Below are positions 1 to 64,000 of a DNA stretch of 64,000 nucleotides, in pieces. Numbering within the stretch: position 1 is the first letter of the stretch; every line of letters starts with the position of its first letter. The stretch is taken from the NCBI RefSeq assembly GCF_026013545.1, contig NZ_JAPDOG010000002.1:1-64000 (forward strand), written 5' to 3'. A program made the translations under genes and the position numbers. The DNA is from Defluviimonas salinarum (GTDB lineage Bacteria > Pseudomonadota > Alphaproteobacteria > Rhodobacterales > Rhodobacteraceae). The notes beneath the pieces were generated by a model. It was not told where the DNA came from and made no database searches. It saw nothing but the letters and a program-made list of their open reading frames with translations.

Positions 1-58
1 CGCCATTGGCAGGGGGGAGGAGCCCCCTGTGCAACCGAAGAAGCAAAGGGAGACCAAC

Positions 59-142
59 ATGACGGACGACCACAAGTACAAGACCTTCGCCCGCGCCATC
101 TCGCGCCGGGACTTCACAGAACAGTTCGATCGCACGGATTGA
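59..142 (+). pseudogene. Truncated N-terminus of a Tat-type leader ORF, cut by IS5 remnant
   Basis: A short reading frame begins at an ATG preceded by an AGGGAG ribosome-binding site and reads MTDDHKYKTFARAISRRDF before running into transposase-like sequence (TEQFDR) and a stop. The SRRDF motif matches the twin-arginine motif of exported oxidoreductases, but the hydrophobic part of the signal peptide is missing. I infer that the insertion element entered around base 110-115 and removed the rest of the gene. The family of the lost protein cannot be told from 18 residues. Confidence 0.35.
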
Positions 143-834
143 CTGCATGCCCAAAGAGCCGTGGCAAGAGGCGAGTGGGTGACCAGCGCGTGGTGAGTGG
201 CATTGACTTGATAGATTGCCACGGGGGGCGCTGTGCGATGCGCCAAGGGGGTATGGACCGCCCAAGACCCTCTACGACCGCTGGAAGCGATATGGCGGCG
301 GGGGGCTGCGCTTTGATGATGGAGGGGCCTGCCTCCGAAGGCACGGAGCAGAAGGCCGTCGTGATCAACGCGACCTGTCTGAAGGCGCGCCGTGCGACCT
401 CGAGCCTGCTGGCGAAAAGGGGATACGGGCGCCTGATTGGGCGCACGATGAGCGGACAGAACGCCACGCTGCATGCGGAAACGAGACTTGAAGGGCCGCT
501 CGCCGCGGTTATTCACGACGGCGGGCCGGGTCCGCGGCTATAACGGAGCGGCGGCCCTGCTGGGCAGCCCGCCTGCAGCCGAGCAGTTGATCACGGATCG
601 GGCAATGACACCGACTGGATCCGGGAAGCACTGAAAGACAAGGGGATACGCCCCTGTCTCCCCGGCCGGGAGTCCAACGTAAAAGCCGTCCGCTCCGACA
701 AGCGGCGCAACCGGATCGAGATCATCTTCGCGCAATTGAAGGACTGGCGCCGCGTCGCAACCCGATACGGCAGCGGCCCGTAGGTCTTCCTCTCCGCTGT
801 CGCCCTCGCCGCGGGCGCCATGTTCAGGCTTTGA
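112..834 (+). pseudogene. Decayed IS5-family transposase
   Basis: Pieces of an IS5-type DDE transposase lie in order in shifting frames: TEQFDR, then PKSRGKRRVGDQRVVSG, then GYGPPKTLYDRWKRY in another frame, then VVINATCLKARRATSSL with RLIGRT and LHA, then ITDRGNDTDWIREALKDKGI in a third frame, and RRNRIEIIFAQLKDWRRVATRY followed by an in-frame stop near 781. The DDE elements are the INAT (usually IDAT), TDRG and RIE regions. At least three frameshifts and one stop make it inactive. A G+C-rich hairpin follows at about 834-856. No clean terminal repeats or target duplication were found, so the element may also have lost its ends. Confidence 0.8.
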
Positions 835-856
835 GGGTCCATGTGTCTGGACCCTA
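834..856. repeat. Perfect 8-bp inverted repeat after the IS5 transposase
   Basis: AGGGTCCA and TGGACCCT face each other across a 6-base spacer just after the transposase stop. It may be part of the right end of the element or a small terminator hairpin. No matching left end was recognised. Confidence 0.4.
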
Positions 857-1027
857 AATCGACCGATGTCGAATCTTGTTCGAATGTCGGCGACTTTCCT
901 CATATCCGGCATCGGGTCCCATCGCGTCGACGACGCAGGTGACGAACAGCCCGACGTTTGCCCGCGCCATAGGAGATCGCCCGCATCCCGCCACCGGCGG
1001 CGCGCCGGAGACGCCGCTCATCATCAT
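854..1027 (-). pseudogene. 5' fragment of lutA-like (Fe-S) lactate-utilisation protein
   Basis: The frame starts at an ATG that overlaps the dld stop by four bases (ATGA) and contains ANVGLFVTCVVDAMGPDAGY. This matches the usual LutA/YkgE/GlcF-type N-terminus (GLFVTCLVD-RP--G). After about 45 residues homology stops and the frame ends at 854 in element-flanking DNA. LutA normally has about 240 residues with two CCG motifs, all absent here. The ATGA overlap shows that it was once the next cistron of the lactate operon. I infer that insertion of the IS5-type element, with deletion, removed most of lutA and probably lutB and lutC. Confidence 0.55.
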
Positions 1028-2715
1028 GCCAATCCCTCGGCATAGTTTCGGGCCTTCGACATCTTGCCGATCCCCGGATTGAACGAATTGGTCGGATCGC
1101 AGGTCCTGTAGAACTCCGCGAGATCCGGCTTGGCGGCGTAGAGGTGTCCGACATTGTGCTCGGCGGGATATTCCGCGCCGCGCGCGTCGAGCAACTCCAG
1201 CATCCGCGCTTTCAGCTCGGCGGGGTCCGCGCCCTTCCTGACGATATAGTCCTGGTGCAGGACGTGGCACATGAAGTGACCATAGTAGAGCTTGTGGACG
1301 AGCTTGTCCTCGATCTCGGCGGGCAGGCGCTCGTACCAGTCACGATCGTTGCGGCGGAGCGCGATGTCGAGGGGGATGATGTCCTCGACCTCGCTGCGGT
1401 GGATCGCCATGTAGCGCACGGCCGCCCCGGCGGCGGCGAAGCGGTGCAGGCCCGCGATCTTGGCCTCGCGGTCGCTGCATTCGAAGTAGTCGCCCTCGCG
1501 GCCGGCGAAGAAGCGGGCGAGATAGTTCCCGGCCTCGTCGATCCCGCCGTCGCGCATCTTCAGGATCAGGTGGTGGCGGTAGCGGTCGCGGAACGCCTTC
1601 ATCCGACGCGGCAGCACCGAGGGCGTGAGCCGCGCGACAATCTGCATGAAGCGGTCGGTGAAGTTCGCGAGGCCCGGCACGTTCCTCAGCCGCGCATCGA
1701 CGGCACCCTTCAGCGCGAAGAAGGCCGGCAGCCGGTCGGTGCCGAGCCAGTCGATCATCATCACCGTGTCCTTGCCGTATCTCGCGGTGATGTCGAAGAC
1801 CTCACGCTCCATGTATTCGGCCGAGACCGGCAGCGTCTCGAACGTGCTCAGGATGTGGCGGCGAAGCTCCGCGAGATCGCCGACATCATCGGTGCCGATA
1901 TAGAAGGTCCTCTGCGCGTCCGGTTTGGGATAGGTGTCGAGCCGCACGGCGAAGACGCCGAGCTTGCCGGCGCATCCCGACGCCTCGTAGAGCCGGCGCT
2001 TGTCGGCGTTGAACCGGGCCGGGGTGTCGGCCTCCACGTTGCGGACCTGGGCGGCGTAGTCGGTGGCCGAGGCCTTGCGGTTCGTGGCCGGTGCCTTGGG
2101 GTCGAAGTCGCCCGCCTCGAGCCGGCCGAGGATCTCATCGGGCGTGTCGCCGAGATCGAGGCCGAGATGATTGACGAGGCTCAGTTCTCCGTCCGCGCCG
2201 AGATGGGCGTAGAGCGAAAGCTCGGTGTAGGACGGCCCGCGCTCCACGAGCGAGCCGCCGGAATTGTTGCAGACCCCGCCGACCACCGAGGCGCCGATGC
2301 AGGACGACCCGATCACGGAATGGGGCTCTCGGCCCGAGGGCGCGAGAAGCTTCTCGAGTGCGAAGAGCGTGGCGCCCGGAAAGGCGATGATCTGCCTGCC
2401 GCCGTCGAGCGTCAGGAGCCGGTCCATCCGGCGGGTATTGATCAGCACCACGTCGCGGTCGTAGCTGCCGCTTGGCGTCGAGCCTTCCGTCAGTCCGGTA
2501 TTCGCGGCCTGCATGATGACGATCTTGTCCGCCGCCACGCAGGCCTGAAGCACTCGCCACTGCTCGATGAGCGTGCCCGGCCGCACCACCGCCAGCGCCT
2601 CGCCCTCGCCGGAGCGGAAGCCGCGGCGGAAGCGCTCGGTCGCGCGGGCGCCGGTCAGGACGTGGCGGCGCCCGACGACGTCGCGCAGGGTCTTGAGTAG
2701 GGTCGCGTCATCCAT
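1024..2715 (-). CDS. dld: D-lactate dehydrogenase, FAD-dependent, membrane-associated (Dld)
   Basis: The 563-residue product oxidises D-lactate to pyruvate and passes electrons to quinone at the inner face of the membrane. Length and layout match E. coli Dld: an N-terminal PCMH-type FAD domain (about residues 30-220, with AANTGLTEGSTP, PGATLFALEKLL and CNNSGGSLVERG) and a C-terminal membrane-binding/cap domain (about 270-560, with HNVGHLY and CDPTNSFNPGIGKM). The ATG at 2715 is chosen over one 21 bases upstream because GAGGGCGG lies just before it. It is 10 nt downstream of the TRAP permease gene and overlaps the truncated lutA, so it belongs to a lactate uptake/utilisation operon. Confidence 0.9.
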   Translation of the reverse strand: MDDATLLKTLRDVVGRRHVLTGARATERFRRGFRSGEGEALAVVRPGTLIEQWRVLQACVAADKIVIMQAANTGLTEGSTPSGSYDRDVVLINTRRMDRLLTLDGGRQIIAFPGATLFALEKLLAPSGREPHSVIGSSCIGASVVGGVCNNSGGSLVERGPSYTELSLYAHLGADGELSLVNHLGLDLGDTPDEILGRLEAGDFDPKAPATNRKASATDYAAQVRNVEADTPARFNADKRRLYEASGCAGKLGVFAVRLDTYPKPDAQRTFYIGTDDVGDLAELRRHILSTFETLPVSAEYMEREVFDITARYGKDTVMMIDWLGTDRLPAFFALKGAVDARLRNVPGLANFTDRFMQIVARLTPSVLPRRMKAFRDRYRHHLILKMRDGGIDEAGNYLARFFAGREGDYFECSDREAKIAGLHRFAAAGAAVRYMAIHRSEVEDIIPLDIALRRNDRDWYERLPAEIEDKLVHKLYYGHFMCHVLHQDYIVRKGADPAELKARMLELLDARGAEYPAEHNVGHLYAAKPDLAEFYRTCDPTNSFNPGIGKMSKARNYAEGLA

Positions 2716-2725
2716 TGCCCCGCCC

Positions 2726-4801
2726 TCAATACGCAACCGAGGGCAGCCAGGTCGCGAGCGACGGCCAGAGGAAGACCAGGAGCAGGCCGGTGAGTTGCAG
2801 GAGCACGAAGGGAATGATGCCGCGATAGATGTGGACGAGGCTCACCTCGGGCGGGCAGACGCCCTTGAGATAGAAGAGCGCGAAGCCCACGGGCGGCGTC
2901 AGGAACGAGGTCTGCAGCGTCACCGCCACGAGGATCACGAACCACACCAGGGCGGGCTCGTCGATGACGCCATAGCCGTCGATGTCGATGCCAAGCCCGT
3001 TCACGATCGGCCGCATCAGTGGCAGCACGATCAGCGTGATCTCGATCCAGTCGAGGAAGAAGCCCAGAACGAACACGATGAAGAGGATGAAGAAGATCGT
3101 TCCGTTCGGGCCGAAACCGGTACCGGTCACGACACTCTCGATCAACTCGTCGCCGCCGAGTTCCCGCAGCACGTAGGAAAAGACCGTCGCGCCGAGGAAG
3201 ATGGCGAAGATGTAGGCCGTGGTGTTGAAGGTCGAGACAAGCACCGCCTTGAGCTTCGGGAAGGTCAGCTTGCGGTTGAAGAGCGCCAGAAGCGTGGCGC
3301 CGAGCGCGCCGACGCCCGAGGCCTCGGTTGGCGTGGTGATGCCCATGAAGATCGAACCGAGCACGGCCAGAATCAGCGCGAGCGTCGGCAGAACAGCGAC
3401 CATCACGTCTTTGACAGCGTTCCAGTCGGGTCGCGTGGCGCCCTCCGGCACCGGCGCCGCATCCTTGTTCATCTGGGCGAGGACGAAGATATAGACAAGG
3501 TAGAGCGCTCCGATGATGACGCCCGGGAACACCGCGCCCATGAAGAGATCGCCCACCGACAGCGCCATCTGGTCGGCCATGATCACCAGCATGATCGACG
3601 GCGGGATCAGGATGCCGAGCGTGCCCGAAGCGGCGACCACCCCGGCCGCAAGTGTCGGCGCATAGCGCTGCTTCATCATCGAGGGCAGCGACAGGACGCC
3701 CAGCAGCACCACGGACGCGCCGATGATCCCGGTCGAGGCGGCGAGAATGATGCCGATCATCGTCACGGTGATTGCAAGGCCACCGCGCACGGTCCCGAAG
3801 AGCCGCTGCATCGAGGTCATGAGCTTTTCGGCGACGCCACTCTCGTCAAGCATCAGCCCCATGAAGATGAACATTGGCAGCGCCACGAGAACGGCGTTCG
3901 ACATCGTCGCGTAGATGCGGTTCACCACCGCGCCGAGCGTGAGGTAGTCGAGCCCGGTCAGCGTGCTGTCCAGACCGGTCCAGAGCATCAGGTCGTTGTC
4001 GAAGAGAAAGGCGACACCGCAAAAGCCGACGCCCACGCCCGCCAGGGTCCACGCCACCGGAAACCCGGTGAAGAGAAGCCCGATGAAGCTCATGAACATC
4101 GCGATGACCAGTTTCTCTTCGGTCGGCTCGACCAGCGTGCTCAGCGCGAGCGTCGCGACGGCAAAACCGATCGCGCCCCAGAGGAACGTCCTGAGCTTCC
4201 TGCCCTCGCGCTCCTGCGCGGGGCCGGTGGTCAGCGCGTGCAGGTCGTGGATCAGGCGCGCGAGCGCCGCGAGCGCAAGCAGGACGAAGCTGATCGGCAT
4301 GACCGCCTTGAAGATCCAGCGGTAGGGCAGGCCGGTCGGGCTGTCGGAGCTCTCGTTGATGCGGAAACTCTCATAGAAATAGTCGTAGCCCTGATCGATC
4401 ATCAGGAAGATGAAGGGCGACAGGAGCGCAAGGAGGCCGATCACATCCACGATCCGCTGCGCATGGCGCGAAAGCTGCATCCGGAACACGTCGACCCGGA
4501 CATGGCTGTCCGTGACCATCGCGTACGACAGGCCAATCATCGTGGCGAATCCATAGAGGTGCCACTGGATCTCGTCGAGCTTGGGGTAGTTCTGACTGAA
4601 AAGGTAACGCAGCGAGACCTGCGACACGATCGCGGCAACGAGCAGGAGATTGGCCCACATCACGACGTGGCCAATCCCCTTGACGATGCGGTCGAGACCT
4701 GTTGCGACTGGTTGCCGGTCCGCCTCGGAGTGTTCGAGGAACTGCTCGTAGGTCTCGATCGGATCGGTCGACAGTGGCGTGAGTTGATTGTCCTGGGCCA
4801 T
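2726..4801 (-). CDS. dctQM: TRAP transporter fused small+large permease (DctQM)
   Basis: The 691-residue polytopic membrane protein fuses the two TRAP membrane subunits. Residues 1-190 form a DctQ domain with four helices (TSDSHVRVD-type loop seen as VTDSHVRVDVF). Residues 215-691 form DctM with about 12 helices and typical loops (FTGFPVAWTLAGVG, ASTGIIGASVVLLG, ASGTLGILIPPSI, TPTEASGVGALGA). It uses an ion gradient to import substrate handed over by the DctP protein encoded upstream. A strong AGGAGGGGGCC ribosome-binding site precedes the ATG. The position between dctP and dld suggests lactate or a similar 2-hydroxy/2-oxo acid as substrate, which is inference from context. Confidence 0.9.
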   Translation of the reverse strand: MAQDNQLTPLSTDPIETYEQFLEHSEADRQPVATGLDRIVKGIGHVVMWANLLLVAAIVSQVSLRYLFSQNYPKLDEIQWHLYGFATMIGLSYAMVTDSHVRVDVFRMQLSRHAQRIVDVIGLLALLSPFIFLMIDQGYDYFYESFRINESSDSPTGLPYRWIFKAVMPISFVLLALAALARLIHDLHALTTGPAQEREGRKLRTFLWGAIGFAVATLALSTLVEPTEEKLVIAMFMSFIGLLFTGFPVAWTLAGVGVGFCGVAFLFDNDLMLWTGLDSTLTGLDYLTLGAVVNRIYATMSNAVLVALPMFIFMGLMLDESGVAEKLMTSMQRLFGTVRGGLAITVTMIGIILAASTGIIGASVVLLGVLSLPSMMKQRYAPTLAAGVVAASGTLGILIPPSIMLVIMADQMALSVGDLFMGAVFPGVIIGALYLVYIFVLAQMNKDAAPVPEGATRPDWNAVKDVMVAVLPTLALILAVLGSIFMGITTPTEASGVGALGATLLALFNRKLTFPKLKAVLVSTFNTTAYIFAIFLGATVFSYVLRELGGDELIESVVTGTGFGPNGTIFFILFIVFVLGFFLDWIEITLIVLPLMRPIVNGLGIDIDGYGVIDEPALVWFVILVAVTLQTSFLTPPVGFALFYLKGVCPPEVSLVHIYRGIIPFVLLQLTGLLLVFLWPSLATWLPSVAY

Positions 4802-4908
4802 GGCCCCCTCCTAAGGATGCGGCCGCGTGCATTGGTCGGCGCTGCGGCAGGGCGATCTATGTGCAACGGTTGGCGGTGGGGCGGCGGGATGCGCCGCCCC
4901 GGGCACCA

Positions 4909-5961
4909 TTACTTGCGAGGAAGGAAAGCGTTTTCCTTCCAGATCCGGTAGCCCGCGCGGAATTCGTCCATGTCGGCCAGGACCTTGGCAAAGAACGGAT
5001 CTGCCGCCGCCTCTTCCTTGGCAACTTCTTCCCAGGTGGTGCGGAAGGTCGAGAGCATTTCGTCCGACCAGGTCTTGATGGTGACGCCGTTGTTGTCGAC
5101 ATTGTCCTTCAGCGCGGCGAACTGGCCGGCTTCGCCCTCCGCGAAGCTGTCCGTCATCGAGGCCTTGCAGGCCGTCTCGATGATCGCCTTGTGCTGATCC
5201 GTGGCTTCGTTCCAGACGTCCTTGTTGACCAGAAGCTCGAACACGGTCGCCTGCTGATGCCAGCCGGGGAAGTAGTTGAACTTCACGAGCTTGTGGAAGG
5301 CGAGGCGGGCATCGACCGCCGGCATCGAGAATTCCGTCGCGTCGATCGCGCCGTTCTCGAGCGCCGGGAAGATCTCGCCGCCGGGCAGCAGCGAGGTCGC
5401 CACGCCGAGTTTCTGCATGACTTCGCCGCCAAGGCCGAAGAAGCGCATCTTCAGGCCCTGAAGATCGGCCGGGGAGTTGATCTCCTTGGCGAACCAGCCC
5501 GAGGTCTCCGGGGCGATGATCGCGCAGGGGATGACGTGGACATTGTAGCCCGCCTGGTCGTACATCTCCTGATACAACGACATCCCGTTGCCGTAGTAGA
5601 GCCAGGCCATGTATTCGCCGGCCTCCGGTCCGAACGGCACCGCCGAGAACAGCGGCGCGGCCGGGATCTTGCCCGCCCAATAACCGGCGGTGGCGTATCC
5701 AGAGTTGATCTTGCCCGAAGAAACCGCGCCGAGAATCTCGAAGGCGGGAACGAGCTTGTCGGGCTCGTAGATCTTCATCTGAAGGGTGCCGCCAGACATC
5801 AGGTCAAGCTGTTCGGCCACGCGCGGAATCGGTGAGCCCAGTCCGGGCAGCGCGGTCGAAAACGCGATCGGGGTTTTCAAGAGCAGCTTTTCCGCTGCAT
5901 GCGCCGCGCCCGCCGCCAGGACCGAGGCGGCAACGGCAAGTGATGTGAGCGTGTGTTTCAT
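4909..5961 (-). CDS. dctP: TRAP transporter solute-binding protein (DctP family, TakP-like)
   Basis: The 350-residue periplasmic protein carries a clear Sec signal peptide (hydrophobic core LAVAASVLAAGAAHA, cleavage before AEKLL). It has the TRAP-T DctP fold with YATAGYWAGKIPAAPLFSAV and the LQGLKMRFFGLGGEVM region. It resembles the TakP group, which binds 2-oxo and 2-hydroxy monocarboxylates. The ATG at 5961 has GGAGGAGAAC directly upstream. An in-frame upstream extension would only add a non-signal leader. First gene of the operon dctP-dctQM-dld-(lutA), divergent from the FadR-type regulator. Confidence 0.88.
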   Translation of the reverse strand: MKHTLTSLAVAASVLAAGAAHAAEKLLLKTPIAFSTALPGLGSPIPRVAEQLDLMSGGTLQMKIYEPDKLVPAFEILGAVSSGKINSGYATAGYWAGKIPAAPLFSAVPFGPEAGEYMAWLYYGNGMSLYQEMYDQAGYNVHVIPCAIIAPETSGWFAKEINSPADLQGLKMRFFGLGGEVMQKLGVATSLLPGGEIFPALENGAIDATEFSMPAVDARLAFHKLVKFNYFPGWHQQATVFELLVNKDVWNEATDQHKAIIETACKASMTDSFAEGEAGQFAALKDNVDNNGVTIKTWSDEMLSTFRTTWEEVAKEEAAADPFFAKVLADMDEFRAGYRIWKENAFLPRK

Positions 5962-6292
5962 GTTCTCCTCCACGGTTTCCGGACGGGCCCCTCCTGGCCC
6001 GGTCGCGGCATCGGAATGCGGTGATGCCGAGTGGACAATAAACTTTACCAATGATGTGGGTCAACAATTTTATTTACCACTTGCACCCCAAGATCTCTTG
6101 AGCAATCGGTTACCTTCAAGTCGTCGAGGCCGCATGCGTATTCGAAGTAGCAGGTTAATTCTTTGATATTATGTCGCTTGTGGCGACAGAGGCCGCGCCG
6201 GCGCCCGGCGCTTGAAGTGGCCGCCGTTATGGTCAATAATATGCATCTTCAATCCGATCATGATCGGAGCGCGGCGCCACCAGGAGCAGGAC
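5962..6292. promoter_or_regulatory. Divergent control region between dctP and the FadR-type regulator
   Basis: This 331-base gap separates two divergent genes and is clearly richer in A+T (for example 6035-6075 and 6150-6180) than the surrounding coding DNA. It must carry the promoters of both transcription units. I cannot assign -35/-10 boxes with confidence. Confidence 0.6.
6253..6268. promoter_or_regulatory. Perfect 16-bp palindrome, candidate operator
   Basis: TCCGATCATGATCGGA is fully self-complementary and ends 24 bases before the start codon of the FadR-type regulator. GntR/FadR-family dimers bind palindromes of this size, so this could be an autoregulatory site. The sequence is seen; the binding is inferred. 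Confidence 0.45.
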
Positions 6293-7063
6293 ATGGACCG
6301 GAACAGCCCTTTCGAGCCCGTCGACCACGAATCCATCGCCGAGGCGGTCGTCCGGCAGATCGAGGCGATGATCGTGTCCGGCGTCCTGCAGGAAGGCCGC
6401 AAGCTGCCGTCGGAACGTGAACTTGCGGAGACCTTGAACGTGTCGCGCCCGAAGCTGCGCGAGGCGCTGAAGACGCTGGAGGATCGCGGCCTGCTGGTCG
6501 TGCGGCATGGCGAAGGCTCGTTCATCGCGCCGCTGACCGGCAAGGCGATGTCGCCGGCGCTGCTGTCGCTCTACGGCCGGCATTCGGACGCCTTCTACGA
6601 CTATCTCGAATACCGGCGCGAGCAGGAGGCTTTCGCCGCCCGCCTCGCGGCGCAGCGCGCGACGACGGACGACAAGGAGCGGATCGCCGCGATCCTCGAC
6701 GACATGAAGACGGCTTGGGAGAAGAACGACTACGAACTGTCGCAGAAAGCCGATTTCGCGCTGCATTCGGCCATCGTCGATGCGAGCAACAATGCGACCC
6801 TGATTCACATCATGGCGTCGATCTACGACCTGACCCGGCAGGGCGTCTTCTACAACCGGGACTATCTTCGGACCATCGACGGCACCGGCGAACGGTTGCT
6901 GGAACAGCATGTCGAGCTCGGCACGGCGATCATCGACGGCGATCCCGCCCGGGCCGAAAAGGCGGCGCGGGACCATATGGACTTCGTCGAGCAGTCGTTC
7001 CGGCTGGGGCAGGAACGCGACCGCAGGGAAGCCTTGGCGGCGAAGCGGCGGATGATGGCGTAA
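6293..7063 (+). CDS. FadR-subfamily GntR regulator (LldR/PdhR-like)
   Basis: The 256-residue regulator has a winged-helix GntR domain at about residues 10-75 (LPSERELAETLNVSRPKLREALKTLEDRGLL) and an all-helical FCD ligand-binding domain at about 95-235. The FCD metal site is represented by DFALHSAIV, EQHVELG and ARDHMDFV. Members of this group sense lactate, pyruvate or glycolate. It is divergent from dctP-dctQM-dld, so it most likely controls that operon. ATG 6293 follows AGGAGCAGGAC; an earlier in-frame start at 6212 lacks a comparable site. Confidence 0.88.
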   Translation: MDRNSPFEPVDHESIAEAVVRQIEAMIVSGVLQEGRKLPSERELAETLNVSRPKLREALKTLEDRGLLVVRHGEGSFIAPLTGKAMSPALLSLYGRHSDAFYDYLEYRREQEAFAARLAAQRATTDDKERIAAILDDMKTAWEKNDYELSQKADFALHSAIVDASNNATLIHIMASIYDLTRQGVFYNRDYLRTIDGTGERLLEQHVELGTAIIDGDPARAEKAARDHMDFVEQSFRLGQERDRREALAAKRRMMA

Positions 7064-7673
7064 TTCTCGCTCGAAAGACTTTCAGCGTGACGAGATGTCT
7101 TCGATCGGTCACCGCCTGCCCGACGAGCCAGGCCGAGACCTGGCTTCCGGGTTGCCTTGCCAGATTTCGATCGCTCAATCCCGGGGGAGATCGCCGTCAA
7201 TGCCGCCATCTGGGATCGCCCGGATGATCTCATTGTCGACATTTCGACCTCGGTGAGGCGACCGCGTCCGCTGCGCGCAGCTTCCGCAACGAGCTGCATC
7301 ATCAGAACTCCGCCGAGATGCAGATTGTCGAGATCTCCGACCACAAACCGCCGTGGTGGACAGTTGGACGATCAGCGCGCCGGTGCCGCTGCAGCAGCTT
7401 CTGAACCAGGAGGCATGGGCGGGTCCGTCAATCGCGCTACCTGCCTTCGGCCGTCTGAAACCGGGTCGAGGGTATTCAAGATCGCATCGGGCGGATCGGC
7501 GCCTCCACATTCGCAGCCGGCTTTGCGCGCGGAACACAGCACTTCCGCCGGTTTATCCGGCCTGGAGCCCGGTGCATGGCAGTTTGAAATGACAGAATTA
7601 TTGTATTGTTGACTGAATGACAGAAAACTTGCACAAATTGATATGGTTCGATTCCGTCATGTGAGGCCTGCAA
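7064..7673. other. 610-base gap with a coding-like relic
   Basis: No intact gene is supported. In the + direction, PDDLIVDIST (about 7217-7247) and, after a frame change, FRNELHHQNSAEMQIVEISDH (about 7282-7345) look protein-like and are followed by a stop near 7401. I do not recognise the family. The stretch just before 7674 becomes A+T-rich (7588-7650) and probably holds the promoter of the RpiR-type regulator. Confidence 0.35.
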
Positions 7674-8552
7674 ATGTCCGTCCCGTTGAAAACCCGCCTC
7701 GCGAACGCGATGAGTGAGGGATCCAAGGCGGACAAGGCGATTGCCAACTACATGAGCGGCGCGCTCGAGGATCTGCCTTTCGAGACGGCCGCGAGCATTG
7801 CCGCAAAAGTCGAGGTCAGCGAAGCCACCGTAGGACGGTTCTGCCGGTCGATCGGCTATGCGAGCTTCAAGGACCTCAAGGACCATCTGAAGGACGATAT
7901 CGGCGATCACCCATGGCTCATGAGCGACCGGTTGAACGAACTGCGCCGGAACGCCGAACACGACGCGTCCCACCTTGCGCGCGGGATGGAGCTCGAGATC
8001 GCGGCGCTGGTGAAGGTCTACGAGATGACCACGACGGCGGAGTGGCGGCGGGTGGTCCGGCGCCTGGCCAAGACCGATCGGGTCCATGTCGCCGGCTTCC
8101 AGACCGAACGCGGCATCGCCCAGTACTTCGCCAACCAACTGCAATACCTGCGCGACGGTGTCACGCTGATGGATCTCGCGGGTGGCAACTTCTCGGAGCT
8201 GCTGGTTTCCGAGACTCCCGCCTGCCTCGTGATCTTCGAGGCGCGCCGCTACTCGCGCCTCGCTAAGGTATTGGCGGCTGAGGCGCGGGGTGCGGGCATT
8301 CCGGTGACACTCGTCACCGACGTCTTCTGCGACTGGGGCCACGCGGTCGCCGATGAGGTCTTCGCCGTCACGACCCAGGTCAACCAGTTCTGGGACTCGA
8401 CCGCCGTGATGGCGAGCCTCGGCAACCTCTTGATCAACGGCGTGTTCATGGAGCTTGGCCCCGCCGTCGAGGCCCGTTTGCGCAGGACAGCCGAACTCTA
8501 CGGACGCTTTACCGGCCATGTCGGCGACCCCGTCGCCCAAGTGGCGAAATGA
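7674..8552 (+). CDS. RpiR-family transcriptional regulator (HTH-SIS)
   Basis: This 292-residue regulator has an N-terminal HTH_6 domain (about residues 15-90, with ASIAAKVEVSEATVGRFCRSIGYASF) and a C-terminal SIS domain (about 125-265) of the sugar/amino-sugar isomerase fold. RpiR proteins usually respond to a small metabolite of the pathway they flank. Here that is the downstream ABC transporter and racemase operon. The transporter gene begins only 31 bases after the stop, so all are probably co-transcribed. Confidence 0.88.
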   Translation: MSVPLKTRLANAMSEGSKADKAIANYMSGALEDLPFETAASIAAKVEVSEATVGRFCRSIGYASFKDLKDHLKDDIGDHPWLMSDRLNELRRNAEHDASHLARGMELEIAALVKVYEMTTTAEWRRVVRRLAKTDRVHVAGFQTERGIAQYFANQLQYLRDGVTLMDLAGGNFSELLVSETPACLVIFEARRYSRLAKVLAAEARGAGIPVTLVTDVFCDWGHAVADEVFAVTTQVNQFWDSTAVMASLGNLLINGVFMELGPAVEARLRRTAELYGRFTGHVGDPVAQVAK

Positions 8553-8583
8553 CAACGATCGGGTTCCACGAGGAGGAGAACGC

Positions 8584-9369
8584 ATGAACACGAAGAACAG
8601 ACTGGCCGCGGCACTGTGCGCGACCGCCATTGCCACCGCGATGGCCGCTCCCGCGTCCGCGCAATCGCTGCGGCTCGGGACGGAGGGCGCATACCCCCCG
8701 TTCAACTTCATCGAGTCGAATGGAGAGATCGCCGGTTTCGACGTCGAGATCGGCCTCGAACTTTGCAAGCGGATCGGCGTGGAATGCGAAGTCGTCGCGC
8801 AGGACTGGGACGGAATTATCCCGGGACTTCTGGCGAACAAGTACGACTTCATCATTGCCTCGATGTTCATCACCGAGGACCGCAAGAAGCAGGTCGATTT
8901 CACCAACCCCTACTACCTCGCCGCGATGACCCATGTCGCGCCGAAGGGGGCCGGCATCACCGAGTTCACCAACGAGGCGCTGGCCGGCAAAGTGATCGGC
9001 GCGCAATCCGGCACCACGCAGGCGGACTACGTCGAGGCGACTTATCCCGATGCCGACATCCGCCTCTATCCGACGCAGGACGAGGTCAACCTCGACATGG
9101 CAAGCGGCCGGATCGACCTTCAGGTCGGCGACATGCTCCCGATGCTCGACTGGACCAGGAAAAGCGACGACGGTGCCTGCTGCGAACTGGCGGGCGAGCC
9201 GATCACCGACCCGGCTTTCGTCGGCGAGGGCGTCGGCATCGCGGTGCGCCAGGAGGACGACGAGCTGCGCGAAAAGCTGAATGCCGCGCTGGCGGAGATC
9301 CGCGCCGACGGCACCTACAAGTCGATCAACGACAAGTATTTCGACGTCGACGTCTACACGATGAAATGA
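8584..9369 (+). CDS. ABC transporter substrate-binding protein, polar amino acid type
   Basis: The 261-residue periplasmic protein has a Sec signal peptide (residues 1-23, ending PASAQ) and the SBP_bac_3 fold. The signature SLRLGTEGAYPPFNFIESNG is followed by FDVEIGLELCKRIG, and the Arg/Asp ligand region is near GKVIGAQSGTTQADY and DMLPMLDW. Closest in type to the lysine/arginine/ornithine/histidine or octopine/nopaline binding proteins. A strong GAGGAGGAGAACGC site precedes the ATG. It feeds the two permeases and ATPase encoded directly downstream. Confidence 0.9.
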   Translation: MNTKNRLAAALCATAIATAMAAPASAQSLRLGTEGAYPPFNFIESNGEIAGFDVEIGLELCKRIGVECEVVAQDWDGIIPGLLANKYDFIIASMFITEDRKKQVDFTNPYYLAAMTHVAPKGAGITEFTNEALAGKVIGAQSGTTQADYVEATYPDADIRLYPTQDEVNLDMASGRIDLQVGDMLPMLDWTRKSDDGACCELAGEPITDPAFVGEGVGIAVRQEDDELREKLNAALAEIRADGTYKSINDKYFDVDVYTMK

Positions 9370-9402
9370 CGACCCTCGTCCCCCCGCCCGAAGGACTGAC
9401 CC

Positions 9403-10113
9403 ATGTTTGAACTCTTCGCATATGGCGACGCAGGCTGGGGGGACGAAATCCTTCGCGGGCTGGCGATCACGGTCCAGCTCGCGATCGTCACGCTTCCCGT
9501 CGGGCTTTTCCTCGGGTTCCTGGCCGCATTCGCCTCCCTGTCCGGCCTCCGGCCCCTGCGGGCGCTGGGTTTCGGCTATACGACCATCATGCGGGGCCTG
9601 CCGGAAATCCTCACGCTCTTCGTCGTCTATAACGGCGCCGGGCTGCTCCTGAACAAGGGGCTGCGGTGGTGGAATCCAGACGCCCCGCCAAGCGACTTCA
9701 GCCCCTTCGCCGCCGGCGTCATCGCGCTTGGCATGGTGTTCGGCGCCTTCGCCGGCGAGGTGTTGCGCGGTGCCTTCCAGTCGCTCGACAAGGGACAGGT
9801 GGAGGCCGGCCGTGCGATCGGCATGACCGACCGACAGATCTTCCGCCGCATCCAGCTGCCTCAGCTCTGGCGCTTCGCGCTGCCCGGCCTTGGCAATCTC
9901 TGGATCAACATGCTGAAGGATACCGCGCTCGTCTCGGTGATCGCGCTCGACGACCTGATGCGCATGACCAAGGTGGCCGTGGGTGTGACCAAGCAGCCCT
10001 TCACCTTCTACCTTCTGGCCTGCCTGATCTACTGGGCCATGTGCGTGCTGTCCGAAGTCGTCCTGGCGCAGATGGAGCGCCGCGCCAATCGCGGAATCCG
10101 GAGGGCCGTCTGA
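9403..10113 (+). CDS. ABC transporter permease, HisQ/ArtQ type
   Basis: A 236-residue inner-membrane permease of the amino-acid (HisM/HisQ) class with about five helices. The EAA-like ATPase-contact loop (VEAGRAIGMTDRQIFRRIQLPQ) lies at about residues 133-155, and the TM-rich N-terminal segment (ILRGLAITVQLAIVTLPVG) is typical. It pairs with the second permease, whose ATG overlaps this stop codon (TGATG), to form the heterodimeric channel. Confidence 0.88.
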   Translation: MFELFAYGDAGWGDEILRGLAITVQLAIVTLPVGLFLGFLAAFASLSGLRPLRALGFGYTTIMRGLPEILTLFVVYNGAGLLLNKGLRWWNPDAPPSDFSPFAAGVIALGMVFGAFAGEVLRGAFQSLDKGQVEAGRAIGMTDRQIFRRIQLPQLWRFALPGLGNLWINMLKDTALVSVIALDDLMRMTKVAVGVTKQPFTFYLLACLIYWAMCVLSEVVLAQMERRANRGIRRAV

Positions 10114-10847
10114 TGAACCCGATCGAGATCCTTTTCGAGTATTGGCCCCGGCTTCTCGACGGCGCGCTGATGACGCTCAAGTTGACCTTCCTGGGCGCGC
10201 TCATCGCGGGGCTGGTTTCGCCGGGCCTCGCCCTGATCCGGGTCCAGGCCGCGCCGATGGCGCAGGCGCCCCTGCGCCTCTATGTCTCGTTCATACGTGG
10301 CACCCCGATCCTCGCGCAGCTCTTCCTGATCTTCTACGGCTCCGGCCAGTTCCGCCCGGCACTGGAGGAATGGGGCCTCTGGACCTTCTTCCGCGACCCG
10401 TTCAACTGCGCGCTCCTCGCCTTCGCGCTGAACTCCACCGCCTACCAGACCGAGATCCTGCGCGGCGGCATCATGAGTGTACCGCAGCGGGAGATCGAGG
10501 CCGCGAAGGCGATCGGCATGAGCAGGTCGAAGATCCTGCGCCGGGTAGTGTTCCCGCACGCCTACCGCATCGCCTGGCCCGCACTCGGCAACGAGGTGAT
10601 CCTCTTGATGAAGGCCAGCGCGCTTGCGAGTGTCGTCACCGTCTTCGACGTGATGGGCCGCACGCGCCAGATCTTCTCGCGCACCTTCGATTTCTCGGTC
10701 TATCTCTGGGCGGCCCTGATCTATCTCTGCATCACGGCGGCTTTCGTCCTGCTCTGGCGGCAGGCGGAGCGGCGCCTCAGCCGCCACATTCACGCCCCCG
10801 GAACACCCCGCGCGTCCGCGCAGCCCTTCAAGGAATCCCAAGCATGA
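10113..10847 (+). CDS. ABC transporter permease, HisM/ArtM type
   Basis: A 244-residue second permease of the polar amino acid transporter. It shows the family N-terminal motif (LLDGALMTLKLTFLGALIAG), RGTPILAQLFLIFYG, and the EAA-type loop (IEAAKAIGMSRSKILRRVVF) around residues 126-146. The start is the ATG that shares one base with the previous stop, and its own stop overlaps the ATPase ATG by four bases. This indicates tight translational coupling of the transporter genes. Confidence 0.88.
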   Translation: MNPIEILFEYWPRLLDGALMTLKLTFLGALIAGLVSPGLALIRVQAAPMAQAPLRLYVSFIRGTPILAQLFLIFYGSGQFRPALEEWGLWTFFRDPFNCALLAFALNSTAYQTEILRGGIMSVPQREIEAAKAIGMSRSKILRRVVFPHAYRIAWPALGNEVILLMKASALASVVTVFDVMGRTRQIFSRTFDFSVYLWAALIYLCITAAFVLLWRQAERRLSRHIHAPGTPRASAQPFKESQA

Positions 10848-11602
10848 CCAAGCCGGAAACCATCCTGAAGGCCGAGGACATCCACAAGTCCTTCGGCAGG
10901 CTCGAGGTCCTGAAAGGCATCTCGCTCGAGGCGCGCAACCATGACGTCATCTCGATCCTCGGCTCGTCTGGCTCGGGCAAGTCGACGTTCCTGCGCTGCC
11001 TGAATTTTCTCGAGATACCGACCTCCGGCAAGGTGACGGTGCATGGCGAGGAAATCCTCGTGAAGAACGGCAAGCCGCAGAATGTCCGCCATATCGAGGA
11101 CATCCGCAGCCGGCTCGGCATGGTCTTTCAGCAGTTCAACCTTTGGACGCACCGGACGGCGCTGGAAAACGTCATGGAGGGTCCGGTCCAGGTTAAGCGC
11201 GAACCCAATGCCGAAGCCCGTGACAAGGCGGAGGCGCTCTTGAAGCGGGTGGGGCTGGAGGATCGGATGCACATGTATCCCTCGCAGCTGTCGGGCGGTC
11301 AGCAGCAGCGGGTAGCGATCGCGCGGGCATTGGCGATGGAGCCCGACGCGATCCTGTTCGACGAGCCCACTTCGGCGCTCGATCCTGAACTGGTCGGCGA
11401 GGTGCTGAAAGTCATGCAGTCGCTCGCCGCCGAGGGGCGGACGATGATCGTCGTGACCCACGAGATGGGCTTCGCGCGCGAGGTCTCCTCGGAGGTCGTG
11501 TTCCTGCACGAAGGCCGCATCGCCGAACAGGGACCGCCGGACGAGATGTTCGCCAACCCGAAGACCGAGGTTTTCGAACGCTTCATCTCGAAGGTGAAGT
11601 GA
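10844..11602 (+). CDS. Amino acid ABC transporter ATP-binding protein (GlnQ/HisP type)
   Basis: A 252-residue ATPase with Walker A GSSGSGKST (about residues 39-47), Q-loop VFQQFNLW, signature LSGGQQQRVAIARAL, Walker B ILFDEPTSALDPE and H-loop VVTHEMGFAREV. It lacks a regulatory C-terminal extension. It energises import by the two permeases upstream. ATG overlaps the stop of the second permease (ATGA). Confidence 0.92.
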   Translation: MTKPETILKAEDIHKSFGRLEVLKGISLEARNHDVISILGSSGSGKSTFLRCLNFLEIPTSGKVTVHGEEILVKNGKPQNVRHIEDIRSRLGMVFQQFNLWTHRTALENVMEGPVQVKREPNAEARDKAEALLKRVGLEDRMHMYPSQLSGGQQQRVAIARALAMEPDAILFDEPTSALDPELVGEVLKVMQSLAAEGRTMIVVTHEMGFAREVSSEVVFLHEGRIAEQGPPDEMFANPKTEVFERFISKVK

Positions 11603-11651
11603 TCCGACCTGCCGCCGATGCCACATCCCAAAGCCAAGTGAAGTGCCCTGA

Positions 11652-12797
11652 ATGCTTGAAATGACACAGACCGTGCCTGCGATCCGCGACGGGGTCCGGA
11701 TCGAAGCCGCCGAGCTCCGCATCGTCAACCTTCCGCTCGTCACGCCCTTCGTGATCTCGACCGGCACGATGACCGGCAAGACCTTCCCGCTTCTCGTCCT
11801 CAAGGGCGAGGGGCTGGAGGGTGTCGCCGAGGGCGTGATGGACCCCCAGCCGGATTATCTTGAGGAGACCGTTCCGGGCGCCATGGCGTTCCTTAGGGAA
11901 CAACTGTTGCCCGCGATCATCGGGAAGCGGTTCACCTCGCCTTACGAGCTTGCCTCGATCCTCGACCCCTGGCGCGGCAACCGGATGGCCAAGGCGGTGG
12001 TTGAGATGGCGTTCTGGGACCTCTGGGCCAAGAGCCTCGGCCTGCCGCTCAAGGCGGCGCTCGGCGGTGTGGGCGACAACGTCGATGTCGGCGTCAGCCT
12101 CGGCATCGCCCCGGTCGAGACGACGCTGGAGCGGGTCGAAGAGGCCGTCGCCAATGGCTACAAGCGGACCAAGCTCAAGATCGCGCGGGGCCACGATGTG
12201 AAGATCGTCGAGGCCGTGCGCGCGCTTCATCCCGGCATCAAGCTGACCGTCGATGCCAATACCGATTACGGTCTGGCCGACCTGCCGGTTCTGCAGGCTC
12301 TCGACGACTTCGCGCTGGATTACATCGAACAGCCGCTGGCCTATGACGACATCCACGATCACGCCAAGGTGCAGGCGGCCCTGAAGACGGCGATCTGCCT
12401 CGACGAAAGCATCCGCAGCGCGTCGGATGCGCGCAAGGCGCTCGAACTCGGCGCCGCGCGGGTCATCAACATCAAGGTCGGCCGTGTTGGCGGCTTCATG
12501 GCGGCCCGCGCAATCCATGACGTGAGCGCGGCCTTCGGCGCCCCGGTCTGGTGCGGCGGCATGCTCGAAAGCGGCATCGGCCGCGCCCACAACATCCACC
12601 TCGCCACGATGGCCAACTTCACGAAGCCCGGCGACACGTCGAGCGCCAGCCGCTATTTCAAGCACGACATCATCAACGAACGGCTCGAAGCCAAGAACGG
12701 CAGGATGCCGGTTCCCGCAAACGGCCCCGGCATCGGCGTAACGCTCGACCGGGACTACCTCGACACCGTCACCATGCATGCCGAGGAGATCCGCTGA
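11652..12797 (+). CDS. Enolase-superfamily N-acyl(succinyl)amino acid racemase / OSBS-like
   Basis: A 381-residue member of the muconate-lactonising subgroup of the enolase superfamily. The capping domain is residues 1-135 and the barrel follows, with the acid/base lysine motif KLKIA (about 176-180), metal ligands in VDANTDY, IEQPL and LDES, and the second lysine in NIKVGRVGG. The WCGGMLESGIGRAHN loop is that of the N-acylamino acid racemase/o-succinylbenzoate synthase branch (menC type 2). With no menaquinone genes around it, and an amino acid ABC transporter and a COG3375 acetyltransferase as neighbours, racemisation of N-succinylamino acids is the more likely role. Confidence 0.8.
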   Translation: MLEMTQTVPAIRDGVRIEAAELRIVNLPLVTPFVISTGTMTGKTFPLLVLKGEGLEGVAEGVMDPQPDYLEETVPGAMAFLREQLLPAIIGKRFTSPYELASILDPWRGNRMAKAVVEMAFWDLWAKSLGLPLKAALGGVGDNVDVGVSLGIAPVETTLERVEEAVANGYKRTKLKIARGHDVKIVEAVRALHPGIKLTVDANTDYGLADLPVLQALDDFALDYIEQPLAYDDIHDHAKVQAALKTAICLDESIRSASDARKALELGAARVINIKVGRVGGFMAARAIHDVSAAFGAPVWCGGMLESGIGRAHNIHLATMANFTKPGDTSSASRYFKHDIINERLEAKNGRMPVPANGPGIGVTLDRDYLDTVTMHAEEIR

Positions 12798-13528
12798 TGA
12801 ACATGCAGGTCCCCGGGCTCGTGCTGCGAGAACTGAACGGCGTGGCCGAGCTCAAGCAGGCCGAAACATTCCAGAAAGAGGTCTGGGGCAAGGACGACCC
12901 GCCCGACAATTCCGATATCATGCTGGCGATCCAGCACGAGGGCGGGCTTGTGGCAGGCGCCTTCAGGGATGGGCGGATGCTCGGGTTCCTCTTCGGTTTT
13001 CCAACGGCCCGGCCCCATGTGCAGCATTCGCACCGCCTCGCCGTTCACCAAGACAGCCGCGGCCTTGGGCTAGGCGCGCGGCTCAAGTGGTTTCAGCGCG
13101 ACTGGTGCCTTGCGTGCGGTATCACGCTGGTGCGGTGGACCTATGACCCCCTGCGCCGCATCAATGCGGCCTTGAACATCGCCAGGCTCGGCGCTACGGC
13201 CGGCACCTATCACGAGAGCTACTACGGCCCGATGGAGGGGATCAACGCCGGCATCCCCTCGGATCGGCTGGTTGCCGACTGGGATCTTTCCGCTCCTCAC
13301 GTCGACGCGCTGGCACATGGCGCAGAACCCGCCCCGCCTGCATCAGATGACGATCTGGTGACGGTGGAGATTCCGAAGGACCTGGACAAGCTCTTGTCGA
13401 CCGACCTGGACACGGCGCTTTCCGAGCGGCTGCGCGTGCGCGAGGCGCTGACTTCGGCGTTCGCCCAAGGTTACCGGATCACCGGCTTTGAAAGCGGTAC
13501 ATCCCGCTATCTTCTGTCAAGGCAATAA
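12797..13528 (+). CDS. GNAT-type acyltransferase, COG3375-like (putative D-amino acid N-succinyltransferase)
   Basis: A 243-residue protein resembling the predicted GNAT enzymes of COG3375. The acyl-CoA-binding region shows LAVHQDSRGLGLGARLKWFQR (about residues 77-97) and the family motif RWTYDPL-R-NAALNIARLG follows. In Geobacillus kaustophilus the homologue next to N-succinylamino acid racemase succinylates D-amino acids. The ATG overlaps the racemase stop (TGATG), so the two are made together. The expected third enzyme, an N-succinyl-L-amino acid desuccinylase, is not in this window. Confidence 0.7.
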   Translation: MNMQVPGLVLRELNGVAELKQAETFQKEVWGKDDPPDNSDIMLAIQHEGGLVAGAFRDGRMLGFLFGFPTARPHVQHSHRLAVHQDSRGLGLGARLKWFQRDWCLACGITLVRWTYDPLRRINAALNIARLGATAGTYHESYYGPMEGINAGIPSDRLVADWDLSAPHVDALAHGAEPAPPASDDDLVTVEIPKDLDKLLSTDLDTALSERLRVREALTSAFAQGYRITGFESGTSRYLLSRQ

Positions 13529-13668
13529 AGCCGCGCGCCGCGTCGCGATACTGCCGACCCAGTCTCGGGGTCCGCACCGCACCGCCGCGCGTCAACCCGC
13601 GCGGGCCTGAGGTGTTTGATCCCGGCGATTGAGGATGCGATCCATTCGTTGGAATCGAAGGAAGCACT

Positions 13669-14015
13669 ATGGGACAGGTACGTCGCGCCAGCGCCACGAT
13701 CGAGCCAGCGCGGCGCCATCGGTTCGAGCCCGCTGGCGAGGGCACGCCGTCAGAGCTGCAAGACAGCGATCGCAAGCTTCGGCCGCGGCGCGGGGCCGTG
13801 ACGTCGGCGATGAGGACAATCAGGAAACGATCCGGTGGATCGTTTCCCTGACGAACCCGAAGACGGTCTCTGCGCGGGGAAGCGCGAGACGGTCGAGGGT
13901 CGAAAGATCGGCCGAAGGAGAAGCGCTCGTCCGTTCTTCGCGAAACCGAGGAAGCAATGGTGGTGGCGTTCCGGCGCCGCACGCCGTTGCCGCTGGTGGG
14001 CTGCCTTGCAAGAGT
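13669..14015 (+). pseudogene. Decayed IS481-family transposase N-terminus
   Basis: The stretch starts with MGQVRRASAT, the usual IS481-type opening (MGQV-H--ATT). It then carries NPKTV (13856), RETVEGRKIG in another frame and VLRETEEAMVVAFRRRTPLPL (about 13940-14003) in a third. These match, in order, the HTH linker and pre-catalytic region of IS481 transposases. The DDE core is gone and the frames are broken, so this is a relic. Confidence 0.6.
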
Positions 14016-14259
14016 TAAGACGTGATCTGACAGGTGGCGTCGTGAGGCTGAGGTGAGAGCCCTGTCCCGGCTTTCGGGTTTCAACAAGAACACGGTCCTG
14101 AGGGTACGCCAGATCAAGAGCTGGCAGACGCGCAAGCGCCCGATTGGCATGCGGCCCGGCATCGGGGCGGTGTTGCAGCGTCAACCGCGCCGAACGAACG
14201 CCGGTCGACGGGCCAGTGCCGGGTCTGGACGGGCCGTGGCGGCAGGGCCACGACCGCTG

Positions 14260-14385
14260 CCGGCGCACAGGAGCACGCCCTCATCCATAGGTTGCGCGCT
14301 CGGCACGGTGCCACGGGAATTCCTGCTGAGACCCGACAACGGCCTGGTGTTCGCCAGCCGGAGATCCACCGTGCCTCATAGATCT
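14260..14385 (+). pseudogene. IS3-family transposase (OrfB) core fragment
   Basis: The frame reads LGTVPREFLLRPDNGLVFASR, which matches the second-Asp region of IS3-type OrfB integrases (usually LGRVP-EFLLRSDNGLVFTSR). About 40 codons are recognisable; upstream and downstream parts cannot be followed in any frame. It lies directly after the IS481 relic, marking this segment as a dumping ground for mobile elements. Confidence 0.45.
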
Positions 14386-14536
14386 CCTTCTGCGGGACGA
14401 GGCGCAATGACGTCATTCATGCAGGAGTTGCCCAGAGGCAGTCGAGCGCCGTGCGGGATCACCGCATCTTATCCGGCCAAGTTCCGGCAACTTGAGCTAT
14501 CTTGCACAATAACCGGATCTGCAGGATCTTCTCGTC

Positions 14537-14941
14537 ATGAAGAGTGAGGGAACCGCGCATTCGGAGAAGCCCGCGACGCGATTCGGCGGGGCTCTCGTTT
14601 CCATTCTCCTTGCGGTAATCCTCGCACTTGCCACCTTGGGCGGGCATCCACGCATGGCCGCCGGACCGGCCGACGTGACTGCTGGATTGGCGATCAATAC
14701 CACTCCGACCCGGCTGACCGTCGGGCGCAATGTGGCCGTCAAACCCGAAATCGTTACGGACGCTGTGGGTAGCGCAGTTGGGCTGGCGTGGGGTCTCCGG
14801 TGGCCCGTGACACCCGGCGGGGCCAGGATCCGGTCGTGGCACGCTGTGCGTGCCGTCCGTACCATCGCCTCGCGTCCGTATTCCCAAGGGCCGCCGACAT
14901 CCAGCCTGGCAGTGTTTCCGCGCGACAGCGCCGCGGCTTAA
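14537..14941 (+). CDS. Hypothetical protein with one N-terminal membrane segment
   Basis: A 134-residue frame with one clear hydrophobic stretch (GALVSILLAVILALATLG, about residues 18-35) that could be a signal anchor. After about residue 90 the composition becomes arginine- and proline-rich and less protein-like, so the true 3' end may be damaged. I do not recognise the family. It sits among transposase relics, which lowers confidence that it is expressed. Confidence 0.3.
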   Translation: MKSEGTAHSEKPATRFGGALVSILLAVILALATLGGHPRMAAGPADVTAGLAINTTPTRLTVGRNVAVKPEIVTDAVGSAVGLAWGLRWPVTPGGARIRSWHAVRAVRTIASRPYSQGPPTSSLAVFPRDSAAA

Positions 14942-15195
14942 GTTCGAGGTAATCTCGGCCTGCGGCCCTTGAAGCAACACTGACAGCCTGCCGCGATTGC
15001 CCCGGGGTGTCGCACCATGCGGCGACAGCATCTCATCGGGAATGCCATCATGCCCGGCTAGGGCGGCATTATCTGGCTGCCTTTCATCGTCGCGGAGACG
15101 CCGATCCTCTTGCGATGCGGAAAGGGCCGCGACGGGCGTTCGACACCTCAGTCTTATCCCGAAGGCCGAAGCGGCGTTCTTCAGGAAACCCAATC

Positions 15196-15906
15196 ATGTA
15201 TCTCACTCTCGCTTCCTGCGCGCTTTCCACTACATGGATCTTCTGGGCCTGGACCCATTCGGCCCATCGTCGTTCCGTCCCGGCGAAGTGGACCCGGCTG
15301 CGGGGCGCGTCGATGACCGCTGTCCTCCGCTGGATCATCTTGCTTTCGCTCGGAACGGGCGCGCTGGTTGCCACATTCTTCAGGCCGCTCGACACGCTTG
15401 CAGAACTGAATCCTTCGCCCGGTGCGATAACACGTCTGGCGCCTGTCCTCGCGATCTTCCTGAGATCCCGGCTTCGGGCCGGATTTCCGACAGCGGACCT
15501 GAAACCGATCGAGGGCCATTCGGTACCGCGCAGAGCAACCTCAGCCCGCGCCGTTGCGCAAGAACGCCCAATTCAATCCGGCCCCAAGCCGGCACCCACA
15601 GGATCCACCATGCAGATTTCCTCACCGATGAACTCCGAGAACGCGGCTGCCGGAGCGCGACCGCACATTCCCCATTGCCACCCACGGCCCCTCGACTTGT
15701 CCGGGTCGCAAACGAAGCCCGGGCGTCCGCCAAGCCGATGCGTGGATTGCGGCACCGAGATCCATTCGCAAGCGACGATCTGCGCGATCTGTGAGCGACG
15801 TCAGAATCACCGACCGGCCGCGGGGCGGCGTGTGTTTGTCGATTGGCTCCTCCTGTTGGGCATCATGAGCGCGATCTTCGGTCTGGGCCACATACTGGCC
15901 AATTGA
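15196..15906 (+). CDS. Zinc-ribbon membrane protein of unknown function
   Basis: The C-terminal 60 residues carry a CVDCGTEIHSQATICAIC zinc-ribbon (two CxxC pairs) followed by one transmembrane helix (VDWLLLLGIMSAIFGLGHIL) and the end of the protein. Two further hydrophobic segments lie near the N-terminus (YLTLASCALSTTWIFWAW and MTAVLRWIILLSLGTGALV). The ATG at 15196 is preceded by CAGGAAAC. Starts at 15313 and 15610 are possible, the latter giving only the ribbon plus helix. The family is not recognised; such ribbons often cap small membrane adaptor proteins. Confidence 0.45.
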   Translation: MYLTLASCALSTTWIFWAWTHSAHRRSVPAKWTRLRGASMTAVLRWIILLSLGTGALVATFFRPLDTLAELNPSPGAITRLAPVLAIFLRSRLRAGFPTADLKPIEGHSVPRRATSARAVAQERPIQSGPKPAPTGSTMQISSPMNSENAAAGARPHIPHCHPRPLDLSGSQTKPGRPPSRCVDCGTEIHSQATICAICERRQNHRPAAGRRVFVDWLLLLGIMSAIFGLGHILAN

Positions 15907-15942
15907 TCGCGCCTGCCGAACACATCCCCTTTTGCGGGTGTC

Positions 15943-17760
15943 ATGTCCGACACCTCTGATCAGGATTCCCTGGCTATGCCTCTCAATTTCGACCAACTCA
16001 CCCCGTTGCTCGCCCTTGCTCTACTGACGGCGGTTTTCGCTGCCTTCATCGCGGAGCGCCGCCCCGCCGACGTGATCGCCTTCCTCGGAGCGACGGTTGC
16101 GTTGGCGCTCGGCCTCGTCACGACGGATGATGTCATGGCGGCGATCAGCAATCCCGCGCCCGCAACGATCGGCGCGATGTTCGTGCTGAGCGCCGCGCTG
16201 GTCCGTACCGGTGCGCTGGAAGCGTTGATGGACGTGCTCGGCCGGATTTCCGGCACGCGTCCGCGCCTTGCGCTGGTCGTGTTCTTCGCCGGTGCCGCGG
16301 GCGCATCCGCCCTTATCAACAACACCCCTGTCGTCATCGTGCTGATCCCGGTTGCGATTGGTCTCGCCCGGCAGATCGGAACGGCTCCGTCCAGGCTGCT
16401 CATGCCGTTGTCTTACATGGTGATACTCGGCGGCACCGTGACGCTGATCGGTACATCGACCAACCTGCTCGTCGACGGCATGGCGCAGGATCTCGGGCTT
16501 GTCAGGTTCAGCCTGTTCGAGATCGCGCCCCTCGGTATCCTCGCAGCGATCGGCGGCGGCCTGTTTCTTGCTGTCGCGGCGCCCCGGCTGTTGCCCGACC
16601 GGGGCGCCGTCATTGACACGCTGTCGCGACAGGACCGAAAAACATGGCTGGCGGATCTGTTCATCCCGGACGGCTCCCCCCTGATCGGCGCAGTCCCGAC
16701 CGAGATCGCGTCCCTGGCCCGCGGCGGCGGTCGGGTCGTTGATGTGATCCGCGGAGACGTTTCGCTGCGTCGCATGGTGCAGGATGTCCGGCTCGCCGCG
16801 GGCGATATCCTGGTCGTCAAGACGCGAGACGTGGAGCTGATGGGTTTTCGCGAAGGCGTGACTCGCGGGGCCGTCATTCCCGGGCTTGAGACCGCCCAGA
16901 TCCGCAGTGCTCAGGCTGTCGAGCTTCTGGTCGGTCCGGGGTCCAAGGCAGAAGGCCGCAGCCTCGCGCGGCTCCGCTGGCGGCGGCGTTTCGGGGTCTA
17001 CCCGCTGGCACTTCACCGCAAGGGCGAGACGCTCGGGGCCAGGTTCGAGGATACGCCCCTTGCCGTCGGCGACACGCTCTTGGTCGAGGGTGCGCCCGAG
17101 GACATGGCGCGGCTGGCCGAGGACCAGCGCCTGACGGAGCTTGGGCCGAACAAGGTGCGCGCCTTCCGTCACGGCAAGGCGCCCATCGCGGTGGCGGTAC
17201 TGCTGGGCGTCGTCACGCTTGCGGCGCTCGACGTCGCTCCGATCCTGACGCTCGCGCTGCTTGGTGTCGGCGTGGTTCTGGCGACGAACTGCATCGAGGC
17301 GGATGAAGGGTTGGCGGCGATGGACGGGCGGCTTCTCCTGTTGATCGTATCGATGCTGGTGCTCGGCACCGCGCTGGACCGGTCGGGCGCGGTCGAACTG
17401 GTCGTCGGCGCCGTTTCGCCGATGCTTGGCGCTGCCGGTCCGTTCGTTGCCCTGGCGATCGTCTATGCCTTCACATCCATCCTGACCGAGCTTGTGACGA
17501 ACAATGCCGTGGCAGTGCTGATGGTGCCGATTGCGGCGGGCATTGCCACCAGCCTCGGCGTCGATCCGCGCCCGTTCCTTGTCGCGGTCATGTTCGGCGC
17601 GTCTGCCAGCTTCGCCACTCCCATCGGCTACCAGACCAATACCCTCGTCTACAACGCCGGCGGCTACCGCTTCACCGATTTCCTGAAGATCGGCCTGCCG
17701 ATGAATATCATCGTGGGGAGCCTGACCGTCGCCGCGATACCACTCTTTTGGCCGCTGTGA
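15943..17760 (+). CDS. SLC13-family permease with two RCK_C domains
   Basis: A 605-residue membrane protein of the divalent anion:Na+ symporter (SLC13/ArsB-like) superfamily. Two transporter halves (about residues 15-205 and 405-605) contain the paired motifs NNTPVVIVLIP and GTSTNLLVDG in the first half and TNNAVAVLMVPIA and PIGYQTNTLVYNAGGY in the second. Between them lie two TrkA-C/RCK_C-type regulatory domains (about 215-385, each with the DxLLVEG/DILVVKT type strand). Proteins of this layout transport sulphate or other anions, but the substrate cannot be read from sequence. Alternative ATG at 15976. Confidence 0.88.
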   Translation: MSDTSDQDSLAMPLNFDQLTPLLALALLTAVFAAFIAERRPADVIAFLGATVALALGLVTTDDVMAAISNPAPATIGAMFVLSAALVRTGALEALMDVLGRISGTRPRLALVVFFAGAAGASALINNTPVVIVLIPVAIGLARQIGTAPSRLLMPLSYMVILGGTVTLIGTSTNLLVDGMAQDLGLVRFSLFEIAPLGILAAIGGGLFLAVAAPRLLPDRGAVIDTLSRQDRKTWLADLFIPDGSPLIGAVPTEIASLARGGGRVVDVIRGDVSLRRMVQDVRLAAGDILVVKTRDVELMGFREGVTRGAVIPGLETAQIRSAQAVELLVGPGSKAEGRSLARLRWRRRFGVYPLALHRKGETLGARFEDTPLAVGDTLLVEGAPEDMARLAEDQRLTELGPNKVRAFRHGKAPIAVAVLLGVVTLAALDVAPILTLALLGVGVVLATNCIEADEGLAAMDGRLLLLIVSMLVLGTALDRSGAVELVVGAVSPMLGAAGPFVALAIVYAFTSILTELVTNNAVAVLMVPIAAGIATSLGVDPRPFLVAVMFGASASFATPIGYQTNTLVYNAGGYRFTDFLKIGLPMNIIVGSLTVAAIPLFWPL

Positions 17761-17893
17761 TGCTTCCGTTTCGGCGTTCGTCAGCGTCTGCCGATCGGTC
17801 GGACGAACCCGATTTTTTCGCGCTCGCCCATGAGTGGCCGCCTTGAAACGGATGGGGCGGTACGCCAATTCCCCCGACAGCAATGATCGCGGA

Positions 17894-18880
17894 GTGGCGC
17901 AATTGACGGAAATATGGCTGCCCCTGACGGCAGGCTTGGTTATGCTGATCTTCGGCGGCGAGCTTCTGGTGAGGGGAGCGGTCCGGGTGGCGGAGCGCCT
18001 TGGCGTTTCGCCGCTGGTTATCGGTCTGACGCTGGTCGGCTTCGGGACATCCACGCCGGAGCTGGTGACGTCGGTTCAGGCCGCGCTCATCGGATCGCCC
18101 GGCATTGCCTTCGGCAACATCGTCGGCTCGAACATTGCCAATATCCTGCTCATCGTCGGCCTGTCGTCCATCCTGTTTCCGATCGCGGTGGCAGCGTCTG
18201 CACTGCGGCGCGATGCCGTCGTGATGCTGGGTGTTGCCGTCGCCTTCGCGGGCCTCGGCTTCGTCGTCCCGATGGGGCGTGCCATCGGTGTGGTTTTCGT
18301 CGTCGGGCTCGTCGCCTACATCTACCTTGCCTTCAGGCAGGAGAAGGCCGCGGCAGGGCATGGCGCCGTATTTGCCAAGGAAGCTGCTCTCGAGGGCGTT
18401 GATCCGGGCCTCAAACCCGGCGTGCCGGCCGCAAACGGGATCGTCGGGCCGCTGTTGATCGCCCTGGCTGGCCTCGTCCTGGTCGTCGGGGGTGGCAAAT
18501 TCCTGGTCGATGGTGCGGTAACTCTCGCGCAGTCGTTCGGCATTCCGGAGACCGTGATCGGGCTGACGATCGTGGCCGTCGGAACCTCGATGCCGGAACT
18601 CGTCACGTCAGTGGTGGCCGCCGTGAAGCGGCAAAGCGACGTCGCCTTCGGCAATATCGTCGGCTCGAACATCTACAACATCCTTGGCATCGGCGGTGCG
18701 ACCGCCCTCATCTCCCCCTCGGCCGTACCGGCCGAGATCGTCTTGTTCGACAATCTCCTCATGGTGGGGGCCACGCTCCTGCTCGTCGTTTTCGCGGCCA
18801 CGGGGCTGCGCATCGCGCGTTGGGAAGGCGGCGTGCTGCTGGCCGCCTATGTTGCCTACGTCCTGATGATATGGCCATGA
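17894..18880 (+). CDS. CaCA-family Ca2+/Na+ antiporter (YrbG-like)
   Basis: A ten-helix cation/Ca2+ exchanger with both alpha repeats: GFGTSTPELVTSVQAAL with GNIVGSNIANILLIVG, and AVGTSMPELVTSVVAAVK with GNIVGSNIYNILGIGG. Acidic residues in the two repeats form the ion site. Length is 328 residues from the GTG at 17894, matching YrbG-type proteins. Other in-frame starts exist (GTG 17834, ATG 17852, TTG 17903) and none has a strong ribosome-binding site, so the start is uncertain. Confidence 0.85.
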   Translation: MAQLTEIWLPLTAGLVMLIFGGELLVRGAVRVAERLGVSPLVIGLTLVGFGTSTPELVTSVQAALIGSPGIAFGNIVGSNIANILLIVGLSSILFPIAVAASALRRDAVVMLGVAVAFAGLGFVVPMGRAIGVVFVVGLVAYIYLAFRQEKAAAGHGAVFAKEAALEGVDPGLKPGVPAANGIVGPLLIALAGLVLVVGGGKFLVDGAVTLAQSFGIPETVIGLTIVAVGTSMPELVTSVVAAVKRQSDVAFGNIVGSNIYNILGIGGATALISPSAVPAEIVLFDNLLMVGATLLLVVFAATGLRIARWEGGVLLAAYVAYVLMIWP

Positions 18881-18968
18881 GCCCGTCTCGGCCGGCGCGC
18901 GTCCGCCGCACCGGCGCTCGCAACGAGGGGACTGGTAGAATGGCGAACTTCAGACCAGATAATACCCT

Positions 18969-19268
18969 ATGAAAAACCTGAGGGCCTTGTGGCGTGGCGA
19001 GTTGGGCCTTGACGCGGCGTTCTGGACCTGGGCCGTGCTTGGCGGCCTGTTGGTCAATGTCACGACCAGCATCCTGTTCCTGGCGCTCATGACGCTCGAT
19101 CAGCCCTTGCCGGCGCTCCTGGTCGGATACGGGTTTTCGCTCCCCTACAACCTTGTCGCTCTGGTCGGCGTCTGGAGGTCGGCGGCGCGGTATGACGGGC
19201 CGGGCCTACATGCGGACCTTGCGCGGGTGGCCACCGTGATCCTCATGACCATCCTGAGCCTGACATGA
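18969..19268 (+). CDS. Small membrane protein, translationally coupled to next gene
   Basis: A 99-residue protein with three hydrophobic segments (AVLGGLLVNVTTSILFLALM, LLVGYGFSLPYNLVALVGVW and a C-terminal VATVILMTILSL). The family is not recognised. Its TGA overlaps the ATG of the following gene by four bases, so the two are probably translated together and may act in the same membrane complex. Confidence 0.65.
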   Translation: MKNLRALWRGELGLDAAFWTWAVLGGLLVNVTTSILFLALMTLDQPLPALLVGYGFSLPYNLVALVGVWRSAARYDGPGLHADLARVATVILMTILSLT

Positions 19269-20200
19269 CCCGAGGGCCAACGACTGACGGCGAGACGGAC
19301 CTCGCGCGGCGAAGGCAGGTCGATGCCTTCGTCCAGCGTCATTTCACATGGCGGGGAACCCTGCGCCTGCACCGCGCGGCGCTCGGCGCCGATATCCTGC
19401 GGGCTCCGGTGAACGTGCTGCTGTCACCGGCCCACGTTACCGTGCGGCTCACGGGGTGGATCTGTCGAGGACTGCGCCTGCGCCGGACGGCGGATTTTCT
19501 GCTCCGCCGGCAGATCCTGTTGCGCACGGCCGTCTCGGCGAGGGTGGAAGCCGCGATCCTGACCGAGCTATTGGCGGCGCCGCCTGCCGAGGGCGAGGCC
19601 CTCGGAGACCGCACCGCATTGGCGCGGGCCATCCTGTCCGCCCCACGCTTTCGTGAGGCGGCCCGGAGCCGCGGCAGCATCGCGGCGGCGCAAGCCATGG
19701 CGGACCGGATCGCAGCTGCGATCACCGAGTACTCCGGCGCCCGCTCCGCGATGGCCGAGTTCACAACGGCCCTCATGACTCTGGTTGCGGGCGCCATCGT
19801 GCTTCAGGCCGTGACGCCCGGGATGATCTCGATGGCCGCGGGCGTCGCGGAGTCGGTTTCCCTAAAGAGGGCCGTCGCGGATTTTCCGCTCGGTCAGACT
19901 TTGGGCGGGGTCTGGTACGGGATCTTCCCCGCCGGCCTCTCGCCGCGGCTGGTCGCAGCCGTCGCTGCCGGCCTCATGCTCCTGGGGTCGGTCATCACAG
20001 CATTCGCCGGAGCGTTTGCCGACGTCGTTCAGGCATGGCTCGGCATGCATCGGCGCAGGTTGCTACGCCTGCTCGACACGGTGGAGGCCGAAACTGCTGC
20101 ATCGCCCGGCAAACCCTTTGCCGCCAGCGAACATCTTCTCGCGCGGGTCTTCGACCTCTCGGATGCCGCACTGTCGCTGCTGCGGATATTCCGGGGATGA
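19265..20200 (+). CDS. Membrane protein resembling DUF6635 family
   Basis: A 311-residue protein with an amphipathic/basic N-terminal third (FTWRGTLRLHRAALGADILRAPVNVLLSP) and about three transmembrane helices in the C-terminal half (TTALMTLVAGAIVLQAVTPGM; GGVWYGIFPAGLSPRLVAAVAAGLMLLG; SVITAFAGAFADVV). The N-terminal region resembles proteins that I remember as DUF6635 in Rhodobacteraceae, an assignment I cannot check. Function unknown. Coupled to the small membrane protein upstream by an ATGA overlap. Confidence 0.65.
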   Translation: MTRGPTTDGETDLARRRQVDAFVQRHFTWRGTLRLHRAALGADILRAPVNVLLSPAHVTVRLTGWICRGLRLRRTADFLLRRQILLRTAVSARVEAAILTELLAAPPAEGEALGDRTALARAILSAPRFREAARSRGSIAAAQAMADRIAAAITEYSGARSAMAEFTTALMTLVAGAIVLQAVTPGMISMAAGVAESVSLKRAVADFPLGQTLGGVWYGIFPAGLSPRLVAAVAAGLMLLGSVITAFAGAFADVVQAWLGMHRRRLLRLLDTVEAETAASPGKPFAASEHLLARVFDLSDAALSLLRIFRG

Positions 20201-20735
20201 CAGGCGATTCAGTGTGCCGAGGGAAACAGCGATGCACGCACGGCGCGAACAGGAATGCCTCTACGCGAAGCCGCGCTGCACCCTGACCGAACCGCTGCCT
20301 TGAAGATGCCGCGATGCAACGCAAAGCATGTGTTCGACCGGCTCCAATTCGCGCTCTGCGCTCGGGGTCGTTCACGGCGCGCCGATCCAGCGTGCGCGCG
20401 GCACATTGGACCGGCGGCTCGCGGGAGGGCAGCATTGCCCGCAACCACGCGTCGCGTCGCGGCGACGTATCCTCGACCCTTCTTTACGATTCTCGAGGCG
20501 TGTGATCGGGGAGGCATCCCGCCTCCGACCCGAATGCCTGGGCGGCGGATGGCAATTCTCCGGGCCACATGGCGTCGCGTGATCGGTGGCGCCGGAGCGA
20601 CCCGAGCCACACAATCATTCCCGTTGGCAGATCGCCTTCTGCTTCGTAGGATATTGGAGCTGGGCAATGGTTTCGCGGGGCAGTTTCTGTGGTGCGCAAG
20701 CGGTTACTGCCGCGATACATGGGCGCCGGAGCGCC
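20201..20735. other. 535-base gap without a supported gene
   Basis: Open frames here are short, overlap on both strands and are rich in arginine, as expected of GC-rich non-coding DNA. Nothing like a transposase, tRNA or conserved protein was recognised. The 3' end must include the promoter of the response-regulator/EamA fusion gene. Confidence 0.5.
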
Positions 20736-22232
20736 ATGATGGCGAGCGCCCGTGTTCTGGTGGTGGACGACGACAGCTTGGCGCGGCGCAAGCTGGTTCT
20801 TGCCGTCAACTCCCTTGGACACACGGTCGAAGATGTCGACAGTGGCGATGCGGCGTTGGACAGACTGCGGAACCCCGGTGTCGACATCGTCCTCCTTGAC
20901 ATCGAGATGCCCGGCAAAAGCGGATACGATGTTCTCTCCGCGCTGGGCTCGTTCCCCGAGGATCGGCGGCCGCCGGTCATCGTCATCTCCAGCCTGGATG
21001 ATCCGGAGGAAATCGCCCGCGCCATCGAACTGGGAGCCGTGGATTTCCTGCCCAAGGCGTTCAACGCGGTCATTCTCAGGGCCAGGATCAATGCCAGCCT
21101 GCGGGAGGCCCGGCGCCAGGAGGACGACAGGCGCACTCTGCAACAGATAAGGCGGCTCACGGCCGCCGCCGAAGCTCTCGATGCCGACGAGAGGAATCCC
21201 AGGGATCTCGCCATCGACGATCTCGCGGAGGGGGAAGGTGCGATCGCGGTGCTTTCCCGCGTCCTTCTGAACAAGTCGATCATGGTGTACAATCGTCGGC
21301 TGAGTCATGCATACCAGATCCGGACACTGAACGGCATTCTGCTGCTGCTTTTCATTGGTGCCTGTTTCGGGCTGAAGCCCGCCATCGCCAAGCTCAGCCT
21401 TGCCGAGGTGCAGAACCCCATTTCCGTTGCGTTCTACACGATGGGGCTTTCGACGGTTTTCACGACGCTCTATGCAGTCTGGTCCAAGGCCCGCGCGCCT
21501 CGGGTCTCCCGGCGTTCGGCCAGGTTCTTCGCCCTCCTCGCTTTTCTGACGTTCCTGCCACAGGTTCTCCTGTTCTGGGTGGCCGAGTCCGTTCCCGGCG
21601 TCATGATCGCGATCCTGGTTTCGCTGGAATCGTTTCTGGTCTTCTTCATCGCGGCGGGGATCGGGCTTGAAAGACTCAGCGTCCGGCGGTTCATGGGCCT
21701 GCTCCTCGGGGTCGCGGGTGTCGGTGTCCTGCTGCTTCCGTTCTTCGACATCGCCAATAGCACCGTGCAGATCCACTGGCTCTTCATCACGATGCTGATC
21801 CCTGCCTGTTTTGCGAGCGAGACGATCATGATGTCGATGTCGAAAGCCATCGACGCCGACCTGATCGCGGTGGTCGCGGTCACCTTCGGCCTGTCGACCT
21901 CGGTTCTCTTCGTCGCCTCCGCGCTGAACTCCGGCTTCGTCCCGCTTCACGCCGTTCCGGGCAAGTTCGAACTGTCGCTCATCGCGTTCTCGCTCGCCGA
22001 TTCCGTCGCCATGATCGCTCTGGCCAAGCTGATCGACTATGCCGGACCGGTATTCAGCGGCCAGAAGGCCTACACCGTCTCGATCGGCGGGGTTCTGTGG
22101 AGCGTTCTGCTCTTGAACGAAGTGGTATCGCTGACGAGTTTCACCGCCCTCGTTCTCATACTCCTGGGCCTGTACTTCGTTGCGAAACGGGCCGACGCCG
22201 CGAAGCTGATCGCGCGGCCGGCCCAGGCATAG
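20736..22232 (+). CDS. Response-regulator receiver domain fused to EamA/DMT permease
   Basis: A 498-residue fusion. Residues 1-125 are a complete CheY-like receiver: acidic pocket [12 protein letters not shown], phospho-acceptor [11 protein letters not shown], switch Ser in [10 protein letters not shown] and conserved Lys in VDFLPKAF. A helical, charged linker (about 126-195) follows. Residues 200-490 form about ten helices with EamA-type halves, starting [20 protein letters not shown] and ending [23 protein letters not shown]. All receiver catalytic residues are present, so phosphorylation could gate export of a metabolite. No DNA-binding domain exists. ATG 20736 has GGAG five bases upstream; ATG 20739 is adjacent. 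It is convergent with a broken histidine kinase. Confidence 0.85.
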
Positions 22233-22319
22233 GCCGCGACCGGAATGCACGGGCGACGCTTCCGCATGGCAAGGCGAAGTGACCGCAAGCGTGTCGGGTC
22301 CACTCGGGCCGCCCCCGGG

Positions 22320-22525
22320 TCACAGGAACGATCGCTGTATCACCGGCTCCTCGTTCCAGGACTTGGATTCGACGAGGTACATACCGACGATGATCACGCC
22401 GAAAGCGACCCAGGCGAAGACCGACAGTTCCGCGTTGAAAAGCAGCAGGCCCCAGAAGACACCTGCGATCATCATCGCATAGGCACTCTGGTTGTAGAAG
22501 ACGGCGCCCGCCCTTGATCGCTGAC
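22320..22525 (-). pseudogene. C-terminal relic of a second EamA/DMT permease
   Basis: The minus strand encodes [19 protein letters not shown], then [19 protein letters not shown] and [10 protein letters not shown] before a stop. This is the last two helices of an EamA-type transporter and aligns with the end of the permease domain at 22000-22200 ([16 protein letters not shown]). Upstream in the same direction the sequence switches, out of frame, to a histidine-kinase ATPase domain, so a deletion has joined two genes. Confidence 0.65.
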
Positions 22526-23600
22526 AGCTTTTCAGCCTGGTTCCGGCGACCGGGAAGATCGACCACCTCGCCCAGCAAGGTAAACGTGAAGGCGGTCCCC
22601 GCCCCCGATTTGCTATCGAGGCCGATGGTGCCGCCCATGAGATCGACCAGCCGCTTCGTGATCACCAGCCCCAGCCCGGTACCGCCGTATCGTCGTGTCG
22701 TGGATGCATCGACCTGGCTGAACGACTTGAACAGGCGATCCATCCGGTCCTCCGGGATGCCGATTCCGGTATCGCGGACGGAAAAGTCAGAAGCGTGATC
22801 TCCCCAGGCGACCGGCCCGCATCCGGGAAGTTCGTCGAGACGGTCAGCACGACCTCGCCGATCCCGGTGAACTTGACTGCGTTGTTGAGGAGATTCATCA
22901 GGATATGCTTCGGCCGTACCGGATCACCGAAGATTGCCGCAGGCACGTCGGGATTGATCTGGCAGGCAAGCTCGATGCCCTTCTCGGCGGCCTTCGCAGC
23001 TACAAGCTCGGCCGAGCTTTCGATCGTCTCGGTCAGGTCCATCAGCACGCGTTCCAGTTCCAGCGCGCCGGCCTCGACCTTGGAGAAATCCAGGATGTCG
23101 TTGATGATCGTCAGGAGCGCATCGGCCGCCGTCGCGATGGTGTCGCTGAAACCGCGCTGTTCGTCCGTCAACTGCGTGCCATTGAGAAGCGTGCTCATGC
23201 CGATGATGCCGTTCAGCGGGGTGCGGATCTCGTGGCTCATCGTTGCGAGAAAGGCGCTCTTGGCCTCGTTGGCCGCTTCGGCGGCATCCTTCGCGCGCTT
23301 CAGCTCGTCCGATATGCGCTTGATGTCAGTGATGTCCGAATGGACGGCGACGGTGCCGCCCTGATCCGTCAGGTGGTTGCTGATCTGCTGCCAGACGCTC
23401 TCCGTCATCTCCTGGATGTAGGGCGGCCCCGCCGCGCGATGCCGCGCAAGCTGGCGTTTGATCCACTCGTCGGGATCAGGGCCGGCATTGGGGTATCGTC
23501 CCGCGACAGCGGCCTGCCTGACGATATCGGCAAGCGCAGTGCCGACGGGCAGCGTGGCACCCTGCGGGCGTGAGCCAGTGTGGTCCCGCGGTTGGCGCGC
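22526..23600 (-). pseudogene. Frameshifted PAS-HisKA-HATPase sensor histidine kinase relic
   Basis: Reading the minus strand: a PAS_7-type segment (VWQQISNHL--QGGTVAVHSDITDIKR), a HisKA domain with the phospho-His motif FLATMSHEIRTPLNGIIGM, then HATPase N-box [12 protein letters not shown] one-base frameshift near 22795 follows, after which the other frame resumes with [28 protein letters not shown] and the end of the ATPase domain ([10 protein letters not shown]). No 5' start is visible and the 3' end runs into the EamA relic. It may once have been the partner kinase of the receiver-EamA fusion opposite; that is inference. Confidence 0.75.
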
Positions 23601-23740
23601 GCCGTCTCGGGTTTGACCCTGGCGACGATCGCGTCCGGCACCGGAGAACCTATATGCCCCAAGTCAGAGCTGGCCGACGAACGCATTCTCACGCTCGGCT
23701 GAGGCGTGGGCCGTGGCCTCGCTTTCCAGCCCGGCGCCGC

Positions 23741-24184
23741 TCAGGGAAAGGGCCAATGCAGCCAGGCCGAGGCGATCATGACGTAGCGTCCCGCCTTTCC
23801 GGCCGATACGAGCAGAAGGAAGCGCCAGAACCCCACCCGCGCCAGTCCGGCGATCACGGTCAGGGGATCGCCGACGACGGGGAGCCAGGATACGAGAAGC
23901 GACCAGACACCGTAGCGGTCGAACCATTGGCGGGCCTTGCGTGCGCGGTCGGGATCGACCGGGAACCAGCGACGGCCCTCGTACTGCGCCAGGAACCGGC
24001 CGATGGTCCAATTCACCGCCGCCCCCGTCACGTTGCCGATCGAGGCGACCAGCACAAGCGCCGCTGGCTCGCCGTTTCCAGCCGCCAGCAGGCCGATCAG
24101 GACCGCTTCGGACGATCCCGGCAGGAGCGTTGCCGACAGAAAGGCCGAGAGGGCGATCAGCGCGTAGGCGGAAAGCTCGTCCAC
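23741..24184 (-). CDS. yqaA: YqaA/DedA-like (SNARE-associated fold) membrane protein
   Basis: A 147-residue inner-membrane protein of the COG1238 (YqaA) branch of the DedA superfamily. It has the typical LLPGSSEAVLIGLLA re-entrant segment, NWTIGRFLAQY, and the WLPVVGDPLTVIAGLARV--WRFL motif with the G-(x)-Pro residues common to DedA proteins. The GTG at 24184 is preferred over an ATG further upstream because AGGAAAGG precedes it and the upstream extension is arginine-rich and non-hydrophobic. Confidence 0.8.
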   Translation of the reverse strand: MDELSAYALIALSAFLSATLLPGSSEAVLIGLLAAGNGEPAALVLVASIGNVTGAAVNWTIGRFLAQYEGRRWFPVDPDRARKARQWFDRYGVWSLLVSWLPVVGDPLTVIAGLARVGFWRFLLLVSAGKAGRYVMIASAWLHWPFP

Positions 24185-24373
24185 TGTGGCCTTTCCTGCA
24201 GTGAAACCGGGCGGCTCGCCCGTGGCGTCGCGTCCCGACGGAGGCGACCTCCTCCTGTCATGGCGCATGGGGGAGCGCAACCTCTCCGGCGCGCACCGGC
24301 GCGTCATTCCGCCTCAGGCCGCGGCGCATCGACCCGTCTTGCGCGCCCTCCGCGTGCGACGCAGATTACCGGC

Positions 24374-24700
24374 ATGCGATTGCTTGGCACCATTTTCGCA
24401 CTGATTCTCGTGCTCGCTGGGGCGGCTCTTGCCGCGCCGCAGGGGGCGTTGGCTGCGGCCGGGTGCGACGCCGCGATGCACATGCCCGAAAACGAGCCCT
24501 GCACGCCGCATGAAGGCGCCCCGTCGATGGCCGAATGCGCTCAACCGCTGATGTGTGCCCCGACCAGCGCGGTCGATCTGGAGTCTCATGCGCTGCTCGC
24601 GGCCCCGCTAGGGCAAGCGGCGCCGGCGATCTTCGCCACCGACCACCACCTTGCGGCTTCCACGCCGGGCGACGGCCCAAGGCGCCCCCCCAAGTCCTGA
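24374..24700 (+). CDS. Small exported Met/His/Cys protein ahead of cusBA
   Basis: A 108-residue protein with a signal peptide (LLGTIFALILVLAGAALAAPQG) and a short mature part with four cysteines and metal-friendly residues close together (CDAAMHMPENEPCTPHEG, AECAQPLMCAP). The family is not recognised. It lies in the same direction as the metal-efflux operon, 239 bases before it. A role as periplasmic metal-binding accessory is plausible but only inferred. Confidence 0.55.
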   Translation: MRLLGTIFALILVLAGAALAAPQGALAAAGCDAAMHMPENEPCTPHEGAPSMAECAQPLMCAPTSAVDLESHALLAAPLGQAAPAIFATDHHLAASTPGDGPRRPPKS

Positions 24701-24939
24701 CGGTCGCGGCGCGAGAGCGCCGTCCGGCCGCATGGCGCCGCCATGTGGCCGCATGATGCGTCGCGCCGGCTACCGGGGCGACGCGGCCAATACGGAACAT
24801 GTGGGAGTATCGACATGCACAGATCGTGCCTTCGGCGCGACGTCGCGCGCGTCACGGGCCTCGGCCCGACGGCGGCCGCCAATTGCAACGCGGTCGCTGA
24901 GGATCATTGCCCGGGACTGGCCCGGCGCGGGGTGCGGTC
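24701..24939. other. Gap before cusB
   Basis: This 239-base stretch has no convincing gene; a 43-codon frame at 24815-24943 lacks features. It may contain the promoter or operator of the efflux operon, but no MerR-type dyad was recognised. Confidence 0.4.
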
Positions 24940-26232
24940 ATGAAGGCGGCACGGAATGTCCTTCTGGCGTCGGTCCTTGCCGGCGCGACCGGCTGGGCCG
25001 GGATCACCGCCGGCCAGCAGGCGGCTCCGGCCGCCTCGACTCCTCACGCCCATTCCGGCGCGGAAGCGGCCGGCGGGCTTGACGGGCAGGACGCGATGGC
25101 GATGCCTGTTGCCGCCGGGACGGCGGCCAGCGACACCCGGCGCATTCTCTACTACCGCAATCCGATGGGGTTGCCCGACACCTCGCCGGTTCCGAAGAAG
25201 GACCCGATGGGGATGGACTACATCCCCGTCTACGAAGGCGAGGTCGACGATGCCGGCACCATCCGGGTCTCGCCGGGCAAGCTGCAACGGACCGGCGTGC
25301 GGACGACGCAGGCGATACGCGGGCCCTTGGCGATGACGGTGCGTGCGCCGGGCATTGTCCGGCTCGACGAGCGCCGCCTCACCGTCGTCGCGCTGCGCGC
25401 CGATGCCTTCCTCGAGACCGTTGCGGACGTGACCACCGGGGCAACGGTCCGGCGGGGCACGCCGCTCGCGATGCTCTATTCGCCCGAGGTAACGGCGGCG
25501 GCGGCGCTCTTCGTGTCGGACCTTCGCGACGGCGGAGGGCGGGCCGAAGGCAGCCGGCGGCGGCTGGAGAATCTCGGTGTGCCGGTCGGGCAGATCGACG
25601 CCATCGCGGCGGATCGGCGCGCCCAGGTGAGCATCGCCCTGACGGCGCCGCGGTCCGGCGTGGTTCTGGAGCGTCTCGCGGTCGAGGGAATGATGGCGAA
25701 GGCGGGCGAACCTCTGTTCCGCATCGCCGACACGTCGCAGGTCTGGGTCATGGCCGACGTGCCCGAAGCGGCGCTGAGTGGCGTCGCGCGCGGCGCCGAG
25801 GCGCTGGTCAGCCTGCGCGGGCTGCCAGGCGAGGCGCTCACCGCACGGGTGAGCGAGATCTATCCCGAGGTCGACCTCCAGACCCGGACTGCGAGGGTGC
25901 GCATCGACCTGCCGAACCCGGACGGGCGCTTCCTGATCAACATGTATGCGGAGGTCGAGATCGCCGCAGGCGACCGCGCGGCCGTCGTGCAGGTGCCCGA
26001 CAGCGCGGTTATCGACACCGGCGACCGGCAGGTCGTGATCCGCGATATGGGCGAGGGGCGCTTCGCCGCGCAGGAGGTCGTGCCGGGGCGCCGCGGCAAC
26101 GGCATGGTGGAGATCCGCGACGGTCTTGCCGAGGGGACGCGCGTCGTGACGACCGCGACCTTTCTTCTCGACGCCGACAGCAACCTGAACGCGGCCCTCG
26201 CGGCGCTGTCGGGCGCGGAGGCAGGGCAATGA
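24940..26232 (+). CDS. cusB: Heavy-metal efflux RND periplasmic adaptor (CusB/CzcB type)
   Basis: A 430-residue membrane-fusion protein. After an N-terminal hydrophobic leader and a histidine-containing linker (TPHAHSG) comes the YYRNPMGLPDTSPVPKKDPMGMDYIPVY heavy-metal-binding segment in two halves (positions about 75-102) typical of CusB-like adaptors. The barrel-sandwich hybrid and beta-barrel follow (TVVALRADAFLETV, GMMAKAGEPLFRIAD, VWVMADVPE). It links CusA to an outer-membrane channel, which is not encoded here. The ATG at 24940 fits the signal sequence; the stop overlaps cusA by four bases. Confidence 0.88.
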   Translation: MKAARNVLLASVLAGATGWAGITAGQQAAPAASTPHAHSGAEAAGGLDGQDAMAMPVAAGTAASDTRRILYYRNPMGLPDTSPVPKKDPMGMDYIPVYEGEVDDAGTIRVSPGKLQRTGVRTTQAIRGPLAMTVRAPGIVRLDERRLTVVALRADAFLETVADVTTGATVRRGTPLAMLYSPEVTAAAALFVSDLRDGGGRAEGSRRRLENLGVPVGQIDAIAADRRAQVSIALTAPRSGVVLERLAVEGMMAKAGEPLFRIADTSQVWVMADVPEAALSGVARGAEALVSLRGLPGEALTARVSEIYPEVDLQTRTARVRIDLPNPDGRFLINMYAEVEIAAGDRAAVVQVPDSAVIDTGDRQVVIRDMGEGRFAAQEVVPGRRGNGMVEIRDGLAEGTRVVTTATFLLDADSNLNAALAALSGAEAGQ

Positions 26233-29200
26233 TCGCCAACATCATCGCCTGGTCCGCGCGCAACCTGGTCCTCGTGTTCTTCGCCGCCGCGCTGAGCGTC
26301 GCCGCCGGCATCTGGTCGCTGCGTAGCCTGCCGATCGACGCCATTCCGGACCTGTCGGACGTGCAGGTGATCGTCCTGACCGAGCACCCGGGCCAGGCGC
26401 CGCAGGTGGTCGAGGACCAGATCACCTATCCCTTGACGTCGGCCATGCTGACGGTGCCGCGTTCGCGCGTCGTGCGCGGCTTCTCGTTCTTCGGCATCTC
26501 CTTCGTCTACATCCTCTTCGAGGACAGCGTGGACCCTTACTGGGCGCGCAGCCGCGTTCTTGAATACCTCAACGCCGCCGCTGCCCGGCTGCCCGAGGGG
26601 GTGACGCCGGCGCTCGGGCCCGACGCGACCGGCGTCGGCTGGGTCTATCAATATGCGCTGAAGGGCGAGAACCTGTCCCTGGTCGAGTTGCGGTCCCTGC
26701 AGGACTGGGTCGTCCGCTACGCCGCGAGCCGCGCCGAGGGCGTCTCGGAGGTCGCGAGCGTCGGCGGTTTCGTCAAGCAGTATTCGGTCACGGCCGATCC
26801 GGTGCGGATGCGGGCCCAAGGCATCACGCTTGCCGACCTGAAGGCCGCGATCCGCGCCAGCAACCAGGACACCGGCGGGCGGACCGTCGAGCTGTCGGAG
26901 TTCGAGTTCATGGTGCGCGGCCGGGGCTACCTGCGCGGGATCGAGGATATCGAGACGATCGCGCTGCGCAGCGTCGGAGGGGTGCCGATCCTCCTGCGCG
27001 ATGTCGCGCGGGTCGAGGTCGTCCCCGACGAGCGGCGCGGGATCGCCGAGCTCGATGGCGAGGGCGAGGTCGCGAGCGGCATCGTGCTGCAACGGGTGGG
27101 CGCCAATGCGCTCGACGTGATCGACAATGCCAAGGCGGAGCTCGCGACGGTCTCGGCCGCCCTGCCCGAGGGGGTCGAGATCGTTCCGGTCTACGACCGC
27201 TCCGGCCTGATCCGCTCGGCCATCGCGACGCTGAAGACGACGCTGATCGAGGAAAGCCTGATCGTGGCGGCGGTCACGATACTGTTCCTCCTGCATGTCC
27301 GTTCGTCGCTGGTGGCGATCCTGATGCTGCCGGTGGGCCTCCTGATGGCCTTCGCGGCGATGCGGGCGCTCGGCATCGGCGCCAACATCATGAGCCTCGG
27401 CGGCATCGCCATCGCCATCGGCGCGATGATCGACGCGGCGATCGTGATGATCGAGAACGCCCACAAGCACCTCGAACGCGCCGCACCGGACAAGCCCCGG
27501 ATCGAGGTGCTGATCGAGGCGGCGTCCGAGGTCGGCCCGGCGCTGTTCTTCAGCCTGCTGATCATCACCGTGTCGTTCCTGCCGATCTTCACGCTGGAAG
27601 GTCAGGAGGGGCGGATGTTCGGCCCGCTCGCCTATACCAAGACCTTCGCCATGGCGGCGGCGGCGCTTCTGTCGGTGACGCTGGTGCCGGCGCTCATGGT
27701 CGTCTTCGTGCGCGGCCGGATCATCCCCGAGCACCGTAACCCGATCAACCGGTTCCTGATCGCGCTCTATCGGCCGGTGATCGCGGCGGTCCTGAAGGCC
27801 AGGACCCTGACCATCCTCGCCGCCCTCGCGGCGCTTCTGGCAACGGTCTGGCCGGCGCGGCAACTCGGCTCCGAATTCATGCCGACGCTCGACGAGGGCA
27901 CGCTGATGTACATGCCCACGACGCTGCCTGGCCTCTCGGTCGCCAAGGCCGCGGAGCTGATGCAGACGCAGGACCGCATCATCCGCTCCTTCCCCGAGGT
28001 TGAAAGCGTCTTCGGCAAGGCGGGCCGGGCGCTGACCGCGACCGATCCCGCGCCGACCGAGATGTTCGAGACGATCATCCAGCTCAAGCCGCGCGAGGCG
28101 TGGCGCCCCGGCGTCACCGTCGAGAGCCTGCGGCACGAAATGGATGCGGCGCTGCAGTTCCCCGGCGTTTCCAATGCCTGGACAATGCCGATCCGGGCGC
28201 GGATCGACATGCTCTCGACCGGGATCCGCACGCCGGTCGGCGTCAAGGTCTACGGCGATGACCTAGCCGAACTGGAGCGCATCGCGCGCGAGGTCGAGGC
28301 GGTGCTGCGCACCGTGCCCGGCACCACCAGCGCCTATGCCGAACGGGTGATCGGCGGCTACTACCTCGACATCGTGCCGGACCGCATCGCGCTCGGCCGC
28401 TATGGCCTGTCGGTCGCGGATGTTCAGGAGGTCATCGCGATGGCGCTCGGCGCCGAGGCGATCACCCAGACCGTGGAGGGGCGCGAGCGCTACAATGTCG
28501 CGCTGCGCTATCCGGCCGCCTTCCGCTCCGACCCTGAGGTCATCGAGCGCGAGGTGCAGGTGGACCTGCCCGGCGGCGGCACCGTGCCCCTCGGCGAGGT
28601 CGCGACGATCGAGCGCAACCGGGGTGCGACCGCGATCCGCACCGAAAACGGCCGGCTCACGGTCTATGTCTTCGTCGACATCGCCGGGCGCGACCTCGGC
28701 GGCTATGTCGCCGAGGCGCAGGCCGCGGTCGCGGCGTCGGTGACCCTGCCCAAGGGCTACTGGCTCGGCTGGAGCGGTCAGTTCGAGTATCTGGAGCGCG
28801 CCAAGCAGCGGCTCGCTCTGGTCGTGCCGCTGACGCTCGCGCTGATCTTTCTGCTGCTCTATCTCAACTTCCGCCGGCTGACCGAGACGCTGATCGTGAT
28901 GCTCTCGCTCCCGTTCGCCATGGTGGGGGGCATCTGGCTGATGTGGTTCATGGGCTTCAACTTGTCGGTGGCGGTCGCGGTCGGGTTCATCGCGCTCGCC
29001 GGGGTCGCCGCCGAGACGGGAGTGATCATGCTGATCTACCTCGATCATGCCCTGGAGGAGGCACGCACCGCGGTGCGGGAAAGCGGGCGGTCCCTGACCC
29101 GTGCGGACCTCCATTCGGCGATCATGGTCGGGGCGGTGGAGCGGGTGCGGCCGAAGATGATGACGGTGGTGGCGATCACGGCCGGTCTGATGCCGATCCT

Positions 29201-29381
29201 CTGGGCCGATGGCACGGGCTCAGAGGTCATGCAGCGCATCGCGGTGCCGATGATCGGCGGCATGGTCTCTTCGACGCTCCTGACGCTGATCGTCATTCCA
29301 GCCGTCTACGGGAGCATCAAGGGATGGAGCATGGGGCGCGGCCCGCTTCGCAAGGACGCGCCGGAGCGAATGGCGGCCTGA
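26229..29381 (+). CDS. cusA: Heavy-metal efflux RND transporter, CusA/CzcA family
   Basis: A 1050-residue proton-driven inner-membrane pump of the HME-RND family. It has the 12-helix layout with two large periplasmic loops, the proton-relay motif AIGAMIDAAIVMIENAHKHLE in helix 4 (Asp near residue 400), and the CusA-type AWTMPIRARIDMLSTGIRTPVG segment. Methionines in the porter region support Cu(I)/Ag(I) rather than Zn/Co/Cd, although substrate cannot be fixed by eye. Forms a tripartite complex with the adaptor encoded upstream and a TolC-like channel. Confidence 0.92.
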   Translation: MIANIIAWSARNLVLVFFAAALSVAAGIWSLRSLPIDAIPDLSDVQVIVLTEHPGQAPQVVEDQITYPLTSAMLTVPRSRVVRGFSFFGISFVYILFEDSVDPYWARSRVLEYLNAAAARLPEGVTPALGPDATGVGWVYQYALKGENLSLVELRSLQDWVVRYAASRAEGVSEVASVGGFVKQYSVTADPVRMRAQGITLADLKAAIRASNQDTGGRTVELSEFEFMVRGRGYLRGIEDIETIALRSVGGVPILLRDVARVEVVPDERRGIAELDGEGEVASGIVLQRVGANALDVIDNAKAELATVSAALPEGVEIVPVYDRSGLIRSAIATLKTTLIEESLIVAAVTILFLLHVRSSLVAILMLPVGLLMAFAAMRALGIGANIMSLGGIAIAIGAMIDAAIVMIENAHKHLERAAPDKPRIEVLIEAASEVGPALFFSLLIITVSFLPIFTLEGQEGRMFGPLAYTKTFAMAAAALLSVTLVPALMVVFVRGRIIPEHRNPINRFLIALYRPVIAAVLKARTLTILAALAALLATVWPARQLGSEFMPTLDEGTLMYMPTTLPGLSVAKAAELMQTQDRIIRSFPEVESVFGKAGRALTATDPAPTEMFETIIQLKPREAWRPGVTVESLRHEMDAALQFPGVSNAWTMPIRARIDMLSTGIRTPVGVKVYGDDLAELERIAREVEAVLRTVPGTTSAYAERVIGGYYLDIVPDRIALGRYGLSVADVQEVIAMALGAEAITQTVEGRERYNVALRYPAAFRSDPEVIEREVQVDLPGGGTVPLGEVATIERNRGATAIRTENGRLTVYVFVDIAGRDLGGYVAEAQAAVAASVTLPKGYWLGWSGQFEYLERAKQRLALVVPLTLALIFLLLYLNFRRLTETLIVMLSLPFAMVGGIWLMWFMGFNLSVAVAVGFIALAGVAAETGVIMLIYLDHALEEARTAVRESGRSLTRADLHSAIMVGAVERVRPKMMTVVAITAGLMPILWADGTGSEVMQRIAVPMIGGMVSSTLLTLIVIPAVYGSIKGWSMGRGPLRKDAPERMAA

Positions 29382-30153
29382 TCTTTCCGGCGCACCGGTG
29401 AGAGGGCTCGATCCCGGGCAACCGACGCTTTCGGGCGTTTGAAGGTCCGGGGTCGGGCTACACCCGACCTTGGCGCGGGGCCAGGCCGGAGGTGGCTCGG
29501 GAACGCGGCAGTCGCGTTTCCGATATCTTGAGGCACATGCTGGTCGGCCGGTCAGGCGCCGATCCGGCCGCCGTCACGCCTGAGTGCCCGACGGGCCGCG
29601 GGTCAACGACGCGTTTGTCCGCCCGTGACGCGGCCGGCATTTCCCGGGTGTTGAACACGGTCTGGACAGGGCTCCGTTCGCGGCTAGACGTTTCTGTTGG
29701 CTGGCGTCCGTATCCGCCGGTGGCGAGGCCGGACAGGAACGGGCAGTCGGGCCGGGGGTCGCCGGCGCGGGCCGCGATCAGTGCGCGTTCGCCTGAACAT
29801 CGGTTTTCGCGGCGGTCTCGGCTTTGACCTGCCGCTCTTGAAGGGCCGCGGGAGCCTCCATCACGATGTCGGGGCTTTCCCGGATCGCCTCATGGGCCAG
29901 TTCCCTCACGCGCGCCAGTCGGCCTGTCCCTCCACATCGGCGCCATGACGGGTAGCGTGGTTCTCGGCTTGGAGCCGCTCGCCGGCCGAGATATCCTCCG
30001 CGATCGGGCCGCCCGCCCGGACCCCGCGCCACCAGCTTCGCGCCGCGGCTCCCCGCAGGAACGAGCCTCTCGATCTGGTGGCGTCGGCCTTGGACCGGCC
30101 CTTGCGGCTGCCCTCGGGGATCGCGTCGAGCGCCGCCCGGAACCGGTCTCCGG
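29382..30153. other. Gap between cusA and plsY; no intact gene
   Basis: Seven hundred and seventy bases with only overlapping arginine-rich frames. On the minus strand, FRAALDAIPEGSRKGR (about 30090-30140) and, in another frame, VRELAHEAIRESPDIVMEAP (about 29840-29900) look weakly protein-like. They may be remains of a small gene after plsY. I do not recognise it and see no mobile element. Confidence 0.35.
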
Positions 30154-30762
30154 TCACTTCTTGCCGCCGATCCTCGGCTCGGTCCCGGCCCTCAGCCGTG
30201 CGATGTTGGGCGCGTGGCGGACAAAGACGAGGGCGGCGAGGAGAAGGATCAGCACCACCATCTCGCCGTGACCGAGAAGCGCCGCCCAAACCGCCGCGAG
30301 CGCCGCCGCGACGAGCGCGGAGAGCGAGGAGATGCGGCTGACGATCGCGGTGACGAGCCAGGTCGCGCAGGCGGCAAGGCCGACCGGGAAGGCGAGTGCC
30401 AGAAGCGTGCCGAGGAAGGTCGCGACGCCCTTGCCGCCCTTGAAGCCGAGCCAGACCGGGAAGAGATGGCCGAGAAAGGCCGCGAGACCGGCGAGCTGTG
30501 CTGCATCCTCGCCGGCCCAAGCCCGCGCCGCGAGGACCGCCGCCGCGCCCTTGCCGCCGTCGAGGACGAGCGTCGCGAAGGCCGCCCCCTTGTTGCCGGT
30601 CCGGAGCACGTTGGTGGCGCCGATATTGCCCGAACCGATCTTCCTCAGATCGCCGAGCCCCATGATCCGGGTCAGCACCACCCCAAAGGGGATCGAACCG
30701 AGGAGGTAGCCGAGAACCCCGGCGAGGATCAGCGCCGCCGCGCCGCTGGTAATCTCAGGCAT
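30154..30762 (-). CDS. plsY: Glycerol-3-phosphate acyltransferase PlsY
   Basis: The 202-residue inner-membrane enzyme transfers an acyl group from acyl-phosphate to glycerol-3-phosphate, the first step of phospholipid synthesis. All family motifs are visible: [11 protein letters not shown] with [41 protein letters not shown] and RHAPNIARL near the end. About five transmembrane helices. Its ATG lies inside the last codons of pyrC' (8-base overlap), placing it at the end of a pyrB operon, a common arrangement in Rhodobacteraceae. Confidence 0.95.
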
Positions 30763-32056
30763 CGCGCGCCTCCGCCCCGAAGACCTGCCGTCCGGCGACG
30801 AAGGTCGCGAGCACCCTTCCTTCCATCCGCTGCCCGTCGAACGGCGTGTTCTTCGACTTCGAGCGCAGCTTGGCGCGGTCGAGGACGAAGGGCGTGTCGG
30901 GATCGAAGAGCACTAGGTCGGCCGGCGCGCCCTCCGCCAGCCGCCCCTGCGGCAGGCCGAGCCGTTTCGCCGGATTGAGTGCCATCGCCCGGAAGAGCTG
31001 CGGCAGGGTCAGCTGCCCGGCATGGTGGAGCCGCATCGCCGCCGGCAGGAAGGTCTCCAGCGCCACCGCGCCGGAGGCCGCGTCCTCGTAGGGCAGGCGC
31101 TTACTCTCCTCGTCCTGCGGCGTGTGCATCGACGAGATGATGTCGATGAGGCCCGAGGCGACGGCCTCCACCACCGCGAGCCGGTCGTCCTCGCTGCGCA
31201 AGGGCGGCTTGACCTTGAAGAAGGTGCGGTAGTCGCCGACGTCGAACTCGTTCAATGTGAGGTGGTGGATCGAGGTCCCCGCCGTCACGTCGAAACCGTT
31301 CTTCTTGGCGCGTTCGAGGGGCGGCAGGGCGCGGGCGGTGGTGATCTGGTCGAAGTGGTACTTCACCCCGGTCATCTCGACCATGCCCATGTCGCGGTCA
31401 AAGCCGATCCGCTCGGCCATCGGCGAGACGCCGGGCAGGCCGCGCAGGGAGGCGAACTTGCCGCTGGTCGTGGCGGCCCCCGCTGACAGGATCGGCTCCT
31501 GCGGGTGGCCCATGACGAGCGCGCCCAAGGACTTCGCGTAGGTCAGCGCGCGGGACAGCACCTTGGTGTCGGTAACCACATGATCGCAATCGGTAAAAGC
31601 GATTGCGCCGGCGTCGAGGAGGAAGCCGATCTCGGTCATCTCCCGTCCCTCGCGACCCTTGGTCAGCGCCGCCATGTGGCGGATGCGGACCGGCGAGGCC
31701 TCGGCGGCGCGGCGGGTGACGAATTCGAGCGTCTCGGGGTTGTCGATGGCGGGATGGGTGTCGGGCCGGGCGATGATCGTGGTGACGCCCCCCGCCGCCG
31801 CCGCGAGGCCGGCGGAGCGGAACGACTCCTTGTGACGCTCCCCCGGCTCGCCGATCTTGACGCCGAGATCGACGATGCCGGGGGCGAGGCATTTGCCGTC
31901 GGCATCCAGTCGGCGAAGTGTCGGGCTCTTGTCGGGCATCCCGTCGGGCGTGTCGAAGACACGGGCGATGACGCCGTCCTCGATCAGCACCGCGCCGAGC
32001 GCGTCGGTTCCGGCCTCGGGGTCGATCAGGCGGGCGTTGGTGAGGAGAGTGGTCAC
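30755..32056 (-). CDS. pyrC': PyrC-like dihydroorotase homologue lacking metal ligands (PyrC'/PyrX)
   Basis: A 433-residue type-I dihydroorotase-family protein. It keeps the amidohydrolase scaffold ([53 protein letters not shown]), but the HxH zinc motif that should follow VD is replaced by GVK, and the usual DHAPH loop reads SSMHTPQ. It is therefore probably not catalytic. In Pseudomonas-type ATCases such inactive PyrC' subunits hold PyrB trimers together. The GTG at 32056 has GGGAGG upstream and overlaps the stop of the preceding gene (GTGA). Confidence 0.85.
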
Positions 32057-32625
32057 TGAGCGGCCTCCCAAGCGCGTGTTGCATCCCCAAGTATCTGCGG
32101 GGTGGGAATGTCGTGCGCGGGATACCCGATCTGCATACCCGTTCGATCACGACTGGTTAGGAATGCCCCAAGCGTCAATGATGCGACCTGCGTGCGGTCA
32201 AATCGCACTATCGGTTGAAGGGACATGAAGCGCGCTGATCCGCGCGCGATGAGGGAGTCGCTCTTACTAAGATCAAGCACGAAGGGCTTGGCGCATGCAG
32301 CAAGCTCCAGATCCTCAATCTTTCGTCCGGCGACGAAGCGCATCAGGCGCTTTGACGTGATGGCGTAGCTGGTCCGGCAGAGACGAATCACGTGTACGAA
32401 AATGTAGACGACGCTGCCGACCACCCCGAGCATCCCGAGAGCATCCGCAGGGCTCCTTCTGTCATCGAAGCTCAGCGCGAGACCGAAGATCAAGACGAGG
32501 GCGAGGGGAACGAAAGCTCGAAGGATGCGGAGACGTGTGCCCTGATCGGGCTCTGGAACGAACGAGATCATCTCTTCGCCATCATGCAACTCATGCGTGA
32601 CGAAACTAGGTGGCACATCACTCAC
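32053..32625 (-). CDS. Membrane protein with PH-like domain inserted between pyrB and pyrC'
   Basis: A 190-residue protein with two transmembrane helices ([20 protein letters not shown] and [20 protein letters not shown]) followed by a soluble segment (about residues 85-190). That segment begins with [11 protein letters not shown], a signature of bacterial PH-like (YdbS/bPH) domains. Function unknown. Start is taken as the GTG overlapping the pyrB stop; other starts (GTG or ATG 5-20 codons later) are possible. It overlaps both neighbours by four bases, so it is translationally coupled within the pyr operon. Confidence 0.7.
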
Positions 32626-33584
32626 ACCATCACCCCCGCCGCCTGCCGGCCGCGTTCGGCCCTCAGGTTTCGCGCCAGGAGGTCCATGCAGGCCATCCGC
32701 ACCGCGACACCCATCTCGACCTGGTCCTGGATCACCGAGCGGTTGATGTCGTCGGCGAGCTCGCCGTCGATCTCCACCCCCCGGTTCATCGGCCCCGGAT
32801 GCATGACGATGGCGTCCTCCTTGGCATAAGCCAGCTTTTCCGCATCGAGCCCGTAGCGGTGGTAGTATTCGCGCTCGGAGGGGATGAAGCCGCCGTCCAT
32901 GCGTTCTTTCTGGAGGCGCAGCATCATCACCACGTCGCAATCCTTCAGCCCCTCGCGCATGTCCTCGTAGACCTCGCAGCCTAGGTCGCGGACGCCGGAG
33001 GGCATCAGCGTCGGCGGGCCGATCAGGCGGATGCGGTTCTCCATCTTGCCAAGAAGGATCAGGTTCGAGCGGGCCACCCGGCTGTGGGCAATGTCGCCGC
33101 AGATCGCGACCGTGAGGCGCTGGATCCGGCCCTTGGCGCGGCGGATCGTCAGCGCGTCCAGAAGCGCCTGCGTCGGGTGCTCGTGGCGTCCGTCGCCCGC
33201 GTTCAGGACCGCGCAGTTGACCTTCTGGGCGAGGAGATCGACAGCACCCGAGGCGGGGTGGCGGACGACGAGCAGATCGGGATGCATCGCGTTCAGGGTC
33301 AGCGCGGTGTCGATCAGCGTCTCGCCCTTCTTCACCGAGGAGTGCTGCATCGCCATGTTCATCACATCGGCGCCGAGCCGCTTTCCCGCGAGCTCGAACG
33401 ACGCCTGCGTCCGCGTCGAGGCCTCGAAGAACATGTTGATCTGGGTCATGCCCTTCAGCGAGTCGGCCTGTTTCACCGTGCGCTGGTTCAGCTCGACGTA
33501 TTTTTCAGCGAGGTCGAGGACGGTGCGAATCTCCTCCGGGGCCAGGTGTTCGATGCCTAGGAGGTGACGCGCGCGGAAAGTCAT
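32622..33584 (-). CDS. pyrB: Aspartate carbamoyltransferase catalytic subunit
   Basis: The 320-residue enzyme condenses carbamoyl phosphate with aspartate in pyrimidine synthesis. Carbamoyl-phosphate loop [13 protein letters not shown] (about residues 50-62), second-subunit loop [33 protein letters not shown] and the aspartate-binding [11 protein letters not shown] are all present. No pyrI partner is seen, which fits a PyrB-PyrC' type holoenzyme. ATG 33584 starts the canonical [12 protein letters not shown] sequence. Confidence 0.95.
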
Positions 33585-33693
33585 GTGGTGCTCCGGTCCC
33601 GTTTCGCGCCAGCTTATGGCAAATGGACGCGGGCGGGGCAACGGTCAAAGCGGGCGCTTGCCCCCGTCGTGCCGCGGCCCTAGCTTGGCGGCC

Positions 33694-34485
33694 ATGCAGA
33701 CCGCCCTCGCCCATATGGATTTCCACGCCGCCAAGGCGCTGCTCGACTGGCAGATCGAGCTTGGCGCGGACGAGCCGATCGGCGAGGCCCCGGTCAACCG
33801 CTACGAGATCGCGGCCGAGGCGCCGAAGCCTTCCGCCCCGGCCGCACCCGAAGCCCCCGTGGCGGCGGAGCCGGAGGCCGATCCGGTCGCCGCCGCGACC
33901 GAGGCCGCGGCGCGCGCCGGGAGCCTTGAGGAGCTCGCCGCGGCCCAGGCGGCGTTCGAGCTTTGCGAGCTGAAGAAGGGGGCGCGCAACTTCGTCTTCG
34001 CCGACGGCAACCCCGAGGCGCGGGTGATGATCCTCGGCGAGGCGCCGGGGCGCGACGAGGACATGGAGGGGCGGCCCTTCGTCGGCCGCGCCGGCCAGCT
34101 CCTCGACCGGATGTTCGCGGCGATCGGGCTTGCCCGGACCGCGCATCACGCCGACGAGGCGCTCTACATCACCAATGTCATGCCCTGGCGGCCGCCGCAG
34201 AACCGCGACCCGGACCCGGCCGAGATCGCGATGATGCTGCCCTTCGTGAAGCGCCATGTGGAGCTCGTGAACCCCGATATCCTCGTCCTGATGGGCAACA
34301 CGCCCTGCGCTGCCGCGCTCGGCAAGCGCGGTATTCTCAGGCTGCGCGGCAGCTGGACCGAGGCCTTCGGACGCCCGGCGATGCCGATGACCCATCCGGC
34401 CTATCTCTTGCGCACCCCGGCGGCCAAGCGCGAGGCCTGGGCCGATCTTCTCGACATCAAGGCACGGTTGGGAGAACTTCCATGA
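33694..34485 (+). CDS. udg: Family 4 uracil-DNA glycosylase
   Basis: A 263-residue DNA repair enzyme that removes uracil. The catalytic motif GEAPGRDEDMEGRPFVGRAG (about residues 112-131) and the second motif MTHPAYLLRTP (about 230-240) are those of family 4 (iron-sulphur UDGs); YITNVMPWRPPQNRDP lies between. An alanine/proline-rich N-terminal extension of about 70 residues precedes the catalytic domain, common in Rhodobacteraceae homologues. The stop overlaps the next ATG by four bases. Confidence 0.9.
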   Translation: MQTALAHMDFHAAKALLDWQIELGADEPIGEAPVNRYEIAAEAPKPSAPAAPEAPVAAEPEADPVAAATEAAARAGSLEELAAAQAAFELCELKKGARNFVFADGNPEARVMILGEAPGRDEDMEGRPFVGRAGQLLDRMFAAIGLARTAHHADEALYITNVMPWRPPQNRDPDPAEIAMMLPFVKRHVELVNPDILVLMGNTPCAAALGKRGILRLRGSWTEAFGRPAMPMTHPAYLLRTPAAKREAWADLLDIKARLGELP

Positions 34486-35066
34486 GGGCGCTTTGGGTCC
34501 ATGCCTGCTTTCTCATTGCCTTCACCGGACACGGTGCGTCGGCCGAGCCGTGGATCGGCACGGATTACGACGCGCTGTTTGCCGTTAATGCCAGGTTGGT
34601 CGAGACGCAGACGGCGGGTGACGGATCGGCGGTCGAGGTCTTGAAGCTCGAAGGCGGAACCGTCGTCTCGCGGCGGGCGAACGGGCAAATCACCACCATG
34701 GCAACCGATGGCAACGCCGTCGGTTGTTTCGTCACGATCCTGAGATCCATCTCTGCTATGGACACGGCATGCCCCCTGTTGTTCACGGAGGACGAAAAGG
34801 GGCGGCTTGGTGTCATGAGAGCAAGAGCACTCAGGCATTACGCGGAAAACATCTATCCGCCGCAGCCCTATGATGCTGTCGATATGGCGTTTCGCGCGTC
34901 CGTCGCGTCCGATCCGATTTCGCGCACTTCATCCTGCGAGTCCGGGATGGAAGAAAACGCGGACGCGATCGGGTTCGCCAGGAGTTTTATCGCTTCGGGC
35001 ACCGATGCCTGGCTCGACGGCATTCTGGCCGTTCCTCGTCTTCCGGCAGACACCCCGTGTCTGTGA
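34482..35066 (+). CDS. Exported hypothetical protein
   Basis: A 194-residue protein with a signal peptide (ALWVHACFLIAFTGHGASAEP) and four cysteines in the mature part (in GCFVTIL, TACPLLF, SSCESG and the penultimate-residue region TPCL). No family is recognised. Base composition is slightly less G+C-biased than the neighbours. It is coupled to udg by an ATGA overlap and lies 19 bases before moaB. Confidence 0.7.
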   Translation: MRALWVHACFLIAFTGHGASAEPWIGTDYDALFAVNARLVETQTAGDGSAVEVLKLEGGTVVSRRANGQITTMATDGNAVGCFVTILRSISAMDTACPLLFTEDEKGRLGVMRARALRHYAENIYPPQPYDAVDMAFRASVASDPISRTSSCESGMEENADAIGFARSFIASGTDAWLDGILAVPRLPADTPCL

Positions 35067-35085
35067 AACCAGTCAAAGGTCGCAC

Positions 35086-35628
35086 ATGAGCCGCATCGAC
35101 GACACCAAGGACTTCATCCCGGTCCGCATCGCCGTCCTCACCGTCTCGGATACGCGGTCGATGGCCGAGGACCGCTCCGGCGACACTCTGGTGGCGCGGC
35201 TGACCGAGGCCGGGCACCGCCTCGCCCACCGCGACATCGTGCAGGATGAGCGGGACCGGATCGCCGCGCGGCTTCGCGACTGGATCGCCGATCCGGAGGT
35301 CGACGTGATCCTCACGACCGGGGGCACCGGGCTCACCGGGCGCGACGTCACGGTCGAGGCGCACCGCGACGTCTACGAGAAGGAGATCGAGGCCTTCGGC
35401 ACCGTCTTCACCATCGTCTCGATGCAGAAGATCGGCACCTCTGCGGTGCAGAGCCGTGCCTGCGGCGGGGTCGCGGGCGGCACCTACCTCTTCGCGCTGC
35501 CGGGCAGCCCCGGCGCCTGCAAGGACGCTTGGGACGAGATCCTGAAGTGGCAGTTCGACTACCGCCACCGGCCCTGCAACTTCGTCGAGATCATGCCGCG
35601 CCTCGACGAGCATCTGCGACGGAAGTAA
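35086..35628 (+). CDS. moaB: Molybdenum cofactor biosynthesis protein MoaB
   Basis: A 180-residue MoaB/MogA-fold protein. The pterin-binding motif DVILTTGGTGLTGRDVT (about residues 79-95) with its upstream VLTVSDTRS strand and the SRACGGVAGGTYLFALPGSPGA loop are diagnostic. It acts in molybdopterin adenylylation, although many MoaB proteins have unclear individual roles. No other molybdenum genes are nearby except the CinA-N domain gene at 57 kb, which shares the fold. Confidence 0.9.
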   Translation: MSRIDDTKDFIPVRIAVLTVSDTRSMAEDRSGDTLVARLTEAGHRLAHRDIVQDERDRIAARLRDWIADPEVDVILTTGGTGLTGRDVTVEAHRDVYEKEIEAFGTVFTIVSMQKIGTSAVQSRACGGVAGGTYLFALPGSPGACKDAWDEILKWQFDYRHRPCNFVEIMPRLDEHLRRK

Positions 35629-35716
35629 CGGCTTCGCGCGTTCAACCCTTTGGACTTGGAGGATTTGCGCTCCGGGTCTAGGATTTCTGCGCTGCGGGGC
35701 AACGAAACGGGAACCG

Positions 35717-37174
35717 ATGCGATTTCTCCTGCGCAGCCTTGCCGGGCTGTTCCTTCTTGCGCTGACAATCGCGCTTCTGGCGGTGGCCGGGGCCACGCTC
35801 AGATCGGCGTTCGAGGCGCGCAATGCCGACAAGGGCAATAGCCGCCCGGCGGAGGAGCGGGTCTTCACCGCGCGGGTGATCACGCTGGAGCCCAGCCGAA
35901 TCGCCCCGGAGATGACCGTGTTCGGAGAGGTCAGGAGCCGCCGCAAGCTGGAGCTCCGGGCCGCCGCCGCCGGGCAGATCGTCGAGCTCGCCCCCGATTT
36001 CGCCGACGGCGCGGTGGTCGCGGCGGGCCAGCTCCTGGTGCGGATCGACCCCGCCGATGCTCAGTCGGCGCGTGATCTCGCGCGGACCGGCCTGCGCGAG
36101 GCCGAGGCCGAGGTGCGCGACGCGGCTCGTGCGCTGGAGCTTGCGCAGGCCGATCTCGACGCCGCCAAGGCGCAGGCGGCGCTCCGGGCCAAGGCGCTTG
36201 AGCGGCAGACCGGGCTGGCCGGGCGTGGCATCGGCACGGCGGCCGATCTCGAAACGGCGGAGCTTGCGATGTCGAACGCCCGACAGGCCATCGTCTCGCG
36301 CCGCCAGGCGCTCGCAGAGGCCGAGGGCCGCGTCGACCGGGCGGCGACCTCGCTCGACCGCCAGCATCTCGCGCTGGCCGAGGCCGAGCGGCGGCTCGCG
36401 GAAACCGAGCTCAGGGCCGGTTTCTCGGGGGTTCTCTCCGGGGTGACGGTGGTCGCGGGCGGGCTCGTGGCCAAGACAGAGAAGCTCGGCGAGTTGATCG
36501 ACCCCACGACTCTCGAGGTCGCCTTCCGGGTCTCCACCGCGCAATATGCGCGGTTGATCGACGAGGCGGGGCGGCTGCGGCCGTTGCCGGTCCGGGCCGC
36601 GCTCGACGTCTTCGGCGCCGATCTCGCCGCCGGGGGGCGGCTGGCGCGGGTCGATGCGGCGGTCGGGGAGGGTGCCAGCGGGCGGCTGGTCTTCGCCACG
36701 CTCGGCGACGCGCCGGGCTTCCGGCCGGGCGATTTCGTGACGATAAGGATCGCCGAGCCGCCGCTCGACGGCGTGGCGCTGGTGCCCGCCGTCGCGGTCG
36801 GCTCCGACGGCACGGTGCTGGCGCTCGGTCCCGACGACCGGCTCGAAGCGGTGCCGGTCGAGTTGCTCCGGCGCCAGGGCGATGACGTGATCCTCGCCGT
36901 CGACGCGCTTCAGGGCCGCGAGATCGTGGTCGAGCGCACCGCGCTCCTCGGCGCGGGCATCAGGGTCCGGCCGGTGCGCGGCGGGGCGGCGACCGGGGTG
37001 GCGGGCGAGGCGCTTATCGACCTCACGCCCGAACGCCGCGCGGCCCTCATCGCCTTCGTCGAGAACTCGGCCGCGATGGCCGAGGAGGCCAAGGCGCGGG
37101 TGCTCGCCAAGCTCCGCGAGGACCGGGTGCCGGCCGAGATCGTCGAGCGCCTCGAATCGCGGATGGGGGGCTGA
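35717..37174 (+). CDS. Efflux RND periplasmic adaptor (membrane-fusion protein)
   Basis: A 485-residue HlyD/AcrA-type adaptor. One N-terminal transmembrane anchor (LAGLFLLALTIALLAVAGATL), a lipoyl half (GEVRSRRKLELRAAAAGQIVEL), a long alanine-rich coiled-coil hairpin (about residues 115-225), the second lipoyl half (GFSGVLSGVTVVAGGLVAKTEKLGELID) and beta-barrel domains. Ends with a charged helix not seen in AcrA. Four bases separate its stop from the pump gene, so both form one efflux system. Confidence 0.85.
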   Translation: MRFLLRSLAGLFLLALTIALLAVAGATLRSAFEARNADKGNSRPAEERVFTARVITLEPSRIAPEMTVFGEVRSRRKLELRAAAAGQIVELAPDFADGAVVAAGQLLVRIDPADAQSARDLARTGLREAEAEVRDAARALELAQADLDAAKAQAALRAKALERQTGLAGRGIGTAADLETAELAMSNARQAIVSRRQALAEAEGRVDRAATSLDRQHLALAEAERRLAETELRAGFSGVLSGVTVVAGGLVAKTEKLGELIDPTTLEVAFRVSTAQYARLIDEAGRLRPLPVRAALDVFGADLAAGGRLARVDAAVGEGASGRLVFATLGDAPGFRPGDFVTIRIAEPPLDGVALVPAVAVGSDGTVLALGPDDRLEAVPVELLRRQGDDVILAVDALQGREIVVERTALLGAGIRVRPVRGGAATGVAGEALIDLTPERRAALIAFVENSAAMAEEAKARVLAKLREDRVPAEIVERLESRMGG

Positions 37175-37178
37175 GGCG

Positions 37179-40100
37179 GTGGCCGCGCCGCGCGACAGGC
37201 TGGGCGCCGCGGGCGGGATCCTGTCCTATTTCACCCGCCACGCGACGGCGGCGAACCTCGTCCTCGTGCTCTTCATCGCCGCCGGGCTCGCGGCGCTGCC
37301 GCGGATGCGGGCGCAGTATTTCCCCGACGTGGTGATCCAGGAGGTCACCGTCACGACCGAATGGGAGGGGGCCGGGGCCGAGGATGTCGACCGTGGCATC
37401 GTCCAGCTTCTGGAACCGGCGCTGATCGCGGTCGAGGGCGTGGCCGAGGTCTCCTCGGTCGCGCGCGAGGGCTCGGCCGCGGTGACGCTGGAATTCGAGC
37501 CCGACTGGGATCTTGGCCGCGCGGTGGACGAGGTCGAGGCGGCGGTCGCCGCCGTGACCGGCCTGCCCGACGACGCCGAGCGGCCCGAGGTCCGGCGCAG
37601 CGCCTGGCGCGACCGGGTCACGAACCTCGTGCTCACCGGGCCGGTGGCGCCCGACCAGCTGACCCGGCTCGCCGACGAGCTGCTGGCACGGCTTTTCGAG
37701 GCCGGGGTTACGCGCGCCTCGGTCGAGGGGCTCGCGGCGCCCGAGGTGGTGATCGAGGTGGCGACGCTCGAACTGATGCGCCACGACCTGACGCTCGCCG
37801 GGATCGCCGAGCGGGTCGGCGCCGAGGCCGAGGCCGATCCGGCGGGCGAGCTAGGCGGCGGCGCGGCGCGGCTCAGGACCGGGACCGAGCGGCGGAGCCC
37901 CGACACGCTTCGGGCCATCGTGCTGCGCTCCGAGCCCGACGGCACCGCGCTGACACTTGGCGATGTGGCGCGGATCACCGTGGCGGGCGGCAATGACGTC
38001 CACGCCTATTACGTCGGCGACGCGCCCGCAGTCGTGCTGCGGGTCGACCGCTCGGCCGAGGGCGACGCGATCGCGATCCAGCGCAGTGTTGAAGCGGTGG
38101 CCGAGGCGATGCGGCCGTCGCTGCCCGCGGGCGTGACGATCGACCTGATCCGGGTGCGGTCCGACGACATCAGCGCCCGGCTCGACATCCTGCTCGACAA
38201 TGGCGCGATGGGGCTCGCGCTGGTGGTCTCGCTGCTGTTCCTGTTCCTCAATGCGCGGACGGCGTTCTGGGTGGCGGCCGGGATCCCGGTGGCGATGCTC
38301 GCGGCGGTGGCGCTGATGCATGCTTCCGGCCTGACCCTCAACATGATCTCGCTCTTCGCGCTGATCCTGACGCTCGGCATCGTCGTCGACGACGCGATCG
38401 TGGTGGGCGAGCACACCGACTTCCGCGTCCGGCAACTGGGCGAGGCGCCGTTCACCGCGGCCGAGACCGCGGTCCGGCGGATGGCGGCGCCGGTCTTCTC
38501 CTCGACCGTGACCACGGTCATCGCGTTTCTCGGGCTGACCGCGATCTCGGGCCGTTTCGGCGATCTGATCGCCGACATTCCCTTCACCATCAGTGTCGTC
38601 CTCATCGCCTCGCTGCTCGAAGCCTTCCTGATCCTGCCGAACCACATGGCCCATTCGCTGTCGAAAGCGGCGCGCGGGCATTGGTATGACGCGCCGAGCC
38701 GGGTGATGAACCGCGGCCTTGGCTGGGTCCGCGAACGCCTGTTCCGCCCGCTCACCCGCGCCGTGATCGCCGCGCGCTACCCGGTGCTCGCGGCGGCGCT
38801 GGCGCTTCTCGCCTTCGAAGTCGGGCAGTTCATTCGCGGCGATGTCTACTGGCGGTTCTTCGACCGGCCGGAACGCGCCTCGATCACCGGCAATTTCGCG
38901 ATGCTGCCGGGCGCCACCCGCGAGGACAGCGTCGAGGTGATGCGCGCGCTCCAGGAAAGCGTCGAGACGGTCGCCGCGAAATACCGCGACGAGTTCGGGG
39001 TCGAGCCGCTCGACTACGTCATCGCCGAGGTCGGCGCCAATTCCTGGCCGCGGCTCGCCAGCGCCGAGACCAAGGACCCGGACCATCTCGGCTCGATCTC
39101 GATCGACCTCGTCGATCCCGACCTCAGGAGCTGGTCGGCCTTCGAGTTCACCGCCGACCTGCAGGAGGCCGCGCCCGGCCATCCGATGCTGGAGGAGCTG
39201 TCCTACCGCAGCTGGCGCCACGGGCCCGGCGGTGCGGCGCTCGACGTCCAGTTGAGCGGGGCGGACGCCGACACGCTGAAGGCCGCCGCCGAGGCGCTGA
39301 AGCGGGCGCTTGCCCCGTTCCCCGAGGTCTCGGCGCTCGAGGACAGCCTGCCCTATGACAAGGACGAGCTGGTGCTCGAGCTGACGCCGCAGGGCCGCGC
39401 GCTCGGCTTCACGGTCGAGGCCCTGGGGCGCGAGCTCCGCAACCGGCTGAGCGGGATCGAGTCCGCGACCTTCCCCGCCGGCACCCGCACCGCGAAGATC
39501 CGGGTGGAGCTGCCGGAACGCGAACTCAGCGCGGACTTCCTTGACCGCACGCTCCTGCGCAGCGCGGCCGGGGCCTATGTGCCGCTTTCGGACATCGTCA
39601 CGGTGACGGCCCGCAGCGGCTTCTCGACGATCCGGCGCGAGATGGGGCAAAGGGTGGTCTCGGTGACCGGCGATCTTTCGGAGGATTCGCCGGAACGCGC
39701 CACCGAGATCGCCGACGCGCTCGAGACCGAGATCCTGCCGCGGCTCGCCGAGGATTACGGCGTCGCCTACCGCCTGTCGGGGTTGCGCGCGGAGGAGGAC
39801 ACGTTCCTTTCGGACGCGTTCTTCGGGCTGATCGCGGCGCTCACGGGGATCTACGCGGTGCTGGCCTGGATCTTCTCGAGCTGGACCCGGCCGCTCGTCG
39901 TCATGGCGGTAATCCCCTTCGGCCTCATCGGCGCGATCCACGGTCATGCGGCCTGGGAACTGCCGCTGTCGATGTTCTCGGTCGTGGGGCTGATCGGCAT
40001 GTCGGGGATCATCATCAACGACGCGATCGTGCTGATCACCACGGTCGACGACTATGCCCGCCGCCGCGCCTTCGCCGAGGCGGTGGTCGACGCGGTGGCC

Positions 40101-40526
40101 GACCGGCTCCGGCCGGTGATGCTGACCACGGCGACGACGGTGCTCGGTCTCGCGCCGCTGCTCTACGAGGGCTCGCGGCAGGCGCAGTTCCTGAAGCCGA
40201 CGGTGATCACGCTCTGCTACGGGCTCGGCTTCGGAATGTTCCTCGTGCTCCTCGCGGTGCCGGCGCTGCTCGCCGTGCAGCAGGACATCGCGGCCATGCT
40301 GCGCGCCACCCGCCGCGCAGCGCGGAACCGGGCGCTGCGCCCGCTCATGGCCGGCGTCGCCCTGGCGCTTTTGGGGGCGTTCGGCGTGCTTCTGGCGCCC
40401 GCGCTTCTCGGCGGGGAGGCGATGGCGCCGGCACTCGGGCGGTTCACGCTCGCCGCCGCGGCGGTGACGCTGGCGGCGACAGGGTTCGGGATCTGGTCGC
40501 TGATGCGGCGGCGAGGACGGGTCTAG
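37179..40526 (+). CDS. Efflux RND transporter permease
   Basis: A 1115-residue RND pump of the HAE-like group. It shows the N-terminal [23 protein letters not shown] type opening, the helix-4 motif [16 protein letters not shown] with two acidic proton-relay residues near 403-404, and the mirrored [20 protein letters not shown] in the second half. A C-terminal extension adds two further hydrophobic segments after the usual 12 helices. Substrate unknown. The GTG start (37179) follows GGGGGG/CTGAGG and yields the expected N-terminus. Its last four bases overlap the convergent DsbD-domain gene. Confidence 0.88.
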
Positions 40527-41338
40527 CCGGTGCAGCCCTGAAGGTCGACGGCCCGGCCGGAGCCGCCGAAGACCGTGATATGCACCGACGAGCGGTCGAG
40601 CGCGAAGGGCGCGGCGTTCGATGGCACCAGGTCGGCCACGGCCACGAGGTCGCCGCCCGCGCGCACCGTCTCGGCCTGCGAGACCCAGATGCTGCGGTCG
40701 GCAAGTTCGACCACCGCGAATTCCTCCGGGCCGATCTGCGGCATGGTCAGTTCCGAGGTCAGCCGCAGCCCGTCGCGGATCGGCTCGACCGAGCAGCGCG
40801 CCCGGGACAGGCCGGCCGTCGCGGCGGGTTCGGGCTGATTGGCGAGCGCCGAGCGGATCATCGGGTCGGGCCCCCCCGCGGGGTCGAGATCGGCCGCCAC
40901 GTCGAACGAGACCGGAACGCAGACCGTTTCGCAGACGCCGAGGTCGATCCGTCCGCTGACCGACATCGGCCGGTCGGCGACGGCGGGGCGGAACTCGATC
41001 GGCAGGACCAGTTCGTCACGATAGCCGGCGAAGCGCAGGCCGTTGAGGTCAAAAAGCTCCGGTGTCGGCCAGTGGATCGTCGCATCGGCGATGTTGGCCG
41101 AACCGCTCCAGTCGAACTGCGGCGGGAATCCGGCTTCGCCGGGCGCGCGCCAGTAGGTCTTCCAGCCCGGCGCCAGAGTCAGGTGCAGCGCCGCCATCTG
41201 GGTGCCGCTCTCGGTTCGCCAGCCGCCGCGGATCTCGGCCGCGACGAGGTTCGCGGGCAGGTCCTGGGCGGCAACCGTCGCGGGCAGGAGGGCAAGGACG
41301 GCGGGCAGCGCCAGGGCAAGGGAGCGGGCTTTGATCAT
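40523..41338 (-). CDS. Periplasmic DsbD-N/ScsB-type domain protein
   Basis: A 271-residue secreted protein with a signal peptide ([20 protein letters not shown]). It resembles the N-terminal domain of thiol:disulphide interchange protein DsbD/Scs[23 protein letters not shown] followed by the active-site-like VCETVCVPV. It has no membrane domain of its own, so it would have to work with a separate DsbD/CcdA-like partner, which is not in this window. Divergent from yqgE. Confidence 0.8.
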
Positions 41339-41464
41339 AAGGTGAAGCTATGCCGTTTGCCGGCGATTGGAAGTCACAACCGCGTCCCTCACGAAGAGTT
41401 TTGTCGGCAATCGCCCTTGTATCCGGCCCCGACTGGCGCGATCTTGGAGACGGGAGGTCCCGAT

Positions 41465-42019
41465 ATGAACCTCAGTGGCAAGTTACTGATCGCAATGCCC
41501 GGAATGGGCGATCCACGGTTCGATCACAGCGTCGTCTTCATCTGCGCCCATTCCGGCGATGGCGCGATGGGGCTCATCGTCAACAAACCCGCGCGCGACC
41601 TGTCATTCGACCAGCTCCAGGAACAGCTCGGCATCACCCGCACAGACCGTTCGAAGGCGATTCGGGTGCATTTCGGCGGCCCGGTCGAACATGCCCGCGG
41701 CTTCGTGCTGCATTCGGCCGATTACGGCGGCGAGGGCACGACGCTTCAGGTCGACGACCATTTCGGGATGACCGCGACGCTCGACATTCTCGAGGCGATC
41801 GCCCAGGGCCGCGGACCGTCGGAATCGATCCTCGCGCTCGGCTATGCGGGCTGGGGGCCGGGGCAGCTCGAAGGCGAGATCCTCTCGAACGGCTGGCTGA
41901 CCTGCGACGCCAATCCCGACCTTGTCTTCTCCGACCAGGACGAGCGCAAGTGGACCCGCGCGCTGAAGACGCTCGGGGTCGACCCGCTCACGCTTTCCTC
42001 GGCCGCGGGCCACGCCTGA
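41465..42019 (+). CDS. yqgE: YqgE/AlgH family protein (DUF179)
   Basis: A 184-residue UPF0301/DUF179 protein: [22 protein letters not shown] at the N-terminus, [26 protein letters not shown] and [15 protein letters not shown] are the family hallmarks. Molecular function is unsettled. ATG 41465 preceded by GGGAGGTCCCGAT. Convergent with the argH-linked lipoprotein, with 2 bases between the stops. Confidence 0.92.
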
Positions 42020-42021
42020 GG

Positions 42022-42165
42022 TCAGCTGCCCGAAACCCCGACCTTGACCATGCCGCTGACGCTGAGGCCCGGCGCGGGCTCGTCCGCCGGCGGCTTCGGC
42101 GGGCCGTCGGCGCCGCAGCCGGCGGGCAGCGCGAGCAGGATCAAGGACGCGATGAGGGCCCTCAT
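42022..42165 (-). CDS. Tiny lipoprotein next to argH
   Basis: A 47-residue protein with a lipoprotein signal: [18 protein letters not shown], lipobox LPAGC, then a proline-rich tail. Function unknown; such short lipoproteins commonly follow argH in this bacterial family. Its ATG overlaps the argH stop by four bases. Confidence 0.75.
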
Positions 42166-43553
42166 GCCAGCGCCTCCTTCCAGCGGGCGATCTGGGCGCG
42201 CACCTGATCCGGCGCGGTGCCGCCGTAGCTCTGCCGGCTCGCCACCGAGTTGTGGACGCCGAGGACGGTATAGACTTCCTCGGTGATGCCGGCATGGGCC
42301 GACCGCATGTCGGCGAGGCTCAGGTCCGGCAGGTCGCAGCCCTGCTTCTCGGCCAGCGCGACGAGGCTGCCGGTGACGTGATGGGCGTCGCGGAACGGCA
42401 GGCCGAGCGCGCGCACGAGCCAATCGGCGAGGTCGGTCGCGGTCGAGAAACCCGAGGCGGCGGCGCGCTCGAGGTTGGCGCGGTTCGCGGTCATGTCGCG
42501 CACCATCCCCTCCATCGCGGCGAGCGCGAGCATCAGGTTGTCGGCGGCGTCGAAGACCTGCTCCTTGTCCTCCTGCATGTCCTTGGAATAGGCCAAGGGC
42601 AGCCCCTTCATCACCATCATCAGCGCGACATTGGCACCCATGATCCGGCCGATCTTGGCGCGAATGAGCTCGGCCGCGTCGGGGTTCTTCTTCTGCGGCA
42701 TGATCGAGGAGCCGGTGGAGAAGCGGTCCGAGAGGGCGACGAAGCGGAACTGCGCCGAGGACCAGATCACCAGTTCCTCGGCGAAACGCGACAGATGCAT
42801 CGCGGTGATCGAGGCGGTGGCGAGAAACTCCAGCGCGAAATCGCGGTCGGAGACGGCGTCGAGCGAATTGGCCATCGGCCGGTCGAAGCCGAGCGCCGCG
42901 GCGGTCATGTGGCGGTCGATCGGGAACGAGGTGCCGGCGAGCGCGGCGGCACCAAGGGGGCATTCGTTCATCCGGGCGCGCGCGTCGCGGAAGCGGGTGA
43001 CGTCACGGCCGAACATCTCGACATAGGCCATCATGTGGTGGCCCCAGGTCACCGGCTGCGCTGTCTGGAGATGGGTGAAGCCCGGCATCACCCAGTCGGC
43101 CCTCGCCTCGGCCTGTGCGAGAAGCGCCTTCTGCAGCGCGGTGAGCCCCTCGATCGCGGCGTCGGCCTGGTCGCGGACCCAGAGCCGGAAGTCGGTCGCG
43201 ACCTGGTCGTTGCGGCTCCGCGCGGTATGGAGCCGGCCGGCCGGTTCGCCGATCACCTCCTTCAGCCGCGCCTCCACGTTCATGTGGATGTCCTCGAGCG
43301 CGGTCGAAAAGGCGAGCTTTCCGGTCTCGATCTCTGACAAGACCGTGAGCAGGCCTTCCCGGATCGCCTCGACATCTTTATCGCTGAGAATGCCCGTCGC
43401 CGCGAGCATCGCGGCATGGGCGCGGGACCCGGCGATGTCCTGGGCGAAGAGCCGCTTGTCGAAGCCGATCGAGGCGTTGATCGCCTCCATGATCGCGTCC
43501 GGCCCGGCGGCGAAGCGCCCGCCCCACATCGCGTTCTGGTTTCTGTCGGTCAT
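42162..43553 (-). CDS. argH: Argininosuccinate lyase
   Basis: A 463-residue fumarase/aspartase-superfamily enzyme that splits argininosuccinate into arginine and fumarate, the last step of arginine synthesis. The opening [57 protein letters not shown] and the signature [18 protein letters not shown] (catalytic serine loop) are present. ATG 43553 gives the normal N-terminus. Divergent from the TlpA-like gene, 21 bases away. Confidence 0.96.
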
Positions 43554-43574
43554 ATCTCGCCCCCGGAGGCTCAC

Positions 43575-44132
43575 ATGCGCTGGTTTCTGTCCGCCGTCCT
43601 CTACACGGCCCTCGCGTTCGGTGCAAATGCGGCCTTGGCCGGCACCGCCGAGCTCGAGGCCTTGCGCGAGGGGGCGATGAAGAAGCTGATGTTCCATGCC
43701 GAGCCGGCCGAGGTCCCGGACGTGGCCTTCACCGATCCCGAGGGCGGCGCGCACCGGCTGGCCGACTGGCGCGGCAAGTATGTGCTGGTAAACTTCTGGG
43801 CGACCTGGTGCGCGCCCTGCCGCGCGGAGCTGCCGGCGCTCGACGCGCTGAACCGCGATTTCGGCGGCGCGGACTTCGCGGTGGTGACGATCGCCACCGG
43901 CCGCAACCCGGTTCCGGCGATCACCCGGCTCTTCGGCGAGGTCGGGGTCGAGGGGCTGCCGGTCTTGCTCGACCCGAAGCAGGACCTTGCCCGCGACATG
44001 GGCGTTTTCGGTCTGCCGGTCAGCGTGCTTCTCGACCGCGACGGCCGCGAGATCGCGCGGATGGCGGGCGACGCGGACTGGAACGGCGAGAGCGCGCGAG
44101 CCATCGTCGCGGCGCTCCTCGCGGGGGGCTGA
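43575..44132 (+). CDS. TlpA-family thiol:disulphide reductase
   Basis: A 185-residue periplasmic thioredoxin-fold protein with a signal peptide ([20 protein letters not shown]) and the redox motif [17 protein letters not shown] (WCAPC at about residue 76). TlpA-like proteins keep cysteines reduced for cytochrome c or oxidase assembly. Gene placement beside argH is typical for Rhodobacteraceae. Confidence 0.9.
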
Positions 44133-44150
44133 GGCGCCTCGGACAGGGCG

Positions 44151-44171
44151 CCGGGGGTTTCACACCCCCGG
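44151..44171. terminator. Hairpin downstream of tlpA-like gene and tag
   Basis: CCGGGGGT and ACCCCCGG pair perfectly across a 5-base loop between two convergent genes. There is no T-run on either side, so it may act as a transcription barrier rather than a classic intrinsic terminator. Confidence 0.5.
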
Positions 44172-44203
44172 ACCCCCGTGGGGTATTGAGGCAATGAAGA
44201 AGA

Positions 44204-44773
44204 TCAGGCGAGCCGCGCCACCCGGTCATGGGCCGGGCAGGTGACGATGTGGTCGTTGACCATGCCGACGGCCTGCATGAAGGCATAGGTGATCGTCGGG
44301 CCGCAGAAGCGGAAGCCGGCCCTCTTCAGGTCTTTCGAGATCCGTTCGGACAGCGGGGTCGAGGCGGGCACCTCGGCCATGGCGCGGAACCGGTTCTGGA
44401 GCGGCGCGCCCTCGACATAACGCCACAGAAAGTGGTCGAAGCCCTCGCGCTCGGCGATCGCGAGATAGGCGCGCGCGTTGCCGATCGTCGCCTCGATCTT
44501 GGCGCGCGAGCGCACGATCCCCGAATCGGTGAGGAGCCGGGCGACATCGGCCTCGCCCCAGAGCGCCACGGTCTCGGGATGGAAGCCTTCGAACGCGGCG
44601 CGGAAATTGTCGCGCTTCTTCAGGATCGTGAGCCAGCTCAACCCGGCCTGGAAGCCGTCGAGAACGAGCTTTTCCCACAGCGCCCGCGGGTCGCGTTCCG
44701 GGGCGCCCCATTCGGTATCGTGATAGTCGACATAGATCGGTTCGGTTCCGCACCAGGCGCAGCGTTCTGCCAT
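44204..44773 (-). CDS. tag: DNA-3-methyladenine glycosylase I
   Basis: A 189-residue base-excision repair enzyme for 3-methyladenine. The zinc ligands are visible: Cys in RCAWCG and His in DYHDTEWG at the N-terminus and HIVTCPAHDR at the C-terminus. EWGAPERDPRALWEKLVLDGFQAGLSW and FRFCGPTITYAFMQAVGMVNDH are family signatures. Confidence 0.95.
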   Translation of the reverse strand: MAERCAWCGTEPIYVDYHDTEWGAPERDPRALWEKLVLDGFQAGLSWLTILKKRDNFRAAFEGFHPETVALWGEADVARLLTDSGIVRSRAKIEATIGNARAYLAIAEREGFDHFLWRYVEGAPLQNRFRAMAEVPASTPLSERISKDLKRAGFRFCGPTITYAFMQAVGMVNDHIVTCPAHDRVARLA

Positions 44774-44874
44774 TGGCCCCTCCGGCTTCGCCGTGCCGAG
44801 GCAATTTTGGTCCCGGTTTACGGCTTGTTATCCCCTTTTGCCCAATCTGGGCGCTGACGGCGAGGAGATTGTGG

Positions 44875-45714
44875 ATGCAAGACCGCGGCAAGTTCAGACA
44901 GACGCCACCCGACCCGGCCCAGGACAGCCCGCTCAGCGCGGCCGTCAACCAGCGCGACCGGAATGTTCTGACGATGGTCCGCGACGCGGTTGAGCGGCGC
45001 GATGTCCGGCTCGCGTTTCAGCCTGTCGTCCAGTCCGCTCTGCCGGGAGCGCCGGCCTTCTACGAGGGCCTGATCCGGATCCTCGACGAGACCGGCCGGA
45101 TCATTCCGGCGCGGGAGTTCATGGACCGGGTCGAGACCATGGAGCTTGGCCGGATTCTCGACTGCCTGGCGCTGGAGATGGGTTTGAACGCGCTGAAGCG
45201 GGATCCGACGCTGCGGCTGGCCATCAACATGTCGGCGCGCTCGATCGCCTATCCGCGCTGGACCCGGATCCTCAGGAAGGGGTTGTCGGAGGACCGGACC
45301 GTCGCGGAGCGGTTGATTCTCGAGATCACCGAGTCGTCGGCGATGCTGGTGCCGGACACGGTCGCCGTCTTCATGGCCGACCTGCAGTCGGAGGGGATCT
45401 CCTTCGCGCTCGACGATTTCGGGGCGGGGTTCACCTCGTTCCGGTATCTGCGGGATTTCTACTTCGACATCCTGAAGATCGACGGCCAGTTCATCCGGGG
45501 AGTCGCCGACAGTCCCGACAACCAGGTTCTCACTCAGGCCATGCTGTCGCTCGCGCGGCACTTCGACATGTTCGCCGTGGCCGAATCCGTCGAGACGGCG
45601 CGGGACGCCGCCTGGCTCACGGGAATCGGCATGGATTGCCTGCAGGGCTACTACTTCGGCGCGCCGTCGATGACGCCTCCCTGGAAGCTCCCGACACCTG
45701 CGCAGCGCGCCTGA
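44875..45714 (+). CDS. EAL-domain cyclic-di-GMP phosphodiesterase
   Basis: A 279-residue cytoplasmic stand-alone EAL protein with no sensor or GGDEF domain. The signature is EGL (YEGLIRI) rather than EAL, but the metal and catalytic residues appear intact: NMSARS, LEITESS, the DDFGAGF loop, LKIDGQFI and AVAESVE, then GIGMDCLQGYYFG. It should hydrolyse c-di-GMP to pGpG. The first 30 residues are polar and variable. ATG 44875 follows GAGGAGATTGTGG. Confidence 0.88.
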   Translation: MQDRGKFRQTPPDPAQDSPLSAAVNQRDRNVLTMVRDAVERRDVRLAFQPVVQSALPGAPAFYEGLIRILDETGRIIPAREFMDRVETMELGRILDCLALEMGLNALKRDPTLRLAINMSARSIAYPRWTRILRKGLSEDRTVAERLILEITESSAMLVPDTVAVFMADLQSEGISFALDDFGAGFTSFRYLRDFYFDILKIDGQFIRGVADSPDNQVLTQAMLSLARHFDMFAVAESVETARDAAWLTGIGMDCLQGYYFGAPSMTPPWKLPTPAQRA

Positions 45715-45868
45715 TCCGAGAGAGGCCGAATGCTGCGAATTTCGCGGGCTGAGAGACGTAATCTTTCGGTTAAGCTTGACGCGCCCGTTCCATTGATCAT
45801 GCTGCGGAGCGGCGCGAGGGCCTCACCTGTCTTCGCGCGGAAATCGCGCCAGAATGAGGACCCGGACT

Positions 45869-47044
45869 ATGACCAATGTCGTGATCGTCTCCGCCGCCCG
45901 CACCGCCGTGGGCAGCTTCAACGGCTCTTTCGCCAATACGCCCGCCCATGATCTCGGGGCCGCCGTGCTCGAGGCCGTCGTGGCCCGGGCGGGCATCGAC
46001 AAGGCGGAGGTCAGCGAGACGATCCTCGGTCAGGTCCTGACCGCGGGCCAGGGCCAGAACCCGGCCCGGCAGGCCCATATCAAGGCCGGCCTGCCGCAGG
46101 AAAGCGCGGCCTGGTCGATCAACCAGGTCTGCGGCTCGGGCCTGCGCTCGGTGGCGCTCGCGGCCCAGCATATCCAGCTTGGCGACGCCGCGATCGTCGC
46201 GGCGGGCGGGCAGGAGAACATGTCGCTTTCCCCCCATGTCGCGCATCTGCGCGCGGGCCAGAAGATGGGCGACATGTCGTTCATCGATTCGATGATCAAG
46301 GACGGGCTCTGGGACGCGTTCAACGGCTACCACATGGGCACCACGGCCGAGAACGTCGCGACCAAGTGGCAGATCAGCCGCGAGATGCAGGACGAGTTCG
46401 CGGTGGCCAGCCAGAACAAGGCCGAGGCCGCGCAGAAGGCCGGCAAGTTCGCCGACGAGATCGCGGCCTTCACCGTGAAGACGCGCAAGGGCGACATCGT
46501 GGTGGATCAGGACGAATACATCCGCCACGGCGCGACCATCGACGCGATGACGAAGCTGCGCCCCGCCTTCTCCAAGGACGGCACGGTGACGGCCGCCAAC
46601 GCCTCGGGCATCAATGACGGTGCCGCGGCGGTTCTCTTGATGTCCGCCGAGGAGGCCGCGAAACGCGGTCTCACGCCGCTGGCGCGGATCGCTTCCTATG
46701 CGACCGCGGGCCTCGATCCGGCGATCATGGGCGTCGGCCCGATCCACGCGAGCCGCAAGGCGCTCGAGAAGGCCGGCTGGAAGGCGGCCGACCTCGACCT
46801 CGTCGAGGCCAACGAGGCGTTCGCGGCGCAGGCCTGCGCGGTCAACAAGGACATGGGCTGGGATCCGGCAAAGGTCAACGTGAACGGCGGCGCCATCGCC
46901 ATCGGCCACCCGATCGGCGCCTCCGGCGCGCGGATCCTCAACACGCTCCTGTTCGAGATGAAGCGGTCGGGTGCCAGGAAGGGCCTCGCCACGCTCTGCA
47001 TCGGCGGCGGCATGGGTGTCGCCATGTGCCTCGAACGCGCCTGA
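45869..47044 (+). CDS. phaA: Acetyl-CoA acetyltransferase (beta-ketothiolase)
   Basis: A 391-residue thiolase that joins two acetyl-CoA to acetoacetyl-CoA. Catalytic Cys in [11 protein letters not shown] (about residue 90), His in [17 protein letters not shown] (about 347) and second Cys in [12 protein letters not shown] (about 377). ATG 45869 preferred over one 15 bases upstream, giving the usual [15 protein letters not shown] start. Followed by phaB, so its role is in polyhydroxybutyrate synthesis; the synthase gene is elsewhere. Confidence 0.95.
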
Positions 47045-47073
47045 CGCCCACTTTTTTCTGCAAATGCGAAAAA

Positions 47074-47100
47074 CGCGGGCGCAATAATGTTGCGCCCGCG
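47074..47100. promoter_or_regulatory. Hairpin between phaA and phaB
   Basis: An 11-bp perfect inverted repeat (CGCGGGCGCAA / TTGCGCCCGCG) with a 5-base loop lies in the 107-base gap between the two genes. No T-run follows, so it may stabilise the upstream transcript or reduce read-through rather than stop transcription. Confidence 0.55.
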
Positions 47101-47151
47101 AAATCGTTTCGGTAACAGGATTTCAAGAAGGCTCGCTCAATAGGAGGAATC

Positions 47152-47874
47152 ATGTCGAGGGTTGCACTGGTCACTGGCGGTTCGCGCGGCATTGGCGCCG
47201 CGATCTCCGTCGCGCTGAAGGCTGCCGGCTACAAGGTTGCGGCGAACTACGCCGGCAACGACGAGGCGGCGGCCGCTTTCAACAAGGAAACCGGCATTCC
47301 GGTCTACAAGTGGAACGTCGCCGACTACGAAGCTTCTAAGGCGGGCATCGCCAAGGTCGAGGCCGACCTCGGCCCGGTCGATGTGGTGGTCGCCAACGCC
47401 GGCATCACCCGCGACGTGCCGTTCCACAAGATGAGCCCGGAGCAGTGGCAGCAGGTCATCGACACCAACCTGACCGGCGTCTTCAACACCGTGCACCCGG
47501 TCTGGCCGGGTATGCGTGACCGCAAGTTCGGCCGCGTCATCGTGATTTCGTCGGTGAACGGCCAGAAGGGCCAGTTCGCGCAGGTCAACTATGCCGCCAC
47601 CAAGGCGGGCGACATCGGCATCGTGCGCAGCCTCGCGCAGGAGGGCGCCCGCGCCGGGATCACCGCCAACGCCGTCTGCCCGGGCTACATCGCCACCGAG
47701 ATGGTGATGGCGGTGCCGGAGAAGGTGCGGGAATCGATCATCGCGCAGATCCCTGCCGGCCGACTGGGCGAACCCGAGGAAATCGCGCGCTGCGTGGCCT
47801 TCCTTGCCTCGGATGACGCGCAGTTCATCAACGGCTCCACGATCTCGGCCAACGGGGCGCAGTTCTTCGGCTGA
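47152..47874 (+). CDS. phaB: Acetoacetyl-CoA reductase
   Basis: A 240-residue short-chain dehydrogenase that reduces acetoacetyl-CoA to (R)-3-hydroxybutyryl-CoA with NADPH. The Rossmann motif TGGSRGIGAAI, NAGITRD, the catalytic Ser-Tyr-Lys in ISSVNGQKGQFAQVNYAATKAG and the VCPGYIATEMV loop are those of PhaB. A strong AGGAGGAATC ribosome-binding site precedes the ATG. Confidence 0.95.
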   Translation: MSRVALVTGGSRGIGAAISVALKAAGYKVAANYAGNDEAAAAFNKETGIPVYKWNVADYEASKAGIAKVEADLGPVDVVVANAGITRDVPFHKMSPEQWQQVIDTNLTGVFNTVHPVWPGMRDRKFGRVIVISSVNGQKGQFAQVNYAATKAGDIGIVRSLAQEGARAGITANAVCPGYIATEMVMAVPEKVRESIIAQIPAGRLGEPEEIARCVAFLASDDAQFINGSTISANGAQFFG

Positions 47875-47876
47875 TC

Positions 47877-48068
47877 TCAGCCACAGGGTTTGCAAGGGGC
47901 CGGTTGCGTGCGACCGGCCCCTTCTTCTGTCGTAACGACCCGGAAGGGACGAGCGGCAGAAGGTTCCGAAAAGAGGGCGCGCACCATGTCGGAGAGCGCC
48001 CTCGCGCGGGCCCGGTGCGCCGCCGCGTAGACCCTGGCGTGCTCGGCTGTCGGGACGGTTTCGATCAT
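47877..48068 (-). CDS. Small basic protein of unknown function
   Basis: A 63-residue frame starting at an ATG with GGAGG five bases upstream. It reads MIETVPTAEHARVYAAAH with an alanine/arginine-rich helix (RARARALSDMVRALF) and resembles short helical proteins common in Rhodobacteraceae. The last 15 codons coincide with the phaB terminator stem, so either the protein really ends in this sequence or the gene is spurious. A start 12 bases upstream is possible. Confidence 0.5.
   Translation of the reverse strand: MIETVPTAEHARVYAAAHRARARALSDMVRALFSEPSAARPFRVVTTEEGAGRTQPAPCKPCG
47894..47923. terminator. Intrinsic terminator after phaB
   Basis: AAGGGGCCGGT and ACCGGCCCCTT form an 11-bp perfect stem with an 8-base loop, followed on the + strand by a T-rich stretch (TTCTTCTG). 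It begins 20 bases after the phaB stop. It lies inside the last codons of the small minus-strand frame at 47877-48068. Confidence 0.75.
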
Positions 48069-48176
48069 CGCGGCCTCCATTCCCAAAAATTTCTTGACTG
48101 AACATGATGTAAGGCGCTGCAATGTTGCCTACAAACGAGAGTTTTTCGGGTTTCAGACAAGTATTACTTGACCGGA

Positions 48177-49109
48177 ATGAGCGACCGCACGCCCCCGCTG
48201 ACCGCGCTCCGCGCCTTCGAGGCGGCGGCCCGGCATCTGAGCTTCGCCAAGGCGGCGGCGGAGCTCAACGTCACGCCGGCGGCGCTGTCGTTCCAGATCC
48301 GCACGCTCGAGGAGCATCTCGGCCAGCCGGTGTTCCGGCGGCTCAACCGGGCGGTGGAGCTGACCGAGGCCGGCCGCGCCCTGCAGCCGGGGCTCGCCGA
48401 GGGCTTCGCGGCGCTCTCCGCCGCCTGGCGGGCCGCGCGGCGGCTCGGCGAGGGCCAGAGCCTGACCGTCACCGCCGGCCCCGCCTTCACCGCGAAATGG
48501 CTGGCGCCGCGGCTCTTCGACTTCGCCCGCGCCCATCCCGGGATCGAGCTGCGCTTCGCCGCCAGCCTGCGGCTCATGGATCTGCGCCGTGACGAGGTCG
48601 ATGTCGCGATCCGCTTCGGCACCAGCCCCGATGACGGGCTCTGTTCGGTGCCGCTGATCCGCGAATGGCTGAGCCCGATGATGGTGCCGGAACTCGCCCG
48701 GCGCATGACGCGGCCGGAGGACCTCGGCGAGGTCGTGCTGCTGCATCAGGACGATGTGAGCTTCATCCGCCCGCCGGTCGACTGGGCGGCCTGGTTTGCC
48801 GCGGCGGGGCTCGGGGAGCCGCCGTCGGGCGGTCCGCGCTTTTCGCAGGCCGATCACGCGATCGACGCGGCGCTGAGCGGGGCCGGCGTGATTCTCGGCC
48901 GGTTCTCGCTCGCGCATCACGCGCTCCGGTCCGGCCAACTCGTGGCGCCGTTCGAGATCGCCCTGACCACCGCGGCGCAGTACCGCTTCCTCTGCCTGCC
49001 CGGCACCGAGGAGCGGCCGCATGTCAGGCTCTTCCGCGACTGGCTGTTGCAGGAAGCCGCGGCGATGTCCGCCTGCGAGGCGGGAAAGCGGCTGGTGCCC
49101 TCGGCGTGA
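48177..49109 (+). CDS. LysR-family regulator, GcvA-like
   Basis: A 310-residue regulator with an N-terminal winged helix (PLTALRAFEAAARHLSFAKAAAELNVTPAALSFQIRTLEEHLG, in two segments within residues 7-50; FRRLNRAVELTEAG follows). The effector domain (about 95-300) is of the GcvA/DsdC type (WLAPRLFDFARAHPGIELR). Target unknown; the divergent small gene at 47877-48068 is the nearest candidate. ATG 48177 chosen over an in-frame TTG nine bases earlier. Confidence 0.85.
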   Translation: MSDRTPPLTALRAFEAAARHLSFAKAAAELNVTPAALSFQIRTLEEHLGQPVFRRLNRAVELTEAGRALQPGLAEGFAALSAAWRAARRLGEGQSLTVTAGPAFTAKWLAPRLFDFARAHPGIELRFAASLRLMDLRRDEVDVAIRFGTSPDDGLCSVPLIREWLSPMMVPELARRMTRPEDLGEVVLLHQDDVSFIRPPVDWAAWFAAAGLGEPPSGGPRFSQADHAIDAALSGAGVILGRFSLAHHALRSGQLVAPFEIALTTAAQYRFLCLPGTEERPHVRLFRDWLLQEAAAMSACEAGKRLVPSA

Positions 49110-49126
49110 TGGGCCTGGACATAGAA

Positions 49127-49152
49127 AAGGCGCCGCTCGGGGGCGGCGCCTT
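49127..49152. terminator. Bidirectional terminator between LysR gene and ydcH
   Basis: AAGGCGCCGC and GCGGCGCCTT form a 10-bp perfect stem with a 6-base loop between convergent genes. On the minus strand the stem runs into CCTTTTCTAT, fitting termination of the ydcH transcript. Confidence 0.65.
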
Positions 49153-49169
49153 GCTGCAACTCGTAGAAA

Positions 49170-49337
49170 TCAGGCCTCGGTGAGGCGGGCGATTTCCTCC
49201 TTGATCCGCAGTTTCTGCTTTTTCATATCGGCGATCGCGAGATCGTCATAGCCGGGATGGCGCTGCGCCTCCTCGACGGCTTCGGACAGGTTTTGGTGTT
49301 TCTTGCGAAGTTCCTGCAGGTGCGAACCCAGCGACAT
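49170..49337 (-). CDS. ydcH: YdcH-family small protein (DUF465)
   Basis: A 55-residue all-helical protein: SLGSHLQELRKKHQNLSEAVEEAQ then DDLAIADMKKQKLRIKEEI, the DUF465 pattern of two helices. Function unknown. ATG 49337 with AGGAGAGACAATA upstream. Confidence 0.88.
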   Translation of the reverse strand: MSLGSHLQELRKKHQNLSEAVEEAQRHPGYDDLAIADMKKQKLRIKEEIARLTEA

Positions 49338-49463
49338 TATTGTCTCCTCTCCTGTGAACCTTGTCACAATCCCATCACATTCCTTTTGCCATGTCACGCG
49401 GAACAATGCCGCATCGCATGCCTTTCGACTGTGACGGCGAAACCTTGCCTCGCGGCTAACGGC

Positions 49464-50219
49464 CTATAGCTGAATGGCCGCTCCGTCGCGAAGGATCGCG
49501 CGCGCGGCGGCGGTGTGATCGTCGCCATCGGCGAGGTGTCCGGCGCCCTCGTGCAGAATCAGCGGTGCGAGCAGCCGGAACGGGGCGCGGCCGCCCTTGC
49601 GGGCGCGCAGGATGATCCGCCCCGCCGGCCGCCCCGCCCGCGCCGCGATCGGCAGGAGGGTGAGGCTGCCGGCACCGGGACCGAGCGCGCCGATGAGGTC
49701 GGGAAGGCGGTCCGCCGACTGGATGACCGTCAGCCAGCCGCCGGGCCTGAGTCGCCTGAGACCCGCAGCCATCCAGACCGCGAGCGGAGTCGCCTCGCGT
49801 AGCGCGGTCTCGCGTCCGGGATCGGCGGCGGCGGTGCCGCCGCCGGCCGGGTAATAGGGCGGATTGGCGATCACATGATCGAAGCTCTGCGCCCGGAGCG
49901 CGGCCGGCACCGCCTGAAGATCGCCCTCGACCACTTCGAAGGAAAGCCCGTTGCGGTCCGCGTTCCGCCGTGCCAGTGCCGCATAGGCGGCCTGCAGCTC
50001 AAGCCCGGTCAGGCGAAGCCCGGCCACACGGGCGCCGAGGCAAAGACTCGCCACGCCCGCGCCGCAGCCAAGCTCCAGCACGCTCTCGCCGGGCTTCGCC
50101 GGCACGGCGGCGGCTAGGAGGACCGGGTCCATCGCCGCGCGGTAGCCACCCTTCGGCTGGGCGATGCGCAGCCGGCCGTTCAGGAACCCGTCGTCGGTCA
50201 GCTCTGCCTCGGCGAACAT
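49464..50219 (-). CDS. TrmN6-like tRNA1(Val) adenine-N6 methyltransferase
   Basis: A 251-residue class-I SAM methyltransferase. The SAM loop VLELGCGAGVASLCLGAR (about residues 46-63) and the amino-methylation motif NPPYYP (about 118-123) are present, as in YfiC/TrmN6 proteins that modify A37 of tRNA1(Val). One base separates it from the upstream DUF2007 gene on the same strand. Confidence 0.85.
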   Translation of the reverse strand: MFAEAELTDDGFLNGRLRIAQPKGGYRAAMDPVLLAAAVPAKPGESVLELGCGAGVASLCLGARVAGLRLTGLELQAAYAALARRNADRNGLSFEVVEGDLQAVPAALRAQSFDHVIANPPYYPAGGGTAAADPGRETALREATPLAVWMAAGLRRLRPGGWLTVIQSADRLPDLIGALGPGAGSLTLLPIAARAGRPAGRIILRARKGGRAPFRLLAPLILHEGAGHLADGDDHTAAARAILRDGAAIQL

Positions 50220-50220
50220 C

Positions 50221-50430
50221 TCAGGTCTCGATCCCGTTGTCCTTCAGGATCGCCGTCGCCATGAAGTGATCGGCGTCCCGCACCATCAGCCGGCGCGGCA
50301 AAATGCCGATGGATCCTTCCAGCACGCTCATGTGGACGTCCATCTGAAACGCCGTTATACCCTCTGCCTCAAGCAGGGCTGTCGCGAAGGCGATCCGGGT
50401 CGGGTCGGTGGTGCGAAGAAGCTCTTTCAT
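50221..50430 (-). CDS. DUF2007 domain protein
   Basis: A 69-residue protein matching the DUF2007 layout (MKELLRTTDPTRIAFATALLEAEGI, split by one residue before the family's short beta strands RRLMVRDADH). Related to the PII-interaction/GlnB-like fold in some descriptions; function unclear. First gene of a pair with the TrmN6-like gene and divergent from ispB. Confidence 0.85.
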   Translation of the reverse strand: MKELLRTTDPTRIAFATALLEAEGITAFQMDVHMSVLEGSIGILPRRLMVRDADHFMATAILKDNGIET

Positions 50431-50478
50431 ATTCCAAGACTTAAGAACAGAGCCACGGCTTTGTCGAGTGGCCACGGG

Positions 50479-51486
50479 ATGACGATGGGTTTGGACGAGA
50501 CCGCGCAGAAACCTCACGACCGGCTGAGCGCCCATCTCGCGGCGGATATGGAGCGCGTGAACGCGCTGATCCGGCGCCGCATGGCCTCCGAGCACGCGCC
50601 GCGCATTCCCGAGGTCACCGCGCATCTCGTCGAAGCCGGCGGCAAGCGGCTGCGGCCGATGCTGACGCTCGCCGCCGCGCGGCTCTGTGGCTACGAGGGC
50701 GACCACCACATCCGCCTCGCCGCGACGGTGGAGTTCATCCATACCGCGACGCTGCTTCATGACGACGTCGTCGACGAAAGCGCGCAAAGGCGCGGCCGGC
50801 CGACCGCCAACCTTCTGTGGGACAACAAGTCTTCGGTTCTGGTCGGGGATTATCTCTTCTCGCGCTCGTTCCAGCTCATGGTGGAGACCGGCTCGCTCCG
50901 GGTGCTCGACATCCTGTCGAACGCCTCGGCGACGATCGCCGAGGGCGAGGTGCTGCAGCTGTCGGCGGCGCAGGATCTCAGGACCGACGAGGCGATCTAC
51001 ATGAAGGTGATCCGCGGCAAGACCGCGGCGCTCTTCTCCGCTGCGACCGAGGTCGGCGGGGTGATCGCCGGGGCGCCGGAGGAGCAGGTCGGGGCGCTCT
51101 TCACCTATGGCGACGCGCTCGGCATCGCGTTCCAGATCGTCGACGACCTTCTGGACTACGGCGGCTCGACCACGACGATCGGCAAGAATGTCGGTGACGA
51201 TTTCCGCGAACGCAAGCTGACGCTGCCGGTGATCAAGGCGGTGGCGAAGGCCACGCCCGAGGAGCGAGAGTTCTGGAAGCGGGTGATCGAGAAGGGCGAC
51301 CAGCGCGAGGGTGATCTCGAGCACGCGATGGCGCTTCTCGCCAGCCACGGCGCGATGGAAGAAACCCGGGCCGAGGCGCTCGGCTGGGCGCAGACAGCAA
51401 AGGCGGCGCTCGCGGTGCTGCCGGATCATGCGCTGCGGTCGATGCTTGCCGATCTGGCCGATTACGTGGTGGCGCGCGTCAATTAA
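50479..51486 (+). CDS. ispB: Long-chain polyprenyl (octa/decaprenyl) diphosphate synthase
   Basis: A 335-residue trans-prenyltransferase supplying the ubiquinone side chain. First Asp-rich motif LLHDDVVDESAQRRGRPT, second QIVDDLLDYGG, with the GGKRLRPML opening. The fifth residue before the first motif is alanine, consistent with a long product. In Rhodobacteraceae this would be the decaprenyl enzyme, but product length is inferred. Second ATG at 50485. Confidence 0.93.
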   Translation: MTMGLDETAQKPHDRLSAHLAADMERVNALIRRRMASEHAPRIPEVTAHLVEAGGKRLRPMLTLAAARLCGYEGDHHIRLAATVEFIHTATLLHDDVVDESAQRRGRPTANLLWDNKSSVLVGDYLFSRSFQLMVETGSLRVLDILSNASATIAEGEVLQLSAAQDLRTDEAIYMKVIRGKTAALFSAATEVGGVIAGAPEEQVGALFTYGDALGIAFQIVDDLLDYGGSTTTIGKNVGDDFRERKLTLPVIKAVAKATPEEREFWKRVIEKGDQREGDLEHAMALLASHGAMEETRAEALGWAQTAKAALAVLPDHALRSMLADLADYVVARVN

Positions 51487-51566
51487 AACCTCGCCTGCGT
51501 GACGCGGCGTCCCGCGTGACAGCATCCGGCGCATTGGACATGGTGGCCCCATCGCAAGGAGCCCTC

Positions 51567-53585
51567 ATGTCACTCTACCCCCATATGCTCGCGCCGCTGG
51601 ATCTCGGCCATGTGACGCTGCCGAACCGCGTCCTGATGGGGTCGATGCACACCAATCTGGAGGAGACGAAGGATTGGAACCGGGTGGCGGAGTTCTATGC
51701 CGCCCGCGCCCGCGGCGGGGTGGCGCTGATGGTCACCGGCGGCATGGCGCCGAACCGCGAGGGCGGGGTGTTTCCCGGCGCCGCGGGCCTTTTCACGCCC
51801 GAGGACATCGCCAATCACCGGCTGGTCACCGAACGCGTCCACGCCGAGGGCGGGCGGATCGCGATGCAGATCCTTCATGCCGGCCGCTATGCCTACGGGC
51901 CCAACTGCGTCGCGCCCTCGGCGATCAAGTCGCCGATCTCGCCCTTTCCGCCGATCGAGCTCGACGAGGCCGGGATCGAGAAGCAGATCGCCGATATCGC
52001 GACCGCCGCGGCCCGCGCCCGCGAGGCCGGGTACGATGGCGTCGAGGTGATGGGCTCGGAGGGCTATTTCCTCAACCAGTTCCTCGTCACGCACACCAAT
52101 CGGCGCAGCGACTGCTGGGGCGGCAGCCACGCGAACCGGATGCGGCTGCCAGTCGAGACGGTGCGGCGCGTGCGCGCAGCGGTGGGACCGGATTTCATCC
52201 TCATCTACCGGATCTCGTTGATGGATCTGGTGCCCGACGGACAGAGCTGGGATGAGGTCGTGGCGCTGGCGAAGGCGATCGAGGCCGCCGGGGCGTCGAT
52301 CCTCAATACCGGCATCGGCTGGCACGAGGCGCGGGTGCCGACCATCGCCACCAGCGTGCCGCGCCGCGCCTTCGCCTGGGTGACGAAGAAGCTGATGGGC
52401 GAGGTCGCCATTCCCATCGTCACCTCGAACCGCATCAACATGCCCGAGGTCGCCGAGGCGGTTCTGGCCGAAGGATGCGCCGACATGGTGTCGATGGCGC
52501 GGCCCTTCCTCGCCGATCCGGACTTCGTGCGGAAGGCCGAGACCGGGCGCGCGGCAGAGATCGCGCCCTGCATCGCCTGCAACCAGGCCTGCCTCGACCA
52601 CACCTTCGCCGGCCGGATCTCGTCCTGCCTCGTCAATCCCAGGGCCTGCCACGAAACCGAGCTGGTTCTGGCGCCCGCGGCACGGACCAAGCGCATCGCG
52701 GTCGTCGGCGCCGGCCCGGCGGGGCTGTCGGCGGCGCTGGCGCTCGACGAGCGCGGGCATGAGGTGACGCTTTTCGACAGGGCGGAGCGGATCGGCGGGC
52801 AGCTCAACCTCGCCAAGATGGTGCCGGGCAAGGAGGAGTTTCACGGGCTCGTCGCCTGGTTCGAGACGATGCTCGGCAAGAGCCGGATCGCGACGAGGCT
52901 AGGGGCCGAGGCGACGCCGGCCATGCTGGACGGCTTCGACGAGGTGGTCGTCGCGACAGGCGTGCGGCCGCGCGATCCGGGGATTGCGGGCCAGGGCGGC
53001 GCCAACACGCTTTCCTATATCGACGTTCTGTCCGGCGCGCCGGTCGGGGAGCGAGTGGCGGTCATCGGCGCCGGCGGAATCGGGTTCGATGTCGCCGAGT
53101 TCCTCGTCGAGGCGGGGCAAAGCCCGGCCGTGGACCTGCGCGAATGGATGTCGGAATGGGGCGTGACCGATCCCGAACTTGTCCGCGGAGGTCTCACCAA
53201 GGCGCGCCCGCACCCACCCGCGCGGAAAGTGACGCTGATGCAGCGCAAGCCGGGCAAGCCGGGGCGCACACTCGGCAAGACCACGGGCTGGATCCACCGC
53301 GCCACGCTCCTGGCCAAGAGCGTGAAGATGCTCGGCGGCGTGAACTATGAACGCATCGATGCCGAGGGGCTTCACGTCACCTTCGGCCCCGACCGCCATG
53401 ATCCGACCCTGATCGAGGCCGACACGGTCGTCCTTTGCGCCGGGCAGGAAAGCGAGAATCGCCTCGCCGATTCGCTCTCGCGCGCCGGCGTCACGGTCCA
53501 TGTCATCGGCGGCGCCGACGTCGCGGCGGAACTCGACGCCAAGCGTGCGATCGATCAGGGCACCCGTCTCGCAACGGTGATTTGA
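51567..53585 (+). CDS. FadH-like NADH:flavin oxidoreductase (2,4-dienoyl-CoA reductase family)
   Basis: A 672-residue three-part flavoenzyme. Residues 1-340 form an old-yellow-enzyme TIM barrel (LPNRVLMGSMHTNLE, QILHAGRYAY, SEGYFLNQFL-THTNRRSDCWGG). A 4Fe-4S cysteine cluster follows (PCIACNQACLDHTFAGRISSC, about 348-368; four Cys). Then come FAD and NAD(P) Rossmann domains (VVGAGPAGLSAALALDERG and VAVIGAGGIGFDVAEFL). Matches FadH and trimethylamine dehydrogenase relatives; substrate not certain. ATG 51567 after CAAGGAGCCCTC. Confidence 0.88.
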   Translation: MSLYPHMLAPLDLGHVTLPNRVLMGSMHTNLEETKDWNRVAEFYAARARGGVALMVTGGMAPNREGGVFPGAAGLFTPEDIANHRLVTERVHAEGGRIAMQILHAGRYAYGPNCVAPSAIKSPISPFPPIELDEAGIEKQIADIATAAARAREAGYDGVEVMGSEGYFLNQFLVTHTNRRSDCWGGSHANRMRLPVETVRRVRAAVGPDFILIYRISLMDLVPDGQSWDEVVALAKAIEAAGASILNTGIGWHEARVPTIATSVPRRAFAWVTKKLMGEVAIPIVTSNRINMPEVAEAVLAEGCADMVSMARPFLADPDFVRKAETGRAAEIAPCIACNQACLDHTFAGRISSCLVNPRACHETELVLAPAARTKRIAVVGAGPAGLSAALALDERGHEVTLFDRAERIGGQLNLAKMVPGKEEFHGLVAWFETMLGKSRIATRLGAEATPAMLDGFDEVVVATGVRPRDPGIAGQGGANTLSYIDVLSGAPVGERVAVIGAGGIGFDVAEFLVEAGQSPAVDLREWMSEWGVTDPELVRGGLTKARPHPPARKVTLMQRKPGKPGRTLGKTTGWIHRATLLAKSVKMLGGVNYERIDAEGLHVTFGPDRHDPTLIEADTVVLCAGQESENRLADSLSRAGVTVHVIGGADVAAELDAKRAIDQGTRLATVI

Positions 53586-53601
53586 CGCGCGCCAGCAAAA
53601 G

Positions 53602-53620
53602 CTTGCCGATGATCGGCAAG
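53602..53620. promoter_or_regulatory. 19-base near-palindrome upstream of LysR gene
   Basis: CTTGCCGAT and ATCGGCAAG flank a single base between the FadH-like gene and the LysR regulator. One-base spacing rules out a normal hairpin, so an operator is more likely than a terminator. It begins 16 bases after the FadH-like stop. Confidence 0.35.
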
Positions 53621-53735
53621 ATGCCGCCCATTCGCGTCTCGACAAAATCTAAGTCTTGACCGCACGCCTCCGCATTCTTGCCCGAATTGACCCAGATAGT
53701 CGGCTGCGGTGGTCAATGTAGAATACGGGTGCACA

Positions 53736-54641
53736 ATGGACCGACTGACGGAAATGGAGGCATTTGCCACCGTTGTTGATCAGGGGGGATTTACGGACGC
53801 TGCGAAGAAGATGGGAATTTCCAAGTCGGCGGTCTCGAAACACGTCTCGTCGCTCGAGGCGCGGCTCGGGGCGCGGCTTCTGAACCGAACGACGCGCCGG
53901 GTCTCGCCCACCGAGATCGGTCTTGCCTATTACGATCGTGCCCGCCGCGTGCTCAACGACGCGGGTGAGGCCGACGCGCTCGTGACCTCGATGCAATCGG
54001 ATCCGTCCGGCCTGCTGAGGATTTCCGTGGCCACCGATTTCGGGGTGAATCTGCTCTCTCCGATCCTCGGGGACTTCCTGCTCGAATATCCCGAGATCAC
54101 CGTCAACATGGTTCTGAACAACCGCTATGTGGAGCTGATCTCGGAAGGCTTCGACATGGCGATCCGGGTCGGCGAGCTTGAGGATTCGACGCTGCGCGCG
54201 CGCAAGCTGACCGACACCGCCAAGCGCATGGTCGGCTCGCCGAGTTACTTCGCCAAATACGGGCGGCCGCATAAGATCGACGATCTCAACGAACACAAGC
54301 TGCTGCACTATTCCAACCAGGCCGCCGGCAACGTCTGGAAGATCACTGCGCCCTCGGGCGAGAAGCGCCAGGTCCGTACCGCGGGATGGCTGACGGTCAA
54401 CGACGGCCAGTCGCTGCTCAACGCCGCGATCTCGGGCCTCGGCATCGCCTACCTTCCCTCCTTCCTCTACGCCGACGCGATGAAGAAGGGGCTCGTCGAG
54501 GATGCGATCCCCGACCTGCCGGTCGAGACGCTCGGCATCTATGCAGTCTATCCGCCTGGGCGCTTCACGCAGCCGAAGGTGCGCGCCTTTATCGATTTCC
54601 TGGGCCAGTCCTTTTCGGACAAGGGACCGGACAACTGGTAA
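53736..54641 (+). CDS. LysR-family transcriptional regulator
   Basis: A 301-residue regulator of the CrgA/PtxR-type branch. The HTH spans residues 1-60 (MEAFATVVDQGGFTDAAKKMG, split, with SKSAVSKHVSSLEARLG and NRTTRRVSPTEIG), and the effector-binding domain spans about 90-300. Target unknown; the FadH-like gene directly upstream is one candidate. ATG 53736 gives the standard MDRLTEMEAF start. Confidence 0.88.
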   Translation: MDRLTEMEAFATVVDQGGFTDAAKKMGISKSAVSKHVSSLEARLGARLLNRTTRRVSPTEIGLAYYDRARRVLNDAGEADALVTSMQSDPSGLLRISVATDFGVNLLSPILGDFLLEYPEITVNMVLNNRYVELISEGFDMAIRVGELEDSTLRARKLTDTAKRMVGSPSYFAKYGRPHKIDDLNEHKLLHYSNQAAGNVWKITAPSGEKRQVRTAGWLTVNDGQSLLNAAISGLGIAYLPSFLYADAMKKGLVEDAIPDLPVETLGIYAVYPPGRFTQPKVRAFIDFLGQSFSDKGPDNW

Positions 54642-54678
54642 ATCGAGCAGTGCCTTAAAGAGTACGGCCTTCACGTTC

Positions 54679-55599
54679 TCAGCGGGTCGAGGTGATCATC
54701 GCCTCGACCCGTCTGTTCTCGGCGCGGCCCTCCGGCGTCAGGTTCGAGGCGCGGGGGCTGAGATAGCCGAGGCCATCCGCGGAAAGCTGCGCCCTGTCAA
54801 CGCCATAGACCGCGACGAGCCGCTCCATGACCGCTTCGGCGCGGGCGCGCGACAGCGTGATATTGGTCGCGAGCGGGCCGACCGCATCGGTGTGACCAAG
54901 CAGCGCGACGCGGGTGTCGGGATGCGCCTTCAACCAGCCAGCGAGGGTCTCGATCGAGGCGAACCGATCGTCGGCGAGGTTGGCGGTTCCGGGCGGGAAG
55001 GCCAGACCGTCGAGCACCATGCGCCCCATGCCGTCGAGTTCACCGGGCAGCCGCACGACCTCGGGTTGGGCGGGCGCGGCCGCCTTCACCAGTTCGGCAG
55101 GCTTGGGCAGCGCCGGGCCGACGCGCGTCATCTGGACATATCCGCCGTTGGTCGAACGGCTTACCAGCAGGCTGACATAGTCGGCCGTGGGCTCGGCGCC
55201 GCGGCGCGCCGACAGGAACCGGAAGTCGCCGAGGTCGACATGCATCTCGGGCTCGGCCAGGACCGGGGTGCCGAAGCGGAAGTCGAAGCCGCCGCAACGG
55301 TCGGTGTCGCATTCGAAGAGCACCTCGAACCCCTCTTCGCGCAGCTGATCGCGCAAGGTGGCGAGCAGCCCCATCGTGGTCAGGTCCGGGTCGGGAACGC
55401 GCCAGGCGGTGCGGGAAACCTCGCCCTCGGTCGCGAGGGTTTCGATCCGCCCCGCGGACCACGGTCCGACTGGCAGCGCGTAGCTGCCGACGGAGCGCGC
55501 CTCCTCGGCCGTGCGCGCGGCCTGCGGCGGCAGCGCCAGGGTCGGCGCGGCCTGGGCCGCGGGGGCGAGCAGGAGCAGCGTGAGCGCGAGCCGTTTCAT
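54679..55599 (-). CDS. OmpA-family outer-membrane/periplasmic protein
   Basis: A 306-residue exported protein with a signal peptide (LALTLLLLAPAAQAAP) and a C-terminal OmpA domain (about residues 200-305). The peptidoglycan-binding pattern is LLGHTDAVGPLATNITLSRAR, split by one residue, and AENRRVEAMI. The middle part (about 60-160, with two Cys in ECDTDRCGGF) is not recognised and has no barrel signature. It likely anchors peptidoglycan. Confidence 0.85.
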   Translation of the reverse strand: MKRLALTLLLLAPAAQAAPTLALPPQAARTAEEARSVGSYALPVGPWSAGRIETLATEGEVSRTAWRVPDPDLTTMGLLATLRDQLREEGFEVLFECDTDRCGGFDFRFGTPVLAEPEMHVDLGDFRFLSARRGAEPTADYVSLLVSRSTNGGYVQMTRVGPALPKPAELVKAAAPAQPEVVRLPGELDGMGRMVLDGLAFPPGTANLADDRFASIETLAGWLKAHPDTRVALLGHTDAVGPLATNITLSRARAEAVMERLVAVYGVDRAQLSADGLGYLSPRASNLTPEGRAENRRVEAMITSTR

Positions 55600-56171
55600 C
55601 GATGCGCCCCGTGATACTCAGGGTTGGGTTCCATCGAAGTGGCCGAAGCGATGCGGTTGGTCATGTTGAAAAACCCCGTGACCGAGGCGATGTCCCAGAT
55701 GTCGCGGTCGGAAAAGCCCGCATCCCGCAACATCCGGCGATCTGCCTCGCCGATCCTGGATGATGAATGTGTCAACTTTTCGGCAAACTCCAGCATCGCC
55801 CGCTGTCGATCCGACAGCGGCGCGACGCGCCAGTTCATCACCAGCGCCTCGCCCAGCACCGGATCGCCCGACAGCTCGCGGACGGCGGCACCGTGCGCCA
55901 CCTGGCAGTACCAGCACCGGTTGAGCGACGAGACCGCGACCGCGAACATCTCGCGTTCGAGCTTCGTCAGCCCGCTCTCGGCCAACATCAGGTCGTTGTA
56001 GATGGCGGTAAAAGCGTTGAGCTTGTCGACGTCGAAAGCATATGCCTTGAGGACATTGGAAACGAGGCCGAGCTTTTCGGTGCAGACATCAAAATACTTC
56101 CGGGTCGCATCCGGAAGTGGCTCGATCATGGGTAGATCAAGCGCCGTGGGGCGTTCGCCTCTGTCTGTCAA
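55596..56171 (-). CDS. AhpD/carboxymuconolactone decarboxylase-like protein
   Basis: A 191-residue all-helical CMD/AhpD-fold protein, similar to the uncharacterised peroxidase-related group. The redox motif SLNRCWYCQVAHGAAV has the CxxC-(x3)-His arrangement (about residues 85-95). The start is taken as a TTG at 56171 with AAGGGGAGCAG upstream because the family N-terminus (PTALDLPMIEPLPD) is then complete; the first ATG (56129) would lose it. Its stop overlaps the OmpA-domain gene by four bases. Confidence 0.8.
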   Translation of the reverse strand: MTDRGERPTALDLPMIEPLPDATRKYFDVCTEKLGLVSNVLKAYAFDVDKLNAFTAIYNDLMLAESGLTKLEREMFAVAVSSLNRCWYCQVAHGAAVRELSGDPVLGEALVMNWRVAPLSDRQRAMLEFAEKLTHSSSRIGEADRRMLRDAGFSDRDIWDIASVTGFFNMTNRIASATSMEPNPEYHGAHR

Positions 56172-56188
56172 CTGCTCCCCTTGCCTGT

Positions 56189-56896
56189 TCAGGGTTCTTT
56201 CGACCGATAGTGATACTGTCCCACAATCCGCATTCCCAGGGAAGAATAGAGCGCGTTGGCCTCCGCGTTGGCCGCCGTAACAAGCACCAAAAACCGTTCT
56301 GCACCATGATCTTGCGCCCATGCTGCGGCTTTTCGCATCATCTTGACGGCGGATCCTTGCCGACGCTGCTCGGGAACGACCTGCAAGGCGTGCATCATCG
56401 CCGTCTCACGGTGGATCGCGACGAAGGCGGTCCCTGCCGCGCGGTCGTTCACGCGGCCGAGAACCGTGGTCTTCGGCCCCTCGGCACGCGCCATCACGGC
56501 GAGCCGGCCGGGGCCGATCCCGCCCTCCGCCCAGAGGTCGCGCATGATCGCCAGCGGCGGCCAGATCGTGAAGGCCGAAAGCGGCGGCACCTCGGCCAGA
56601 AGCTCGGCCACCGGCGCGGCATAGATGTTCACGGGATCGACGACGCGGTAGCCGCGCGCCTCCAGCGCGGCGTCAAGCGCCTCATCGCCCGGGCGGACCA
56701 TGAACAGGAGCCGCTGGCCGAGGTCCCGCTGCATGGCCTCGGCGGCGTCGAGATCGGCCGCGTCCCAGACCGCCTCGGCGGTTGCGGAACTGACGCGCTG
56801 GCCGCCGCCCTGCCCCTCGCGCACGAGAAAGGCGCCCGCGCGATGGACCGCCGCGGCCGGCCAGGTCGCGTCCGACGCCGCAAAAATGTCGCTCAT
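56189..56896 (-). CDS. GNAT-family N-acetyltransferase
   Basis: A 235-residue two-part protein with a GNAT domain in the C-terminal half. The acetyl-CoA pyrophosphate loop is VVPEQRRQGSAVKMMRKAA (about residues 172-190), followed by NAEANALYSSLGM. The N-terminal 100 residues resemble a degenerate GNAT repeat. Substrate unknown. Four-base overlap with the CinA-N gene upstream. Confidence 0.85.
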   Translation of the reverse strand: MSDIFAASDATWPAAAVHRAGAFLVREGQGGGQRVSSATAEAVWDAADLDAAEAMQRDLGQRLLFMVRPGDEALDAALEARGYRVVDPVNIYAAPVAELLAEVPPLSAFTIWPPLAIMRDLWAEGGIGPGRLAVMARAEGPKTTVLGRVNDRAAGTAFVAIHRETAMMHALQVVPEQRRQGSAVKMMRKAAAWAQDHGAERFLVLVTAANAEANALYSSLGMRIVGQYHYRSKEP

Positions 56897-57624
56897 GCGC
56901 CGCCTTTGGGAAAGAGCGCCGCGAGCTTGGACATGGCCAGATCGATCCGCGCTGGATCGCTGCCGCGGATCACGATGTTCGCGCCATAGGCGCCGTTCTG
57001 GATGAACGGGTAGGAGCCGATGGAAAGATCGGCGAACTCGGCCGCGAGCATCCCGAGCGGCCCGGCGATCACGCCCTCACCCTGGTCGATCCGGAGCGTC
57101 TGGCTGAGGAGCGGCTTGCCCCCGGCCAGTCGCGGCAGAAGCGAGGCGACCATCGCCTGGAAGATGTTCGGCACCCCGGCGAGCACATGGACATTGCCGA
57201 GCGAGAAGCCCGGCGCGATCGAGATCGGGTTCTCGATCAGGCTGGCGCCCTCGGGGATCCGCGCCATGCGCTGGCGCGCGGCGTTGAATTCAAGCCCGGC
57301 GCGGTCGTAATGCGCGGCGAGGAGCGCGCGGGCGTCCTCGCGAATGCCGAGCGTCAAACCGAAGGCCTCCGCCACCGCATCGGCGGTGATGTCGTCATGG
57401 GTCGGACCAATGCCGCCGGAGGTGAAGAGATGGTCGTGGCTGGCGCGCAGCGCGTTCACGGCGGCAACGATCGCCGGCTTCTCGTCGGCGACCATCCGCA
57501 CCTCTTTCAGGGTGATCCCGATACGGGTCAGCTCTCCGGCGAGATGGTGCATGTTGGCGTCGCGGGTGCGACCCGACAGGATCTCGTCCCCGATGATCAG
57601 GATGGCGGCGGTGGGATTGGGCAT
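56893..57624 (-). CDS. CinA N-terminal (MoCF-binding) domain protein
   Basis: A 243-residue stand-alone competence/damage-inducible CinA-N type protein with the molybdopterin-binding fold: IIGDEILSGRTRDAN and TSGGIGPTHDDITADAVAEA are the hallmark motifs. It lacks the C-terminal nicotinamide-nucleotide amidase domain. Such proteins have been linked to ADP-ribose/FAD pyrophosphatase-type activity, but function here is not proved. ATG 57624. Confidence 0.88.
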   Translation of the reverse strand: MPNPTAAILIIGDEILSGRTRDANMHHLAGELTRIGITLKEVRMVADEKPAIVAAVNALRASHDHLFTSGGIGPTHDDITADAVAEAFGLTLGIREDARALLAAHYDRAGLEFNAARQRMARIPEGASLIENPISIAPGFSLGNVHVLAGVPNIFQAMVASLLPRLAGGKPLLSQTLRIDQGEGVIAGPLGMLAAEFADLSIGSYPFIQNGAYGANIVIRGSDPARIDLAMSKLAALFPKGGA

Positions 57625-57721
57625 GATCGTACCTCTCGCATCGAATCTATAGGCAAGCGCGCGGCGCGGGGAAAGCCCCGGCTCTGGCCAAAGCCGCGAT
57701 CCTTGATTATCTAGGCGTGAT

Positions 57722-58552
57722 ATGGAGCGGAAGGAGCAGCTCGTGGATGACCCGCGCGGCCGTCTGACCAAGGACGGGATCAGAATCTATGAGCCTTCTG
57801 ACTATGAGGGCATGCACCGCGCCGGCCGGCTCGCGGCGGAGATTCTCGACGATGTGGCGGCGCTCGTTGAGCCCGGTGTGACCACCGGCGCGCTCGATGC
57901 CTTCATAGAGGAGCGGGTCGAGGCGGCGGGCGCGAAATCCGCGACGATCGGCTACCGCGGCTACCAGCACGCCTCCTGCATCTCGGTCAACCATGTCGTC
58001 TGCCACGGGATTCCGGGGCCGAAGGTGCTGAAGGACGGCGACATCCTCAACATCGACGTCACCGTAATCGTCGACGGCTGGTACGGCGACACCAGCCGGA
58101 TGTATGTCGCGGGCAATCTCAGCCGCAAGGCCGAGCGGCTGATCGAAGTGACCCATGATGCTTTGATGAAGGGGATCGAGGCCGTGCGCCCCGGCAACAC
58201 CTTCGGCGACATCGGCTACGCGATCCAGGCTTACGTCGAGGCGCAGCGGATGAGCGTCGTGCGCGATTTCTGCGGCCACGGGCTCGGCCGGGTGTTCCAT
58301 GCGCCGCCGAATGTCCTGCATTACGGCCGCGCCGGCACGGGGCCGCGGCTCGAAGACGGCATGTTCTTCACCATCGAGCCGATGGTCAATCTCGGCCGGC
58401 CCGAGACAAAGGTGCTCGCCGACGACTGGACCGCGGTAACGCGCGACAAGTCGCTCTCGGCGCAGTTCGAGCATTCGGTGGGCGTGACCGCCGATGGCTG
58501 CGATATCTTCACCCTCTCGCCCGCCGGCCGCTTCCACCCGACACAGGGCTGA
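57722..58552 (+). CDS. map: Type I methionine aminopeptidase
   Basis: A 276-residue cytosolic metalloprotease that removes the initiator Met. All five metal ligands lie in context: DILNIDVTVIVDGWYGDTSRM (in two parts, two Asp), CGHGLGRVFH (His), FFTIEPMV (Glu) and QFEHSVGV (Glu). HNEVCHG-type segment reads NHVVCHGIPG. Divergent from the CinA-N gene. Confidence 0.95.
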   Translation: MERKEQLVDDPRGRLTKDGIRIYEPSDYEGMHRAGRLAAEILDDVAALVEPGVTTGALDAFIEERVEAAGAKSATIGYRGYQHASCISVNHVVCHGIPGPKVLKDGDILNIDVTVIVDGWYGDTSRMYVAGNLSRKAERLIEVTHDALMKGIEAVRPGNTFGDIGYAIQAYVEAQRMSVVRDFCGHGLGRVFHAPPNVLHYGRAGTGPRLEDGMFFTIEPMVNLGRPETKVLADDWTAVTRDKSLSAQFEHSVGVTADGCDIFTLSPAGRFHPTQG

Positions 58553-58554
58553 AC

Positions 58555-59409
58555 TCAGCCGGGCTTCCGGCTCGCGAGCACCGCGCGGAAGAACGCCCAT
58601 TGCTTGGCGCGCTTGCGCTTCGACAGAAGGACCGCCGGCGACAGGAGCTGCGCCGCCGCCTGAAGCAGCGCCCGGCCGAAGGCGAACTTCTGGCCATGCT
58701 TGCGCGCCGCATAGACCCGCGAGCGGCCCATGTGCCAGGCCTTCAAGGCCGCCACTTCGGGGCTGCGCACCGAGGAACGCCCGCCGAGATGCTGCACCAA
58801 GGCGGCGCGGACGAACATCAACGGCCCACGCTCGGAACGCAGCCGGCGGCTGAGGTCGTCATCCTCGTGGTAGAGGAATATCTCCGGATCGAAGCCGCCC
58901 ACCGCCTCGAAATCCGCCCGCCGCACGAAGAGCGCGGCGCCGGACAGGACCGTGACCTCGCGGTCCGCCTCGGGCCAGCCGCGCGGCATCTTCTCGGCGC
59001 GCGGCATCAGGTGGCTGTGGCGCTTGAAATAGGCGGAACCATCCGCCTCCGCGATGCGCGGGTTCATCGCCGAGGCGTGCGGATGGCGCTCTGCCGCCGC
59101 GACCAGCTCGTCGAGCGTGTCCGGCATCAGCTGGGCGTCGGGATTGAGAAAGAGCACGAACTCGGTTTCCGCCTGCGCCGCACCCTGGTTGCAGGCGACA
59201 CCGAAGCCGCGGTTCTCGGCATTGCGCACGAGGCGCGCGCCCCGCGCACCGGCGAGTTCCGCGACGGCGGCCGCATCGGTCGAGGCATTGTCGACCAGCA
59301 CGACCGGCGTCCCCGCCGGGACCGAGGCGAGCATGTCCGGCAGCACCGCCATGCTGTTGAAGCAGACGCTGACGACGGTGACGCGGGCGGAGGCGGGCAG
59401 ATCGCTCAT
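58555..59409 (-). CDS. Glycosyltransferase family 2
   Basis: A 284-residue GT-A type enzyme related to rhamnosyl/galactofuranosyl transferases: VVSVCFNSMAVL, VVLVDNASTDAA (nucleotide-binding), NRGFGVACNQG, and the metal-binding LFLNPDAQL. The acceptor region has FLYHEDDDLSRRL. The C-terminal 60 residues form a basic amphipathic segment that could bind the membrane. Sugar and acceptor unknown. ATG 59409. Confidence 0.88.
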   Translation of the reverse strand: MSDLPASARVTVVSVCFNSMAVLPDMLASVPAGTPVVLVDNASTDAAAVAELAGARGARLVRNAENRGFGVACNQGAAQAETEFVLFLNPDAQLMPDTLDELVAAAERHPHASAMNPRIAEADGSAYFKRHSHLMPRAEKMPRGWPEADREVTVLSGAALFVRRADFEAVGGFDPEIFLYHEDDDLSRRLRSERGPLMFVRAALVQHLGGRSSVRSPEVAALKAWHMGRSRVYAARKHGQKFAFGRALLQAAAQLLSPAVLLSKRKRAKQWAFFRAVLASRKPG

Positions 59410-59602
59410 GGAGGCGCAATAGCGAAACCGCTGGGCACTGTCACGCGCGCATCCGGGCTGTCTGGACGGAACTGCACAACTACACGACCGCACCGCTTCA
59501 CCTGGCGGATGAAGCGAATGTTGACTCGTGCCGGGGCTAAAGGATCAATTGTAGCACGGCGGATCGGAAGCCGACGTGTTGGTTGACAAAAAGGGATTGT
59601 TC

Positions 59603-60466
59603 ATGACGCGGTTTTTGCAAATTGCCTTCGCTGCAGGCACATCGATTTTCCTCGCAACAGCGAGCCTGGGCCAGTCCGTTCAGCAAGCCGTGGATTCAGT
59701 GATCGAAGCCGCGAAAACCGCTGCGGCGGAAGAACAGCTGGAGCCGGTAGTCGAGATCGACCATGCGAGACTTGCCGCCGCCGCAGGCGTCGAAATGCCG
59801 TCTTCCCGAGTGGCATTGTTATCCGACCCCAAGATCAACACTCAGCTTCTGTCTTCGAACATCCGCGCCGGCCTGGACTTGCCCTTCAGAGTTCTGTCCT
59901 TCGACGATAACGGAAAAGCCAGCGCCGTCTTCACCTCGTCGGAGTTTCTGAAGATTCGGCATGGCATCGCCGATACCAACGCGCTCGAAGATTTCGATGA
60001 CCGCCTCGCGCCCGTCCTCCAAGCCATGTCCGAAAGCGGTCCGCGCCCGGTGCAAACCTCCGCTCTGACCCTCGACTACGGGATCATTGAGCTTGCATCC
60101 TCCCACGGCGTCCCGGAGACGGTCGCGAAACTGAAGGAGGCGATCACCGCGCAGGCAGATACGGTATGGTTCGGGGAAGTGGATTACGCCGCACAGGCCC
60201 AACAACTCGGTTCCGAACTCGTGCCGGCGGTACTCCTGCTCTTTGGCGGTCCCGCGCCCGGTGGGGTAGCGATGGCGAATTTCCCGTCAATTGGCATTGA
60301 TGCCTTCTGCCAGAAGATACTGGTCTATGCTTCGCCCGATGGCGGATCAGTCGTCATCTTCAACGACATCGCGGCACTGGCGGAACTGCATTACGGCACA
60401 TCCGCTCCCCCCCATGCCGCATTGAATGAACGTCTGACCGCGACATTCTTGGCCGCCATCGAGTGA
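59603..60466 (+). CDS. Exported tandem DUF302 protein
   Basis: A 287-residue secreted protein (signal peptide FLQIAFAAGTSIFLATASLGQ) with two DUF302-type repeats, each with the LxFxxPxxxxxLL and LPxRVLVY-type segments: VALLSDPKINTQLLSSNIRAGL with LPFRVLSFDDNG, and LLLFGGPAPGGVAMANFPSIG with FCQKILVYASPDG. DUF302 proteins are often periplasmic and of unknown function. Codon usage and composition are less G+C-rich than neighbours. ATG 59603. Confidence 0.75.
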   Translation: MTRFLQIAFAAGTSIFLATASLGQSVQQAVDSVIEAAKTAAAEEQLEPVVEIDHARLAAAAGVEMPSSRVALLSDPKINTQLLSSNIRAGLDLPFRVLSFDDNGKASAVFTSSEFLKIRHGIADTNALEDFDDRLAPVLQAMSESGPRPVQTSALTLDYGIIELASSHGVPETVAKLKEAITAQADTVWFGEVDYAAQAQQLGSELVPAVLLLFGGPAPGGVAMANFPSIGIDAFCQKILVYASPDGGSVVIFNDIAALAELHYGTSAPPHAALNERLTATFLAAIE

Positions 60467-60532
60467 GCAGCGTCCGCACGGCCTTGAACCCGAAGCGGAC
60501 GGGCACGGAACCGGCATAGCGCAAAACGAAAT

Positions 60533-60554
60533 GGCCCGGGCGGATGCCCGGGCC
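60533..60554. terminator. Intrinsic terminator on the minus strand after the pnp relic
   Basis: GGCCCGGGC and GCCCGGGCC form a 9-bp perfect stem with a 4-base loop. On the minus strand the stem is followed by ATTTCGTTTTGC, a T-rich tail, so it fits termination of the relic gene at 60577-60800. Confidence 0.6.
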
Positions 60555-60576
60555 TTCGGTTCGCTTGAGCCAGACC

Positions 60577-60800
60577 TCATGCCTCGGCGGTGCCGGACTT
60601 TTCCTTCGCCCCGGGCGCGAGCTCGTCGCCGATCTCCTGGTCGACCATCTCATGCCGAGCCGGACCTTGCCGTGCTTGTCGATGTCGAGGAGCTTGACCT
60701 TCACTTCACCGCCCTCCTCGAGCACCTCGTCCGGATCTGCAGAAGCTTGTCGGCGACCCGGGAAACGTGCGCCAGGTCGTCGCGTGACGAACCCGACCGC
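60577..60800 (-). pseudogene. pnp: Frameshifted 3' relic of polynucleotide phosphorylase (S1 domain)
   Basis: The minus strand carries RDDLAHVSRVADKL, then in the next frame DPDEVLEEGGEVKVKLLDID-HGKVRLGM, then in the third frame MVDQEIGDELAPGAKEK and a stop. These match, in order, the C-terminal S1 domain and tail of bacterial PNPase (LVHVSQI, HPSDVL-EGQEVKVKLL, GKVRLSMK-VDQETGEE). Two frameshifts break it and no upstream PNPase domains exist. A terminator follows. It is a duplicated or decayed remnant; the real pnp must be elsewhere. Confidence 0.6.
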
Positions 60801-60989
60801 CGGTATCCGAGGCCGTGCGGTTGTCGGCTTCGCCATCCGGTGCGGCTTCGCCGGCCACGCCAGTCGCAGCGGTAAGGCTCACCCCACACCTGAACGGAGT
60901 CCGCACCATCGCGCAGGAACAGGCCATGCCCCCCTTTACAAGCCGCCCCTCTCGGGGGAGGCTGCGCGCGTCAGGAAGGGTGCCCGATC

Positions 60990-61415
60990 ATGGATTTTCA
61001 GACCGCCGTTCGCACATGCTTTTCGAAATACGCGACTTTTTCGGGACGTGCGCGGCGCGCGGAATTCTGGTGGTTCACGCTCTTTAACTTCCTCGCCAAC
61101 ATCGTGCTGAGCGTGGTCGACGGCATCCTGTTCGGCTTCGGCCACGGCATGATGGATGCAGGCCCGATTCAGCCACTCTCTTCGCTATACGGGCTCGCGG
61201 TGATCCTGCCGTCGCTCGCCGTCAGCGTGCGCCGACTGCATGACACCGGCCGGTCGGGCTGGTGGCTCCTGATCTGGCTGATCCCGATCATCGGCTGGAT
61301 CATCCTGATCTGGTGGTTCGCGACCCAGGGCGACGAGGGGCCGAACGATCACGGCGCCGATCCCCTGGGCGGCGGCTACGGCCCGTCCTCGATGCCGCAG
61401 GTGCGGCGTCAGTAG
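60990..61415 (+). CDS. DUF805 inner-membrane protein
   Basis: A 141-residue four-helix membrane protein of the DUF805 (YhaH-like) family: GRARRAEFWWFTLFNFLAN and the hallmark VRRLHDTGRSGWWLL, with a final GWIILIWWF-(x)-G-EGPN motif. Function unknown. AGGAAGGG precedes the ATG. Its last seven bases overlap the convergent gshA end. Confidence 0.9.
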   Translation: MDFQTAVRTCFSKYATFSGRARRAEFWWFTLFNFLANIVLSVVDGILFGFGHGMMDAGPIQPLSSLYGLAVILPSLAVSVRRLHDTGRSGWWLLIWLIPIIGWIILIWWFATQGDEGPNDHGADPLGGGYGPSSMPQVRRQ

Positions 61416-62779
61416 CTGTATTCGGCGTAGATGCGGTTGAGATCGCCGCCCCATTCGCCGTGATACTTCTCCAGGAGCTCGTCGGCCGGCACCTTGCCGG
61501 TCTCGATGCTCTCCTGCAGCGCGTTGAGGAAATGGGTCTCGTCCGGCACCATGCCGCCGGCGCCGGGCCGGGCGCGGGCCTTGAGCCCGGCCTCGGCGAT
61601 CGCCACCACCTCGCGGGCGAGGTCGTGCATCCGCACGCCGTGGGTTTCCGCCTGCAGCCCGTCGACCGAAGCCGCGACGCGCAGAGCCTCGCGCGTCTGC
61701 GTGTCCCAGCCCTTGGCGAGATCCCAGGCTGCATCGAGTGCGGTTCCGTCGTAGAGCATCCCGACCCAGAGCGCGGGCAGGGCGCAGAGCCGGCGCCACG
61801 GGCCGCCGTCGGCGCCGCGCATCTCGATGAACTTCTTCAGCCGCGCCTCGGGGAAGATCGTGGTGAGGTGGTCGGCCCAGTCCGAAAGCGTCGGCTTCTC
61901 GCCCGGCAGCGCCGGCAGCTCGCCGTTCAGGAAGTCGCGGAACGACTGGCCGAGCGCGTTGATGTACCTGCCGTCGCGATAGACGAAATACATCGGCACA
62001 TCGAGCGCGTAGTCGACATAGCGCTGGAAGCCCATGCCGTCCTCGAAGACGAAGGGCAGCGTGCCGGTGCGCGCCGGATCGAGGTCGCGCCAGATCCGGC
62101 TCCGCCAGGACTTGTGGCCGTTCACCTTGCCCTCGAAGAAGGGCGAGTTGGCGAACAAGGCGGTGGCGACGGGTTGCAGCGCCAGCGCCACCCGCAGCTT
62201 CTTGACCATGTCGGCCTCGGAGCCGAAGTCGAGATTCACCTGCACGGTGCAGGTGCGGTACATCATCTGTGTGCCATGCGTACCGACGCGGCCCATGTAG
62301 TCGGTCATCAGCCGATAGCGCCCCTTGGGCATCATCGGCATCTGGTCATGGGTCCATTCGGGCGCGGCGCCGAGGCCGATGAACCGCGCGCCGATCTCGT
62401 CGGCGACGCTCTGGACGTCGCGCAGATGCGCGTTCACCTCGTCGCAGGTCTGGTGGATCGTCTCCAGCGGCGCGCCCGAAAGCTCGAACTGGCCGCCGGG
62501 TTCGAGGCTGATGTTCGCGCCGTCCTTGGTCAGGCCGATGATGTTGCCCTGCTCCTCGATCGGGTCCCAGCCGAAGCGGTCGCGGATGCCTTCCAGCATC
62601 GCCTTGATCGAGCGCGGCCCGTCATAGGGCAGGGGCTTCAGCGTGTCCTTGCAATAGCCGAACTTCTCGTGCTCGGTGCCGATGCGCCAGTCGTCCTTGG
62701 GCTTGCAACCGGCTTCGAGGTATTCGGCAAGCTGTTCGAACCGTTCGACCGGGCCTCCGCCTGATTGGGGTATGGACAT
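61409..62779 (-). CDS. gshA: Glutamate-cysteine ligase (GCS2/plant-alphaproteobacterial type)
   Basis: A 456-residue enzyme for the first step of glutathione synthesis. The pattern is that of the plant/alphaproteobacterial class, unlike E. coli GshA: IGTEHEKFGY at the start (catalytic Glu), ISLEPGGQFELSGAPL, YRTCTVQVNLDFGSE, KSWRSRIWRDLDPARTG and RLKKFIEMRGADGG. In this class a Cys pair can provide redox control; CTVQ is one candidate Cys. Convergent with DUF805. Confidence 0.92.
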   Translation of the reverse strand: MSIPQSGGGPVERFEQLAEYLEAGCKPKDDWRIGTEHEKFGYCKDTLKPLPYDGPRSIKAMLEGIRDRFGWDPIEEQGNIIGLTKDGANISLEPGGQFELSGAPLETIHQTCDEVNAHLRDVQSVADEIGARFIGLGAAPEWTHDQMPMMPKGRYRLMTDYMGRVGTHGTQMMYRTCTVQVNLDFGSEADMVKKLRVALALQPVATALFANSPFFEGKVNGHKSWRSRIWRDLDPARTGTLPFVFEDGMGFQRYVDYALDVPMYFVYRDGRYINALGQSFRDFLNGELPALPGEKPTLSDWADHLTTIFPEARLKKFIEMRGADGGPWRRLCALPALWVGMLYDGTALDAAWDLAKGWDTQTREALRVAASVDGLQAETHGVRMHDLAREVVAIAEAGLKARARPGAGGMVPDETHFLNALQESIETGKVPADELLEKYHGEWGGDLNRIYAEYSY

Positions 62780-62893
62780 GGGGGCCTCGATCTTCTGGCT
62801 GACAGGGACGCATAGACCTGAAGTGCCATGCGCGCCGAGTCAAGCCCACCACGCGCGGATTGTCTGTGCGAAAACATGACACTTCGTGATCGC

Positions 62894-63403
62894 TTACCGA
62901 CCCGGCAGCGATCGGTCGGCGCGTTTCCACAGGGGCAGGGTCGCGACTCCCCGGTCGAGCGCGGCGGTGAGCGCGGCCATGTCGATGCCGGGAAGGGCCG
63001 CGAAGGCGTCGTAGAGCTTCTCCGCTCCGGCCGCGTCCACCGGCACCGTCAGAACCTCGCCCGAGGCGGTGCGGAGCCGCCATTGCCTCGTGCCGTGGAA
63101 CTCGGTGAGCCGGACCTCGACCAGATCGGCCAGCGCCACGAAGCCGCCGAAGCTTGGGCCCCAGTAGCCGACCTGCCCCTCGTCGACCTCGACCACGCCC
63201 GGGGCGGCAACGGAGCGCAGGAAGCGCAGCCGACGGAGCGCGATCACCCCCCAGCCAAGGGCGAGTATTGCGCCGATCACCCCGAGCCCCTGCAGGAACC
63301 AGCCGCCGAGCCAGAAGAGCCAGAGCGCGAATAGCCAGGTGGCGGCGGCCGCGATCACCTCGCGCCAGCGATGAAGATGCGCCTTGACCTCGGGCCGGAT
63401 CAT
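62894..63403 (-). CDS. Small membrane protein of unknown function
   Basis: A 169-residue protein with two closely spaced transmembrane helices (VIAAAATWLFALWLFWLGG and LQGLGVIGAILALGWGVIAL) and a soluble C-terminal domain of about 110 residues with short beta strands (VVEVDEGQVGYWGP, WRLRTASGEVLTVPVD). It may be a PH-like fold. No family recognised with confidence. ATG overlaps the stop of the acetyltransferase upstream by four bases. Confidence 0.75.
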   Translation of the reverse strand: MIRPEVKAHLHRWREVIAAAATWLFALWLFWLGGWFLQGLGVIGAILALGWGVIALRRLRFLRSVAAPGVVEVDEGQVGYWGPSFGGFVALADLVEVRLTEFHGTRQWRLRTASGEVLTVPVDAAGAEKLYDAFAALPGIDMAALTAALDRGVATLPLWKRADRSLPGR

Positions 63404-64000
63404 GACACCACCGGTTTGACGTCGAAGATCACAAGCGTCCACTGCCCGATCCGCCGGAAACCAATGGCCCGATAGGCCCGTGACGCCATATCGGAGCCGG
63501 AGAAGAGCGTCGCCCGTGTCACCCCCCGCGCCCGCGCCTCGGCCAGGTGCAGCGCCACGACCCGCCGGGCATGACCGCGCCCGCGAAGGGAAGGAGGGGT
63601 ATAGACGCCGCCGATCTGGACGATATCGGGCAGGAAGGCGTTGAAACCGGAGGTGGCGAGCGGACGGCCACCCGCCATGAGGACCCGGTGAGACCCCGCA
63701 GCGATATAACTCTGGTATGAAGCCCGGGCTTCCTTCTCAGCCTTCACGTGCGGCAAACCATTCGCCTCTACATTGTAGTCGGCGCGCCAGCGGATCATCT
63801 CCTCGGGATCGGCGGCCGCAAGCGTAGCCAGGCTGCCTTCGCCCTCCGGCACCGTCAGGTCGTCGAGGTCGAGCGCGAAATGCGTTTCATCGCGGTCGAG
63901 CGTGGCCGGATATCCTGCAATGCCGAGGGCTGCCAACAGGGGACGCACCTCCTCCATTGGGCCGATCAGGCCGGAAACCGCGCGTCCACGAAGAATGTCG
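63400..64000 (-). CDS. GNAT acetyltransferase, 5' end beyond window
   Basis: The frame is open to the right edge of the window (upstream of the internal ATG at 63957 it continues as LRGRAVSGLIGP), so the gene starts outside. The C-terminal half has a GNAT acetyl-CoA loop GVYTPPSLRGRGHARRVVA and the closing FSGSDMASRAYRAIGFRRIG motif. It has a two-domain layout with a variable N-terminal part. Substrate unknown. Confidence 0.8.
   Translation of the reverse strand, partial: DILRGRAVSGLIGPMEEVRPLLAALGIAGYPATLDRDETHFALDLDDLTVPEGEGSLATLAAADPEEMIRWRADYNVEANGLPHVKAEKEARASYQSYIAAGSHRVLMAGGRPLATSGFNAFLPDIVQIGGVYTPPSLRGRGHARRVVALHLAEARARGVTRATLFSGSDMASRAYRAIGFRRIGQWTLVIFDVKPVVS

Follow-up and report, generated by a model that had tools for sequence, protein, structure and literature searches.

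The window, a stretch of 64,000 nucleotides from Defluviimonas salinarum (contig NZ_JAPDOG010000002.1, positions 1 to 64,000 of the forward strand), carries an intact gene that joins a CheY-like receiver to an EamA domain of the drug/metabolite transporter (DMT) type, next to the debris of a second such gene and of a hybrid histidine kinase on the opposite strand. The features, with the evidence for each assignment in parentheses, are as follows.

20736..22232, + strand: intact receiver-HAMP-like linker-EamA fusion gene, 498 aa (open frame, Pfam, orthologues, dN/dS)
20736..21095, + strand: CheY-like receiver, residues 1 to 120, with the phospho-Asp D55 (PF00072, conserved residues)
21096..21326, + strand: HAMP-like linker, approximately residues 121 to 197 (family linkers against PF00672, profile comparison)
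21327..22229, + strand: EamA/DMT transporter domain, approximately residues 198 to 498 (two PF00892 stretches, hydropathy, positive-inside pattern)
22326..22511, - strand: remnant of a second receiver-EamA gene, its last 62 codons (tblastn, 82% identity to residues 465 to 526 of the protein from genome G001)
22465..23552, - strand: hybrid histidine kinase, broken into two pieces that lie in different frames (tblastn and Pfam)

The fusion frame runs from an ATG at 20736 to a TAG at 22230 to 22232 without an internal stop. Its N-terminal part matches PF00072 (Response_reg) over residues 7 to 118 with 82.2 bits (E = 3.8e-23; Pfam cutoff, 30.2), and its C-terminal part matches PF00892 (EamA) in two stretches, the best at residues 199 to 333, with 59.5 bits (E = 5.4e-16; cutoff, 28.2), which bears out the uninterrupted receiver-EamA frame reported by the first-pass annotation. 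The complete receiver residue set (acidic pocket, Asp, Ser, and Lys) that it described is likewise in place, as D11, D12, D55, S85, and K107. Response regulators typically terminate in a domain that binds DNA, binds protein, or acts as an enzyme; in this chain, EamA is the sole Pfam match beyond the receiver, and Pfam detected none of these known output classes, no STAC match, and no kinase domain, the last being present in one Gemmobacter relative. A simple hydropathy scan of the EamA half recovers nine of the 10 expected helices, missing the one at approximately 436 to 460, and makes one false call within the receiver (96 to 114), so that the 10-helix permease originally proposed is consistent with the two EamA stretches and the nine detected helices but not proven by them. 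The window EamA domain has no match in NCBIfam, and one relative matches TIGR00950 weakly (36.3 bits; cutoff, 230.2). In a PDB sequence search, the best 60 of 306 matches all lie over the receiver, with PleD at the top.

The fusion is confirmed as a real, conserved protein family. The first-pass annotation had raised the prospect of a missed stop or frameshift, or of a fusion lacking homologues; both fail, as three close orthologues (82%, 82%, and 74% identity) and 21 more distant proteins share the uninterrupted fusion. The orthologue in G001, a genome of the window's genus, shares 82% identity along the chain and ends at most 2 codons away from the end of the window gene. Our alignment comprises 25 full-length fusions drawn from 20 genomes (Rhodobacterales, Geminicoccaceae, Devosia, Mesorhizobium, and Pseudomonas), with L031 and G645, which are one contig, counted once; outside these 25 rows stand L125, which nearly duplicates L124, one further (third) Mesorhizobium record, L163 (the second Gemmobacter copy), and the broken or partial genes of G670, G735, G1570, and Brevirhabdus. 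In the alignment, D11, D12, D55, and K107 are invariant, and position 85 is S in 23 proteins and T in two. The junction, on whose conservation across genera the first-pass annotation had laid weight, spans 86 linker columns with zero gaps in all 25 fusions, and the receiver and EamA distances across the family correlate (rho = 0.58). A sequencing error or recent accident, for which we found nothing in favor, is refuted by the homologues with the same fusion and the identical, gap-free linker that they carry across 20 genomes, and its probability is vanishingly small.

The linker was initially described as charged and helical, which is incomplete. Eight of the 24 family linkers scanned match PF00672 (HAMP), the best with an E value of 2.6e-6; one Hyphomicrobiales fusion reaches 25.2 bits, just above the cutoff of 25 (or 25.1 when a longer frame is used), and neither the window's own linker nor the second Gemmobacter copy has a HAMP match by Pfam. 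Comparison of the linker profile with a HAMP profile, built from eight HAMP matches of the window genome (two of them under the Pfam cutoff) and one partner kinase, returned an E value of 7e-6 and a probability of 84; in a rerun with controls, none of 200 column shuffles did as well and the reversed linker failed. After these controlled profile tests, a description of the linker as lacking domain identity was replaced, and by these comparisons the linker of the fusion family appears HAMP-like. In membrane kinases, HAMP comes after the membrane helices; in the fusions the HAMP-like unit precedes them, so that a signal would run from the cytosol to the membrane.

By its gene content, the window locus is a decayed version of the locus seen in G001 and G681, where a binding protein gene is followed by those for the kinase, the HPt, a receiver-EamA fusion, and a convergent second receiver-EamA that is the orthologue of the window gene. 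The two window kinase pieces are 78% and 63% identical by tblastn to residues 316 to 572 and 556 to 673 of the G001 kinase and retain HisKA and a split HATPase_c by Pfam; the first 315 residues and both receivers of the kinase were not found. A tblastn search of window positions 15001 to 30000 recovered just these kinase pieces and the 62 transporter codons, with no binding protein and no HPt. Just upstream of the fusion gene lies a gene for a DUF6635 protein (19265 to 20200, + strand), and at 24907 to 29381 (+ strand) a membrane-fusion protein (HlyD_D23 by Pfam) is followed by a 1,050-aa frame, which by eye resembles a CusA/CzcA-type RND pump. A complete operon with two tandem full-length fusions, 37% and 35% identical to the window protein, is found on contig C60 of the same assembly. 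This 8.6-kb contig has a GC content of 0.607 versus 0.667 for the window, and because it is short and the contamination estimate of the assembly is 3.57%, its place in the window genome rests on binning. With the local kinase broken, the window copy would depend on the C60 operon.

Against the three orthologues, dN/dS of the window gene is 0.09 to 0.12, low in the receiver, linker, and EamA parts, at a dS above 1, and by this measure the gene is still under constraint. Nonsynonymous changes on the window branch are slightly raised (45:66 versus 40:88, p = 0.14; 48:76 versus 37:96, p = 0.08). These, together with the broken kinase, the reduction of the first transporter to 62 codons, and a binding protein and HPt that were not found, are what speaks for the window copy being an orphan heading for loss, with no working role whatever the family does elsewhere. 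We regard such a fate as unlikely, if worth serious attention, given that the frame is open with all receiver residues, that dN/dS is low even though dS exceeds 1, and that the complete C60 operon could serve the window copy.

In the relatives, a hybrid histidine kinase and an HPt adjoin at least one fusion in every one of the 20 genomes with an intact copy. Each of the eight kinases scanned with Pfam combines HisKA and HATPase with a pair of its own receivers; all 22 aligned kinases retain the His as well as the Asp of each receiver, and the HPt His is conserved in all 22 HPts (20 by pattern and two by eye). When the longest frames are taken, the genes of all 11 HPt/fusion pairs overlap or lie at most 12 bases apart, and in six genomes the kinase and HPt are a single protein. 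The HPt is probably the phosphodonor of the fusion. Among the broken or partial copies, G1570 and G735 retain a kinase and an HPt, in G670 the kinase is split and an HPt was not detected, and the EamA-only locus in G565 has neither gene. Decay like that in the window is also seen in Brevirhabdus, where a third receiver-EamA copy (L031:13604-14709, + strand) is in two frames with two intact copies nearby. In Gemmobacter (L035:7971-12029, + strand), a 1,353-aa chain places receiver-EamA before PAS, kinase, and two receiver domains.

The sensors differ between loci, while the HPt and receiver-HAMP-EamA stay constant. A binding protein of no assigned name adjoins the kinase in six loci; it has no Pfam match in any of the four members scanned, no PDB match for the one searched, and a weak match to an EhuB-like model in both members compared (approximately 23 to 24 bits; cutoff, 190.9). 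DctP proteins occur at two fusion loci, Tll0287-like proteins in both loci scanned for them, and SBP_bac_3 near three loci (one codirectional with the kinase and upstream of it, one divergent from it, and one at the far end of the operon), and GAF repeats are found in the Mesorhizobium, Roseicyclus, and Devosia kinases. A scan of 20 flanking proteins for a substrate hint yielded binding proteins and other sensors and no recurring metabolic gene; the sole repeat is a Trans_reg_C/TPR regulator beside the G001 and G681 loci (L024:11308-12873 and L126:11843-13531, + strand). GerE, LysR, DeoR, and LexA regulators are each found near single fusion loci, and because transcription regulators stand near some loci, a purely nontranscriptional system is not favored.

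Because the HPt and receiver-HAMP-EamA form the constant core, we read EamA as an effector. The main alternative is that EamA is an input through which the kinase monitors a solute or solute flux, the role played by the SSS domain in CbrA-type kinases, with the receiver allowing the relay to tune the sensor. The Gemmobacter chain, with receiver-EamA ahead of its PAS and kinase domains, agrees with this arrangement, and transporter domains are kinase inputs in CbrA and MxtR, according to PMC7918813. Set against it are the kinases themselves, which already carry other, varied sensors, and the fact that the majority of copies stand as proteins of their own, with the intact receiver in a position usual for an output; we consider a sensory role improbable. 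Alternatively, EamA may no longer transport and may instead anchor the receiver at the membrane or scaffold it. The first-repeat Pro of two ordinary EamA proteins of the same genome is indeed replaced by G, S, or A in all 25 fusions, yet E312, Q443, Y446, W455, and E462 are invariant in all of them and the EamA part of the window gene has a dN/dS of 0.10 to 0.11, which makes a mere anchor quite improbable.

The distribution of the fusion across the sampled genomes is patchy. A search of relatives found matches in eight of 61 genomes, all of them among the 22 of the window's genus. With only the best three to seven candidates per genome scored, the following counts are lower bounds: at least one of 385 genomes in the class sample (the window genome itself), at least 10 of 394 in the family sample (seven with full-length fusions, one without approximately the first 70 positions, one partial, and one with EamA only), at least three of 398 in the phylum sample, at least one of 198 in the family of the Pseudomonas genome (that genome itself), and at least two of 347 in the order of the Devosia genome (that genome and a broken copy). 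A species-level scan of the best 80 of 346 relatives recovered at least six loci (seven frames) with both domains, in Brevirhabdus, Pseudomonas sp. MMS21 TM103, a Geminicoccaceae MAG, Roseicyclus, Gemmobacter, and Devosia; the Brevirhabdus host (L031) most likely lies in Rhodobacterales, because L031 is a G645 contig and G645 belongs to the window's family. Three Mesorhizobium plasmids carry a receiver-EamA fusion annotated "response regulator," a transposase lies near the C60 genes, and an integrase lies near those of G001. On the basis of the patchiness, this mobile-element context, and the lower GC content of C60, we read the receiver-EamA system as accessory and mobile.

Taken together, these observations lead us to favor, as fairly probable, a fusion that is both the output of a multistep phosphorelay and itself a membrane transporter under its control. 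In this model, a periplasmic binding protein beside the membrane kinase, or GAF/PAS modules, would act as the sensor and drive the two-receiver hybrid kinase, from which phosphate would pass to the small HPt and then, presumably, to Asp55 of the fusion receiver. The phosphorylated receiver would influence the first EamA helix, and thence transport, via the helical, HAMP-like linker, probably through altered helix or dimer packing at the membrane, with gating and dimerization as presumed steps; the direction of transport and the substrate are likewise conjectural parts of the model. The sequences carry the model as far as the single chain, the conserved phosphorylation site, the HAMP-like linker, the kinase and HPt neighbors in relatives, and selection. 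Against it we count a window copy without its own kinase, the window linker and second Gemmobacter copy without a Pfam HAMP match, the transcription regulators near some loci, and the placement of C60 by binning; the Gemmobacter receiver-EamA-kinase chain is also compatible with a sensor role for EamA. Kinase control of a transporter without transcription, as first proposed, has become likelier, given the conservation of the fusion, of its linker length, and of the receiver chemistry and the presence of a kinase and HPt beside at least one fusion gene in each of the 20 genomes; drug export is unsupported.

A second Gemmobacter locus, with the order HPt, receiver-EamA, kinase, and receiver-GNAT, encodes a 317-aa receiver-GNAT acetyltransferase (L163:13430-14380, + strand), whose receiver is close to that of the fusion family (E = 3e-44) and which is possibly a second direct output of the relay. 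Its presence beside the fusion means that a single signal could drive both the modification and the export of a metabolite, an attractive reading that rests on one locus. More tentatively, with somewhat less than even confidence, we can conceive of a class of phosphorelays with metabolic machines rather than transcription factors as outputs, in which a cytosol-to-membrane HAMP unit would open or close a DMT transporter and a single Gemmobacter signal could govern both of these steps.

Like ordinary EamA/DMT transporters, the fusions have two EamA repeats; the ordinary versions differ in lacking a receiver or HAMP-like part and, in both proteins compared, in having a Pro at the first-repeat site. 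The window genome also has a stand-alone EamA gene (G000:C23:22150-23004, - strand; L004) that shares the fusions' second-repeat signature and is possibly a relative of the donor transporter. The output of TorR is a DNA-binding domain. Relays of the TorT-TorS-TorR type resemble several fusion loci in that a binding protein adjoins a hybrid kinase, and TorS/BarA models are matched by the window kinase remnant and the C60-type kinases, one kinase having a TorS_sensor_domain match; they differ in that the regulator of the fusion loci ends in a transporter, with no DNA-binding domain. If the proposed model is true, a covalently attached transporter as the output would place transport under direct, reversible kinase control instead of gene switching, and a HAMP-like unit would pass a phosphorylation signal from the cytoplasm on to a membrane domain. 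The recurrence of the kinase-HPt-fusion operon makes the question directly testable in harmless hosts. Among the matches listed in a search of the open-access literature, no characterized receiver-EamA protein was found, in agreement with the first-pass annotation, which knew of none. CbrA and MxtR/CrbS, as described in PMC7918813, also join a transporter domain to two-component signaling, but in those proteins the kinase bears an SSS domain as its input, whereas the window protein has EamA on a receiver. EpsW, a separate single-domain phosphorylated receiver, directly controls the membrane enzyme EpsZ after transcription, according to PMC12802240; the window protein differs in that receiver and transporter form one chain, and EpsZ is an enzyme. 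Transporter domains on kinases and a receiver acting on a membrane enzyme are already known (PMC7918813 and PMC12802240), and what would be new here is a response regulator with a transporter as its covalent output.
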